NCBI RefSeq assembly: GCF_004379255.2
Contig: NC_056035.1
Coordinates: 16,885,902 to 16,949,901 of the forward strand
From: Salvia splendens
Taxonomy: Eukaryota; Streptophyta; Magnoliopsida; Lamiales; Lamiaceae
Direction of reading: 5' to 3'
DNA: 64,000 nucleotides
In this document: positions 1 through 64,000 of the stretch, in pieces
Layout of the letters: the number at the start of each line of letters is the position of its first letter
How positions within the stretch are numbered: position 1 is the first letter of the stretch
The notes under the pieces: model-generated
Told to the model about the DNA's origin: nothing
The model's database searches: none
The model's input: the letters and a program-made list of their open reading frames with translations, nothing else
Position numbers and translations under genes: made by a program

Positions 1-2557
1 ACCCGTGCGTACTCTTCTTGTGCAACGGGCTCGCCTTTGTTCTTGCTCAAGTGAACGTCGAGTTCAATTGGAGTCTTAACCGGCGCGTCATCATATGCTT
101 TGAATTTATTCAATATCTTCTTGACATAATGTGATTGTGTTAAGATGATTCCATCAGACGTTCTTAGAATCTTCATTCCAAGAATTACATCGGCTAGACC
201 CATGTCTTTCATGTCAAAGTTTCTCTTTAACATGACATTTGTATCGTTAATTACTTGAGTGTTGCTACCCAAGATTAACATATCATCAACATATAGACAC
301 ACTATAACATGGCCGTTATTAGTGCTCTTGATGTAAACACATTTGTCGCACTCGTTGATTTTAAATCCATTTGATAACATCACATTATCAAACTTCAAGT
401 GCCATTGCAATGGCGCTTGTTTCAATCCATATAGAGACTTTACGAGCTTGCATACCTTTTTCTTTTGTCCAGGTACTACAAACCCTTCGGGTTGCTCCAT
501 ATAAATTTCATCTTCTAGTTCACCATTTAGAAACGCGGTCTATACATCCGTTTGATGAATCTCAAGATTGTGCAATGCAGCAATAGCGAGAAGCACTCGG
601 ATAGATGTAATCCTTGTTACAGGTGAATAGGTATCGAAGAAGTCATGTCCTTCCTTTTGTTTAAAACCCTTTACTACTAGTCGGGCTTTATACTTATCCA
701 CTGTTCCATCGGCCTTAAATTTCCTTTTAAGTACCCATTTGCAACCTAGAGGTTTCGCACCTTCAGGTAGATCTACCAACACCCAAGTGTGGTTTAGCAA
801 AATTGAATCAATTTCGCTTTGAACAGCTTCTCTCCAATGTAGCCCATCTGGGCCATCGAAGGCTACTTTTATAGATGTCGGTTCTTCATCTAACATAAAA
901 GCAATGTAGTCAGGATTAAATGTTTTTGGTGTTCTGACCCTACTACCACGTCTTAGTCATGTATCCTTTGGATCAGGCCTTGCACGCTTGCGCGATTCAG
1001 GTTCCTCGTCCGCTGATTTAGAACTAGTGGCTTCTACTTCAATTCTTGTCTCAGAATTGGTTAAGACTTTTTTCTTGTCTTTGCAAGGAAATGTATTTTC
1101 GAGAAATACAACATTCCTTGACTCAATTGTTGTTCCTACTGTAATAGTCGATATTTCAGACTTGTGAACAACAAATCGATATGCACTACTATTAAGTGCA
1201 TATCCAATGAAGATGCAATCAACCGTTTTAGGTCCGATTGTAACTTCTTTGGGCGGAGGAACCATCACCTTTGCCAAACACCCCCACACTTTGAGGTATT
1301 TGTAGGATGACTTCCTCCGTTCCACAACTCATAAGGAGTAACATCTTTTCCTTTGAGAGGGATTTTATTCAAGATATAGTTGGCTGTCAAAACAGCTTCC
1401 CCCCACATGTTATGTGGTAATCCTGAAGTCAGAAGCAGTGCATTCATCATCTCTTTTAGAGTTTGAATTTTGCGTTCTGCAACACCATTAGATTGTGGTG
1501 AATTTGGAGCAGTTGTTTGATGAATTATACCACTTGCGTTGCATAACTCCTCAAACGGGGCTACATATTCACCTCCTCTATCGCTTCGAATCGTTTTGAT
1601 TTTACACCCAAGTAGATTCTCAACTTCGTTCTTATAATTTTTGAACGCTTCTATTGCTTCATCTTTACTTCTTAAAAGATAAATGTAGCAATACCTTGTG
1701 CAATCATCTATGAAAGTGATAAAGTACTTTTTACCACCTCTAGTTTGCACCATCTTTAAATCACATACGTCCGTGTGAATTAATTCAAGGGATTTTGTGC
1801 TTCGTTCAACCGAGTGAAACAACAACTTAGTCATTTTTGCTTCAAGACAAATTTCACATTTATCTTGGGTATCCACTTCATTAGCCTTTAGTAAATCTAA
1901 ATTCACTAATCTTTTAATGACTTTTGAATTTACATGTCCCAATCTACAATGCCACAAATTTGAACACTCAGTTAAGTAAGAGGAAGTATATGCTTTATTA
2001 TTATTAGCCAACGGCTTTGCAACACTGCGAGTTGCCACACTGAACTTGAAAAGTCCATCGGTTGCATAACCTTTTCCGAGTGACTTTCCAAACTTGTACA
2101 ATGCAAACCTATCAGACTCAAATACAAGTTTAAACCTCTTATTAACTAGTATTGATCCTGACACTAGGTTCTTGCGGATGTCCGGGACATGCAGTACATC
2201 CTTCAAAGTGATAGCGACGCCAGACGTCATTAGGAGAATCACGTTGCCAATGCCGAGAACTTCGGACGATGCTTGATTCCCCATGTTGATCTTCCTTCCT
2301 TCAACCGCAGTGTAGGAGGAAAACTTGCTCCTATCTGAGTAGACATGAGCAGTACCGCCGGTGTCGATGTACCAGCCACCTTTGTTATCAACAAGGTTAA
2401 CTTCTTCAGTGACCACAACAATGAGGTCATTTTCATCCAAGTCTTTGAACTCCTTCTCAACGACGTGGGCCGCCGACTTCTTCTTCTTGCTGCGGCAGTC
2501 CTTGGCAAAGTGGCCAGTTTTGCCACACTTGAAGCATTCGTCTTCAAATATCTTTGC
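1..2557 (-). pseudogene. Copia pol remnant: zinc knuckle, protease, integrase, RT
   Basis: The stretch 2557-2440 encodes a CCHC knuckle ([14 protein letters not shown]). Protease follows, with DTGG in the active-site region near 2370. Next come the GAG-pre-integrase motif (WHCRLGHV), an integrase core with [14 protein letters not shown] and DRGGEY blocks, and RT with YVDDMLIL near 270-290. Integrase changes frame around 1265-1325. A further break lies between 957 and 896, before RT. Reverse transcriptase copies element RNA and integrase inserts the DNA copy; here both are broken. Assignment is by motif order; the Copia lineage was not resolved. Confidence 0.85.
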
Positions 2558-2593
2558 ATGCTACTTTCCCTTCCCTTTATCCTTTTGACTTGG

Positions 2594-4210
2594 TGATGCG
2601 AAGCATATTTTCTATATTTTCCCCTTTAGACTACACATTTTTATGTAAAATATAACTCATCAATTCGTGTTTTGGGGTACGTTTTATGATTTCTCATTCG
2701 AAATAAAGTGCATATGAAATTAGCCGTAATAATGATACTTCTAAATTCACCGACCTTCTAAATCACTGTTCCTTTGTTAGCCATTAATTGTCTCCTCGTG
2801 TCTTATATTGTTTTAGATATTTTGCAGCTTGGATCATTGCTTTCTATACGCGGATGTTTTTTGTTTACAGTCTCAAAATAGAGAGCAACAGTAAGTGCTA
2901 TTTAACTGAGGATATGGAGAAAGCTTTACATGTGCCCTTAGCACATGGAGTGAATGGAAATGGGATGAGGTTGCTAGAGAAGTTGGACAACCATGGAACA
3001 CGCGAGAAGTCTAGATGGAGAAGAATTCCTGTCACCCGACCGGGTGAATTTTCTGTTGTAATATTCCACCCGGCCGGGTGAGGTCCATAAAGCAATGCGA
3101 AGTCAGACGGGCTCGAATTCCTGTCACCCGACCGGGTGAATTGTCTGTTGTAAAATTCCACCAGGCCGGGTAGTTCATTTGTAACTGCAAGCTTGCAGTT
3201 TCTCGGCAGTTGAAAGGAATTAAAAAGGGAAAATCAGCAGATTTTGGGTGAGGTTTTTTGGGAGACGAAGACGAAATTGGAGAAAAGAAAAGAGAAGAGG
3301 AAGAAGAAGGGAGGAGGATCCGGCATCCAATCTTCATCATCTCGGAGACGGATTACCGCCGGCTATAGGAGAACACCATTAATCTTACGGTTTTTTCTTC
3401 ATTAGCATGTGTGGCTAATTTTTCTTCATTGCTCCTAACATTAGTAGGATGAATTTATTGTAGAGATTATATATTTAATCATTTGCTTTGGTTTTCATCC
3501 ATGGTTCGGATTTTACATATGCTATGTTTTGATGCATCAAATGTAGTATATTAATTGCCTCTTTCTAATGTCTCTTTAACTTGGAAATTGGATGAAAACT
3601 TAGATGAAAAACTTGTGAATTTTACCTTGTTCAGAGATGAATGCATAAGTGAATATTGATGTAAAAAAGTCTTCGAAGTTGAATTAATACTTATTACGCA
3701 TCCGTGGGAGTTTAGTTTTATGAGAAGATGTTTATGTGTTAAGTGTTCAGCTAACCATAATATTTGTTGGCTTGAGAACTTAGTCTAGTATTTACCGCGC
3801 TTCCACAGGAATATTAGTTTAATAAGTAGGTACTTGTGACTATGTGTTCCGCTAGCACTAGTTCTATAATTCTTTAAGTATGTTCAGTACTTTTAGAGTG
3901 TAAAATTGATACATCGTTCTCAATAGCTTATGAACTTGAATATAGAATCAATACAATAGTGATTCATCCGAAAGTTGTTAGGAGCAATGTTCTTTATCTC
4001 TTGAGTTTCCCTATTTCCGTATTTTAGTTTCTAAATTTAGTTTATTAATCTTGTCAAATCTTGTTAAATAATCATACGCCTCCCTGTGGATCGACACTCT
4101 TTTACTACAACTGCATCTGTACTCTTGCAGAAAAGTTGTAATTTTAGAGCTATTTAATTTACTTGTGTGTTATTAATTCATTGATATAAAAGCTCGAAAA
4201 ATATCCATCA
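2594..4210 (+). repeat. Left LTR, 1617 bp
   Basis: This is a direct repeat of 5984-7600. It carries palindromic CACCCG(A/G)CCGGGTG boxes at 3033-3046, 3067-3080 and 3125-3138, plus a decayed fourth at 3159-3172. Short open frames inside both LTRs are mirrored in the other copy and are not genes. Confidence 0.92.
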
Positions 4211-4215
4211 AGTTT

Positions 4216-4233
4216 TGGCGCCGTTGCCGGGGA
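4216..4233 (+). other. Primer binding site for tRNA-Asp
   Basis: TGGCGCCGTTGCCGGGGA is the reverse complement of the 3' end of plant tRNA-Asp including CCA. It lies 5 nt after the left LTR, the expected place for minus-strand priming. Confidence 0.85.
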
Positions 4234-5983
4234 GGCAACTGGTTATTTAATTTAGAATTCTTTTTGTTTTTATTTTTGTATAGTTTTCTAACATTTTATT
4301 TTTTGTTTCAGAGTTGTAGCTAGAAGACTAAGTCGAGCCAACGACTTTAAACAAAGGCGCTAGTTGGGAGGAAACCCAATGAGTTTTTAGTTTATTATTT
4401 TCTCTTAATAAATCGAGGGTTTTGTTTACTCAATTCTTTTCTTCGATGTATTTTAATGAATTGAGTATTTTTTTTTAATGTTATTTTAGTTTTTTTTGTG
4501 TAGGAGCAACATGGAGATATGACTCACATTGGAGCTTATGAGGAAGTACACCTGCAAAGGAATATACACCCACCCTCCCACCCGATGCACTATGGACATC
4601 ATGCCAAGTTTGGGGGAGTCCACTATCCCTTTACTTTTTATGTTCTTCTTTGCATGCATTGAGGACAATGAAGCATTTAAGTTTGGGGGGTTTTGTTGAG
4701 TTTCAATGATTTTTATGCATGTTTCTTGGGTGTATTGTATGATAAAGGTGCTTTGAATCAAGTAATTGACGGATGCATGCTTTATCTTCGGCTTTCTGGT
4801 TGGGAAATCTTGCTTGATTTTACTTGATCTTTGAAGCTTAGGATGGATGGAATTTGTGCATGAATTTATTTGAAAGAGCATGTTGTGATTACAACCGATT
4901 TCTTAAGTTGAGGAGAGTATGAAAATCACATGTCTTGTGGAAATTATCTTGGATTGATTTACTTTATTGAGTGAAGTGCTTGCATTCATTTGTGTTAATG
5001 ATATGGGAGGATAAGGCACTAGGATGAACTCCATGGCCAAATGATCACATGCCTAGTCCAACAAATGATCCCCTAGAAGCCACTTTGAGCTTAATTCCCT
5101 ATTGTTTTTGTAAACACTTAGCCAATCACTTAGCTACTTAAATAAGCCTCATTTTAGTCTCATCAATAGACCTTGCTACTATTTGGGTGCTAAATACAAG
5201 TTTGAGCTTTGTTGTTTGAGTTTTGAGTGTTGGGTGGTGTTTTGTAAAAGTGTAGACATTTTGAGACTTGATTAATGTATAGGTGTTGAGAATGAAGTTC
5301 TTAGAGAAAAAAAGAGAAAAATACGACCTCCAAATTTGCAAAAGTCGAGGTCCTTTGGAAAAAAAAATAAAATAAAGTTTGATGAAATAAAGATAGAGCT
5401 TCTATTTTTAAGATGTAATCTTGTCTAGAATGGATCTCAAGTTTGGGGGAGTGAAAGTTTGGTTGTAAAGTCATATTGATTGATTCTTTGGAAGGAAGTA
5501 GTAGGAGGAAAGACTTTGGCACTCAAATGTGTAGCTTTTGAGCTCACTATCCATATTTATCCTACCTCATCCCTAGCCCCATTACAACCTTGAATTAAGA
5601 CCTTGGACCTTATTGTTGATGCACTGTGGATGTTTTGTAAATAGCTTGGTAGAGTTAAAGAAGTTTGATTTGAAATCCGCGAGTCTGTGCGATTAGTAAT
5701 GCTTGACGAGTCAATGACGACGGTTTGAGTTGTATGATCTTATGCTTGGACTTACTTTGAAATGCACATTGACTTGAAGTTCTATGTTGATAAGTGATGG
5801 TTCTTGAGAGTGGGAAATCTTGATTGGAATTGTTGGGGGTTTAGATTTTGTCATTCACGTCCTTACTTGATACTTTGTGATGAAAACCTTTGAACTAAAC
5901 CTTGTGGGTTAGAATTTGTTGAGTTATTGTGCTTAAGATGAATCTTGCTCGAGGGCGAGCAAGAACTCAAGTTTGAGGGTATT
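4234..5983 (+). other. Internal region of the Ty3-type element, no coding capacity
   Basis: AT-rich, without a credible gag or pol frame. It contains repeated polypurine-like motifs (AAGTTTGGGGG at about 4608, 4680 and 5438). A decayed version (AAGTTTGAGGGTATT) directly before the right LTR is presumably the working polypurine tract. Confidence 0.75.
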
Positions 5984-7600
5984 TGATGCGAAACATATTT
6001 TCTATATTTTCCCCTTTAGACTACACATTTTTATGTAAAATATAACTCATCAATTCGTGTTTTGGGGTACGTTTTATGATTTCTCATTCGACATAAAGTG
6101 CATATGAAATTAGCCGTAATAATGATACTTCTAAATTCACCGACCTTCTAAATCACTGTTCCTTTGTTAGCCATTAATTGTCTCCTCGTGTCTTATATTG
6201 TTTTAGATATTTTGCAGCTTGGATAATTGCTTTCTATACGCGGATGTTTTTTGTTTACAGTCCCAAAATAGAGAGCAACAGTAAGTGCTATTTAACTGAG
6301 GATATGGAGCAAGCTTTACATGTGCCCTTAGCACATGGAGTGAATGGAAATGGGATGAGGTTGCCAGAGAAGTTGGACAACCATGGAACACGCGAGAAGT
6401 CCAGATGGAGAAGAATGCCTGTCACCCGACCGGGTGAATTTTCTGTTGTAATATTCCACCCGGCCGGGTGAGGTCCATAAAGCAATGCGAAGTCAGACGG
6501 GCTCGAATTCCTGTCACCCGACCGGGTGAATTGTCTGTTGTAAAATTCCACCAGGCCGGGTAGTTCATTTGTAACTGCAAGCTTGCAGTTTCTCGGCAGT
6601 TGGAAGGAATTAAAAAGGGAAAATCAGCAGATTTTGGGTGAGGTTTTTTGGGAGACGAAGACGAAATTGGAGAAAAGAAAAGAGAAGAGGAAGAAGAAGG
6701 GAGGAGGATCCGGCATCCAATCTTCATCATCTCGGAGACGGATTACCGCCGGCTATAGGAGAACACCATTAATCTTACGGTTTTTTCTTCATTAGCATGT
6801 GTGGCTAATTTTTCTTCATTGCTCCTAACATTAGTAGGATGAATTTATTGTAGAGATTATATATTTAATCATTTGCTTTGGTTTTCATCCATGGTTCGGA
6901 TTTTACATATGCTATGTTTTGATGCATCAAATGTAGTATATTAATTGCCTCTTTCTAATGTCTCTTTAACTTGGAAATTGGATGAAAACTTAGATGAAAA
7001 ACTTGTGAATTTTACCTTGTTCAGAGATGAATGCATAAGTGAATATTGATGTAAAAAAGTCTTCGAAGTTGAATTAATACTTATTACGCATCCGTGGGAG
7101 TTTAGTTTTATGAGAAGATGTTTATGTGTTAAGTGTTCAGCTAACCATAATATTTGTTGGCTTGAGAACTTAGTCTAGTATTTACCGCGCTTCCACAGGA
7201 ATATTAGTTTAATAAGTAGGTACTTGTGACTATGTGTTCCGCTAGCACTAGTTCTATAATTCTTTAAGTATGTTCAGTACTTTTAGAGTGTAAAATTGAT
7301 ACATCGTTCTCAATAGCTTATGAACTTGAATATAGAATCAATACAATAGTGATTCATCCGAAAGTTGTTAGGAGCAATGTTCTTTATCTCTTGAGTTTCC
7401 CTATTTCCGTATTTTAGTTTCTAAATTTAGTTTATTAATCTTGTCAAATCTTGTTAAATAATCATACGCCTCCCTGTGGATCGACACTCTTTTACTACAA
7501 CTGCATCTGTACTCTTGCAGAAAAGTTGTAATTTTAGAGCTATTTAATTTACTTGTGTGTTATTAATTCATTGATATAAAAGCTCGAAATATATCCATCA
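5984..7600 (+). repeat. Right LTR, 1617 bp
   Basis: Same length as the left LTR. Single-base differences include AAGCATA/AAACATA at the start, GAGAAAGC/GAGCAAGC and GAATTCCT/GAATGCCT. It ends at ATCCATCA, followed directly by CTAGG and the resumed Copia gag. Confidence 0.92.
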
Positions 7601-8732
7601 CTAGGGCGAGGGTGTTTGTTGGAGGGATCGCCCCGCTCCAACAGATTGGCTTTGGCTTCAAGTGGGCTAAAGCCCTTGGCCTTTTGGTCACTTTTGCGCA
7701 CATCAGCCTTAATGCGCAATTTCACGATCAAGTCTTCAAGGGTCATCTGCTTTCGCTTGTGTTTGAGATAGCTCTTGAAGTCCTTCCAACTAGGAGGAAG
7801 CTTGTCGATGATCGTGCACCTTAAGAACTTGTCGGGCAAGGTCATCCCTTCAGCCACTAGTGCGTGGATGATCATTGGAGCTCTTGAACTTGCTCCATGG
7901 TGGGTCGAGAGTCGACCATCTTGTAGTCCATAAATTTGGATGCTACAACTTGTTCAGTACCTGCAGCATTATCTATGCTATACTTTCTTTCTAGGCTTTT
8001 CCACATCTCTTTTGATGTGATTACAACGGAGTATACATTGTACAAACTATCATCTAAAGCACTTAGAATGAAATTTTTACAAAGATAATCTCCTTTTCTC
8101 CAAGCTTCATAGTCCGCCATGACTTCGAGCCTGGTCTCTTGATCGGTTGGCGCGGGCGGCTCGTTTTCCGTGAGGAAGTTGGCGACGCCCAATGTTGTCA
8201 AGTAGAACAACATCTTTTGGTACCACCTTTTTAAGTCAGATCCTCCAAACTTTGGTGGCTTCTAGGCAGGTGGCATCATTCTTGGTGCCAAAGGTGCCGC
8301 ACTTGGTCCATGGAAGGAACCAATTCCGTTGCCCCCGAAGGAGCCATCAACGTGGTTGGGCATAGAGCCACCACCATTCATGTTGGGCATAGAGCCCGCC
8401 ATGGTCGTACCAGCCCCGAAGGGACTAGCACCCGCGTGAGACCCGAAGGCCTTAGCATTCGTGTGAGACCCGAAGGCCCCAGCACTCGATCCATTAAAGG
8501 ATTCAAATGAACCACTAAAAGTGGAACCAACCGATCCACTCAAGGTGGATCTACCAGTGGGCACAAGGGGATTAACAAACTCCCAAGGCGTTGTTGATGA
8601 AGATGGATAGAGCCCGGGAGTGGGCATCATCGAGGGAATCGACGAAGTGTTAACAGGTCCAGTGGTCGCCATGGTGGAGGAAATGGCGGCGACGGTGGTG
8701 GTGGCAGCAGCGATGTTAGATTCAGTCGACAT
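7601..8732 (-). pseudogene. Copia gag remnant (UBN2-type), 5' half
   Basis: The likely ATG is at 8732 on the minus strand. The first ~155 residues are rich in Ser, Gly, Thr and Ala with repeated GSH/GAF-like units. A stop near 8262 follows. The frame then reads KPPKFGGSDLKRWYQKM, the start of a UBN2-type capsid domain, which continues in two frames (8213-7872 and 7875-7601). The sequence resumes at 2593 after the inserted Ty3-type element, where the zinc knuckle is encoded. At least one stop and one frameshift make it a pseudogene. Confidence 0.75.
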
Positions 8733-8821
8733 CTCCAGCAAAGGTGTTAAAAGTTTCGAAAGTGTTAAGTTCAGTTTATAGTCCAAATTCCTTCAAAGGC
8801 AAGTTATCTCGTCTTGCAATT

Positions 8822-9690
8822 GTTGGATTCTAGGATTACAAGAGATACAACCGAGCGTAATACAATCCAAAATAAGGAATACAAAAGGGGAAACTGAAAT
8901 GAAATTACAATTGAGAAATTCGAAACAGTTACCGTGAGCAGTGGTTTAGCCGAGTCGAGGAGGCCTCTTTCCGCAAGACGAGATACGCCCCGTTAGTGCT
9001 CTCGGTTTGGCTTGTCGTCCCCAAAGATAAAACGGTACGTCTCTGGTGAAGGAGCATCACAATCAACAGAGCTCCGACGAACTGGATGGAGGAGAGGGCT
9101 GAGCTTTCGACAGAAAAACAATGCAGAGAGAGGGAGAGAGCTTATGTTGTTATGCTTGTGAATGATGTGTGAAGCGTGTTACAAGTTTGTGGCAGGAGTG
9201 TGGCTCATCATGCAGGGTCAATCAAGCCATGAAGGCTCATCATGGCTCATTCGTAACCGTCAGCAGTTACAAGCTTGTGGCAGGAGTGTGCCTTCCGCGT
9301 GTGGAGCGTGTGGATTTCTCACGTGGCAGCCGTGTAGGCTTTGACTGTGCCACGCTTTACGATGTGTCAAGCCACTTGGATTGCTGACTCAGCGGTGGTC
9401 TAAAATGATTACTACGGGTCCAGACCCGAGCCCAAAGACCACCCAAAGACCAATTGCCAAGATCCAAGTCCAAGTCCGAGATCGAGATCGAGACCGAGCC
9501 TGAGCCCGAGGTCCGCGACCGCGACCACGACCACGGGCTCGGGCGGGCGGCGGTGGGCGTGTGGGCTCTTTCACCCATCTTGGTCCACTATAATTATTAA
9601 GTAACATAAAGTCACTTAATTTAAGCACATTAAAAGATGTGTCACTTCTCCTATGTGGAATAATTAACACTAGTTAATTATTCCCTAAAC
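8822..9690 (-). repeat. Probable 5' LTR and leader of the minus-strand Copia element
   Basis: Read on the minus strand this stretch ends CCTAGAATCCAACA just before the gag leader, a typical LTR end. It contains a GC-rich part (9420-9560) built of GAGATC/GAGCCC-like hexamers and a segment reading TGGACCAAGATGGGTGAAAG. I found no standard initiator-tRNA binding site after it. The far border could lie near 9667, where the minus strand reads TGTTAATTATTCCACATAGG, or further out. Confidence 0.4.
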
Positions 9691-11294
9691 TCAAACTCCA
9701 AGCTTTAATTAAAAACTAATCATGCCCAACTTTAATCCACTATTTCTCACTCATCGGAAATCGGATTTGAGAAAGTGAATATACTACATTTATCTGCGTA
9801 AAATGTAGATAGACGCTATATCATTTAATTTCACAAAATTAGATGTCTCGTCACATTTATTATTTGGTCAAAATTCATTGACCAGACATATTTTATTCCT
9901 TGATTTCTACATTTTGTATTAAATCCAATTTTTATTTATAAATACATGTGTGGCATCTTATTCAAGAAAACAATTTTACCATTTTCTATCTCGGAAATAT
10001 CTTCAATTAGTTTGAAAAGTATGTTCAGCAAAATGGTAGAGATCCGACCAAACCAACTAATAGGAGCGTTGAGACGGGATGACAATATGTCGTGTCCATT
10101 GACAGGGTCAAACAATCCATTTTAATTGTCGGGAGTGAATGTCGATGACTATGAAGTCTCTGACATGGAACCTCTATCGAAAGGAAAGGGGAAGAAAGCG
10201 GCTGAAGCAGACATAACAAACACACGATTGAGGAGACGAAAATGGTGGCAAGAATATTCGTCGATGTTATGAAAATCCAACCTTTGGCATAACCAAAGTA
10301 TCAAGTTTTTCTAAGAGAACGTTGCCTCAATGTACAATGAGATGAAGCAAAAGTTGGCACTTGGGGTTGGGCGTGATTATGGCTCGAGGATGTCTTCAAA
10401 TTTGCATTATCATTATCAATCTGCACAAAAATGTAGGACAATGACTATATTTAGTAGTAGTAAGTCTTATAAAAATATGGACAATAGGTATGGAAAGGGA
10501 ATTAAGATAAAATTGATAAAATAAGGTTTATAGTGGCACGCAGAGAAGCAAAGTCTCCACCTTAAGCCAATACTCTAATGGCAGGGATATCATCCATCAA
10601 TCTGAATGGCGCGATGGAACAAAACCTGCACTTTTCCCCTATCCCTGATCTTGGAGAGTCGTCCTATAGGAACTAAAACACACAACAAATAGCTTGGATA
10701 AGATATAAGATGTGAATAAGAAAAACATCAAAATATGCTTTATCAACTTACAAGAAAATTATTTTAGAAATAATTTATGATTTTAAATTATGTATTGTTC
10801 AATTTTTAATTTAGTAATTTTAGAGGTTTTAACTTAAATTTATTAATAATAAAAATTTTAGCACTCACTCTATCCACTAAATGTTGTCAGCATTTGTCAT
10901 TTCAGTCTTTATATAAAATGTTGTCCACTTCGTTGTTTTTCATTTTTAGTAAGTGGACTTCACTTTCCACTAACTCATTACATTCATATTATATTATGAA
11001 ATTCATATTTAAATGTGTGACCAATATTCCACTAATTTTTTCAACTTTTGTTCTTCACATTTTTTAAAACTCGTGCCGAGTTAAATGTGGATAACATTTA
11101 AGTGATGTTCGGTTTCCAACATAAAATAATACCAAGATATAATCTAGGATTGAGTTGTGAGATTATTTTAGTCATAGGAGGTTAGCTATGACTAATTATC
11201 CTATGATCATCTAATATTGAGTTGTGGGATTGAATCTCATAAATCAAACATACTGCAAATTTAATTCCGAATACAATCTTGCAAACCGTACGCC

Positions 11295-11374
11295 CCTTAG
11301 TGAACAGAGGAGTACTAAATTACTAATACACTTTCCTTAGTGAACAGAGGAGTACTAAATTACTAATACACTTT
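11295..11374. repeat. 40-bp perfect tandem duplication
   Basis: Two adjacent identical copies beginning CCTTAGTGAACAGAGGAG occupy 11295-11334 and 11335-11374. The identity suggests a recent duplication. Confidence 0.9.
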
Positions 11375-12423
11375 TTAATAATAGGCTATTCTATGAGTGG
11401 GAGTGTATGGGGGGATTATAAGAGTTGTGTGATAAATAGTACTCTCCCCGTGCCACAAAGAGTATACATTCTTTTCTTTTTAATTTATCTCAATATAAAT
11501 ATACATTTTATAATTTTAAAAAAATCTTCTTTTGTAATGTCCGAGACATATCTATCATAATCTAAAGTGTCAGTTCAATGAAAAGACAAATTTACCCTTT
11601 TTGGAGGGAAAAAATTACAGTATGTGAGAGGGCACTTTGGGTAAATCCAGTTGGCTAAATTTGGAGTTTATTTTCTGATTTTTTTTATACTGCAGCCTAT
11701 ATTTTCAGCAGTTTCCAAGAGAGAAAAATTGAGTGAATAACAGCTGTGCGACGATTTTCAAGAAATAAAAAGCTGTAATCTTGCAGGTATATGTACCAGC
11801 CAATCTTTAAACTATTTACAAAATTTCTATATAAAGATGTAATTAGAGAGAAAAATCTCTATATATCCCAACACAGAAACAAATAACAATACTTCAATGC
11901 AATTAGAGAGAAAGATGAGAAGAAGAAAAAGAAGGTGAAAAGATCTGATCGGCGGCAAGGCTGCGAGTTTGCGGCTGCGCGATGCTGCCCACGAATCCGG
12001 ACCAGCGACCTGCTGCAGGAGACGACGATGTTTGATGATGGCGAGTAGCAGCAGCGGCGGGGATCAAACTCCGAGACAGCCGCGTCCTCGGCTGTCTTCT
12101 CCGGGCGAGCAGACCGGCGGAGTGGGTGTTGGGAGAATTAGCTGCTGTTCTACAATACACCCTAAGGCACAACTCTCTCTATTCCCTCATCGCCGGACGT
12201 CATTTTCTGCAAGAGTACGGACAAGGAGACCGGCAGAGGAAGGGCGATGGAGGAGCGGCGAGGCAGTGCGGAAGGCGTGGCGGCGATGCAGGTTGATGGG
12301 CTTGCCGGCGTGGTGGCGATGCACGAGTCAATTCCTCCAATTGAGAGAGAAAGAGGGAGATGAGAGAGTGCAGCGCCGATTTGGGGGGAGAGGCGCTGCT
12401 TTTTCATATAGGGTTTAATTTAT

Positions 12424-12541
12424 GGAGTACTATTATTTGGGTTTATTTGTGTTGGTATTTTAGTTTAAGGAGTGTATTATTTGGGCTTTATTTGTGTTGG
12501 TATTTCAGTTTAAGGAGTGTATTATTTGGGCTTTATTTGTG
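12424..12541. repeat. 45-bp tandem repeat, 2.6 copies
   Basis: Units start at 12424, 12469 and 12514 with GGAGT and share ATTATTTGGG and TTTATTTGTG. The last unit is partial. It lies just downstream of the GC-rich island. Confidence 0.85.
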
Positions 12542-13164
12542 ATGAATTTTATGATTAAAAATTTATAAAAATTTAGAGTTCCAAATTGGGTGTTATGGCT
12601 ATATTATCATTATATTTATGTTTTAAATATAATGATAATATCTTTTAATTTAAATTCTCTTTTGTAATTAAATTTGTATATTATTATTTTGCCTTTTATT
12701 AGATTTTTAATTTAAAAATATAGGTATAATTATTGGAAATTGTTATATATAGTAAAATAAATCTTTAACTTGATGAATTCGAGTAGTTTTATAGAAAAGT
12801 GGTCCTTCTAAATTTTATTGAAAGATGCATATATAATTGAAACTTAATTATAAATAAATTATCTAACGTAAATTCAAAGTAATTAATACCTGGAAGTAAA
12901 ATTATTTCGTTATTAATACATACTCAATTGTTTGCAAATTGTGTTTATATTTTCATATATTAACTTATGAAAATTCTTTAAAGACACCAAATCTCTTGAA
13001 TTACTAAAATTCTATAAAAAAAATACTACTGTCCATATTTCTGAAAATTTGTCACTTATTCTCATTTTGTTTGTCCCTAAAAATTTGTCACCTTTTACTT
13101 TTACCATCTTTTGTAGTGGACTTCACACTCAACTAACTCATTAACACTCATATTTTATTTAGTT

Positions 13165-13360
13165 TAAAACTACTTCCTCCGTTTCATAGTAGTGAAGTCA
13201 TTTTATCATTTTGGTACATTACATAGTAGTGGAGTCATTTACCCTTTTAATAGATTTTCAGTGGGATGCCCCAAAAACATGTTAATCGCTTATAGTGGAC
13301 GGAGGGAGAACTATGTTTTTTTTTTACGACATTTGAATAACGGCGAAATGGAGGGAGTAC
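13165..13360. mobile_element. Stowaway-like MITE
   Basis: The left end reads ACTTCCTCCGTTTCATAGTAGTG and the right side contains GGACGGAGGGAG and a second GGAGGGAGTAC. This is the CTCCCTCCGTCC terminal signature of Tc1/mariner-derived Stowaway MITEs. The exact end is blurred because two candidate right ends exist (near 13307 and 13360). Confidence 0.6.
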
Positions 13361-13953
13361 TATGTTATCATGATCAAATTTATACAGAATTTTTTACTTT
13401 TGTGTTTTCCAAATATATAGTATAAGGATATAAATACATCTAATAAAGTGTTATATACCATATGCTTCCTTTATTCAACTATAACACATTTTTCTAATGT
13501 CTTATTACATTTTCTGGAATGGAAGCATATTTCCAATTTATCCTTTGTCTTATTATATTCATATTCTCCACTCTAACTTTTTATTTTAATATATTTAGCC
13601 ATTAATATATCTTTATTATTTGAAAATCATTTATCCCGTGCATAGCACGAGTGATAACACTAGTTCTTCAATAATAGTAATACTTTAATTAATTTACTTT
13701 CTATTTTCTGTCTTACCTGTTGCGGAACGGAGATTCAAGATTTGTGGAAATGAGATTTGAGGAATTGATCGCGTAATAAAGTGAGAGCAAACCCCACCTA
13801 CCCAAAAGTTGTCTCATTCAAAGTTGACATCATACGCTTTTGGAATTCTCCGCCATTGTCAGCCCGCCCACCCGCCCGCCATTCACTGGTTCACACACAC
13901 ACATTGCTGCTAAATAAATCCCTAGGTGAGGTCATTCATCCTAAAATAGCCCC

Positions 13954-16557
13954 ATGACCATGGAGGTCAGAGCCAGAGCGCCTGGGAAAATCATTCTCGC
14001 CGGCGAGCACGCCGTTGTTCACGGATCCACCGCCGTCGCCGCCGCCATCGATCTCTACACTTATGTCTCCCTTCGCTTCCCCACTCCCCACGGTACTTTG
14101 CTTCACTTCTTCTAATTTTTATTAAATGTTCGTTTCGGATTGATTTTCCTTCATTTTTACTTTGATTATATCGTTGAACTCATGTGCTGTGTTTGTTGGG
14201 GGTTTACGCGGCCGTAACTGGTGGAAATCAGCTCAGTTGTTACTTCTTAGCTGCTATACATGATCAATTTCACAATCTACGTTTAAGAGCTTCCTCGTTT
14301 ATTTATGATTAAAGTTCCAATTCCTAATCAATCAGTTGATGAACTGTATATCTGAAGTTCGGTATTGATTCATGGAGGAATTACACGATCGATATAGCTG
14401 AAAAATATGTATCACCATCATGGAATCCAGGCTCTCGATGGTAGTATTATTAACAGCTTACCTATTGTTCTATTTTGATAATATAACTATATGCTAGTAG
14501 TAATTTTTATGTTTTCCTTCTCTCACTTTTCAAAATACTTATTCTAGATAACGAAGACGCACTAAAACTCCAGCTGAAGGATGTGGACTTGGAATTTTCT
14601 TGGCCAGTTGGAAAGCTTAAGGCAGTTCTGCCTGAACTGGGAATCAAGTCTGCTTCCTCGCCTTCATCGTGTTCATTAGAGACCTCAAAAGCAATTGCTT
14701 CATTAGTTGAAGAACTAAATTTAGCAGATGCTAAGCTTGGACTTGCTTCAGGAATTTCAGCTTTCCTTTGGCTATATACATCGATTCATGGGTGTGCAAA
14801 TGAGCTCTATAATGTTTCTAATACTTATTCTAAGCATGAATATGCTGCATCTAATTTAGTTGCAATTTTTTTTTTCGTTATCAGTGATAAGCCAGCTAAA
14901 GTTGCTGTGACTTCTGAGCTACCATTAGGTTCTGGCTTGGGTTCATCTGCTGCCCTTTGTGTAGCACTGTCTGCTGCCCTCCTTTCACTATCTGATTCTT
15001 CAAAACTTGATTTTAGCCATCAAGGTTGGCAAACATTTGGGGAGAGTGAACTAGATCTGGTAAACAAATGGGCATTTGAAGGTGAAAAGATGATCCATGG
15101 GAGGCCATCTGGTATAGACAATACAGTAAGCACCTTTGGTATGTAAACATTCTCCTTTGATATCCTCAATCTTTATTACTCCTTCAGCACTAAGATGATA
15201 AAGAACTTGGTATTGAAGAAGCAATTGATTGACTGTTGTCTTAGGTACAGAGTATGATGAGTGCCTATGTACTCAGTCAAACTGCTTGAAATGCTTATTG
15301 TGATAAATATATACTCCCTCAGTCCCGCTATAAGCAAGGCGTTTCTTTTGGGCACGGGATTTAAGAAATGATATTTAAAGATTTAAGTATGAGAGAGAAT
15401 AAAGTTGAAAAGTGAAGAGAGAATAAAGTTGAAAAGTGAAGAGAGAATAAAGTTGAAAAGTGTAAATGTGTTACTATTTTTTTCGAAAAGGGGAAATGAC
15501 TCATTTTAAGTGGGACGTTCCAAAAAGGAATGCAAATCGTATATGGTGGCACAGAGGGAGTATAATTAATGGAAAAACCACTATCTGAAGTATTAAGGAT
15601 GGAATATGTGATAGTATTTTTAATATTTGAACTTCAAAAGGATTGAAACTGGCATGCATAGAATAGAAGTTAAATGAATGGGTGATTTATTTGTTACACA
15701 TGTTTTCATAGCTAAAAAATGACTTGTAGCATCTGATTGTATATGAGATATGCTTCCTTATAAGGAACTTAAGAACCTCATACTGGTTTTGAAGAATGGT
15801 AAATTACTTGCTACATTGGGAAATTTTTCTTGGACTATTTCAGCTAACAAAATCTATTACAGGGAACATAGTAAAATTTAGGTCTGGCGAACTCACACAT
15901 ATCAAAACGAATATGCCTTTGAAGATGCTTGTTACTAACACGAAAGTTGGAAGAAATACAAAAGCATTGGTGGCTGGTGTGTCAGAAAGGGCAGCGAGGC
16001 ATGGTAGTGCCATGACCTCTGTTTTTAAAGCTGTTGATTCGATTAGCAATGAGGTGGTTGGCATCATCCAGTCACCAGTTTCTGATGATCTTGCTATAAC
16101 AGAGGAGGAGGAAAAACTAGGGGAACTGATGGAGATGAATCAGGGGTTACTCCAGTGCATGGGGGTCAGCCATAGCACCATTGAGACTGTGATCAAAACT
16201 ACTTTAAAATACAAGCTAGCCACTAAACTAACTGGAGCTGGTGGAGGAGGCTGTGTTCTCACACTACTTCCTACCCGTATCCTTTTTGCTTGTGCTATTC
16301 TTTTTCATTGTTTGATTAGTTATATTGTTCACAATCTTTATGTGCTATACCATCCAGAGTTTTTATTTTTTTTTTCCTATTTTTGTTTGATGTCTTCCAA
16401 GTACCTAAAGTGAATTCCATGACTAGATGACCTAGTATTAGCAGCAACAGTGGTTGACAAAGTAATTAGAGAGCTAGAAGAATGTGGGTTCAAATGTTTG
16501 ATTGCAGGAATTGGTGGAAGAGGCATGGAGATTAGCTTTAGTGGGTTCTCTTCTTAA
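13954..16557 (+). CDS. MVK: Mevalonate kinase, five exons, 390 aa
   Basis: The enzyme phosphorylates mevalonate to 5-phosphomevalonate with ATP, the step after HMG-CoA reductase in the mevalonate pathway to sterols and other isoprenoids. Exons: 13954-14092, 14548-14791, 14885-15138, 15863-16276 and 16436-16557. They sum to 1173 nt, an unbroken frame. GHMP-kinase motifs are visible: the N-terminal [18 protein letters not shown] (residues 7-24), the ATP loop [11 protein letters not shown] (about 141-151), the likely catalytic Asp205 in SGIDNTVS, and TGAGGGGC (336-343). A second in-frame ATG at 13960 has a better context (ACCATGG) and matches the usual MEV(R/K)ARAPGK start, so the protein may be 388 aa. 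Intron 3 carries a MITE; intron 4 looks U12-type. Confidence 0.97.
15314..15560. mobile_element. Stowaway-type MITE inside MVK intron 3
   Basis: The ends CTCCCTCAGTCCCGC and (inverted) CTCCCTCTGTGCCACC are flanked by TA on both sides (15312-15313 and 15561-15562). This is the TA target duplication of Tc1/mariner-derived MITEs. The interior contains three tandem 24-bp units (GAGAGAATAAAGTTGAAAAG core, about 15391-15463). Confidence 0.9.
16277..16435 (+). other. Probable U12-type (minor spliceosome) intron of MVK
   Basis: The donor is GTATCCTTTT, matching the U12 consensus RTATCCTTT. Upstream of the acceptor lies TTCCATGAC (16415-16423), one mismatch from the U12 branch-site consensus TTCCTTRAC. 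It leaves 13 nt from the presumed branch A to the CCTAG acceptor, inside the usual U12 spacing. The coding frame is continuous only if this intron is removed exactly here. Confidence 0.8.
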
Positions 16558-17103
16558 CATACAGCCCAGAATCAACACGAAAATGTATGATCTGTATCTT
16601 AATCTTCAAATAATGATTTGCAGATCCAATCATTCTATCATCTTGTTTCTGTGTCCGTGCGTATAGCTTTTTCATGCTAGTCAGTGTTTTCTTGTACGAA
16701 CTGTTAAACTGTTGTTGCATTCTATATTTGGCTCGAAAGAATTGTAAGTAAAAAAGCCTTTTTTCATTTCTATCCCTTGCAAATCTTGTGTTCTTGAGAG
16801 GTTGAGCAGTAATGAATGACTTGGGTACCTAATTTATAATTGCCTTTTAAGCATCGTGTGCGTATTAGGTGTTAGCTATCTTCCGACTTTGGCCTAATTA
16901 TCTGATTTAACATTAATGCCTAATTTTTCTGAGTTAAACCGTTAATTATTTAGAAATTTTAAAATTGTTAGTTATGACCGGTGGGGGTAAAATTCGGCAA
17001 TGGAATTAATTGCACAAAACGGCGGTGTAGGATGATTCAGATGTATATATCTCATCTCTGGACTAGAATAGAGAGAGCTCCAACACGTTGAGTCAAAGTA
17101 ACA
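16558..17103. other. Intergenic: MVK 3' region and carboxylesterase promoter
   Basis: There is no gene. The MVK 3' UTR must lie in the first part. A TATA-like TGTATATATC at 17041-17050 stands about 60 bp before the next ATG and is a plausible core promoter. Confidence 0.6.
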
Positions 17104-18063
17104 ATGTCAGAGACGCAAGCCATTTCCGATCCCTACGCCAGTCTGGGCCTCATAAAAAATTCCGACGGTTCCTTCACACGCATCGCCGCCATATATGATT
17201 CCACGGCGGCCTGCCCCGATCCACCAATCTCAGTTCCCATCCTCACCAAGGACGTCTCCATCAACCCACAAAACAACACGTGGGCCCGCCTCTATCTCCC
17301 CCGATCCAAAATCCAATCCTCCACCAAGCTTCCCCTCATACTCTTCTTCCACGGCGGAGGCTTCATCGTGGCCAGCGCAGCCTCATCCTTCTTCCAGAGC
17401 TTCTGCTCCGACATCGCCCTCCACCTCAACGCGCTGATGGTGTCGGTCGATTACCGCAACGCGCCGGAGCACCGCCTCCCCGCCGGCTACGACGACTGCA
17501 TGGAGGCCCTGCTGTGGCTCAAATCCGGCGACGAGTGGATCAACGACCACGCCGACCTCTCCAACTGCTACATCATGGGCAACAGCGCCGGCGGTAACAT
17601 AGCGCTGCGCGTGGGGCTGCAGGCGTCGCGGCGCGTGGTGGAGCTGGCGCCGGTGAGGATCCGAGGGCTAATTCTGCACCAGCCGTTCCTAGGCGGGGTG
17701 GAGCGGACGGCGTCGGAGATCCGGCTGGCGGAGGATGAGATAATCCCGTTATATTTGGCTGATATACTGTGGGATCTGGCGCTGCCGATTGGGGCTAATC
17801 GTGACCATGAATTCTCGAATCCTTATAAGGGATTGGTGGAGGTGGATAAGATTGTGAGCGAGGGGTGGAGGATTTTGGTGTCAGGCTATGAAGGTGACTC
17901 CTTGATTGATCGTCAAATGGAGTTGGCCAAATGGTTGAAAGGGAAAGGTGTGGTGGTTGTGGAAGATTTTAGAGAGGGAGGATCTCATGGGATTGAGTTC
18001 TTTGATCAGTCCTTTGCTCGAGCCTTGTATCCTGTTCTGAAGAATTTCATTCTTGATGTTTGA
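17104..18063 (+). CDS. Plant carboxylesterase (CXE, GID1-like alpha/beta hydrolase), 319 aa
   Basis: Single-exon class-I plant carboxylesterase of the hormone-sensitive-lipase family. The oxyanion motif HGGG is at residues 83-86 and the nucleophile elbow GNSAGG at 159-164 with Ser161. The acid Asp265 lies in GYEGDSLIDR and His295 in SHGIEFF. The full catalytic triad is intact, unlike GID1 gibberellin receptors, which lost the His. Such enzymes hydrolyse carboxyl esters in the cytosol. Substrates vary widely; this one resembles 2-hydroxyisoflavanone dehydratase/CXE1-type proteins but the substrate cannot be read from sequence. The first half is GC-rich (C or G at most third positions), the last third much less so. 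Confidence 0.95.
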   Translation: MSETQAISDPYASLGLIKNSDGSFTRIAAIYDSTAACPDPPISVPILTKDVSINPQNNTWARLYLPRSKIQSSTKLPLILFFHGGGFIVASAASSFFQSFCSDIALHLNALMVSVDYRNAPEHRLPAGYDDCMEALLWLKSGDEWINDHADLSNCYIMGNSAGGNIALRVGLQASRRVVELAPVRIRGLILHQPFLGGVERTASEIRLAEDEIIPLYLADILWDLALPIGANRDHEFSNPYKGLVEVDKIVSEGWRILVSGYEGDSLIDRQMELAKWLKGKGVVVVEDFREGGSHGIEFFDQSFARALYPVLKNFILDV

Positions 18064-19102
18064 AATTTTCTACATTTATTTTGTTCTATTGACTCTAATT
18101 TCATATAATCATATTACTATTACAATATGTATGTTGTTTGTATTGGAGTATCATGTACTCTTTTAGTCTATCAATTAAATTTTCATTTTGTCATTTTCGT
18201 CTCTTAATTATATTTTTTTATTACTTTAGGTAATAGACCCTATATTCCACTAACTTTATCTCACTCAAAAATAGATTTATATCACTATAAAAAACTTATC
18301 TCTTAGGGACACAAAAATTGAGATACAATCACTTATGTTTTAAAGTTTAAAAAAAATAACAAATTATGACGCAAAAGAATGTGTCCCTAAATTAAAGACA
18401 AATTAACTTAATCTTTTGTCTTTATGAAGCTTCTATTTCTATACTATAATTTTAGTTGAGACACCAACAATAAAAATCATTTTTGGAGAGTTGGTGGTAT
18501 ATATAGAATAATGTCCTAATGCAATGTATATAAAGCACTCAATACGTTGTTATAATGCCGTCAAATTTTCGAATCTTTAATGTTACATACTTCTTAATGA
18601 CAATTGACAATCCTTAAAATCACAGAAAATTAAAATTTATTTAAATCTGTTAATGTAAATCAATTTTTTGAATATCATATAATATCAAATTAGAGGTAAT
18701 TTTACAAGGATTCTAACAAAATCTCTATTGCATTTGTCAAGATAAATAAATTTGCACGAAAAATGTTATTTGTATACATCTATAACGACCTACAGTATAA
18801 TGCTATTAACTGCATGGCTATGATACCCGAGTCAATGTACATAATTCTTTAGGTTTGATGGATATAATGCTAAAAAATGTACTCTCTTTTGTCCGCCATT
18901 AAAAGTCTCGACTCACTTTTATTATAAATGGTAGGTAGGTCTTACATTACCCAAAACAACTATTTTTATGTGACATGCCAAAATGAAAAAAAGTCTCTAT
19001 TTTTATGAGACATGTGGAGTATAAAACTATGAAGTAATATATAAAAATGGGTCTCACATTTCACTATTTTTTTTACCCATTTCCTTTATACTTATTTCTT
19101 AA

Positions 19103-20447
19103 GAGCATCCACAGCGGAGAGCACACCGCTGTCCGTCTGTCCGTGCCAGAGGCACGGTGCTGCGCTCTTGCCGCTGGCACGGCGCTGCTCTTAGCTAAGA
19201 GCACGTCCGTGCCAGCGAGAAGGGCGACGTGGCGCGTTTCTATTGGCCGTTGGCATTTAAAAAAAAAAATAAAAAATAATACCAAAAATTAAAAAAAAAA
19301 TATTTTTGGATTCTCAAAAATATACAGATTTTATTACCATTTTTTTGAATTTTTTTTAAAAAAATTAATCCCAAAATCATCTATAAATACATACATTCAT
19401 CATCCATTTGGGCGAAATTCGGCCATGAGTAGTGGGTTTTTTTAATTTTATGAATTTAATTATGTAATTTTTAGGGTTGTCAAATCGTGCGGGTTGGGTC
19501 GTTATCGTGTCAACCCATTATCGACCCAACCTAATCGTGTCCCAACCCAACCCAACCCGAAATCATCGGGTTCTTATGGTGTCCCAACCCAACGGGTTCG
19601 TGTCGTGTTCGTGCGTGTTATTGTGTACCCAGAAAAAAGTCAACTCTCTATTAATGATAGTAAGTTAGCTTGACACGACACGATAACGACTAAAACATGA
19701 TGTTATTATACGATTTAAACATGATATTACACAATAAAATAAAAAATTACCAAATTAAAATAATTATTTTCTTAATCAAAATAATAAAATTAAAGTATAG
19801 TTATATTAAATCTATATAATAAAATTAAATAATTAAAAAATTAATTAATATTTTTTAATTAATAAAATTAAAGTATAGTATTTTTAATTAATTAAAATTA
19901 AAGTATAATATTTTTTAATTAATTAAAATTAAAGTATAATATTTTAATCAACAAAAATAACTACAAATTAAAGTTTAATAATTTTTTAATTAATAAAAAA
20001 TAATTTTTTTTCTTAAACGTATAACCCAAACCCGACCCAAACACGACCCGACCCAACCCGTTATCTTCGTGTTCTTATTGGGTCGACCCTATAAGGACCC
20101 AAATTCTGAACGTGCGTGTTCGTGTCGTGTTAATTTCGTGCCGGTCCGTGTCGTGTTATCGTGTCGTATCAAAAATTGCCAGCCCTAGTAATTTTTAATT
20201 TTTAGGATTTTAATTATGTAATTTTTAATTTTTTGTAATTTGTAATATTATTCCAGTTATTTTTAATGCATTTTAATATTGTGGAAATGTTTTTATTTAA
20301 ATTGAATAATAGAATGGTGGGACCCTTGAGCATGTCCTTGCGAAAGAGCACGGATGTGGGTGTTGTGCTCTTGCCTAAGAGCAGAGAGTAAAAGTGGGTC
20401 CGAGTCCACATCCGTGCTCGTTGGCAAGAGCACGGATGTGGATGCTC
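19103..20447. mobile_element. PIF/Harbinger-type non-autonomous element (carries a nested hAT)
   Basis: Terminal inverted repeats GAGCATCCACA and TGTGGATGCTC are flanked by a 3-bp TAA duplication (19100-19102 and 20448-20450). That fits the TWA target of PIF/Harbinger elements. Removing the nested hAT leaves about 620 bp, a MITE-sized element with repeated GAGCAC/GTGCTC subterminal words and no transposase. Confidence 0.75.
19472..20187. mobile_element. hAT-type non-autonomous element, 716 bp
   Basis: The ends TAGGGTTGTCAAAT and (inverted) TAGGGCTGGCAATTTT are flanked by a perfect 8-bp duplication GTAATTTT (19464-19471 and 20188-20195). The TAGGG...TG.CAA terminus and 8-bp duplication are diagnostic of hAT elements. 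Subterminal regions are dense in CCCAACCC/CGACCC and CGTGTCGTG words; the centre is extremely AT-rich. There is no transposase. Confidence 0.9.
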
Positions 20448-20852
20448 TAAAACTCATGCTGAGCTCAAACGAGACTCTTAATGCTAGACGGAGGAGTAAT
20501 ATTTAAGTGTATCTTTGAAATTGTAAACAATTGTGTTTTAATGAAGTACGTACTCCTTTTTGTCGCACTAAAAATGAAGCATTTCTTTTTTTTACACGAG
20601 ATTTTATGTAAGTGTTGTTTTGTAAGTTAAGAGGAGAGAGAATAAAATTAGATAATTCACAATGATCACAGTCTATCCCTCGACCCATCTCCATTTTCCT
20701 CCTGCAACGTCAACAATTTATCATCCAACCTATATTCGTACAAAAGTTTGCCCTATCCATCAGTCCATCTCCATTTCTTTTGTTTATTTGTTGTAATTTT
20801 TGTTTATTGCTTTATAAAATACAATAAAACGAAATACCCAAATAATATATTA

Positions 20853-21098
20853 CCCCCTCTATCCCGACTAACATGACATATTTCATGGCCGGCATAGAAT
20901 TTTAATAGAAGTGAGAAAAAGTGGTTGGGTGTACTTATTAAAATAGAGAGAAAAAGAAATATGAATATTTTAATATAAGTGAGAAAAAGTGGTTGGATGT
21001 CTAATTGGAGAGAGAAAGTTTTTAAAAAATGAAATATGTCATCTTATTTGTAACAAATAAAAAAGGCAAACGTGTCATCTTAAGTTGGATAAAGGGAG
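20853..21098. mobile_element. Stowaway-type MITE
   Basis: The ends CCCCCTCTATCCCGACTAACATG and (inverted) CTCCCTTTATCCAACTTAAG are flanked by TA. The interior repeats GAGAAAAAGTGGTTGG twice. Confidence 0.8.
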
Positions 21099-21752
21099 TA
21101 CTAAACTCTTCGTTGTATTACAATATTATAAAAAATACAACGAGAAACAAACTTTATAAAAATACAAATACGCATTAATGGTTACCTGCCCAAATCTCTT
21201 CAATCATATAGCGTTGGAGTTGTTGATGGGCTTCTTGCTCGCGGCCCGGGTACTAGAAGTGAGCAAAAAAAAATCGAAAACCGAATATCTGAATCGAACC
21301 AAACCTAAATTTTGAAATTCGGTTCGATTTTTTTGATTTTTTGATTCGGTTCGATTTTGAAAATATAAAATTTTTGATTTTTCGGTTCGACAAAAAAACC
21401 GAAAAACCAAGTAACCTGTTCTAGGCAATATGCAATATATTATTACAATATATACATAAATCAAAATGTATAATATATATTGATTTTGGTTTTGGTTTTA
21501 ATATATTATATACTCATTTTATTTTACAAGGAATATATAATACATATTGATTTTTGGTTTTTAGTTCTAGGCATATTGCATTTTTATTGTTGAACTTTTG
21601 CATTTAGACATAGTAGACTGTTTAATTTGCATTATCTTCACATTTTTAAGATGTGATTTTCTATATATTCCTTAAAATTTGTATTTATATTTTGAAACTC
21701 TTATATCTCGATAGCACGGGTGTTAATCCTAGTTACCTAGAAATGGAATGCT

Positions 21753-22247
21753 TGGTTAATTTATCTGCCAACTGTCTTCCAATTCAATTGAATCAAAATT
21801 GGTTAATTTATCTGCCAACTGTCTTCCAATTCAATTGAATCAAAATTAATTTCAACCAATTTAAAACTTATTTTAGACTTTTAGTGCTAGACTTCTCGTC
21901 GAAGTAATATTAATTCGAATAAAGGTTAATTTCTTTTTCTTAGTTTAGAAGGTAGGCGTCTAATATTATTCATCGCATTTTTTTAATTACGGATTACACT
22001 GTCATCTAGAAAGTCAACTTGATGGTTAATTTATCTGCCAACTGTCTTCCAATTCAATTGAATCAAAATTAATTTCAACCAATTTAAAATTTATTTTAGA
22101 CTTTTAGTGCAAGACTTCTTGTCGAAGTAATATTAATTCGAATAAAGGTTAATTTCTTTTTCTTAGTTTAGAAGGTAGGCGTCTAATATTATTCATCGCA
22201 ATTTTTTTTAATTACGGATTATACTGTCATCTAGAAAGTCAACTTGA
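21753..22247. repeat. 222-bp tandem duplication with a 48-bp partial leader unit
   Basis: GGTTAATTTATCTGCCAACT recurs at 21753, 21801 and 22023. The two full units (21801-22022 and 22023-about 22247) are nearly identical. It is AT-rich with no coding potential. Confidence 0.9.
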
Positions 22248-22621
22248 TTTCTTCTACCTTATATAAATATTTTATGTTTGATTGATATTATTATAATTGT
22301 TTATTTAAGCAGGCTTAGGCTGAGTTGGTTTCTTTTTCTATCAAATATAGTAAATATTTCAATAGAAATGTACCCTGTTTGAAATCGGGATCGTAAAATC
22401 GCAAATGTAACAAAAAATGAAATGCAAATTGATTTCACTTAGCCAATTTCTCCAATATTATTATATTATGTTTTAAAATATTATCTTCACATGTCTGCCC
22501 AAGTTCATCACTCCATGTCTCTCTCTATATATACAGTATATGCAGCGGTGGCATCGTTTGAGTAACTGCACGAAGATATTTGGCACGATTTCTACAAAAA
22601 TCTACAGAGAAGAGAAGAGAT

Positions 22622-24130
22622 ATGGCGGTGGAGAGTTCGAATGACATCTACGCCCTCCCCGAGGACTGCATAGCCACCGCGCTGTCGCTCACCAGCCCTA
22701 AGGACGTCTGCCGGCTGTCGGCGGTCGCTTCCACATTCCGATCCGCCTCCCAATCCGACGCCGTTTGGGGCCGCTTCCTTCCCTCCGATTATCTACACAT
22801 AATTTCCCGCGCTCTTGACGGCTGCGATTCACTGCTTTCGAAATTTCATTCCAAAAAGGATCTCTATCTCCACCTCTGCGATCATCCCCTTCTCATTGAC
22901 GATGCCCGCAAGGTATGTCGATTTGTTCTTCGACTTTTGTCGCACTCACTTTTTGTCGTTTAACATGATTCAATTTTGGATGCAATTACGTGCCTGGACT
23001 TGTGCGATGATTTCCAAGTTTTTGATATGATCATCTGCTGGATTATGCTATCGCGCTTCCAATTTTTCTTAACTGTGCGATTTCGCTGCTATCTATGTTT
23101 GAAAATGATTACATCCTCATCAGGATTTCTAATTATTAGGCGAAGAGAACTACTAACTCACATTTTTGTGATTTTTGGATTCTGTTTCGAGTGAGCTCCG
23201 ATTTTCTGTTTCAGATTGATTTCATTTGCATCTAACACCAATTTATTGTGGTTGATTGAAAATTTTCTAGGTCTCTTGATGGGGTTTACCTAAGTGAAAT
23301 TCTAGGTTACAATTTCTGCAACACTGCATTTTTTTTGTGGACTTTGAGTTTCTCATGCTTGGCCTTTTAGCTAGATCAAGTTTTATTGCTGTTTGGTGGT
23401 TGCATCTGACATGCTTGCTCTGTATCACTGAACAGAGTTTTCAATTGGAGAAGCTCAGTGGTAAGAAATGTTACATGCTATCTGCAAGGGACCTCTCCAT
23501 TGTGTGGGGAGATACTCTTCAATACTGGCAATTTATCAGTCTCCCTGAATCCAGGTAGTTAGTTAAATGCCTCTAACTATCAGTTAACCCAAAATTGGGC
23601 TTTTCGCTGAACGGGCGATGCTTACCCTCATTCGTATTAGGTTTCCGGAGGTGGCAGAGCTCCTCGACGTGTGCTGGTTCGAAATAAGGGGGAAAATAGA
23701 GATGAACATGCTATCTGTGAACACTAATTATGCAGCATACCTTGTGTTCACTTGCAAGTCAAGGGTACATGGTTTTGATCATCAATCTGCAGAAGGTTAT
23801 GTGAAAGTGAGTGGGAGTGAAAGTGAGAAACGTAGTGTTTGTTTGGATCCAGGAGGAGCGCAGAGGCATAGGTACCAGCTCGTACCGAGACGCGTAGGGT
23901 TGTTCTACCACCGCTTAACTCAAATGCGGAACCCGGAAGCCATGCTCCCAGAGGAGCCTGAGTACCCGAAGCAGAGAGGCGATGGGTGGATGGAGGTAGA
24001 ATTGGGAGAGTGTTTTGTTGAAGGGCAAGATGGAGAGCTGGAGGTGAGCGTGATGGAGGTCAAGGGCGGCAACTGGAAGGGTGGCATCATTGTACAAGGG
24101 ATTGAGATTAGACCTAAAGAGAGAAAGTAG
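22622..24130 (+). CDS. F-box protein with PP2-like domain (PP2-B10/B15 type), three exons, 299 aa
   Basis: Probable substrate receptor of an SCF ubiquitin ligase. Exons: 22622-22912, 23436-23554 and 23641-24130; they sum to 900 nt in frame. The F-box is at residues 8-50 ([20 protein letters not shown]) and should bind SKP1. The C-terminal half is the phloem-protein-2 lectin-like domain, with the family landmarks [21 protein letters not shown] and the [16 protein letters not shown] block. PP2 domains in this family are thought to recognise glycans or glycoproteins; the target is unknown. The late strand [10 protein letters not shown] and a closing [13 protein letters not shown] are also typical. 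No disabling mutation is seen. Confidence 0.95.
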
Positions 24131-24551
24131 ATAGATTCTTGTGGTTGTTTGAATTTCTTAAAACCTTGATCAATGATCATAGTAAATTTGTGCAACTTTC
24201 TTTTTGTGGTGATGTTCGAGTTATAATTCGTTGTCCTGTTCTGTTTTCTGAACTCATCTTGTTGAAATTTCGACAGTAACTTATTGAGAAGAGTATTATC
24301 TGATGGACTATGAAACAGTGTTCAGTGTGATTCTGGCAAACCGGGTTTCACATAAGTAAAGCTTTTATATGTAGGTAACAGTATTTTATCTGGCAAGTGT
24401 CAAAAGCAAAAGATCGAACTACACATACAAAACTTTATTTAGGTGAAACCCATTTGTTATAAGTAGTTGCATCACAGTCCACATCTTACAACACACGTAC
24501 ATATATATAAAGCGGTATATAAGGTAGCAGCCAAAAAAGCAGTTGATCGGA
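24131..24551. other. Short intergenic space between convergent genes
   Basis: It holds the 3' flanks of the F-box gene (+) and the SDR gene (-), which face each other. No repeat or additional gene is seen. Confidence 0.6.
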
Positions 24552-25574
24552 TCAACCATTGACGATTGATCCTCCATTAGGGTGGATGACTTGGCCAGTT
24601 ATGTAAGACGAATCGACGTTGCAAGCAAGAAACACGTAGGCGGGCGCCACCTCGTGAGGCTGCCCCGCCCTCCCCATGGGCACCTCTTTCCCGAAGCTGG
24701 CGCTCTCATCCTCAGTGAAGGAGGAGGGAATCAGAGGCGTCCAAATAGGGCCCGGCGCCACCCCGTTCACGCGTATCCCCTTCTGCACCAGCTGCAGCGC
24801 CAGCCCCCGCGTGAAGGCCACGATCGCCCCCTTGGTCGCTGTGTAGTCCAGCAGCTTCGGGTTCCCTTTGTACGCAGTCACCGACGTCGTGTTGATGATG
24901 CAGCTCCCCTCCTTCATGTGCTTCAAAGCATGCCTGCAAATACCAATTCAATATTTCGATTTGGTTTGGTTAATTAAATTTGGAATGAAGTGGACGGTCA
25001 CGGACCTTGTGGTGAAGAAGTAGGAGAAGATGTTGGTCCGGAAGACCCTCTCGAGGCGGGGCTCGTCGATCTCCTCGATGGAGCCGGCCTCGTACTGCTC
25101 GGCGGCGTTGTTGATGAGGATGTCGATCCTGCTGAAGCTGTTGACGACCTCATCGACGACGCGCTTGCAGTTGTCGTCGTAGCCGAGATCGGTGGGTATG
25201 GCGAGGGGGTCCTTGGCGTCGGCGTGCTTGGCCTTGGAGAGCATGTTGACCGTGTCGCTCGCGTCCTTGTCCTCTTGCCCCTTGACGTAGGTGAAGGCCA
25301 CCGTGGCGCCCTCCATAGCGAAGCAGTGCGCCACGGCCCGCCCGATCCCGGAGTCCCCTCCGGTCACTAAGGCCACCTTCCCCTGCAAAACAAAATCAAA
25401 CCAATTTTGATTTATCTGAAATATCTATGATGGATAGATTAGGATACGAACCACGAGCTTGTTGGCAGGTTTGTAGTGGTGAGTGGCGGCGCGGGGGGTG
25501 GGGTCCATGAGGTGCTCTTTTCCTGGCTGAGCATCCTGTTTCTGGGGAGGGAATTGATTGTCACCGGAGGCCAT
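24552..25574 (-). CDS. Glucose/ribitol dehydrogenase-type short-chain dehydrogenase, three exons, 293 aa
   Basis: Exons, minus strand: 25574-25452, 25382-25006 and 24933-24552; 882 nt in frame. A classical SDR: cofactor loop TGGDSGIG (48-55), INNAAEQ after the fourth strand, Ser184 and the catalytic Y197-x-x-x-K201 (YTATK). The N-terminal FPPQKQDAQPGKEHLMDP stretch and the C-terminal HPNGGSIVNG are typical of the seed/stress-associated glucose and ribitol dehydrogenase homologs (similar to Arabidopsis At1g54870). The true substrate is not established from sequence. The donor of intron 1 (G/GTTCGT) is weak but is the one that keeps the frame and family alignment. Upstream ACGT boxes suggest ABA control. 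Confidence 0.94.
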
Positions 25575-26100
25575 GGATCGTGGTGGTTTTGGAAGATTGT
25601 GGGGTTTGAAAGAGGTGGGAGGGTGGAGGAGAATGTGAGTGTGGATATAGGAAGAAGGGGAGAAGAGCATAATTTGTAGAGGGGGATGGGATGGAGCGGT
25701 GCAAATAGGGATTAGGATGAAAACGTGGCAGAGGAATATGAATAGAGCGGACACGTCGGCAGGGTCCGACGTCGGGAATGAGATTTAGATGGGTGGCGGT
25801 GGCAGTGCCAGTGCCAGTGCCACCGCCACCGATAATTCTCTTGGAATCCTTATCATTCACTAACAAATTGTAATTATACCCACAACTTATACTATAGTGC
25901 ATGTGATGTACTAATAACTGAGTAGCATCTCACTTCTAATAACATACTAACAAAATTATATTAACGATGTTGAATGCATCTACAAAATGGATTATAATTG
26001 ATCTAAGAAGCCCCTATCCAAGTCTAAGAGATGGAGGATCAATTTCCCTAATTCCTTAATGAGCCCACCCCTATCTAAGCAAAGATATTGAGGAGCAATT
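25575..26100. other. Intergenic: SDR promoter region
   Basis: It includes the ABRE cluster and a simple repeat of GTGGCA/GTGCCA units (25793-25830). An open frame running upstream of the SDR ATG is not supported as coding. Nothing else is recognised before the Copia LTR. Confidence 0.6.
25723..25770. promoter_or_regulatory. Cluster of ABRE-like ACGT boxes upstream of the SDR gene
   Basis: ACGTGGC (25723-25729) is the canonical ABA-response element. A further ACACGTC lies at 25751 and GACGTCGG about 15 bp on. They are 150-200 bp upstream of the SDR start codon, a typical position. Function is inferred from the motif and from the family's seed/stress expression. Confidence 0.5.
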
Positions 26101-26511
26101 TGAAAGATTAATGGGCTAGATTAGATTAATAGGAAATAATTCTATTGGGCTTGGTCCAATGTTACAATTATTCTATTATATATATCCTCTATTGTAGAGA
26201 ACACAAAATATAGAAAACCTAATTCTCTAAGAGAGAAAAGCGGCGCTACGTTCAACAGAGATTTCCTAGCTTTCTCTATAGAACGATTGTACCGAGGAAT
26301 TGTTCCTGCATCGGATCAGAATACACGTGGACCTCGATAGTAGTTGATTCAACTTGCAGGACACAATCGTAGAAGAAAGCACAACAACAAGTAAGATTTA
26401 GTTCCGTTGTGTATTACGTGCTCAACTTGCAATATGATTATGAATCTAGATCTGTTATTCTTGTCTGCAATTTCCGCTGCGCTCATTAGATGAATACAAG
26501 AATTCCTAACA
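26101..26511 (+). repeat. 5' LTR, 411 bp
   Basis: Direct repeat of 32760-33170. It contains the probable TATA (TATTATATATATCC, about 26170) followed by the transcription-start region. Confidence 0.95.
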
Positions 26512-26524
26512 GTGGTATCAGAGC

Positions 26525-28324
26525 CCAGGGCTCGATTCATAATTGTTTTTGTAGTCTAATAATTTGTGGAGTAATTTTTTAAATTAAAACTGTGACTTGA
26601 TCTGTGGAATGAAATCAGATTTCATATTTTGAAATTGTTGTTTAATTCGTAAATTTAGAATAATCGAATTAAAGGTTTGTGAAAATCTTGTTGCAAAACT
26701 AAAGTCAGACTATGAAGTTTTATATTTAAAATTCGTCCAATGATGTTTTGAACATGTTGTGATGCTTTAAAAATTGTCGAAAACAAACTCGCCAGTTTTC
26801 ATTAAAATATCTTAAAGGTAATCTTGAATCCTTTTCTATTTTAAATATGAAACCAACATTTATATTTGAAATCAAAAGTGGTATATTTGAAATCAAAAGT
26901 GGTTTTGAACCAAAACATGTTTCGGATTTTATAATGGTTGGAAAGGTTTTAATTTTGATTTTGAAATCTTTTGAACCAAAATGGGTTTCGGATTTTAAAG
27001 AAAATTATGGATTTTAGAAATCCACCTATTTTCATCAAACTCACTGGGAATTGAATCGACAGCGAAGGCATGTACTGCGAGGTGCAGAGAAAGCATGGCG
27101 CTTGGCGTCAGAGGAAGCATGAGGCTCGACCCATCATTTGGACGAGTCTGGCCGTGCTTTTCTCATTCCCGACGCTGCTCCGTCGCCGGTGTCTCCTTAG
27201 AGGCGACGATTGATCTCTGTTTCACGGAGAATAGTTGGCGGTAGCTGTTTGTCGTCTTGACTCTTGGAGTAGAAGATGAGTAAAGGCAGTGGAGAGTAGT
27301 GGTTGGGTTACGCTTACTTTGGAAATTGGGCTTTGCAAATTTACTTTTAAAGTTGGGCCCAAAATTTTTTATCCATACGTAACTTAATAATTGCAATTAC
27401 ATAAAATAATTCATTAGTTAGACTATTGAACTATAGTTTCAGTTATTTATTTATTAATTAGATTGATAAATTTATTTCTATATTAATTTAGAATTAATAT
27501 AATTAAATCCACATTTAATTAGTGAATAAAATTTGATGTTATTTGTTGAGCATTATTTGATATCCTATGTGATAAGCATGCTATTTGATTTATGCTTATT
27601 TATTTAACTATAGTAGTTAGAGACCGTGTTATATTATGTCTGGGTAGGCGGCGCCCAGTATGTGTAGTCCGTGTTATGCTATGTCTGGGTAGGCGGCGCC
27701 CAGTATTTGTAGTCCGTGTTATACTATGTCTGGGTAGGCGGCGCCCAGTAATTGTTTGAAATTTAATATTGGATATTATATTCACAAAACTAGTATCACA
27801 CTTTTCCCCATAAAATAAAAGTCTTGTTTTGAAACAAACGCATCGCCCATCATAATTGTTTGATGTTCCTAGCCTTTTCGACCACGAGTTTTACGCCAAA
27901 GTGTTTACTCTAAATCTACAAGGCCTAGGCTCATTCATAGATGCATGGTTGGCATCGTGTGATGGGGTTGACTTGCTTAAATTGTTTAGTGACGCCAAAG
28001 CGACCTAAATAATTTATGGATGCATATTAATTGGATTAATAAACCAAGAATTGCAAAATAGTTGTTGCAATTGGCTTGGAGGCCTACCTTGTGATATTAT
28101 TGTAGTGATCAGCCAAAGCAGGGGCTGCAATAATATAGACTTGGATCTTGGACCACTAAAATTTATATTTGATATAAATTCATATTTTATGTTTGGGGGA
28201 CATAATATATGTCAAAATTAGTGGGAGCTAATCAATACAATAAGCCCTTGTTTGATTAGTGATGCGAATGTGATCTTTGCATGCTTTTCTGATTTGCTTT
28301 CGTTTTATTTTCTGTTCAGATAAT
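26525..28324 (+). other. Long untranslated leader of the Copia element
   Basis: 1.8 kb without a gag frame. It holds three tandem 45-bp units (27624, 27669 and 27714) each with GTCTGGGTAGGCGGCGCCCA, able to fold as a GC-rich hairpin. Elsewhere it is AT-rich with dispersed TTTGAACCAAAA-type repeats. Confidence 0.7.
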
Positions 28325-31300
28325 ATGTCAAACTTATCTTATGAGTGTATGATGGAAATAAACAAATTGACTAGGTCAAATTTCACGGAGTGGCAGAGAG
28401 ACTGCCCAAAACTTAAGGCACAAGGTGCAATGAGTGGGAGCTCAGCTATGTTTGTCATTGAGATAAATATGTCTATGAATAACTCACAATCCTGGGTATT
28501 GGATACCGCTTGTGGTTCACACATTTGTAATAATGTGCAAGGTTTAATTGACAGCAGGAAAGTGAGGCCTGGGGAAGTAGACCTACGTGTTGGAAATGAA
28601 GCAAAAGTTGCTGCCGAACGCGTGGGAACTTATAGATTAGATCTTCCCTCAGGACATAGACTAGATTTACATAATTGTTATTTTGTTCCAGTTATTTCAA
28701 AGAATATTATTTCCATTCCGATGTTGGACATCGAAGGGTTTTCATTCCATTTTGCAAACAACAGATGTTCGTTTTCTAATAATGGATTGTTTTATGGAAA
28801 TGCCTCTTTAGAGAATGGATTATATATGCTTGAATACAAACGGAATATTCTCAATGTGCAAAATAAAAGACTTAAGCTATGTAATACGGATAATGCTACT
28901 TATCTTTGGCATTGTAGACTTGGTCATATCAATGAGAAAAGAATAGCGAGATTGAGAAAGTTAGACTATCTAAATTCATTTGATTTTGAATCATATGGTG
29001 CTTGTGAATTCTGTCTCAAAGGAAAGATGACTAATAAGCCACTTTCTGGGAAAGGGGTGCGTGCTAATGGTGTGCTAGAGTTGATCCACACAGATGTGTG
29101 CGGACCGTTTCCAACTCAAGCAAAAGGTGGTAATTCGTACTTCATTACTTTCACTGATGATTTGACAAGGTATGAATATGTGTATCTTATGAAACACAAA
29201 TCTGAGGCCTTTGATAAATTTAAAGAGTTTAAGTGTGAAGTTGAGAAACAACTTGGGAAAAGTATCAAAACTCTTCGATCAGATCGAGGAGGGGAATACT
29301 TGAGCCGAGAATTTCTTGATTACTTGAAATCGCATGGAATTCAGTCAGACTGGACACCTCCTGGTACACCACAAATGAATGGAGTATCTGAAAGGAAAAA
29401 CCGAACATTATTAGATATGGTTCGATCCATGATGAGTTTAGCTAGTCTCCCTTTATTTCTCTGGGGTCATGCTTTACTAACGGCTATTTACATTCTAAAT
29501 AGAGTTCCTTCTAAATCAGTTGAGAAAACACCATATGAGTTATGGTATGGCAAAAAGCCTTGTCTTAACTATATGCGGACCTGGGGTTGTCCAGCTTTTG
29601 TTAAGAAACAAATGACTGATAAATTGGAAACTAAAAGTGAGAAATGTTATTTTGTGGGATATCCTAAAGAAACTAAAGGATACGATTTCTACTGTCCTGA
29701 AAATCACAAGGTGATAACATCAAGGAATGTGACGTTCCTTGAAGACAGTTATGTCTGCAAGGAACAAGGTCAAAATACAGTAGATCTTGAAGAAATTCAA
29801 GAACCACAAGTTAACAATGAGGATGAGATATTATCCACTGGATTGGACAATAACTCAGTGGGAGTTTTTGATGATCTATTGGGGGGGGGGAAATTACTCT
29901 TAGAGAGGACCTTAGAGAGACTCTCGAAGGACCACCTCAAGACAATGAGATGCATCAAAAACAAGATGATACAATAGTTGCATCACATCTACCTCAAGAA
30001 GATCATAGTGATATTCCTGAACCTTCTCACATACAGAATGAACAGCCTGAACCAGAAGAAAACCAACTCAATAGGCCTAGAAGGATTCGTCGTGCACCTG
30101 AGAGACTGAATCTAATGGTTGAGAACCAAGATGATGAAGTTGATTTAGACGACGATGAGCCTAAGACCTATACCGAGGCGGTGTCGGACACCGATCGAGA
30201 GAAGTGGCTTGAAGCCTTGATATCTGAAATGGACTCGATGTACTTCAACTTAGTCTGGGAACTAGTTGACTTGCCAGATGGGGTTTACCCCATAGGTTGC
30301 AAATGGATCTTCAAAAAGAAGAGAGATGCAGATGGCAAAGTACAAACCTACAAGGCTAGGTTAGTGGCAAAGGGTTATAGTCAGCGCGAAGGCATTGACT
30401 ATGATGAAATCTTTTCGCCAGTTGCTAAGATCAAGTCCATTAGGATATTACTTGCAATTGCTGCATACTACAATTTCGACATTTGGCAAATGGATGTCAA
30501 AACCGCATTCTCAATGGAGAATTAGAAGGCGATGTCTATATGACACAGCCAGAAGGTTTTGTATCGAAAGAAAGGCCGAATGCAGTGTGCAAGCTAAATA
30601 AGTCCATCTATGGACTTAAGCAAGCTTCGAGGAGTTGGAATATTTGTTTTGACAGAAAAATCAAATCGTTTGGTTTTGTCAGAAGCAAAGAGGACCCATG
30701 TGTTTATAGTAAACGCGAGAATGGAAACGTTGTCTTCCTCATCATATATGTTGATGACATCTTAATTATGGGAAGCGATCGTTCCATGATGCAATCCGTG
30801 AAAGAATGGTTGTCTAGTTCCTTTATGATGAAGGATCTGGGTGATGCTTCCTACATCCTTGGAATTAAGATCTATCGAGATAGACCAAATAGGATGTTAG
30901 GATTATCACAATCCACTTACATAGACAAGTTGCTAAGGCGCTTCTCAATGGAGAATTCTAAGAAAGGTTTTCTTCCTATGGGACATGGCATTGTATTGTC
31001 GAAGAAGGATTGTCCTTCTAATGACAAAGAAAGAGACAACATGAAAAGGATCCCGTATGCTTCGGCTATAGGATCTATTATGTATGCCATGATTTCTACT
31101 AGGCCAGATGTGGCCTATGCGCTTAGCATGACAGGCAGATTTCAGCAAAATCCCGGTGAGGAACATTGGAAAACTGTTAAGACTATTCTTAAGTACCTTA
31201 GAAGGACTAAAGAATATTTCTTAGTCTATGGTGGACAACCAGAGTTATCAGTTACTGGGTACACTGATGCTAGTTTCCAAAAAGGCCATGACGACTATAA

Positions 31301-31736
31301 GTCTCAGTCTGGATATGTTTTTTTCCTCAATGGTGGAGCAGTGAGTTGGAATAGTTCCAAACAAGGTACAACTGCCGATTCCACCACCGAAGCCGAGTAT
31401 ATTGCTGCATCTGAAGCTGCCAAAGAAGCTGTTGCTTTGTTAGAGTTCGTTAAAGAACTGGGTGTCATTCCGAGTGCCAATAGTGCAATACCTTTGTATT
31501 GTGACAACACTGGTGCTGTTGCGCAAGCAAAAGAACCCAGAGCTACGAACAGGAACAAGCATGTTCCCAGAAGATATCATCTGATCAGAGAAATAATTGA
31601 AAGAGGCGACATAAAATTAGAAAGAGTACCCACTGATGATAATTTGGCTGATCCTTTCACCAAACCGTTATGTATAGCAAAACACAACAAGCACTTTGAG
31701 AGCTTAGGTGTTAAGCATCTTGGTAGATGGCTTTGA
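28325..31736 (+). pseudogene. Copia gag-pol with gag deletion and two frameshifts
   Basis: The ATG at 28325 gives about 25 residues of gag start ([11 protein letters not shown]). They jump directly to DCPKLKAQG, a remnant just before protease: most of gag including the zinc knuckle is gone, in frame. Protease has DTACGSH where DTG is usual. Integrase follows (HCRLGHI, HTDVCG, DRGGEY), continuing to about 29870. Ten or more G in a row at about 29881-29890 shift the frame. RT resumes at 29950 and is broken again near 30510, where one base is missing in the ...KTAF(L)NGELE motif. The rest has YVDDILIMG and a full RNase H (TDASFQKG, TTEAEYIA, KHVPRRYHLI) to the stop at 31736. Confidence 0.92.
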
Positions 31737-32759
31737 ATCAGTGGGAGTTACAGTTTTATATGTCTTAGAAACATTTTGTGTTGAGACAATATTACTTGAT
31801 CACATTATATGAAAATTTCATTTTCTATGGGTTTTGTGCACTTATTGGAATAATTGTGTTAAATGTTTGATTTTATTCTAAATATTTGTTCCCTTGAATT
31901 ATGACTGTCGTTAATGGTGTGAGACATTAATGATATAGTATAATTCTAAAATAGCCCTAACCAATGATCATCAAGAATGAGATATTGATGATATGTTATA
32001 GGTTAGCATGGGGTTTGCATCACATTCTTCGAGAATGTAGTTGTTCTCACAACTATGAGATATTAGATACTCGTGATGGACACATGGTATACTTTGGAGA
32101 GTATTGGTATACCCTACTATTAAACTGTTTTGTTAAGTGTCTACAGTTTATTAGTACATGAAGTATGTAATAGTCCTTGGATCTGAGGTCATTACACATT
32201 TTGTTTGTTGAGTGGTGTGCTTTGATCTTGTCCAATGCTTTGCCTCCCAAAGGAGGATTGAGACACGGACTTGTGTTGGGTACATCATAAGATAAATGGA
32301 AATGGTAGTTGAGCCAAGAATGAGATTCATTCCTCGATTAGAATTTCGAGAGAACACTCAAATTCTCTATATTACTTGACCATTAAGTCATTGGCCAATG
32401 CAAAGATATATTCAATTAAAGTAATTGAATATGATCGAATGGGTCATTTAATAAAGATGAGATAAAGTGATTGAGCTATTTGGATGACACATGACAAATC
32501 TTAGGCTCAATCGGGTGGTTCGTGAATGAAAGGATATTACTATAAACTTTGTGTAAAGGCTTGTTTACCGAATTCACGTAAACGTCCGTCATATATCGAG
32601 CTACGCTGCCAACGCAGTCTAGGAGTTTTGTGCAGACTTCGATTAGATCGTCGTCGATAATGGGGGCCTAAAGGGTCACACTATATGTGTATTATGATCC
32701 GCTCAAGGGTACAATGTTATAGTTGTGTATTACATCTAATGCTAGTCCAAGTGGGAGAT

Positions 32760-33170
32760 TGAAAGATTAATGGGCTAGATTAGATTAATAGGAAATAATT
32801 CTATTGGGCTTGGTCCAATGTTACAATTATTCTATTATATATATCCTCTATTGTAGAGAACACAAAATATAGAAAACCTAATTCTCTAAGAGAGAAAAGC
32901 GGCGCTACGTTCAACAGAGATTTCCTAGCTTTCTCTATAGAACGATTGTACCGAGGAATTGTTCCTGCATCGGATCAGAATACACGTGGACCTCGATAGT
33001 AGTGGATTCAACTTGCAGGACACAATCGTAGAAGAAAGCACAACAACAAGTAAGATTTAGTTCCGTTGTGTATTACGTGCTCAACTTGCAATATGATTAT
33101 GAATCTAGATCTGTTATTCTTGTCTGCAATTTCCGCTGCGCTCATTAGATGAATACAAGAATTCCTAACA
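32760..33170 (+). repeat. 3' LTR, 411 bp
   Basis: Nearly identical to the 5' LTR. It is preceded by the polypurine tract (32748-32759) and followed by the target duplication CAATT. Confidence 0.95.
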
Positions 33171-34248
33171 CAATTTCCATAATTTGGAGAGTATATTTCA
33201 TTATTCCACTTCGATCACGGATAGTAGTGAGTATCTTGTGCACGTATCAGCGTCTACGAGCACACATTGTGCTCACAATTTTTGAGCATTCTGGTGTGCT
33301 CGCTAATCATGTTTTTTTAAGCACAAAAATGCTTGAAAAGTTGTATTTTTCGGCCGCCAATTTTCTAAATTATATTTGGATACATTTTGCTAGTACTATT
33401 ATCAAATAAATAAATACATTACAAAAATTCAAAAATGACATAAAGTAAATAAATTGGTTTATACATTTCATTTGAATTCAAAATACATAATCTATTATTG
33501 CACTTCTCGTTTGTAGAAATTGTTGACTGAAGTTCTTCACCTCGTCTACTAAAAATGTTTGTTCGAAATTGGTGCTTGCAAAATTCCAACTCCAAGCACC
33601 TAATTTCTAATTTCAAACGCCTCACAAATTCTCATGGAAACTAATCACATCAAAACTATTTCCGAGCACCTTAGCGATGCTCGAAAAATGATCGCTACAT
33701 ACACCGTTTTACACTTTTATTCCCTCCATCCCATTACAAGTGACATATTTATTTTCTCTCCACTTTAACTATTTATATAATTTTTTTCAAAATACGTGAA
33801 AAAAATAAATGTGTCACTTGTAATAAAACAGAGAAAGTACATAGTTTCTGACATTTCTTATTTGCACTTGGTAAGTTCTCAGGATTTATTTATTGTTGCT
33901 CGCAATAAGACGCTCGAAAAACTTCGCGATACCCTTTTCATATTTTCTGACAAATATCGCTATGCGCCCTTTTATGTGTTTGCTTACAAACAAGGGCAGA
34001 CGCAGATATTTTTTTAGGGTTTAGTAAGGGCTACCATAAATATTTTTTTCAGTAAGTTCTATACATTCGAACCACTGTTGGTCATATTTCTCTTTATCGA
34101 GAAATTGAAGAAGCCATACAGCCCATCTACCCCTCTTAGTCTCAGAGAGGTCTCCCGTGTGGGGACATGGAGGCGAAAAAAGGAAAGAGAGGGATGGGGT
34201 TTCTCTCGCTTTTGACATAGTGGGCCCCCAGTGGGAGGCTCGCACGAC

Positions 34249-34320
34249 GGGCTATTAGCTCAGTGGTAGAGTCCAAACCCGGTGCCGCATTAGGTTAGGG
34301 AGCTGGACGAGTTCCTTAAA
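34249..34320 (+). other. tRNA-like fragment (start of trnI-GAU or SINE head)
   Basis: GGGCTATTAGCTCAGTGGTAGAG matches the first 23 nt of chloroplast trnI-GAU as I know it and contains a pol III A box. The following bases diverge. A weak B-box-like GGACGAGTTCC lies 50 nt on (34305-34315). It could be a plastid-derived scrap or the head of a tRNA-derived SINE. It cannot fold as a tRNA. Confidence 0.4.
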
Positions 34321-35058
34321 CCTCCGCATCCCAAAGCACGCTGCCCTCCTAGGCGCGCAACACTGGCTACGCTATATGTAAATTTCACTTCATTTGTCCT
34401 TTAAAATAACTTATTTTGGTCGTTTTTAAAATTAGATCATCTTTAAATAACGAAACTTTTTTTGTCTTTTTAATGGGATGTGTCTCATTCTCTATAACAA
34501 TGCTTTAATAACTTTTTCTTTATGAATCTCTTATTTTTGCCAATTACACATTAAAATTTAAAACGCATACCATTTCAAAATTAGCCTATTTTTAGAGGAT
34601 AAAAATATAAATAATAGTATTCAAATGCAAAAAATTCACATTTAACTTTAGAAGCAAAATAGCACTTAAATCAAATTTTAAACAATTCTAGCAACTCAAA
34701 CTCATCTTAAACTCAAATTAAATAAGTAAACTGAACCGATTTAGTTAATACTACTTTGTATCACAAAATCTTAAATAAAATTTAACAATGCAGAGCGCAT
34801 AGCATATTTTAGCATTTTCAATTTTATAATATAATGAATTGTTAAAAATAGTAAATTTTACTTTATTGAATTAGAAGTAAAATGAAAACTGAAGAAAATT
34901 GAACATGTGTAATACTAATACTACTAGTTTAATACTGCAAAGTGCAAACAAGGCTCATTTTAAGGAAAATAACACGTCATTTTATGGAAAAGTATAAAAT
35001 AATATTATAGTAGTCATGTTTAATGACTTAGTCTTCTTCTTCCCCGTTTAGCGTCCGC

Positions 35059-35345
35059 CATTGTTACGTTTATTCCTATAACTTTTTTTCATCTTCAGGT
35101 TATGTTCAGCCCCACTAATCATCCAGTTTTCAGTTCTACAACATTCATGTAGTGACATTGTTACGTTTATTCCTGTAACTTTTTTCATTTTCAGGTTATG
35201 TTCAGCCCCACTAATCATCCAATTTTCAATTCTACAGCATTCATATAGTACCATTGTTACGTTTATTCCTGCAACTTTTTTCATTTTCAGGTTATGTTAA
35301 GCCCCAATAATCATCCAGTTTTCAGTTCTACAGCATTCATATAGT
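35059..35345. repeat. 97-bp tandem repeat, three copies
   Basis: CATTGTTACGTTTATTCCT recurs at 35059, 35156 and about 35252. Each unit contains AGGTTATGTTCAGCCCCA and a CATCCAGTTTTCAGTTCTAC-like end. Copies differ at a few bases. Confidence 0.88.
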
Positions 35346-35834
35346 AAGGGCTTAAGACAATTTTCCAAAAATTTCAAAAAATATACAAGTACAAAGAACC
35401 AAAAAAAAATTATTTTGGTATGGGCTTAAGCCCTACCCTCTCTCCTTTACTGTGACCTGCTCCTGCTTACAAATATACATCACTGCTATATAAACCCTTT
35501 TGCACTCGGAAAGTTCTCGGAGTTAATTTACTGTTGATCGCAATTTGTATTTTGTTTAATTGTTGCTCACAATTTGCTTGAAAGACACAGAGCAGCAAGC
35601 CGGAAGTCTGTGCTCGAAAAACTGTGTCGTTTTTGTAATGCATTGTGAATTACAAGATTCTCAGTTAAAGGTGGCGTGGCAACAACAAGTATACAACGTC
35701 GGAGAAACATTGGGTTGGTAGTAAGGAATTAGAGAATGTAGAAAACAACAAACTAGAAATTGAAATGCTATTCTCTAGAGTGCGTACGGTACATGCAACG
35801 TTTTACTTCACCAAATACAGATTATTCAACTCCA

Positions 35835-37032
35835 TTAATACACACAAGCCAGAGAAAGTAAAAAGAGAATACACAGGCCATAATAACGAGTTACACAACG
35901 ATAAGCTGTGCTGGCAAAGCTACCTCCATGAGTGTTCGTGGTCAGCACCAAGACAGTCCAATCGTCCTCCGTCCCTATTCCTGCCCCGGTGAACTTGGAG
36001 TCGTTCAAGTACTTTGCGTTCTGAGACTGCGTGTAGTTTGTTAGGACCAGCGTCGCTGTCCGTTTAGGCACGCACACCGGCAGGATCATCCCCTCCGTTG
36101 TCGTGTTCACGTCTACCTTGCACTTGCTCAGCACGGCCGGGTAGTCCGACATGAGCTGCGACTGCATGGTCGCCCCCGTGCTGGACGTGCAGCTCTTGTC
36201 CTTCATTTTGTCTGCTATCTCATCAGCCACGCAGTCGGCCTTGTCGTTCTTCAAGAGTGCCGGAGCTTTGGCTGAAGTCCTGAAACTGTTGATTCCTTGT
36301 AGTAGGTCTTGCTCTTCTGCACATATATGTCCACATTTATTCTATCTTAATTAATACCCAAGCTCATATTGGATTGAAATAAACACACTAAAATTACTCA
36401 TTAATAACATTTATTTAAATTGAAAAGAAAAAAACAAAACAAAACAAAAAAGGGATAAATTCGTATAGCATCATAACTTTGTGCATCATTTAAGTACTAC
36501 TTGTACTGTTGTACATCGAATATGCAATTAAACACATGTTGAAGATTGGGAAAATCAAAACATGCCTTCGAAGATGATTTGCTAAAGATGTTCCACTTAA
36601 AACTAAAATACAGTACTTCCTCCGTTGAGCAATAGTGGTGTCTAAGTGTGGAGTAATTTTCTTTTCTAGTAAAAGTCAACACATTTCTCATTTATTACTT
36701 TATTCACTCTCCATCTCTATCTTTTTCATTTCTTACTGTAGTATTCTTCCTTTTATTAACAAACTTAACACAATTTTTCTTAAATTGCATGATGAAAAGA
36801 AACGTATGTACTGAAGGGGAAGGAGTAGTTCTTTTCGAGAGAGTGAATGCAATATCAGTAGAAACAAAATCACGAGTAGTAAACACTAAATCATAATTGT
36901 AGCATAAATATATTGACTCACTCTGCGGATGAGAGAGAGGGAGTAGAATTAATTACCATCAGAGCGTACTTGCACAGAAAAGAGCAAGAGGAAGGCATGA
37001 AGCAGCACAAGACGAGTCCCAAAACATTCCAT
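35835..37032 (-). CDS. GPI-anchored secreted protein (At5g19250/At3g06035-like), two exons, 185 aa
   Basis: Exons, minus strand: 37032-36957 and 36316-35835; 558 nt in frame. Residues 1-24 form a signal peptide with a Leu/Phe-rich core (LVLLHAFLLLFSVQV). The mature part starts EEQDLLQGINSFRTS and keeps the family landmarks ADCVADEIADKM, LSKC, PVCVP, LVLTNYTQSQNAKYLNDS, FTGAGIG and EDDWTVLVLTT. The six cysteines fit the disulfide pattern of this plant family. A short hydrophobic tail (YGLCILFLLSLACVY) preceded by small residues fits a GPI-addition signal, so the protein should sit on the outer plasma membrane or wall. The biochemical role is unknown. Two NxT/S sites are present (NTTT, NYTQ). 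Confidence 0.93.
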
Positions 37033-37328
37033 TTGTTGCTGTCAAAAAATTCTGAGTAGACAAAGTTATTGTTGCAGAAAATCAAGAATTGAAAATGGGA
37101 AAAGGATTGTCAAGTAAAACTAGATTGCAAGGAAGCGGCAGGTTTCAACACGTTGCGTCCATGCAAACTACACACCTCAACTCCTCACACGTCTTCGAAT
37201 CGCCATTTTTCACTCTACACATATTATATATAATATATACTCCCTCTTAGTAATAAAATATAATTAATTCCATACCTAATCTTATCTTTTCATCCTCAAC
37301 TCCACACACCATTGTTTCTTTTGGATTA
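37033..37328. other. Upstream region of the GPI-anchored protein gene
   Basis: No gene. It has a TATATATAATATATAC stretch at 37225-37241 that could act as a TATA region on the minus strand, followed by a CTCCCTC scrap of a Stowaway end. Confidence 0.45.
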
Positions 37329-37337
37329 TTAATTTTA

Positions 37338-38440
37338 GAGTAAAGGCCAAAATTGGTCCTGAACATACAGCCATTTTACGATTTTGGTCCTAAACATTAT
37401 CTTTTGGATTTTTTGGTCCTGCACATATGGACATTTGATCATTTTGGTCCTGCACATATGGAAATTTGATCATTTTGGTCCCCCGTCAACATTTTCGTTA
37501 AAAACTAACGGTCAACATTATCTTTTGGATTTTTTGGTCCTGCACATATGGATATTTGATCATTTTGGTCCTGCACATATGGAATTTTGATCATTTTGGT
37601 CCTCCGTCAACATTTTCGTTAAAAACTAACGGTCAACGACCGATTTTTGACTAAAACAATGGGTTGGGTCGGGTTTGGGTTACACGTTAAGAAAAAAAAT
37701 AATTATTTTTTATTAATTAAAAAATTATAAAACTTTAATTTTTAGTTATTTTTGTTGATTAAAAATATTATAACGACTAAAACATGATGTTATTATACGA
37801 TTTAAACATGATATTACACAATAAAATAAAAAATTACCAAATTAAAATAATCATTTTTTAATCAAAATAATAAAATTAAAGTATATTAATATTTAATCTA
37901 TATAATAAAATTAAATAATTAAAAAATTATTTTTAATAAAATCTAAGCATAATATTTTCTTCAAATTCATGAAAAAATTAATTCAAAAATACTATACTTT
38001 AATTTTATTAATTAAAAAATATTAATTAATTTTTTAAGAATATTATGCTTAGATTTTAACGAAAATATTATGCTTAGATTTTAAGAAATTATTATTTTTT
38101 TCTTAACGTATAACCCAAACCCGACCCAAACACGACCCGACCCAACCCATTGTTTTAGTCAAAAATCGGCCGTTGACCGTTAGTTTTTAACGAAAATGTT
38201 GACGGAGGACCAAAATGATCAAAATTCCATATGTGCAGGACCAAAATGATCAAATGTCCATATGTGCAGGACCAAAAAATCCAAAAGATAATGTTGACCG
38301 TTAGTTTTTAACGGAAATATTGACGGAGGACCAAAATGATCAAATGTCCATATGTGCAGGACCAAAAAATCCAAAAGATAATGTTTAGGACCAAAATCGT
38401 AAAATGGCTATATGTTTAGGACCAATTTTGGCCTTTACTC
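37338..38440. mobile_element. MULE-type MITE with long TIRs, 1.1 kb
   Basis: Inverted repeats of about 350 bp start GAGTAAAGGCCAAAATTGG on both ends. They are flanked by a perfect 9-bp duplication TTAATTTTA (37329-37337 and 38441-38449), the Mutator hallmark. The TIRs contain internal GGTCCTGCACATATGG repeats. The inner TIR portions and the core (37660-38150) match the interior of the hAT element at 19472-20187. There is no transposase. Confidence 0.92.
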
Positions 38441-38449
38441 TTAATTTTA

Positions 38450-38992
38450 AGTACCTAATCTTTGATCCATTTTTGGGATCATTTACAACTTACTTTGCAA
38501 TTAATTAGAACCCTACGATTTCTATATGAAATTGCATTTGAGATTCGGACATGAATAATATATTAATATGAGTCTTTGTTCTATATTCTTACACTCTTAT
38601 TTCCAACAGTTTTACTCGGAATTGCTATTTATTTAAATATATCCAATTTTTAGTCTTATTTTCTAATTTACTTACACCTTATTTTCTAACATTAACCAAT
38701 ATATCAATATATAGTTTCTTTTATGCATTCTCTAATATTTTTTTTCCTCGTTATTAATCTATATCTCCTTCAACTCTCCATTGTGCATGTTCCGGCAATT
38801 TTCGGCTACACCAAACACATAAATATATACTGAAATTCAGATCCAACGATATAAAATTTCTGGCTTCACTGGAGGAGTAAATGTTTAGGCACCCCAAGTA
38901 ATATGATTAAATGAAGAATGATGGAATTGAATTATGGGTTTTTGATATTATAGACTTGTGACGCTTTGGCATAGTTGCATGTTATTTCCTTC
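38450..38992. other. AT-rich spacer
   Basis: About 540 bp with no gene, repeat or motif that I can support. Confidence 0.5.
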
Positions 38993-40270
38993 TCGAGTAA
39001 AGGTTAAAAATCGTCCTGAACATATAGCGATTTTATGATTTTGGTCCAGAACATTATCTTTTGAATTATTTGGTCCTTTATAATTGAAAATGGGCAGGCT
39101 TTAGTCATTTTTTAACAGCACCGTTAAAAATTAACTGTCAACTGCTATTTAAATTATTTTGACTAGATTAGGATTTAGATTAGAATATTTAGTTTTTTTC
39201 TTATTTTTTATATGTCTAATTCTCTCTCTCTGGCCGCGCCTTCTTTTTTTTGGTTCAAAGTCCCAATAGTTAATCATTAATGTTCTTCCAAATTTTTTCT
39301 TGAATGCTTGAACATCTAAATCAGAAAGGCAAGAACTACAAATAAATAAAACAAAATAGATTATCTTAGAAACGACATCGAGACGGAGAAATTGAAGATA
39401 GAAGGAGAAATTGGGTTCTCTGTTTGGGGGAGATTTAAATTGTGGAGACCAATTCTCTTTTAATTTGGAAATAAGCAACGAAGGTGAGATAGAGATGGAA
39501 GGCGGCGACAGCCCCGGCAAGACCGCACTTTGACCAACCGAAAATCGGAGCTGGCGATGGTGCGAACTGAGATCAGAGTGAGAGGCGGCCACATAAAGGG
39601 GGAGTCTAGCGCCTTCCTCTTCTTGGATGAAGTGCGTTGTGTCGTCAGAAATTTGAGTTCACAGCGCGAGGGGCTGGTCGGTGTGGGAGTTAAAGAGGAT
39701 GAAATTGCATGGACTCCGGGCAAGTTTTGGGCATTGTTGTTGGGGTCGTGAGTGACAGGACGTAGATTTAAGGTGCACCGACTTTGCTTCCATTAGAGAT
39801 CAATGAGCGGCGGCGGGAGGGTAGATTTAAGGTGTTGGAATATATAAGATATATGTTGGAGGAGTAATTTAGTTTGGAGGAAGTATTTGAGAGGAGAATG
39901 AGTGGAATATATGGGAAATTATTTTGGAGTGGTGATGTGGGGAAAGTAAGACACACTCTTTATTTCTAAAACTTCTCAAGTTCTCAACTTGTACAAAATG
40001 TTACAACTCTCTCCTATTTATAGGCATTTACTTCATATTCTAGAATTCTCTACTAGATTCTTTAATATTTTATATCTAGATTTTTTCTCCATAAAAATCT
40101 AGATATTTTCCTAACATTCTAGGAATATCTAAATATTTTAATACCTACTCATTCTAGAGAATTCTACCTAATATCTATAATCTAGAGAATTCTCCTAAAA
40201 TATCTAGATATTTATCATATCTAGATAATTCTACTAAAAATCAAGTTTAACTTTATTCCAACACCCCCCC

Positions 40271-43200
40271 TTAAACTTGATTTGTCATTCCGAGCAACGT
40301 CCTGATTTTGATAAAGTCATCGTACTTGAGGGTCTTTGTGAAAATATCGGCAACTTGATCCTGCGATTTCACATACTCGACTTGAATCTCCTGATTTGCA
40401 ACGCATTCTCTGATGTAGTGGTAGCGGGTGTCGATGTGCTTGCTTCGGTTGTGGAACACTGGATTTTTGGATAATGCAATGACCGACTTGTTGTCCACAT
40501 AAATAGTTGTTGGCTCATTTTGTGGCCACCCGAGCTCCGATAATAAACTCCTGAGCCAAATTGCATGACAAACACTGACAGCCACATATTCGGCTTCGCA
40601 GGTTGATAATGTGACAATGGGCTGCTTCTTAGACATCCAAGTGAAGGTAGTGTCTCCCATATAGAACACATATCCACTTGTACTCTTCTGGTCATCAGTG
40701 TCACCAGCCCAGTCACTATTACTGTAGCCAACAAGCCTGTAATCGTTAGTAGCTGAATATAATAGACCATAGTCGATCGTACCTTTGAGATATCGGAGTA
40801 TTCTCTTAGCTGCTTTGAAGTGAGTAGTGGTTGGATTCTCCATGTAGCGAATTACGAGCCTTGTAGCATACAATATATCCGGCCTTGTGCAAGTTAAGTA
40901 CTGTAGGCTTCCAACCAAGCTCTTTTATAGTGTCGGATCCACCTTTTCCTCTTTATCGTTCTTTGATAGCTTCACCCTGCATTCCACCGGTGTATTGATT
41001 GGTTTGCAATCCTCCATTTTGAACTTCTTCAGGATCTCCTTTGCATAGTGTTCTTGTGTGATGAATATTTCATCTTCTCGTTGCCTTACCTCTACTCCGA
41101 GGTAGTATGCCATCAGCCCGATGTCTGTCATCTCGAATTCTTCAGTCATGGCCTTCTTGAATTCCTTGAATATGCTTGGATTGTTTCCTGTGAAAATGAG
41201 ATCATCCACATACAAGCACACTATTAAGATATCATTTCCTTTACTTTTCACATAGAGCGCATGCTCATGTGGGCATTTGGTGAAGCCGTTATCTTCAAGA
41301 TATTTGTCGATCCTGGTATTCCATGCTCTCGGTGCTTGCTTTAGCCCGTATAGGGCTTTCTTCAACATCAAAACTTTGTCTTCTTGGCCATTCACCACTA
41401 AAGCTGGGGAAAAATACCGAAATGCCGAAATACCGGTCTTATAATACCGAAAAAATAATGAAAATAACGAATTTTTGGTATACCGTGATTTTCGGTACAG
41501 TATGATACCTTACTGAAATATTTCGGTATGGTAAAGGTATGAATTTTTATATACCGCGGCATACCGAAATTCGGTATATACCTTAATTTAGGGTATATGC
41601 CGTAAAATATGAATATAATAATATATAAAGTATTTTATATTTTTTAAATTATAAAATTTATTGTGAAATATCATATAATATGAATAAAATATACTAGTAT
41701 TTAATACCCCGTATATTATTTAAATTACTATAAAATATAAATAGTATTATAAAAACTCAAATATTCAATTTTCATTGATATTGAAAGTAAGGTATACCAC
41801 AAAAGTATGCTATACCGAACTTTGGTACGGCATACCGAAAATGAGGTACGATATCGGTATGAAAATTCTCCATACTGAAAATAAGGTATACCGAAGTTCG
41901 GTATACCGAATATTTTGGTAAGATAAAGGTATGATTTTTTCGCATACCGAATTTACGGTAAGGTATACGGTATGGTGGTTTCGGTAAGGTATACCGTACC
42001 TACCCACCCCTATTCACCACGTAGCCATCAGGCTGCTTGATGTAGACTTCTTTATCAAGAAACTCATTCAAGAAAGCCGACTTCACATCCATTTGATATA
42101 TCTTCCATCTACTTTGGGCTGCTAGAGAGAGTATTAGTCTAATAGTTTATAACCGAGCGACAGGAGCAAATACCTCGTCATAGTCGATTCCAGCTCTTTG
42201 CCTATATCCTTTGGCGACGAGGCTTTATATCTTTCAACTTCACCGTTGGAATTCTTCTTGATTTTATACACCCACTTGACTCCAATGGCCTTGTGTCCTT
42301 TTGGTAGTGTCACCAACTCCCCACGTGTCATTCTTTTCGATGGCTTTGATCTCTTCATCCATCGCGACTCGCCAATTTTCACTTGTCGTAGTTTCTTCAA
42401 AGCTAACTGGTTCACAATCAGGAAATAGGCAAAATAAGGTGAGATATTCTAACCTTTCAGTGTCGTCATACACTTCATCCAAGCTTAGCGTGCGTTGTGT
42501 GGCTCTTTCATTCAAGAAAGAGAGTGGCGAGCCTCCAACTGATGTAGGAGATGTAGGTGGAGTTGTTTGTTCTTGTTGCACCTCTGTCACCTGCTCGATT
42601 GTTCCTTGATCTCCAAATGGAGGTATGAAGGTGGAGTCATTGTCCGTGCCGAAATCCCATACTCTTTCTTACATCTCGGCTAATCATGGTTTTCTGCGAA
42701 GTTGGATCATATAACTTATAGCCTTTAGTGTTAGAGTCGTACCCGATGAAGATGAATGGCTTGCTTTTGTCGTCGAGTTTACTCCTCATCTGATCTGGTA
42801 CATGTGCATAGGCTTTGCTCCCGAACACTCTCAAGTGGGCGATTCCTGGTTTTCTCCCGTTCCAGGCTTCTTGAGGCTTCATTCTCCAGACACTTTTTGT
42901 TGGAGACCTGTTTGACAGGTACACGACGCACGTCACTGCTTCTGCCCAAAGCTCTTTAGGTAAATTCTTCGTCTTCAACATGCTTCGAGTCATCTCAACG
43001 ACGGTCTTGTTCTTGCGTTCAGCCACTCCATTCTGCTGGGGGATCTCGGGACTGTTAGTAGCTGCCGAATTCCGCTTTCTTTGCAAAATTCTAGAAACTC
43101 CCTTGATGTGAATTCTCCACCTCGGTCGGTCCTCATTGCTTTGATTTCTAGACCACTTTCTTTCTCGACGGCAGCACCTTGAACTTCTTCAAAGCGTCAA

Positions 43201-43336
43201 ATGCTTCTGATTTCTGCTTCAAGAAGTATACCCACGTTTTTCTTGAAAAATCATCAATGAAAAGTAGGAAATAATTATTTTTACCGAGGGAGCTTGGCTT
43301 GATTGGTCCACACACGTCTACATGGATTAACTCCAA
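40271..43336 (-). pseudogene. Copia pol remnant: integrase, RT, RNase H
   Basis: Integrase lies at 43336-42637 (HVDVCGPI, DDFSRKTWVYF, QQNGVAERKNKTVVEM) with a frameshift near 43100. RT starts around 42590 (WRVAMDEEIKAIEKNDTW) and is cut by a 614-bp hAT insertion (41399-42012). It resumes at 41398 with LYGLKQAPRAWNTRIDKYL and YVDDLIFTGN. RNase H runs 40918-40271 (NSDWAGDTDDQKSTSGYVF, TCEAEYVAV, KHIDTRYHYIRECV). Separate frames show at least three frameshifts or stops. Confidence 0.92.
41399..42012. mobile_element. hAT-type non-autonomous element inside Copia RT, 614 bp
   Basis: Flanked by an 8-bp duplication TTCACCAC (41391-41398 and 42013-42020). The ends TAAAGCTGGGG and (inverted) TAGGGGTGGGTAG are imperfect inverted repeats of the hAT type. 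The interior is a dense array of ATACCGAAA/TTTCGGTAT words in both directions with an AT-rich centre. The target falls in the RT codons for VVNGQ. Confidence 0.85.
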
Positions 43337-43557
43337 TGGCTTATGAGCTCTCGAACTCGACTCCTTTGGGAACGGCTTTCTGAAGTGCTTCCCAACTAAG
43401 CATCCTTCACAGAGTTGATCGGGGTGCTCGATGGGCGGTAATCCTCGTATAGCAATTTTAAGCTACCAAAAATTCAAGTGCCCAAATCGAAGATACCATA
43501 GCCAAGACTTATCTTTATAACATGCTTGAAGACACTTCACCACATCATTTTGAACAT

Positions 43558-44912
43558 TTAATAAAAACATTCTATTCTTGGACATTGGCACCTTGCTATT
43601 AAATCATTTTTTCCATCTCTTATTGAAAGGCTATAATCTTTCATATGAATGTTATAACCTTTCTCTAAGAGTTGTCCAAGACTCAGTATATTATTTCTCA
43701 TATTGGGCACGTAATATACGTTAGAAATGAAACCATGAGCTCCATTCTTTAGACGAATTAGAATCTTGCCTTTTCCTTTAATTGGAATTTTAGATTCATC
43801 ACCAAAGGAGACATTGCCACTTACTGATTCATCAAGCTCCACGAACATGCTCCTGTTCCTGCACATATGGTTGCTCGCTCCTGTGTCGAGGTACCACATA
43901 TTATCTTTTCTTCCAGCTTCTCCTTTATAAGCTAGAAGAACACATCCATTTTCTTCATTCGTATTCTCCACGTAATTGGCCTTCTTTTCAACTTTTGATT
44001 TTGTGTCTCTGCACTCGGAAGCATAGTGCCCATATCTATGACAATTATAACACTTTATTGAAGATTTATCGTACCTCGACTGTGGGTTGCTCCTTCCTCG
44101 TCCTATACTTGGGGACTCCTTTCTTTCTTCATTGTTTGCAAAATATCCCCGACCACGTCCACGAGCATATCCTCGACCACGACCACGACCACGATCTTGT
44201 CTTTGTCCGCGACCTCTTCCTTGTCGACCACCACCATTGCCCGAACTTTCTTCTTTCTCCTTTGGGCTTACTTGCAACTTTAAAAGTTGCTCCACAATTT
44301 TTTGTTTCTTCTTTTGTTTCTCCTCATATGCTTGTAGCGAACCCAATAAATGATCGATAGTCATTTCCTCCAAATCTTTTGTTTCTTCTATTGTAACTAC
44401 TATGTGCTCAAAATTAGGGGTTAGAGAGCGCAATATTTTCTCCATGATTCTAACATCCTCCAATTTTTCACCATTTCTTTTCATTTGATTTGACACCGCA
44501 AACACTCTTGAATAGTAATTCGAAATTGATTCGGACTCTTTCATATGTAAAGACTCAAATTCTCCTCTTAAAGTTTGAAGACGTACTTCTTTACTCGCTC
44601 CGCACCAACACACGAGATTTGGAGCTTCTTCCACGCTTCTTTGGCAGTGCTTGCACTTGAGATCATCTCGAAATCGTCGTCTCCTAGAGCTTGTTAGATG
44701 AGATAGAGATTTTTCTTGTCTCTCTTTCTCGCATCTCGCAATCTATCCCTTTGTTGTTGGGATAGATCGGTCTCGTCTTGCGGCTCCTCGTAGCCACTCT
44801 CCACGATCTCCCAAACGTCGTGGGCTCCCAATAACGCTTTCATCTTGATACTCCAATTATCGAAACTGCTCTTATTGAGCATGGGGACTTGGAACGACGA
44901 CAAGTTAGCCAT
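43558..44912 (-). pseudogene. Copia gag-protease remnant
   Basis: The start at 44912 gives MANLSSFQVPMLNKSSFDNW, the DUF4219/UBN2 N-terminus of Copia capsids. A frame break follows near 44690. The second part (44634-43558) has the UBN2 core, an Arg/Gly-rich stretch ([15 protein letters not shown]), a CCHC knuckle ([14 protein letters not shown]) and the protease motif [12 protein letters not shown]. The frame is lost near 43580, before the GAG-pre-integrase domain. Confidence 0.9.
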
Positions 44913-45625
44913 ACTATAGGTAGGAACTTATGCCTCTGATACCACTTTGTTGGAATATATAAGATATATGTTGGAGGAGTAATTTAGTTTGGAGGAAGTA
45001 TTTGAGAGGAGAATGAGTGGAATATATGGGAAATGATTTTGGAGTGGTGATGTGGGGAAAGTAAGACACACTCTTTATTTCTCAAACTTCTCAAGTTCTC
45101 AACTTGTACACAATGTTACAACTCTCTCATATTTATAGACATTCATTTCATATTCTAGAATTCTCTACTAGATTCCGAAAAAATCTAGATATTTTCCCAA
45201 CATTCTAGGAATATCTAAATATTCTAATACCTACTCATTCTAGAGAGTTCTACATAATATCTATAATCTAGGGAATTCTCCTAAATATCTAGGTATTTAT
45301 CATATCTAGATAATTCTGCTAAAAATCAAGTTTAATTTTATTCCAACATAAGGTGCAAGTAACAACGAGAGTGTTTAGAGAGAGTGAAATTTAATTTATC
45401 TTTAAAAAATAAAAAATAATTAAATATTCTAATTTAAGCTATAATCCAGTCAAAATTCATAATTTTGTCGCTGACTGTCAATTTTTAACGGTGCTGTTCA
45501 AAAAGGACTAAATACGACCCATTTTCAATTGTGAAGGACCAAATAATTCCAAAGATAATGTTCTTGACCAAAATTATAAAATCGTCATAGGTTGAGGACC
45601 ACTTTTGGCTTTTACTATTTTCTTC

Positions 45626-45963
45626 ACTTATAGTGAGACTTTTGTTTAATCTTTTTTTTTTTGTTTTTTTTTGGTCGTTGGGATGTAAATTATGAATTAC
45701 TATGACTCTTATACTGAGACTTATATAAGTTATATTACTTAATCTTATGTATTTTTTCTTAGTTGGGATGTAAATTGTGAATTATTATAACTCGTCGTAT
45801 GTTGATTTTTTATTGTTATTTTGGATGTTATATACCTGATTTTTTATTGTTTTATTGTTAATGCGGATGTTATTCTACTTTCTTATCACTTTAACTATTT
45901 AATAATATTATTTTTTTAAAATAAGTACAAAAAAGAAATAACACAACTCCCTTATAATACTTT
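45626..45963. other. Spacer with Stowaway-like remnant
   Basis: No gene. The segment 45879-45954 (TTATCACTTTAACTATTTAA ... ACACAACTCCCTTA) recurs almost exactly at 48957-49036. They appear to be two halves of a former tandem pair separated by the MULE insertion. Confidence 0.6.
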
Positions 45964-46308
45964 GAATACAACTCCTTTTTGGTCCAAAACATATGGTTAG
46001 GTCCATAACATACGAAAATCGCTCTCGGTTAGGTCCTTTTTGGACGGCTCTGTTAAAATACGCAAGTCAACCGTTACTTAGCAAAAGTTTGACTAAATTA
46101 AACAAAAAACTAGATTATTAGTGACTAAATAATTTGCTAATTATTTTCTTAAAAACACCAATTATCTTTTTTTCTTAAAAACCAATTATCTGCCTTCAAC
46201 TCTCATTTTCAAAAGAAGAAGGCAAAGTGTCGTTCTCACTTTCAGGGCGATACATTCCAACTCTTAGGCGATCTTCCAGCGATTCGAAGCGATATACCAT
46301 TGTTCCAG

Positions 46309-47605
46309 CCATGAGTTGGGAATCGCCGTCGCGAAACCCACCTGAACCTAAGAATGAAGGCGAGAAGGGTCATGGTTCGTGTGTAGCTAACCCTAGTCTC
46401 GAAGGTGGGTTGGCCTCGTCGAACCTTAGCCCCGTCGCGGAAGTCGAAGTGGAGCTACATTCCGGTAACGACGGGTCTATGTCAAACCCTAATTCTTCGA
46501 AGGCTGACCGACGACCTCCGACTGACGCCGATTTTCCCAAAGTAGAGAGGAGGACGAAGATGAGACTCGACCGCTCGGTTTCTCTTAAGCCGCCACTTCC
46601 TCCAAATGAGAAGGTTGTTGCTTCTTCTTCGAAATCCAATTTGAGTTCGCCAGTTGAAATCCTCAGAGATAAGCCGCCATTTGAAATTCCAGTTCCACGC
46701 CCTCGAAATCCACTTCGAGAAGGTTAGTTTCGAAATGAGCATATGAGTTATTCGTTGCATGTAAAAAACTAGGGTTTGCAATAATTGGAATAGATTGAAT
46801 TGTGGTCCCATAGAATATGTATGTAAGTGTGGTCCCACCGAATATAGATTGAATTGGTGGTGGGGAAAACAAGTGGATGGTCTGGTTGTAGGGAAACCAG
46901 ACGACATAGATGAATTTTTTTGTCTTGATATGTGTTGGACTAATAGGGTTTGTTGTGTATAAATGTTGGACCACTTTATGTTTTTATTGTTTACTTATAG
47001 TTGACACCTTTGCTTACAGATGATACATTCACTACAAGGATCCACTACAATGGTGTTATGGAGACATTGGAAGGGGGTGTAAAGCGTTATGTAAATGGTG
47101 AGTGTGATTACATTCATAAATGCGATATGGACAAGTGGTCAAAACTGGAGGTTGATGATGCTCTGGAGAAACGGGGGGTAGATGTCAGTGGTTTGGAGTA
47201 CTTCTACCTGTGGCCAAGGATGTCTTTGTGGTGAAAAAGGACACAACAAGAGGAGATGTCCCCAAGCCACTGATGCTGCCGATGCGCCTAATGGTATTTC
47301 ACTAACATTGACTCTTCTTGAATTCTGAGTTTTTTTATTTGTTGTGATATAATCTGTTCACAAAATTAGCTTGATTCATTGATTATTGTTTTGTAGAGCC
47401 AACTGTGAGAAAGAAGTGGAATCGTGCCGAGGAACTACCAAAGTGCAGTTTGTGCCGCCAGCCGGGACACAATAGGGCATGTTGTCAAAGTACGATCGCG
47501 AACATGCTTCCCGAAGGCGGTGCCTCGTCCTCTAACCCTCTCAACAAGAAACGTGGTTCATCCTCACTCACTCGGAAGAAGAAAGAAGGGAAGAAAACAG
47601 ATTGA
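46309..47605 (+). pseudogene. Truncated MULE transposase: PB1-like head joined to zinc knuckles
   Basis: A first exon (about 46309-46721) encodes a Pro/Ser-rich, charged N-terminus. A second starts near 47021 with DTFTTRIHYNGVMETLEGG and RYVNGECDYIHKCDMDKWS, resembling the PB1-like domain that opens many plant MULE transposases. The frame then stops at 47232. The overlapping frame reads CLCGEKGHNKRRCP, a MULE C-terminal zinc knuckle. A further exon (47398-47605) adds a second knuckle (CSLCRQPGHNRACC) and a basic tail. The MuDR, DDE and SWIM parts expected between head and tail are absent, consistent with an internal deletion near 47220. Confidence 0.75.
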
Positions 47606-47730
47606 TGAAGAAAACAGATTGATTTAGTGTGATCGGTTTTTTGCCATGTAACATATACAATGAATACTTGCTGGTTTTCTTGCCTGTTGCTGGATTGTTG
47701 GTTTTTGGATTTGAGTGTTGTTTTGTTTTG

Positions 47731-48186
47731 GTATGTGAAGATGCAACCAGCTGCAAGTAACGTAACGTTTGTTTAGGACCAGTTTGAAGTACTTTATGAA
47801 TATGAAGGATGGCTTTCGCATGTATATTTTTTGCATATTTATGCCCCAAATTCCAAACCCAATTTCAAACAAGAACATGTTCGAATGCCAAAGAAGAAGA
47901 AGCAAGCTAGCTAGCTCAAAAATGCATCGAACTCAAAATACAAAATTCAGACAAAACGGTATGTGAAGATGCAACCAGCTGCAAGTAACGTAACGTTTGT
48001 TTAGGACCAGTTTGAAGTACTTTATGAATATGAAGGATGGCTTTCGCATGTATATTTTTTGCATATTTATGCCCCAAATTCCAAACCCAATTTCGAACAA
48101 GAACATGTTCGAATGCCAAAGAAGAAGAAGCAAGCAAGCTAGCTCGCAAATGCATCGAACTCAAAATACAAAATTCAGACAAAACT
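47731..48186. repeat. 228-bp tandem duplication inside the MULE
   Basis: Copies at 47731-47958 and 47959-48186 start GTATGTGAAGATGCAACCAG and differ at only a few bases (for example CAAACAAG/CGAACAAG). They lie between the zinc-knuckle exon and the GRF remnant. Confidence 0.93.
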
Positions 48187-48201
48187 AGGATTTTCATCAA
48201 A

Positions 48202-48537
48202 TTAATTCACCATACAAAATAACCCAACAATAACTACAAAACATAGAGCATATACAACAACATACACTAATTTCTCCAATTTTGCCTTCATTTCTGCTTT
48301 AATTTCGTCCAACATCAACTCTACAGCCTCAATGTTTTCATTAATTTATGCTAAAACCAACCCTAAATCAGAAGCAACAACTAAGGTTGACGAAGAAGAG
48401 GCTTCGCCTTGATTAATGTCGCTACTGACGATTCGGAGTACCGCTAGCTTCTTACAAAAGCAGCGCAGGGTCCTAAATCGAAGATCGCGCCAACCGCCGT
48501 TGTCGCCGGAATTGCCGCTGGAAGTCGACCGATGCAT
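48202..48537 (-). pseudogene. GRF-type zinc-finger / coiled-coil / membrane protein remnant
   Basis: From 48537 on the minus strand: a Ser/Gly-rich start and LRCFCKKLAVLRIVSSDINQG, like the first half of a plant GRF zinc finger. A stop at 48346 follows. Another frame (48342-48202) gives an acidic/basic helix (ENIEAVELMLDEIKAEMKAK) followed by a hydrophobic segment (VVVYALCFVVIVGLF) and a stop. This helix plus single transmembrane tail is the usual ending of small GRF proteins often found in plant MULEs. The second half of the finger appears lost. Confidence 0.6.
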
Positions 48538-48956
48538 TTCAAACGGTTTGTCGGTGTGTTGCAGGATGGGGGAAACCAGACGAAGAATTAGGGTTCTTCG
48601 CTGATTGTTTGGGGAAGAAAGAGAGTAAGAGTAATATAAGAACAAAATGTTAGTGTTTTTTATTTTTTAATACAATTAATAAATGTTAGTGTTTTTTAAG
48701 AAAAAAAGATAATTGGTGTTTTTAAGAAAATAATTAGCAAATTATTTAGTCACTAATAATCTAGTTTTTTGTTTAATTTAGTCAAACTTTTGCTAAGTAA
48801 CGATTGACTTGCGTATTTTAACGGAGCCATCCAAAAAGGACCTAACCGAGAGCGATTTTCGTTATGGACCCGAAAACCTGAAAATGAATGTTATGGACAA
48901 AATTCGTAATTTGACCATATGTTTTGGACCAAAAAGGAGTTGTACTCTAATACTTT

Positions 48957-49258
48957 CTTATCACTTTAACTATTTAATAATATTATTTTTTAAAAATAAG
49001 TACGAAAAAGAAATAACACAACTCCCTTATAATGGAAGGGAGTATGAAACTTTTTTAAATACCAAGATTATCAAAATTAATTGCATTCGGCCTCACAAAA
49101 TAATCGAAAATATTATTCACTCGAAATTTAGAGAGGATATGCGTCAAAACATACTATTCACTCAAATTTTACAGGGGGGTGGGTAGAACCAGTTATACCA
49201 CTCGTTAAAATGCTGCATAATGCAAAAGAGAGAGTTATGGATCCAACCATACCGCCAA
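48957..49258. other. Spacer before the U11/U12-35K gene
   Basis: It holds the second copy of the Stowaway-like tail (48957-49043) and the 3' flank of the minus-strand gene. No further gene. Confidence 0.6.
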
Positions 49259-51522
49259 TCAGCTTCTCCTTCCGTCCACATGACTTCTGCCATGCGATGC
49301 TGACCGCCTGGAAGAAGAATGTCCAGCGTGTCTGTGGTGCTTCTCCAACCTACTTCTCTCATCCAAGTCAGAGGAGCCACTTCTTTTCCTTCTCGGTGGA
49401 GATGGGATCTAATTCAAATAGTAGTAGTAAATAACGAAAGTTTCAATCAAAATGGACACACGGACGACACCATCTGTGCACAGCTCCTTATTTTGCTTAC
49501 CTGAAAGCGGGACATATATCTTCCTTCGGGTGGTGGTGGTATGCCCAGCCTCTTTAAGTCATCGAATGGAATTAGCCTCCTGTTTTCTCACCAAAAGTAT
49601 GTTTAAGATTTAGTCACAAACTTAAGGATATATGAGTTTAGCAAACGGAGGTGTAGCATGCCTATAACCCTTTATTTGACAATGACTAATAGTACAAAAC
49701 AAAAATAGGCAAATATAGACATACAGTGGAGCCCGGAATGGTCTTTCTCGTCCTCCGAATCGAAGTTGCCCTGATTCTTTTTTGCCACCAAGACCCCCAC
49801 CTGTCGAACAAGGTACAGTCAAGCTCCCAGAATAGAAAACACAGCAAAGGAAAGGGTTTGGCTTACCTAGTCTTCTCGGAATCCAACCAGGCATCAGTTG
49901 CTGCCTATTGTAATCAACTATGATTTCAGAACCATCAATATAAGTATGATGAGCGTCCTACATATAAAAGAAAATAAGCTAGCTCACTAAATCACAAAGG
50001 AAGTAATGAACATAATGTTGTGGGACAGTTTGACTACTATACATTTGCTATCAACCATGAATATTGATCAAATCCACACATAGGATCCACACAGTTTGAC
50101 TAATATGATAGCATCCAAGTTTTTCAAGAACGTTTTGAGTGTTCTAATTTTATCTCTCTTTCCCCATGTAAAAAAGCTTTGGGTTAGTGGTTACTACAAT
50201 GTTCTATTTTTATCCCTGCATGTGGTGATTGTTTGAGGAAAACCACTAAGATACAGAATAATGATTCAGGCAACTTGGAGGTGCTCTCTTCACGCATGCG
50301 CACACACACACACATATAAAAGAAATGGGCATCCAAAGAACTCAAACTAAGACCAGGATGGTATAGAGAAAAAGTCATGCACCTTGTATGCTCGACGCAT
50401 GTCCTTCTCAGTTTCAAATTCAACAAATGCATAACCACGTGAGGCACCCGTCACTGAAGAGAAACAATCTACAGTGAGCTGGTTATTTATGTGGAATATA
50501 GAAACAAAGAAGCACATAATAAATAAAGAACATCGCAAGTCCAAGTATAGAGTTCATCCATCCTAGAAAAAACGATTCCAGTTCTTACTTTAGATAATGC
50601 CAGCATTCTATCTGTTATTGCCCTAGTAATCTTCTATGAACACAAATAAGACACTCACCAAGTAGTTTACAGTTATACGATATTTCGATTACCTAGTCGC
50701 AAAACAACCAGCTGATTTGATAAGGCTAAGTTTGATGTATGAACCTGATTATTCAGCCAGCATATTGAATTGCTTCGTAAAGAAGCCTAGTAGCAGTTCA
50801 GTAGGAGAGAGACGCAATTTCACATGCCAAGATTAAGAAACCAAGGAATGGAATTTAAGTACTAGAGGCATATAGTTGCTCATCAAATTTCGTAGATGCC
50901 TAGTAAATCTGAAAAGTGATTATAGTTTAGCCAGAAATTCGCTTTCCCTTACTTGAAAAAGCAACAAAAAAACTAAAATTTGAATGAAAGGAATCTGTAC
51001 CTATGTCCCTGACCAGCCGCAAGTTCTTGACACGCCCAAAGTCGCTCATAGCCTGAAAAAGGGGACCGACGGAAGAACCCAAGCTTATTGCACAGCAACG
51101 CCAAATCGACATTTAAACTTCCAATTCAATAAAGCAACAACATGAAATACCTTGCGCAGAGTGTCTTCGGTGGTGAGATGAGAGAGACGGCCGACAAATA
51201 GGGTGCAATAAGGATCGCCGGTGACTTTTGGGTCGCCGAAGGGGTCATCTGCAAGAACGATTTAAATTGGAGAGCGAAAACCTAATATCGGGCACGATGA
51301 GATGAATTATAAATAGGTAGGGTGAATTTGATTACATAGGGCTGCTTTGGAGCAAAGGAGAGCTCTGTAGACGCCGTTGTCGTGGGGAAGAATGTCGGTT
51401 CCGTCAATGCTTCCGGCTTGGATAGGATGGTACTCATCCGAGTAGAACACTGAACTTAGACTGCTGCTGCTGCCGCTGCCGCTGCCGCCGCCGCCGTCTC
51501 CGCCACCGCCGCGGCGGCTCAT
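49259..51522 (-). CDS. SNRNP35: U11/U12 snRNP 35 kDa protein (U11/U12-35K), eight exons, 267 aa
   Basis: Component of the minor-spliceosome U11/U12 di-snRNP, acting in nuclear recognition of U12-type introns. It resembles U1-70K. Exons, minus strand: 51522-51336, 51248-51151, 51052-51001, 50453-50383, 49957-49867, 49800-49725, 49579-49501 and 49408-49259; 804 nt in frame. After a Gly/Ser-rich start come the family block [13 protein letters not shown], then DPFGDP and an RRM with RNP2 (TLFVGRL) and RNP1 (RGYAFVEF). [20 protein letters not shown] and [13 protein letters not shown] follow, ending in a basic Arg/Ser/His tail. The ATG at 51522 fits the family start. All introns have U2-type donors. 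Low-complexity Gly codons in exon 1 may vary in length. Confidence 0.96.
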
Positions 51523-52021
51523 TTTCACGATCCGACCTACGTGATTCTAGCTTCCAGCTTAATAATTGTAAAAAATGGCGTAATTTAGACACTTTCCGCA
51601 AAACCAAAAATCTAATCTTTTAAATTTGTAGTACTACATTTATTTTTTTTTTCCGAAAACCCAATTTTAAAATAGCAAGATTATTTGGTTCGTGCATTTT
51701 CTCAAAAAAAAGTTCAATATACTGTAAAAAGTAAAATGGTAGTAACATGTTTAAAAATTTTGCGATCTTAAAAATTTTGCGATCCATTGAAACGCAATGC
51801 ATAATTTGGTATTACTCTAAAGTATATTAGATTATTAGTGCATCAAACTAGGGCAAACTAGGGGTGAGCAAGAAAACCGGAAACCGAATATCCGAACCGA
51901 ACCAAACTGAAATTTTGAAATTCGGTTCGATTTTTCAGTTCGGTTCGGTTTTGAAAATACAAAAATTTCAGTTTTTCGGTTCGATTCGGTTCAGGTGAAG
52001 AAAAAAATCGAAAAACCGAAT

Positions 52022-52037
<16 letters not shown>
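51523..52037. other. Promoter side of U11/U12-35K and hAT-like remnant
   Basis: No gene. From 51863 (TAGGGGTGAGCAAGAAAACC) to about 52020 lies a hAT-like end with AACCGAA/TTCGGTT repeats, related to 21252-21400. It stops at a TA microsatellite (52023-52037), where the large MULE begins. Confidence 0.6.
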
Positions 52038-52052
<15 letters not shown>

Positions 52053-52399
52053 TAGTGATCTATGGCAAACACCTCTTAACCATATAACTAGAGAACAAAT
52101 AATAGCCACAAGATCAAAAAAATCAAGGGCTAATATTAATTTTCGAATTTAATGAGATATTAGCTCCCTCAATCACAAATTTACTCCATAATAACAAGTC
52201 AGGGGTATTATTGTCATTACACCATCGAATTAAATCCAAAATTGTGTTAGTCATTCAGAAATTCGCGCCGATTCAGTTCGTCTCTCTCGTTCTCCTCTGT
52301 TCAATCCGAATCGCCGACTCAACCGCATTCAAGCCGTCGCCGTCGCCGTCGCCGATTAAACCGAATTCAACTCGTCAGCATCATCTACTTTGTCAAACA

Positions 52400-55300
52400 A
52401 ATGGATACAAATCAAAAGGATTTTTCGAAAAGTAAGTTTCCTACTGATTAACAATCATTTCTAGGTTTTATTTTAGATCTGATTTAGATTTGTATTCTTT
52501 GTAGCTTTCGAACGAACAAAGAAAAAAACAACCGGAAGTTCCGTTTCACTTCACTCAGGCTCGAACCGTGAGTCATTCCTACTATTTATTAATTTTAATA
52601 TACAATATCTTCGTTTGCTGTGAATATGAAAACCGTAGTTTCTGTGTTTAGATTTATAGTTGTTTCACTGATGTTAAGTGATTATGAAAACCGTAGTTTC
52701 TGTAGTAAGATTTATAGTTGTTTCACTGATGTTTAGTGATTATGAAAACCATATGGCCTTTGTATTACGTTTACATGGTTAGATTTATAGTTGTTCTGCA
52801 AAAAAGAGTGAAGTGTTTCCTGAACAAGAGTGAAGTGTTTTCTGAACAAGAGTGATGTGTTTTGTGAACAAGAGTGAAGTGTTTTATGAACAAAAGTGAA
52901 GTGAAATCAGAATAAGAGTGATGTGTTTTTGTAACAAGAGTGATGTGTTTTCTGAACAATAGTGAAGTTTTTCCTGAACAAGAGTGTAGTCTTTTCTGAA
53001 CAAGAGTGATGCCTTTTGTAAACAAGAATGATGTGTTTTCTGAACTAGAGTGAAGTGTTTTGTGAACAAGAGTGAAGTGTTTTATGAACAAAAGTGAAGT
53101 GAAATCAGAATAAGAGTGATGTGTTTTGTGAACAAGTGTGATGTGTCTGATTTTTTGCTATATTGATTTTTTTCCTCATATCCATGAAGTTGCTGCAGCC
53201 GAAAAAAGGTCTAAGATGCGTGAAGATAGACTGCAACAAAGTGCTGCACGTACAACTGAAATAAGCACAATAAATCAACAGGATGTTCTTCGAACAACAA
53301 CTTCTGCCGAAATAAGGTCAAAAAAGAAAAATGGTATGCAGAAACCAGAGAGTGAGTTATGTAATTATTTATGTATTGGGCATAGTTATTAATGTATAAT
53401 TTTGAGCTATATTAAGTGTGTATTCACGAATTTGATCAAAAATCTTGTATGTATTTAGCCTCAAAGCGTGGGAGGTCACAATGCATCGACAAACCAGAAA
53501 TGCCTGCCAGAAAGAAACAGGCTAAAGCGAAGAGTGACAAAGCTATTACTTGTAAAATCAGAAGACCTAAATTGGTCATTAAGATAGGGGTGAAAGTTTT
53601 GGTTGATGCCATTGAGAAAATGAACTCCAAACAAAAAGCTGCTCTGGAAGAGATGGGTTTCGGACAGCTTGTGCATTTGAAGATACGATGTATTCCTGCT
53701 GACATGGCATTTTCACTACTTGAAAATTTTAATCATGACAACTGCTCCAGAATAAAACTTGTTGATGATCAACCATTACACATCACTGAGGAGGATGTGT
53801 ATGCTACGTTGGGACTGCCAAGAGGAGAGTTGATGATTAAAAGAGAAAAGAAGCATGAAATGAATGATGTGATGAAGACCATTGTCAATGCTAAGAAGAA
53901 CAAAGCAATAACCCCAGCTGATTTGCAAGAGCAGCTTGATAGTGATCTAGAAGGTGGTGAGTGGTTTAAGAAAATATTTCTTATTCTGTTGGACAATGTT
54001 CTGATCTCACCAACTGCCAACGGAAAATTTCTTGGCCGTATCTTGGACGATATTGGCAACATTTCAAATGTGAGGCAGTACAATTGGTGCAGCTACGTGT
54101 TGGATACGCTAATCACAGCACATGATAGCTGGAAACTCAAGAACAAATCCACCCCATTCACTGGACCAATCACTTTCCTCTTGGTGAGTTTTCTATTTTA
54201 ACCACTCCTTTATAGTGAAGTAAAAACATGCTTAGAGTGAAGTAAAATCAAATTTAGAGTGATGTTTTTCACGGTTAAGTAGTAAATGCATGGTTAGAGT
54301 GATGTGTTTTTTATACATGAGTGAAATCAGAATAAGAGTGATGTGTTTTGTAAACAAGAGTGAAGTAAAATGTGAATAAGAGTGAAGTGTTTTGTGAACA
54401 AGAGTGAAGTAAAATCAGAACAAGAGTGAAGTGTTTTGTGAACAAGAGTGATGTGTTTTGTGAACAAGAGTGAAGTAAAATGAGAATAAGAGTGATGTGT
54501 TTTGTGAACAAGAGTGAAGTAAATGAGAATAAGAGTGAAGTGTTTTGTAAACAAGAGTGAAGTAAAATCAGAATAAGAGTGATGTGTTTTGTAAACAAGA
54601 GTGAAGTAAAATGTGAATAAGAGTGAAGTGTTTTGTGAACAAGAGTGAAGTAAAATCAGAACAAGAGTGAAGTGTTTTGTGAACAAGAGTGAAGTAAAAT
54701 GAGAATAAGAGTGAAGTTTTTTGTGAACAAGAGTGAAGTAAAATGAGAATAAGAGTGAAGTGTTTTGTAAACAAGAGTGAAGTAAAATCAGAATAAGAGT
54801 GAAGTCCTTGTAATGCATTTTATTATTGATCTGTTTTTGCAGGCATGCTATGTAGATAGGGTTGTCTACAGAACAAGACTGGTGGTTAGAAGATTCCCAA
54901 CTGTCCGTAACTGGACAGAATTCATTCTTAAGGAGAGAGGACAGATGGAATTTGATAATGGAGGCACCATTGGAAGAGGAAGCATAGAAAGTATCATTGA
55001 TCCTGTCTCCATTGAATCTTTATATGCCAACAAGGATTCAATAACTGTCACTACCTCTGTCCCTTCAACTGATGAAGCAACTTTACGTGTTGAAGCCCCC
55101 CCTTCAACTGATGATGCCCCCCTTCAACTGATGATGCCCCCCTTCAACTGATCAAGTTCCTTCGTCTGATGAAATTAAAAGTTCAATTAGGGAGGCTGCA
55201 GATGCGATTAGTAAAATGATGAGGTATATAAAGGTTGCTCCAGCAAATACCAATGACATCAATTGCTTCAAAGTTGCAGCTATAAATGCACTAAAGATGG

Positions 55301-58120
55301 TTGGTGTGGAGGTTGATCAAGGGGACCAAGCTGTTTCTAAGCCAATTGAAAACATGACACAAGCTATGGAAGAGGATCAAGAAGATGATCCAGAATGGAT
55401 TCAGCTTGTGGAAAAACTGATGGAAATCCATGATGAAAAATGCAAATTAGTGAATGAAGGCACAACAATTTTCCCTGATATTAACTTGGGAAAGAAACCA
55501 GTAAGTTCAAGATTTGGAATAGAAACCATGGATATTTTAAACAATTTGATTGTGGTCTGTTGAACTTTAACACTTGACATTTGATTCAGAGTGAACTAAA
55601 AACAATTTGTATTATGTTCTGTACTAATGCATAATATTTATTTACTTTTTTGACTTTTTATTCTTATGTTATATCACATTTCACTATTTGCAGGAGACAA
55701 ATGAATTTTATGAAGATGTAGCTAAAGCAACATCACAAAACACACAGATGAAGGTATAAAAAAGTGCTTCGAGTGATGTGTTCCATTGTTAAGTGAGGTT
55801 TCTGTGTTGCATGTGTATAGTGATGTGTTTGTTAACAAGAGTGAAGTGAATTCAGAATAAGAGTGATGTGTTTTGTGAACAAGAGTGAAGTGTTTTCTGA
55901 AAAGAGTGATGTGTTTTGTGAACAAGAGTGAAGTGTTTTCTGAATAAGAGTGATGTGATTTGTTAACAAGAGTGAAGTGAAATAAGAATAATATTGATTT
56001 GTTTTGTGAACAAGAGTGAAGTAAAATCGAAGTAAGAATGATGTGTGTTATGAACAAGAGTGAAGTGATTTCTGAACAAGAGTGACGTGTTTTGTGAACA
56101 AGAGTGAAGTGTTTTGTGAACAAGAGTGAAGTGAAATATCAATAAGAGTGATGTGTTTTGTAAACAAGTGTGAAGTAAAAATCGTGTTGATAGTGATGTG
56201 TTTTCATTTCTTATTATGAAAATAGGACGACATTGTGGATGCCCAAATTGCATCTGCAATAGAAGCATGCATGGAGATATATGCTGATGATGATTGTGTT
56301 CAATCAGAGTTAAATGTATCTGGCAAAAATCCTTCAACCGAAATAGTAGTTTACAATCCAGACATTGTAAGTGTTAAACAATGATATATCTCATCCATTC
56401 ACCAACACTTTTAACAAACATCAAGTGAACTATATGTCTTATATAGTGATGTTTTCATATCATTCTTGCCCTGACAGGAAACTGCTAGGATTGAACAAAT
56501 GGAGATACGCTCAAAAGCTGAGAAGAAAATATCAGCTGCATTGAAATCTCCATTCCATGAAAGAGTGGTTAAGGCTAAAACCAAGTTTACCTTGAAAGAG
56601 TCACAAGTCTTTTTGTGGATTATGACAACAAATGAATTAAATGAGTAAGATTTATATTATAGTTCTGATTTAGAAAAAAAACATACAAAAGATGTGCTAA
56701 CACACACACATGTTTGAACAGGGACACCATAGTGTATGATGATGATGTCATAATGGTAACAAAAAGAGAATTCTGTTCACTGTTGTCACATACGCTAATA
56801 GAAGTGGGTGTGATAAGTGCATGGGCTTCTTATTTAAATAACATGGAAGAATACAGGTCCCTATCTTCATCGAGGCGCCTCTTTTTCACAACATACCCAA
56901 CGGTAAGAATAGAATAAATTTTGAACAGTATTGTGATTATGAAAACCGCAGTTTCTGTGGTAAGATTTATAGTTGTTTCATTGATTTTAAGTGATTATGA
57001 AAACCGTATGGCCTTTGTATTATGTTTACATGGTTAGATTTACGAGTGAAGTGTTTTGTGAACAAGAGTGAAGTAAAATCAAAGTAAGAGTGATGTGTTT
57101 TGTGAACAAGAGTGAAGTAAATTCAGAGTAAGAGTGATGTGTTTTGTGAACAAGAGTGAAGTAAAATCAAAGTAAGAGTGATGTGTTTTGTGAACAAGAG
57201 TGAAGTAAATTCAGAGTAAGAGTGATGTGTTTTGTGAACAAGGGTGAATAAAACAAAGTGAATTATTTCAATCCAGATTTAACTTGTCTCATTTTTCAGC
57301 TGTATACAGTTGTTCACCGGCCTGATGGGGTCGACCTCATGACCATAATTGATAGATTCTGTGACAATTTACAAACTGAGGTTGAACAAATTCCGTATTT
57401 CAAATGGGCCGACGTAGATTTGGTAAATACTGAACACAATTGATTCTTTATTATATTCTCTAGTTGTTTTTATTCTGAAATTATTATTATTATCTATGTA
57501 GGTGTTCTTTCCAATTTGTGCTGCGGAACATTACTATACCATATGCTTCAGATTTAGTACTAACAGTATAGTGCTGATTGACAATTCAAAGAATGCTGAC
57601 GATGTGGACATAACAGTCAAATATGGTGGCATACCTGAAAATGTGGTAAGTATACACGATATACAGTGCAGTATTTTTGTGATTACAATGAATTATAGTT
57701 CTCTTTATAGTGAACTACATCTGATATTCATGATGATATATTGCAGAAATTATATTTTTGTCATTATTTGACAAAAATGGGGCATCACAACCAAACCAAA
57801 TCAATAAAGGATGTGAGTATAATAAGGCTCAAAATGCCTTGGAGAACAACATCAAATGTAGAAGATTGCGGAGTTTTTTTGATGCGACATTTGGAATGTT
57901 ATCATGGTGAGCGCGAACAAGATTGGAAGTGTGGATTAACTACAAGAAGCAAAGGAATACTCCAAAGACTGAGAGCAAAGTATTGCAGCGCATTATTATT
58001 GTCGAAAAAAACCATCAGTCACTGAATATGTTGTCAGTAACATCAAAGCATTATGAAGAATATGGGAAAACCAATAACATAGATGTGGAAAAAATGATTG
58101 TAAACTTCAAGCGTTCATGA
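52400..58120 (+). CDS. Ulp1-like C48 cysteine peptidase gene of the MULE, about 12 exons
   Basis: Putative exons: 52400-52430, 52505-52567, 53190-53333 (or -53351), 53459-54183, 54843-55500, 55694-55753, 56226-56366, 56478-56644, 56722-56902, 57300-57422, 57502-57645 and 57747-58025. All have GT-AG borders and matching phases. Exon 4 encodes the N-terminal domain typical of plant transposon Ulp1 proteins (EEMGFGQLVHLKIRCIPADM, EEDVYATLGLPRGE). Exons 9-12 are the peptidase: His in AAEHYYTICF, Asp in LIDNS, Cys in VEDCGVFLMRH. Such enzymes cleave SUMO/ubiquitin-like tags; activity here is unproved. Exon 5 has a frame break in C-runs (55114-55142), and an A-run near 58004 shortens the C-terminus, whose ancestral stop would be at 58118-58120. 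Several introns are minisatellite arrays. Confidence 0.8.
52796..53140 (+). repeat. Modular 22-nt minisatellite, Ulp1 intron 2
   Basis: About 15 units of the 22-nt repeat: head AAGAGTGAAGT or AAGAGTGATGT, then tail GTTTTGTGAAC or AAAATCAGAAT with variants. Sense to the Ulp1 gene. Confidence 0.93.
54205..54815 (+). repeat. Modular 22-nt minisatellite, Ulp1 intron 4
   Basis: About 26 units, mostly alternating the GTTTTGTGAAC and AAAATCAGAAT tails, giving a 44-nt dimer. Long open frames on the minus strand here arise from the repeat and are not genes. Confidence 0.93.
55765..56215 (+). repeat. Modular 22-nt minisatellite, Ulp1 intron 6
   Basis: About 18 units, more diverged, same head and tails, sense to the Ulp1 gene. 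Confidence 0.9.
56932..57255 (+). repeat. Ulp1 intron 9: 55-bp companion repeat plus minisatellite
   Basis: It begins with GTGATTATGAAAACCG units also found at 52615-52795 and, inverted, at 63085-63205. It continues with about nine 22-nt units from 57043 on. Confidence 0.88.
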
Positions 58121-58121
58121 A

Positions 58122-59285
58122 CTATTGTAGAAAACTTCATAAGTGAATTAATAAGTACTTATTTTACATTAATATCTTGTTTACTATTTAATTCACTGTT
58201 GTGTTTTGTAAACCACTAAATGATGTGTTTTGTGAAGAAGAGTGAAGTAAACTCAGAATAAGAGTGAAGTCTTTCGTGAAGAAGAGTGAAGTAAAATCAG
58301 AATAAGAGTGATGTGTTTTGTGAACAAGAGTGTAACAAAATCAGAATAAGAGTGATGTGTTTTGTGAACACGAGTGAAGTAAAATCAGAGTAAGAGTGAT
58401 GTGTTTTGTGAACTAGAGTGAAGTAAAATGACAGTAAGAGTGATGCGTTTGTGAACAAGACTAAAGTAAAATGACAGTAAGAGTGATGCGTTTGTGAACA
58501 AGAGTGAAGTAAAATCAGAGTAAGAGTGAGGTGTTCAATGAACAAGAGTGAAGTAAAATCAGAGTAAGAGTGATGTGTTTTGTGAACAAGAGTGAAGTAA
58601 ATTCAGAGTAAGAGTGATGTGTTTTGTGAAAAAGAGTGAAGTAAAATCAAAGTAAGAGTGATGTTATGATTGAGAACTATTGTAGAAAACTTCATCAGTG
58701 AATTAACAAGTACTTATTTTACATTAATATCTTGTTTACTATTTAATTCACTGTTGTGTTTTGTAAACCACTAAATGATGTGTTTCGTGAAGAAGAGTGA
58801 AGTAAACTCAGAATAAGAGTGAAGTCTTTCGTGAAGAAGAGTGAAGTAAAATCAGAATAAGAGTGATGTGTTTTGTGAACAAGAGTGTAACAAAATCAGA
58901 ATAAGAGTGATGTGTTTTGTGAACACGAGTGAAGTAAAATCAGAGTAAGAGTGATGTGTTTTGTGAACTAGAGTGAAGTAAAATGACAGTAAGAGTGATG
59001 CGTTTGTGAACAAGACTAAAGTAAAATGACAGTAAGAGTGATGCGTTTGTGAACAAGAGTGAAGTAAAATCAGAGTAAGAGTGAGGTGTTTAATGAACAA
59101 GAGTGAAGTAAAATCAAAGTAAGAGTGATGTTTTTTGTGAACAAGAGTGAAGTAAAATCAGAGTAAGAGTGATGTGTTTTGTGAACAAGAGTGAAGTAAA
59201 ATCAAAGTAAGAGTGATGTGTTTTGTGAACAAGAGTGAAGTAAAATGACAGTAAGAGTGATGCGTTCTGTGAACAAGAGTGATGA
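58122..59285 (+). repeat. Ulp1 3' flank: 555-bp tandem duplication of minisatellite DNA
   Basis: The segment starting GAACTATTGTAGAAAACTTC at 58119 recurs at 58674, each followed by the same series of 22-nt units. Copy identity is high over about 430 bp. It fills the space between the convergent Ulp1 and FAR1-type genes. Confidence 0.92.
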
Positions 59286-59412
59286 ACTTACTGGCACTTG
59301 AGCATTAGTACTCTAAAAATTCGCATTGAGATAAAATTCACTCAAAAGTGTAATAAAATGAATCATTAGTACTCTAAAAATACTACAATGTGAACTATTT
59401 CTATACAAATCC

Positions 59413-59526
59413 TCATTGCCTCTGATTTGACTTCTCATTAACCTTTTTGCAGTTCCTAGAATCATGGTGTCCAATCTCATGACAGTTTCCACACTTTCGG
59501 CCTGGTTTCATTGCTAACTTTATTGC
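59413..59526 (-). pseudogene. Orphaned C-terminal CCHC zinc knuckle of the FAR1-type transposase
   Basis: Directly after the TAA, in the same frame, the sequence continues for 37 codons with AIKLAMKPGRKCGNCHEIGH, HDSRNC and a basic end before a stop at 59413. C-x2-C-x4-H-x4-C with HDSRNC is the usual last motif of this transposase family. One nonsense change (or readthrough or an unseen intron) separates it from the main frame. Confidence 0.8.
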
Positions 59527-62500
59527 TTACTCCCTCTTCGATTTCTTCCTACTTCCACTTCCCTTTGTACTAACAACCTCAGGAGGATGAACTTCAATAT
59601 TGTTCGGGACATGTGAGCCATAGAAGTTCTCAATCATTGCTCTCTTCTGTGTGGAAGACAGAACAACATTTTCGCCAAGAAGCTGCTTCCTACCTTCTTC
59701 AATAATTGCAGCGAATGCATTGATTTGATCAATGTTCCCTTCAATGCTTTGTGCTGTTTCAATGAATAATCCGTACAAGTTTTTAAATGCAATCTTCTTC
59801 TTGTCCACAGCAAGGTGTATTTCTTGATCATCACAAAAACCTCCATGTATTGGCTTCACAAACTGTGACTTCAACCATCTTCCTCCATGCAACTTCTCAG
59901 GTATCAACTTAACAAAATTATGTTTCAACACACAAAATATATGGCTGCACAATAGACCAAGTCTTTCAAATTTTTTGCATCCACACAAATAGGTGTCATC
60001 ACCAATGGAGTAAGTCACTGTCCATGAGTTTGAATCCTTGTCCTTTATGTCATATACTTCAATATCTGTATTGGTAGACACTCCTAGAGTTGCACAAGAC
60101 AAAGAGAAACATGCATATACTATCTCTTCTTGAATTTCAGTATAAGCACTACCACTATATATCGTCGATGCATGTTTCTCGATTTCCAATCCTGTTCGCA
60201 AAATAGGTACTTTTGTTGAATCATAGTATTCAAGCTTTGCACTATTACTTCTTTGAGTCTCCAGAGCATGATTATAGTTCATATAAAATTGCATAAGGTT
60301 AGCCCGAGACTTTGAGTACCTTTTGAAGAAGTTATTCTGTGATTCAGATATAGAAGTTGTCTTTATCAACGAACTCATCGAAAAATCACGGAAAAAGGCT
60401 GGAACCCAAAATTTTCTGGATGCAAACATTGATGAAAACCAGACATTATTGGTCAGCCCATATCTTTCCATTATAGCATGCCAAGTTTCCTCAAATGCAT
60501 CAGGTTCTATCAACTCTGACCATACACATGCATTCAGTTCCTTCTTTAATTGTTCACTACCAAGCATGTTCTTTGGCAATTTGTCAGCAACTTTATTCAT
60601 AACGTGCCACATACACCACCGGTGTCTTGTATTGACAAGGACCTCCTCAACAGCAACTTTCATTCCTAAGTCTTGGTCGGTTACAATGAGTTTGGGAGCC
60701 ACACCCATACACTTTACAAATTGGTTAAATAACCATGAAAAGGAGTTGGCATTTTCCTTGGACAAAAGGCCAGCAGCAAATGTCACAGGGCGACCATGAT
60801 TATCCTTGCCCGTAAAAGGAGCAAATATCATACAGTATCTGAAATGAAAAACAATTCACTATAAGCATGCAGAAAACACATCACTCTTTTTCACAAAATA
60901 CGTCACTCTTGTTCAGTCAATACTTCACTCTTTTTCACAAAACACTTCACTCTTGTTATGATTTCAGAAAACACATCAATATAAGCATGCAGAAAAATAC
61001 ATCACTCTTTTTCACAAAACACGTCACTCTTGTTCAGACAATACTTCACTTTTTTTCACAAAACACTTCACTCTTGTTATGATTTCAGAAAACACATCAA
61101 TATAAGCATGCAGAAAAATACATCACTCTTTTTCACAAAACACATTACTCTTGTTAAGAAAACACTTCATTCTTGTTCACAAAACACTTCACTCTTTTTC
61201 AGAAACACATCACTCATGTTATGATTTCAGAAAACAATTTAACAAAAGAGTAATTAGTGTGCACATACCTGTTTGTGGAGTATGTCGTATCAAACGAAAC
61301 AATATCTCCATACAAATGGTAGTTTCTTCTGGCAGTAGGATCACACCAAAACAATCGTGTCATCCTATCCTTTGAGTTGACCTCATACTCATATGTAAAT
61401 GCACTACACAACTCCTTCTTCCTTCGCAACTCATTCAATAACATTTGTGCATCAGCTCCTTCTACATAAGCTCTAAAGTCACGTCTATAGTTGCGCACTT
61501 CTAAAACAGTACACCCTACATAATCTAATCCACCAAGCACTTCTTTAAGTAAGCTAAAACTTAAAGTTGGACCAATATTTGCATTAACACAATCGAGGAT
61601 GAATTTCTGATGGACTAAATCCAAATTACGGTTCAAATTCATAAAACGCTTATGGCGTTCCTCAACCATCTCATGATTATGGTCTTCAACGAAACTTTGT
61701 ATAACATAACCAACACCCATAATATACTTCCAAGACACTTTAGCATTACAATAGCACTTAATAGAAGAACGCTTTCGTTTCACCTCAGATTGTTTACTGT
61801 TTCTTTGCTTTGTACCTTCTCGGCTACACACCACGTAAATCCAAGTAGTGACATCTTTTTCCTTTTTCGATCCCTTTTTACGGGTGTCAAATCCAACATA
61901 TCGAGCATAATTATTGTAGAAGTCCAATGCACGATCAAGGGTCATGAAACTTTGTCCAATTTTTGGTTTCAATTCATCTGGGCATTTTGGTACGCAAACC
62001 ACTGTAAAAAACACAGCACTCTAATAATGAGATTACTGCACTCTTGTTCAGAAAAAGACTTCACTCTTGTTCACAATACACATCACTCTTATTCTGATTT
62101 TACTTCACTCTTGTTTACAAAACAAATCACTCTTATTCTCATTTTACTTCACTCTTGTTCACAAAACACTTCACTCTTATTCACAAAACACTTCACTCTT
62201 GTTCACAAAACACATCACTCTTATTCTGATTTTACTTCACTCTTATTTGCAAAACACATCACTCTTATTCTGATTTTACTTCACTCTTGGTCAGAAAACA
62301 CTTCACTCTTATTCTGATTTTACTTCACTCTTCTTCACGAAACACATCATTTAGTGGTTTACAAAACACAACAGTGAATTAAATAGTAAACAAGATATTA
62401 ATGTAAAATAAGTACTTGTTAATTCACTGATGAAGTTTTCTACAATAGTTCATGAACGCTTGAAGTTTACAATCATTTTTTCCACATCTATGTTATTGGT

Positions 62501-63373
62501 TTTCCCATATTCTTCATAATGCTTTGATGTTACTGACAAGAGTGAAGTGTTTTGTGAACAAGAGTGAAGTGTTTTGTGAACAAGAGTGAAGTAAAATGAG
62601 AATAAGAGTGAAGTGGTTTGTGAACAAGAGTGAAGTAAAATCAGAATAAGAGTGATGTGTTTTGTGAACAAGAGTGAAGTGTTTTCTGAACAAGAGTGAA
62701 GTAAAATCAGAATAAGAGTGATGTGTTTTGTGAACAAGAGTGAAGTAAAATCAGAATAAGAGTGATGTGTTTTGTGAACAAGAGTGAAGTGTTTTCTGAA
62801 CAAGAGTGAAGTGTTTTGTGAACAAGAGTGAAGTAAAATCAGAATAAGAGTGATGTAAACACATCACTCTTATTCTGAGGGCATCACTCTTGTTCACAAA
62901 ACACATCACTCATGTTAACAAAACACATCACTCTTGTTCACAAAACACATCACTCTTGTTCACAAAACACATCACTCATGTTAACAAAACACATCACTCT
63001 TGTTCACAAAACACATCACTCTTGTTCACAAAACACATCACTCTTATTCTGATTTCACTTCACTCTTATTTGCAAAACAACTGTAAATCTAACCATGTAA
63101 ACATAATACAAAGACCATACGATTTTCATAATCACTTAACATCAGTGAAACAACTATAAATCTAATCACAAAAACTACGGTTTTCATAATCACAATACAC
63201 GAAAATATTGTATATTAATAAATAGTAGGAATTGTTATAGAATTGAACAAGAGTGAAGTAATTGTTATAGAATTGAACGAATAATGATTACCTTTAGAAG
63301 TCTCAGCTTCCTCGCCCGAAGCTGATGAATCGGAATCGAAATAATCTTCGTCCGACCTCATAATTGAATCCAT
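59527..63373 (-). CDS. FAR1-related MULE transposase, three exons, 708 aa
   Basis: Exons, minus strand: 63373-63292, 62001-61269 and 60838-59527; 2127 nt in frame. An acidic start (DEDYFDSDSSASGEEAE) precedes the FAR1 DNA-binding region (about 30-130: FYNNYARYVGFDTRKKGSKK). The DDE/MULE core follows, with Asp in VSFDTTYSTN and VTDQDLG and a WCMWHVMNK helix. A SWIM zinc motif CGCKKFERLGLLCSHIF lies near residue 560. The length and order match FAR1-related-sequence (FRS5-like) proteins. It should bind element ends and catalyse transposition; domesticated relatives are light-signalling factors. The TAA at 59527 is followed in frame by a conserved zinc knuckle, so the end may be a recent truncation. 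Confidence 0.92.
60860..61245 (-). repeat. Minisatellite in FAR1-type intron 2
   Basis: The same 22-nt family read on the minus strand (sense to the transposase gene), mixed with a unit containing ATAAGCATGCAGAAAA on the plus strand that recurs about every 110 bp (60862, 60981, 61102). Confidence 0.92.
62015..62345 (-). repeat. Minisatellite in FAR1-type intron 1, proximal block
   Basis: About 14 units, sense to the minus-strand gene, ending in the copied Ulp1 tail. Confidence 0.92.
62325..62537 (-). repeat. Inverted copy of the Ulp1 terminal exon and 3' flank
   Basis: The reverse complement of 58033-58245, including the codons for SVTSKHYEEYGKTNNIDVEK and the following 3' flank. It lies within intron 1 of the transposase gene and is therefore read in Ulp1 sense in that transcript. 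Confidence 0.93.
62538..63095. repeat. Head-to-head minisatellite arrays with perfect central palindrome
   Basis: Plus-oriented units (62538-62856) meet minus-oriented units (62861-63095). The junction is an 18-bp perfect inverted repeat (TCAGAATAAGAGTGATGT at 62839-62856 and its complement at 62861-62878) around the loop AAAC. The whole block could fold into a hairpin of over 200 bp. Confidence 0.93.
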
Positions 63374-63723
63374 TGATTTGAATCACGATGATTGATTTGA
63401 ATCGCGATGAACGGATTGAATAACGAATTGAATCGCGTCGAATTGAATTCAATCGCGATTTGAATGAAGTAATAAGATTTGGAACGAAATTTGGAAAAAA
63501 ATCGGATCGCAAGTTTGGAAGGAAAGAAAAGATCGCAGATTATGGAGTAATTTGATCGCAGATTTGCATGTTTGATCGCAGATTTAAATTAAGAAAGCAA
63601 TTTCCAAAATTACCCTCAGCATATTTTCTATAATTAAAATAAATAATATTTGTTCCATTAAGATGTGTGGCTGAGATTTGTTCTCTAGTTATACACTTAA
63701 GATTAGTTATACATTGATCACTA

Positions 63724-63726
<3 letters not shown>

Positions 63727-63763
<37 letters not shown>

Positions 63764-64000
63764 ATGTATTCATTTCCTTTTTGTATCTTTTGTTCTATTG
63801 TTCTTTTTAATCCCAACCCCACGATTTTGTCATCCGACGGTTAGATTGATACCACGTGTCATTTAATAATGCAGATTTTTAGTTGAATAATGCACACCGA
63901 CTAATAATGCACCATTATAGTGTAATAATGCAGATCATCGCAGCCATCTAATTCAAGGATCCAATGGTTGTGATCTGATTGAAGCTTGAACTGAAAAGTT
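63727..64000. other. TA microsatellite and start of another probable element
   Basis: About 35 bp of (TA)n are followed by GGGATGTATTCATTTCC and AT-rich sequence with repeated AATAATGCA words. This looks like the terminal part of a further transposon running off the window. No gene. Confidence 0.5.

Follow-up and report, generated by a model that had tools for sequence, protein, structure and literature searches.

Arrays of a 22-nt repeat in a Mutator-like element of Salvia splendens are a probable target of a VANC-type anti-silencing protein

The window analysed here is a stretch of 64,000 nucleotides of Salvia splendens DNA. It contains a Mutator-like element with two genes, and the non-coding parts of this element hold arrays of a 22-nt repeat. 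In the reading that we consider probable, the element family encodes an anti-silencing protein of the VANC type, and the arrays serve in cis as its DNA target. The observed basis of this reading is the anatomy of the element, the spacing and the orientation of the repeats, the existence of gene-free copies with arrays, and the use of other motifs in diverged families; to this is added a predicted protein fold. Motif binding, cooperativity, demethylation and protection in trans of array-bearing copies are expected by analogy with known systems.

The 22-nt minisatellite had been claimed in a first-pass annotation of this DNA, and counts of its head confirmed it. When up to one mismatch was allowed, 158 heads were found in the 64-kb window, as compared to 3.43 expected and to a maximum of 10 in 100 shuffles. 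Of these, 157 fall within 52804-63259, and the 119 exact heads of the window are without exception inside the element (about 52049-63727). Using the core AGTGA[AT]G, the gap between successive sites in the window was exactly 22 nt in 88/116 cases on the forward strand and in 20/31 on the reverse strand, the next most frequent gaps being 44 nt (9 forward, 3 reverse) and then 21 nt (5 and 1). Every unit had been said to end in one of two tails. This holds for 108/119 units, which match a tail type at 8 or more of 11 places, but the other 11 match neither type. The AAAATCAGAAT-type (A-type) tail was never seen after ATGT heads (0/44); both tail types are present after AAGT heads (40 and 29). Information per position is 1.36 bits in the head versus 0.77 in the tail, as calculated from the 119 units, each picked via its preceding head.

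The features of the element are collected in Table 1. Exact heads were found in four introns of the left gene, in its 3′ flank and in both introns of the transposase gene, as annotated before, and none occurs in the exons of the left gene model. The transposase carries FAR1 and MULE domains, the latter (PF10551) scoring 94.8 bits against a cut-off of 27.6, and shares 98-99% identity with proteins of Salvia splendens that bear the name FAR1-RELATED SEQUENCE 5-like. A (TA)17 microsatellite (63727-63760) adjoins the right end of the element; insertion into such a TA run masks the 9-bp (8-11) target site duplication typical of MULEs. Elsewhere in the window, two arrays of 121-bp units run in opposite directions (37393-37637 and 38172-38396); they are perhaps the ends of another element.

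Table 1. Positions of the element, its genes and its repeat arrays in the window
Feature	Position	Strand	Remarks
Mutator-like element, ~11.7 kb	52049..63727		imperfect terminal inverted repeats, 49/62 columns aligned; ends recur at other loci
Left terminal inverted repeat	52049..52110	+	~160-220 bp of left end common to non-autonomous elements
Right terminal inverted repeat	63666..63727	-	~160-250 bp of right end (63514-63760) common to non-autonomous elements
VANC-like gene, 12-exon model	52401..58025	+	GT-AG at 11/11 introns; exon 4 DUF1985-like, predicted VANC21 fold; Ulp1-like C-terminus
Exon 4, predicted VANC21-like DNA-binding domain	53459..54183	+	fold match to VANC21
Array, intron 2 of VANC-like gene	52804..53146	+	8 exact heads, all plus
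Array, intron 4 of VANC-like gene	54330..54805	+	22 exact heads, all plus; degenerate units from 54210
Array, intron 6 of VANC-like gene	55819..56176	+	12 exact heads, all plus
Array, intron 9 of VANC-like gene	57042..57259	+	8 exact heads, all plus; with direct copy (56928-57030) of array 1 leader
Two arrays, 3′ flank of VANC-like gene	58221..59285 (58221-58664, 58776-59285)	+	direct duplication; 27 exact heads, all plus
Transposase gene	59527..63373	-	exons 63373-63292, 62001-61269, 60838 to stop; 708 aa open frame
Array, transposase intron 2	60873..61220	-	7 exact heads, minus; 121-bp higher-order repeat
Array, transposase intron 1	62058..62349	-	12 exact heads; inside inverted copy of 58031-58510
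Array, transposase intron 1, antisense to gene	62538..62856	+	15 exact heads; exception noted in the first-pass annotation
Array, transposase intron 1	62861..63067	-	7 exact heads; beside inverted copy (63080-63232) of array 1 leader

It had further been claimed that all blocks but one read in the sense direction of their host gene. Counted by blocks, this is correct. In the VANC-like gene, the 50 exact heads, distributed over 4 of the 11 introns, are on the sense strand only, and the 27 in the 3′ flank have the same direction as the gene. Counted by heads, however, the transposase gene shows just 26 sense and 16 antisense, the latter including a single plus head at position 63249 in intron 1. 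The two halves of the element are moreover linked by inverted duplications: 58044-58225 is found inverted at 62526-62345 (98.9% identity), 52575-52791 at 63232-63080 (88-91%), and the inverted copy of 58031-58510 in transposase intron 1 shows 92% identity over 482 bp, or 98.9% when the array is excluded. Two of the three transposase sense blocks lie in or next to such copies of segments from the left side. Much of the opposite-strand pattern therefore reflects the symmetry of the element.

The strand bias holds in other copies. At 30 loci around exon 4 (29 copies besides that of the window), 1018 heads are sense and 9 antisense, far from a random orientation, though these loci share ancestry and their counts are not independent. 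It also holds in diverged families using other motifs (14:0, 10:1 and 34:0 at loci L054, L055 and L057, see below). Such consistency had suggested a function at the RNA level, with the intronic sense arrays acting as splicing enhancers, retention signals or arrays for RNA-binding proteins. Strand consistency is indeed real, and wider than first seen. Still, a function in RNA or splicing is not the explanation that fits best and appears very improbable, because the encoded protein has a predicted VANC21 fold, which is a DNA-binding one; because arrays occur in elements where neither protein was detected (5/5 sampled clusters, though transcription from the left end is possible there); because 43 of the 119 exact heads are either located in the 3′ flank (27) or, within the transposase gene, antisense (16); and because inverted copies lie at two of the three transposase sense blocks. 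Duplication, also proposed earlier as a way of spread, is supported by the direct and inverted segmental duplications of the window. Unit duplication together with direct and inverted segmental duplication is the best explanation of how the arrays spread and were turned over. The strand rule itself may come from inheritance, from duplication or from a real need.

The last of these would make orientation a part of the signal. The arrays would then act during transcription, for instance through R-loops that shield from methylation and help to load the VANC-like protein, and escape from silencing would need both the motif and its direction. The sense-strand motif of several families in one genome and the strong G-over-C skew of the sense strand in the window family are in line with this idea; the skew reaches 0.56-0.77 in the arrays of the VANC-like gene and in those flanking it on the 3′ side, versus 0.09 in the array-free introns and exons of that gene. 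However, the antisense block 62538-62856 has a skew of -0.72, and the skew is weaker in relatives, with 0.39 in L057 and, in the L054 intron, 0.22, no higher than the 0.23 of the L054 exon. Overall, we regard a role of orientation in the signal as unlikely. The sense strands of the arrays (window 52804-63067) are C-poor, and CpG is nearly absent from them (0-6 per array).

Genome-wide, the exact head-N11-head pattern was found 21,407 + 26,158 times (47,565 head pairs). The first five array clusters on one contig (C1), taken in coordinate order, were studied in five 30-kb stretches. At least one end of the element was found at 5/5 of them and both ends at 4/5. Each of these four clusters consists of one array within an element of about 1.9-3.2 kb, and these elements have the two ends and the array in common with the window element. 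Comparison of their interiors gave no same-strand match beyond the ends. All four arrays point from the left end into the element, where the first exact head is met after about 800 bp. The fifth cluster is complex, with three left-type ends and arrays in both directions. A tblastn search for both element proteins in the five 30-kb stretches gave 0 matches, as compared to 12 in the window used as a control. An inner segment of the left end, 36 letters long, has 598 + 563 sites in the genome when up to 3 mismatches are allowed. The repeat is thus present outside the window element, but in the company of the element's ends at all five sampled clusters. A general satellite independent of the element is not supported, as the 119 window heads are all inside the element and ends accompany the 5/5 clusters sampled from a genome with 47,565 head pairs. 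In one element (L016, the N1854 element), a GC-rich stretch lies to the left of the array. Read by eye, it is presumably part of a cytochrome P450, and non-autonomous elements may carry pieces of host genes in the manner of Pack-MULEs.

That non-autonomous copies retain both the ends and the array would also be expected if the repeats were internal or subterminal binding sites of the transposase itself, which has a FAR1 DNA-binding domain, and were kept for mobility. Yet the arrays begin only about 800 bp inside the four short elements and, in the window, occupy introns far from the ends. In relatives, where the side of the VANC-like gene was the one compared, arrays sit in the introns of that gene and their motif differs. 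We find this alternative improbable.

The left gene encodes the candidate for the anti-silencing factor. Its exon 4 domain is predicted to have the fold of VANC21, a solved DNA-bound protein. Pfam DUF1985 scored 17.8 bits with exon 4 alone and 15.3 with the whole protein, against a cut-off of 35.1, and a sub-cut-off match to the Pfam plant mobile domain (PMD) was obtained with some relatives. Searches with the related protein P0001 returned eL22 alone from PDB sequences (E 0.37 and 0.5) and no match from NCBIfam; a search with profile A1 returned RNA helicases alone (best E 0.012) and did not recover VANC21. The Ulp1 (C48) domain scores 16.0 bits in the window copy, below the Pfam cut-off of 20.7, and 24.5 bits, above it, in P0001. 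The His, Asp and Cys of EHYY, IDN and EDCG, which we take to be the catalytic residues, align between the two. As judged from these alignments, the putative Ulp1 domain sits in the VANC-like gene itself. The best relative found, from Salvia divinorum (56% identity over 38% of the query), passes the C48 cut-off.

In exon 5 of the window copy, a coding repeat of 20-21 bp, present three times (55093-55150), shifts the frame, with a run of 7 C in copy one versus 6 C in copies two and three. The break could be real, or the assembly could be wrong here. As the window copy is frameshifted, any functional protein would need to be supplied by other copies. The dN/dS ratio (NG86) of exon 4 relative to the window was 0.33-0.46 in 7 of 9 loci with less than 98.5% identity, L044 (1.03) and L051 (0.93) being left out as misaligned by the fixed frame; substitutions are few and ancestry is shared, so that these ratios are weak evidence that the protein is under selection. 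Two arrangements of exon 4 copies were also observed. At C9 (34882482-34892722 in genome G000), seven broken copies stand in a row, mostly about 1.5-1.7 kb apart, each ending near residue 138 and, in 5/7, followed by a rest with stops; this row is a local tandem amplification. At C7 (10523615-10527413), copies L050 and L053 lie head to head in opposite orientations, 3 kb apart, with outward left ends at 10522228 and 10528861, and the pair is perhaps one element with two left halves.

The genome search with exon 4 gave at least 151 matches, with 150 of 900 candidates being scored. Below the close clade, and besides broken copies at about 58-62% identity, families at about 39-45% identity were found among the matches listed. 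Four diverged loci (L054, L055, L056 and L057) were read in part. Other intronic motifs, ATGAAGTA and AAATGAT, mostly 21 nt apart and again in the sense direction, are carried by relatives with 40-45% identity. In L054, TGAAGTA occurs 14 times in the introns, always sense, and is absent from the exon parts read; gaps are of exactly 21 nt in 9/16 cases, and in 200 shuffles no 7-mer reached a count above 10. In L057, AAATGAT occurs 34 times, always sense, with 20/33 gaps of exactly 21 nt and tandem-repeat scores of up to 336, no shuffles being made for this locus. The signal of L055 is sparse: TAATGA is found at 10:1 in the introns, with gaps of 22-23 nt three times and of 44 nt once, and the best 7-mer count of 7 is not above the shuffles' largest, 14. 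L056 shows AATGAT at 6:0 without an array. No AAGAGTGA was found in the counted parts of L054, L055 and L057. Pairs of the L054 motif, ATGAAGTAAYA, number 25 + 12 in the genome, far below the window motif. Divergence of the motif between families is firm for L054 and L057 and suggestive for L055.

These relatives bear on the idea that the arrays are a functionless minisatellite by-product, generated in a recombination-prone element by slippage of units and duplication of segments. Array size does vary among close copies, from 23 to 60 exact heads at the 30 loci, and the window does contain direct and inverted segmental duplications. But the head is conserved above the tail, and the pitch is constant despite two unlike tails. 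L054 and L057, with other motifs, keep a similar pitch and a sense intronic placement, and arrays are retained in elements of unlike interiors. A mere by-product is accordingly very doubtful.

In the preferred reading, the protein made from the gene at 52401-58025 would combine a VANC21-like DNA-binding domain with an Ulp1-like C-terminus, and the head (core AGTGAWG) would be the motif that this protein binds. With 22 nt here and 21 nt in two relatives, the pitch is close to two helical turns, so that successive sites would be presented on one face of the DNA, where many molecules could bind together and mark out a long non-coding target. Binding would lead to loss of DNA methylation and of other silent marks across the element and, in trans, to removal of silent marks from non-autonomous copies that have retained the array. 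For VANC proteins, a 2022 EMBO J study reportedly found specificity to be set by motif sequence, density and helical periodicity. If our reading is true, a natural set of VANC-like proteins exists within a single plant genome, several of them paired with an array of their own at a pitch near two helical turns, and how such proteins change targets becomes directly testable. Gene-free copies with arrays are a sign that non-autonomous members are numerous, and these may be shielded from silencing in trans. There is also practical interest in motif-directed removers of methylation, a set that new specificities would enlarge.

Three known systems can be compared. MuTAnT of Medicago also consists of Mutator-like elements flanked by TA microsatellites, with numerous short non-autonomous copies beside a single putative autonomous element; its transposase is however mudrA-like, the main text of that report contains neither 'Ulp1' nor 'FAR1', and MuTAnT is not known to carry such arrays (PMC4486113). 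In Arabidopsis, VANC21 was described as binding a motif of nine bases that forms dense same-orientation arrays in introns, between genes and in terminal non-coding DNA, and as causing loss of methylation over the whole element; VANC6 acts likewise via another motif (PMC5735166). As far as these accounts go, VANC21 and VANC6 of VANDAL21 and VANDAL6 resemble the present case in a transposon-encoded protein (here with a predicted VANC21-like fold), in short motifs repeated densely in tandem and in one orientation across introns and across the intergenic and terminal non-coding DNA, in related proteins having different motifs, and in fast expansion and contraction of repeats (PMC5735166, PMC10398659). 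They differ in their motifs, YAGTATTAY and AGTTGTCC/AGTTGTAC, as compared to another motif here; in having three genes, whereas two were found here; and in the Ulp1-like C-terminus, strict 22-nt unit, FAR1-type transposase and recognisable terminal repeats of the present element, which is known at the sequence level (PMC5735166, PMC10398659). Degenerate or absent terminal inverted repeats, a VANDAL feature, were looked for, but 49/62 columns align. The element was therefore not filed as a VANDAL. According to a review, the Ulp1-carrying VANC genes of Kaonashi (KIU) also recognise motifs of their own kind within non-coding regions, and combine VANC-like and Ulp1-like domains in one gene of a Mutator-like element (PMC13317346). 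The Kaonashi elements described there are non-TIR MULEs of Arabidopsis, whereas terminal repeats, TA-microsatellite flanks and a FAR1-type transposase are found here, in a plant of the mint family (PMC13317346). As in VANC-type elements, dense same-orientation arrays occupy the non-coding parts of the element, and the motif differs between related families with arrays (L054 and L057). Overall, the element belongs to the VANC/Kaonashi kind, with a FAR1-type transposase as partner, recognisable ends and a clear divergence of the motif within one genome.
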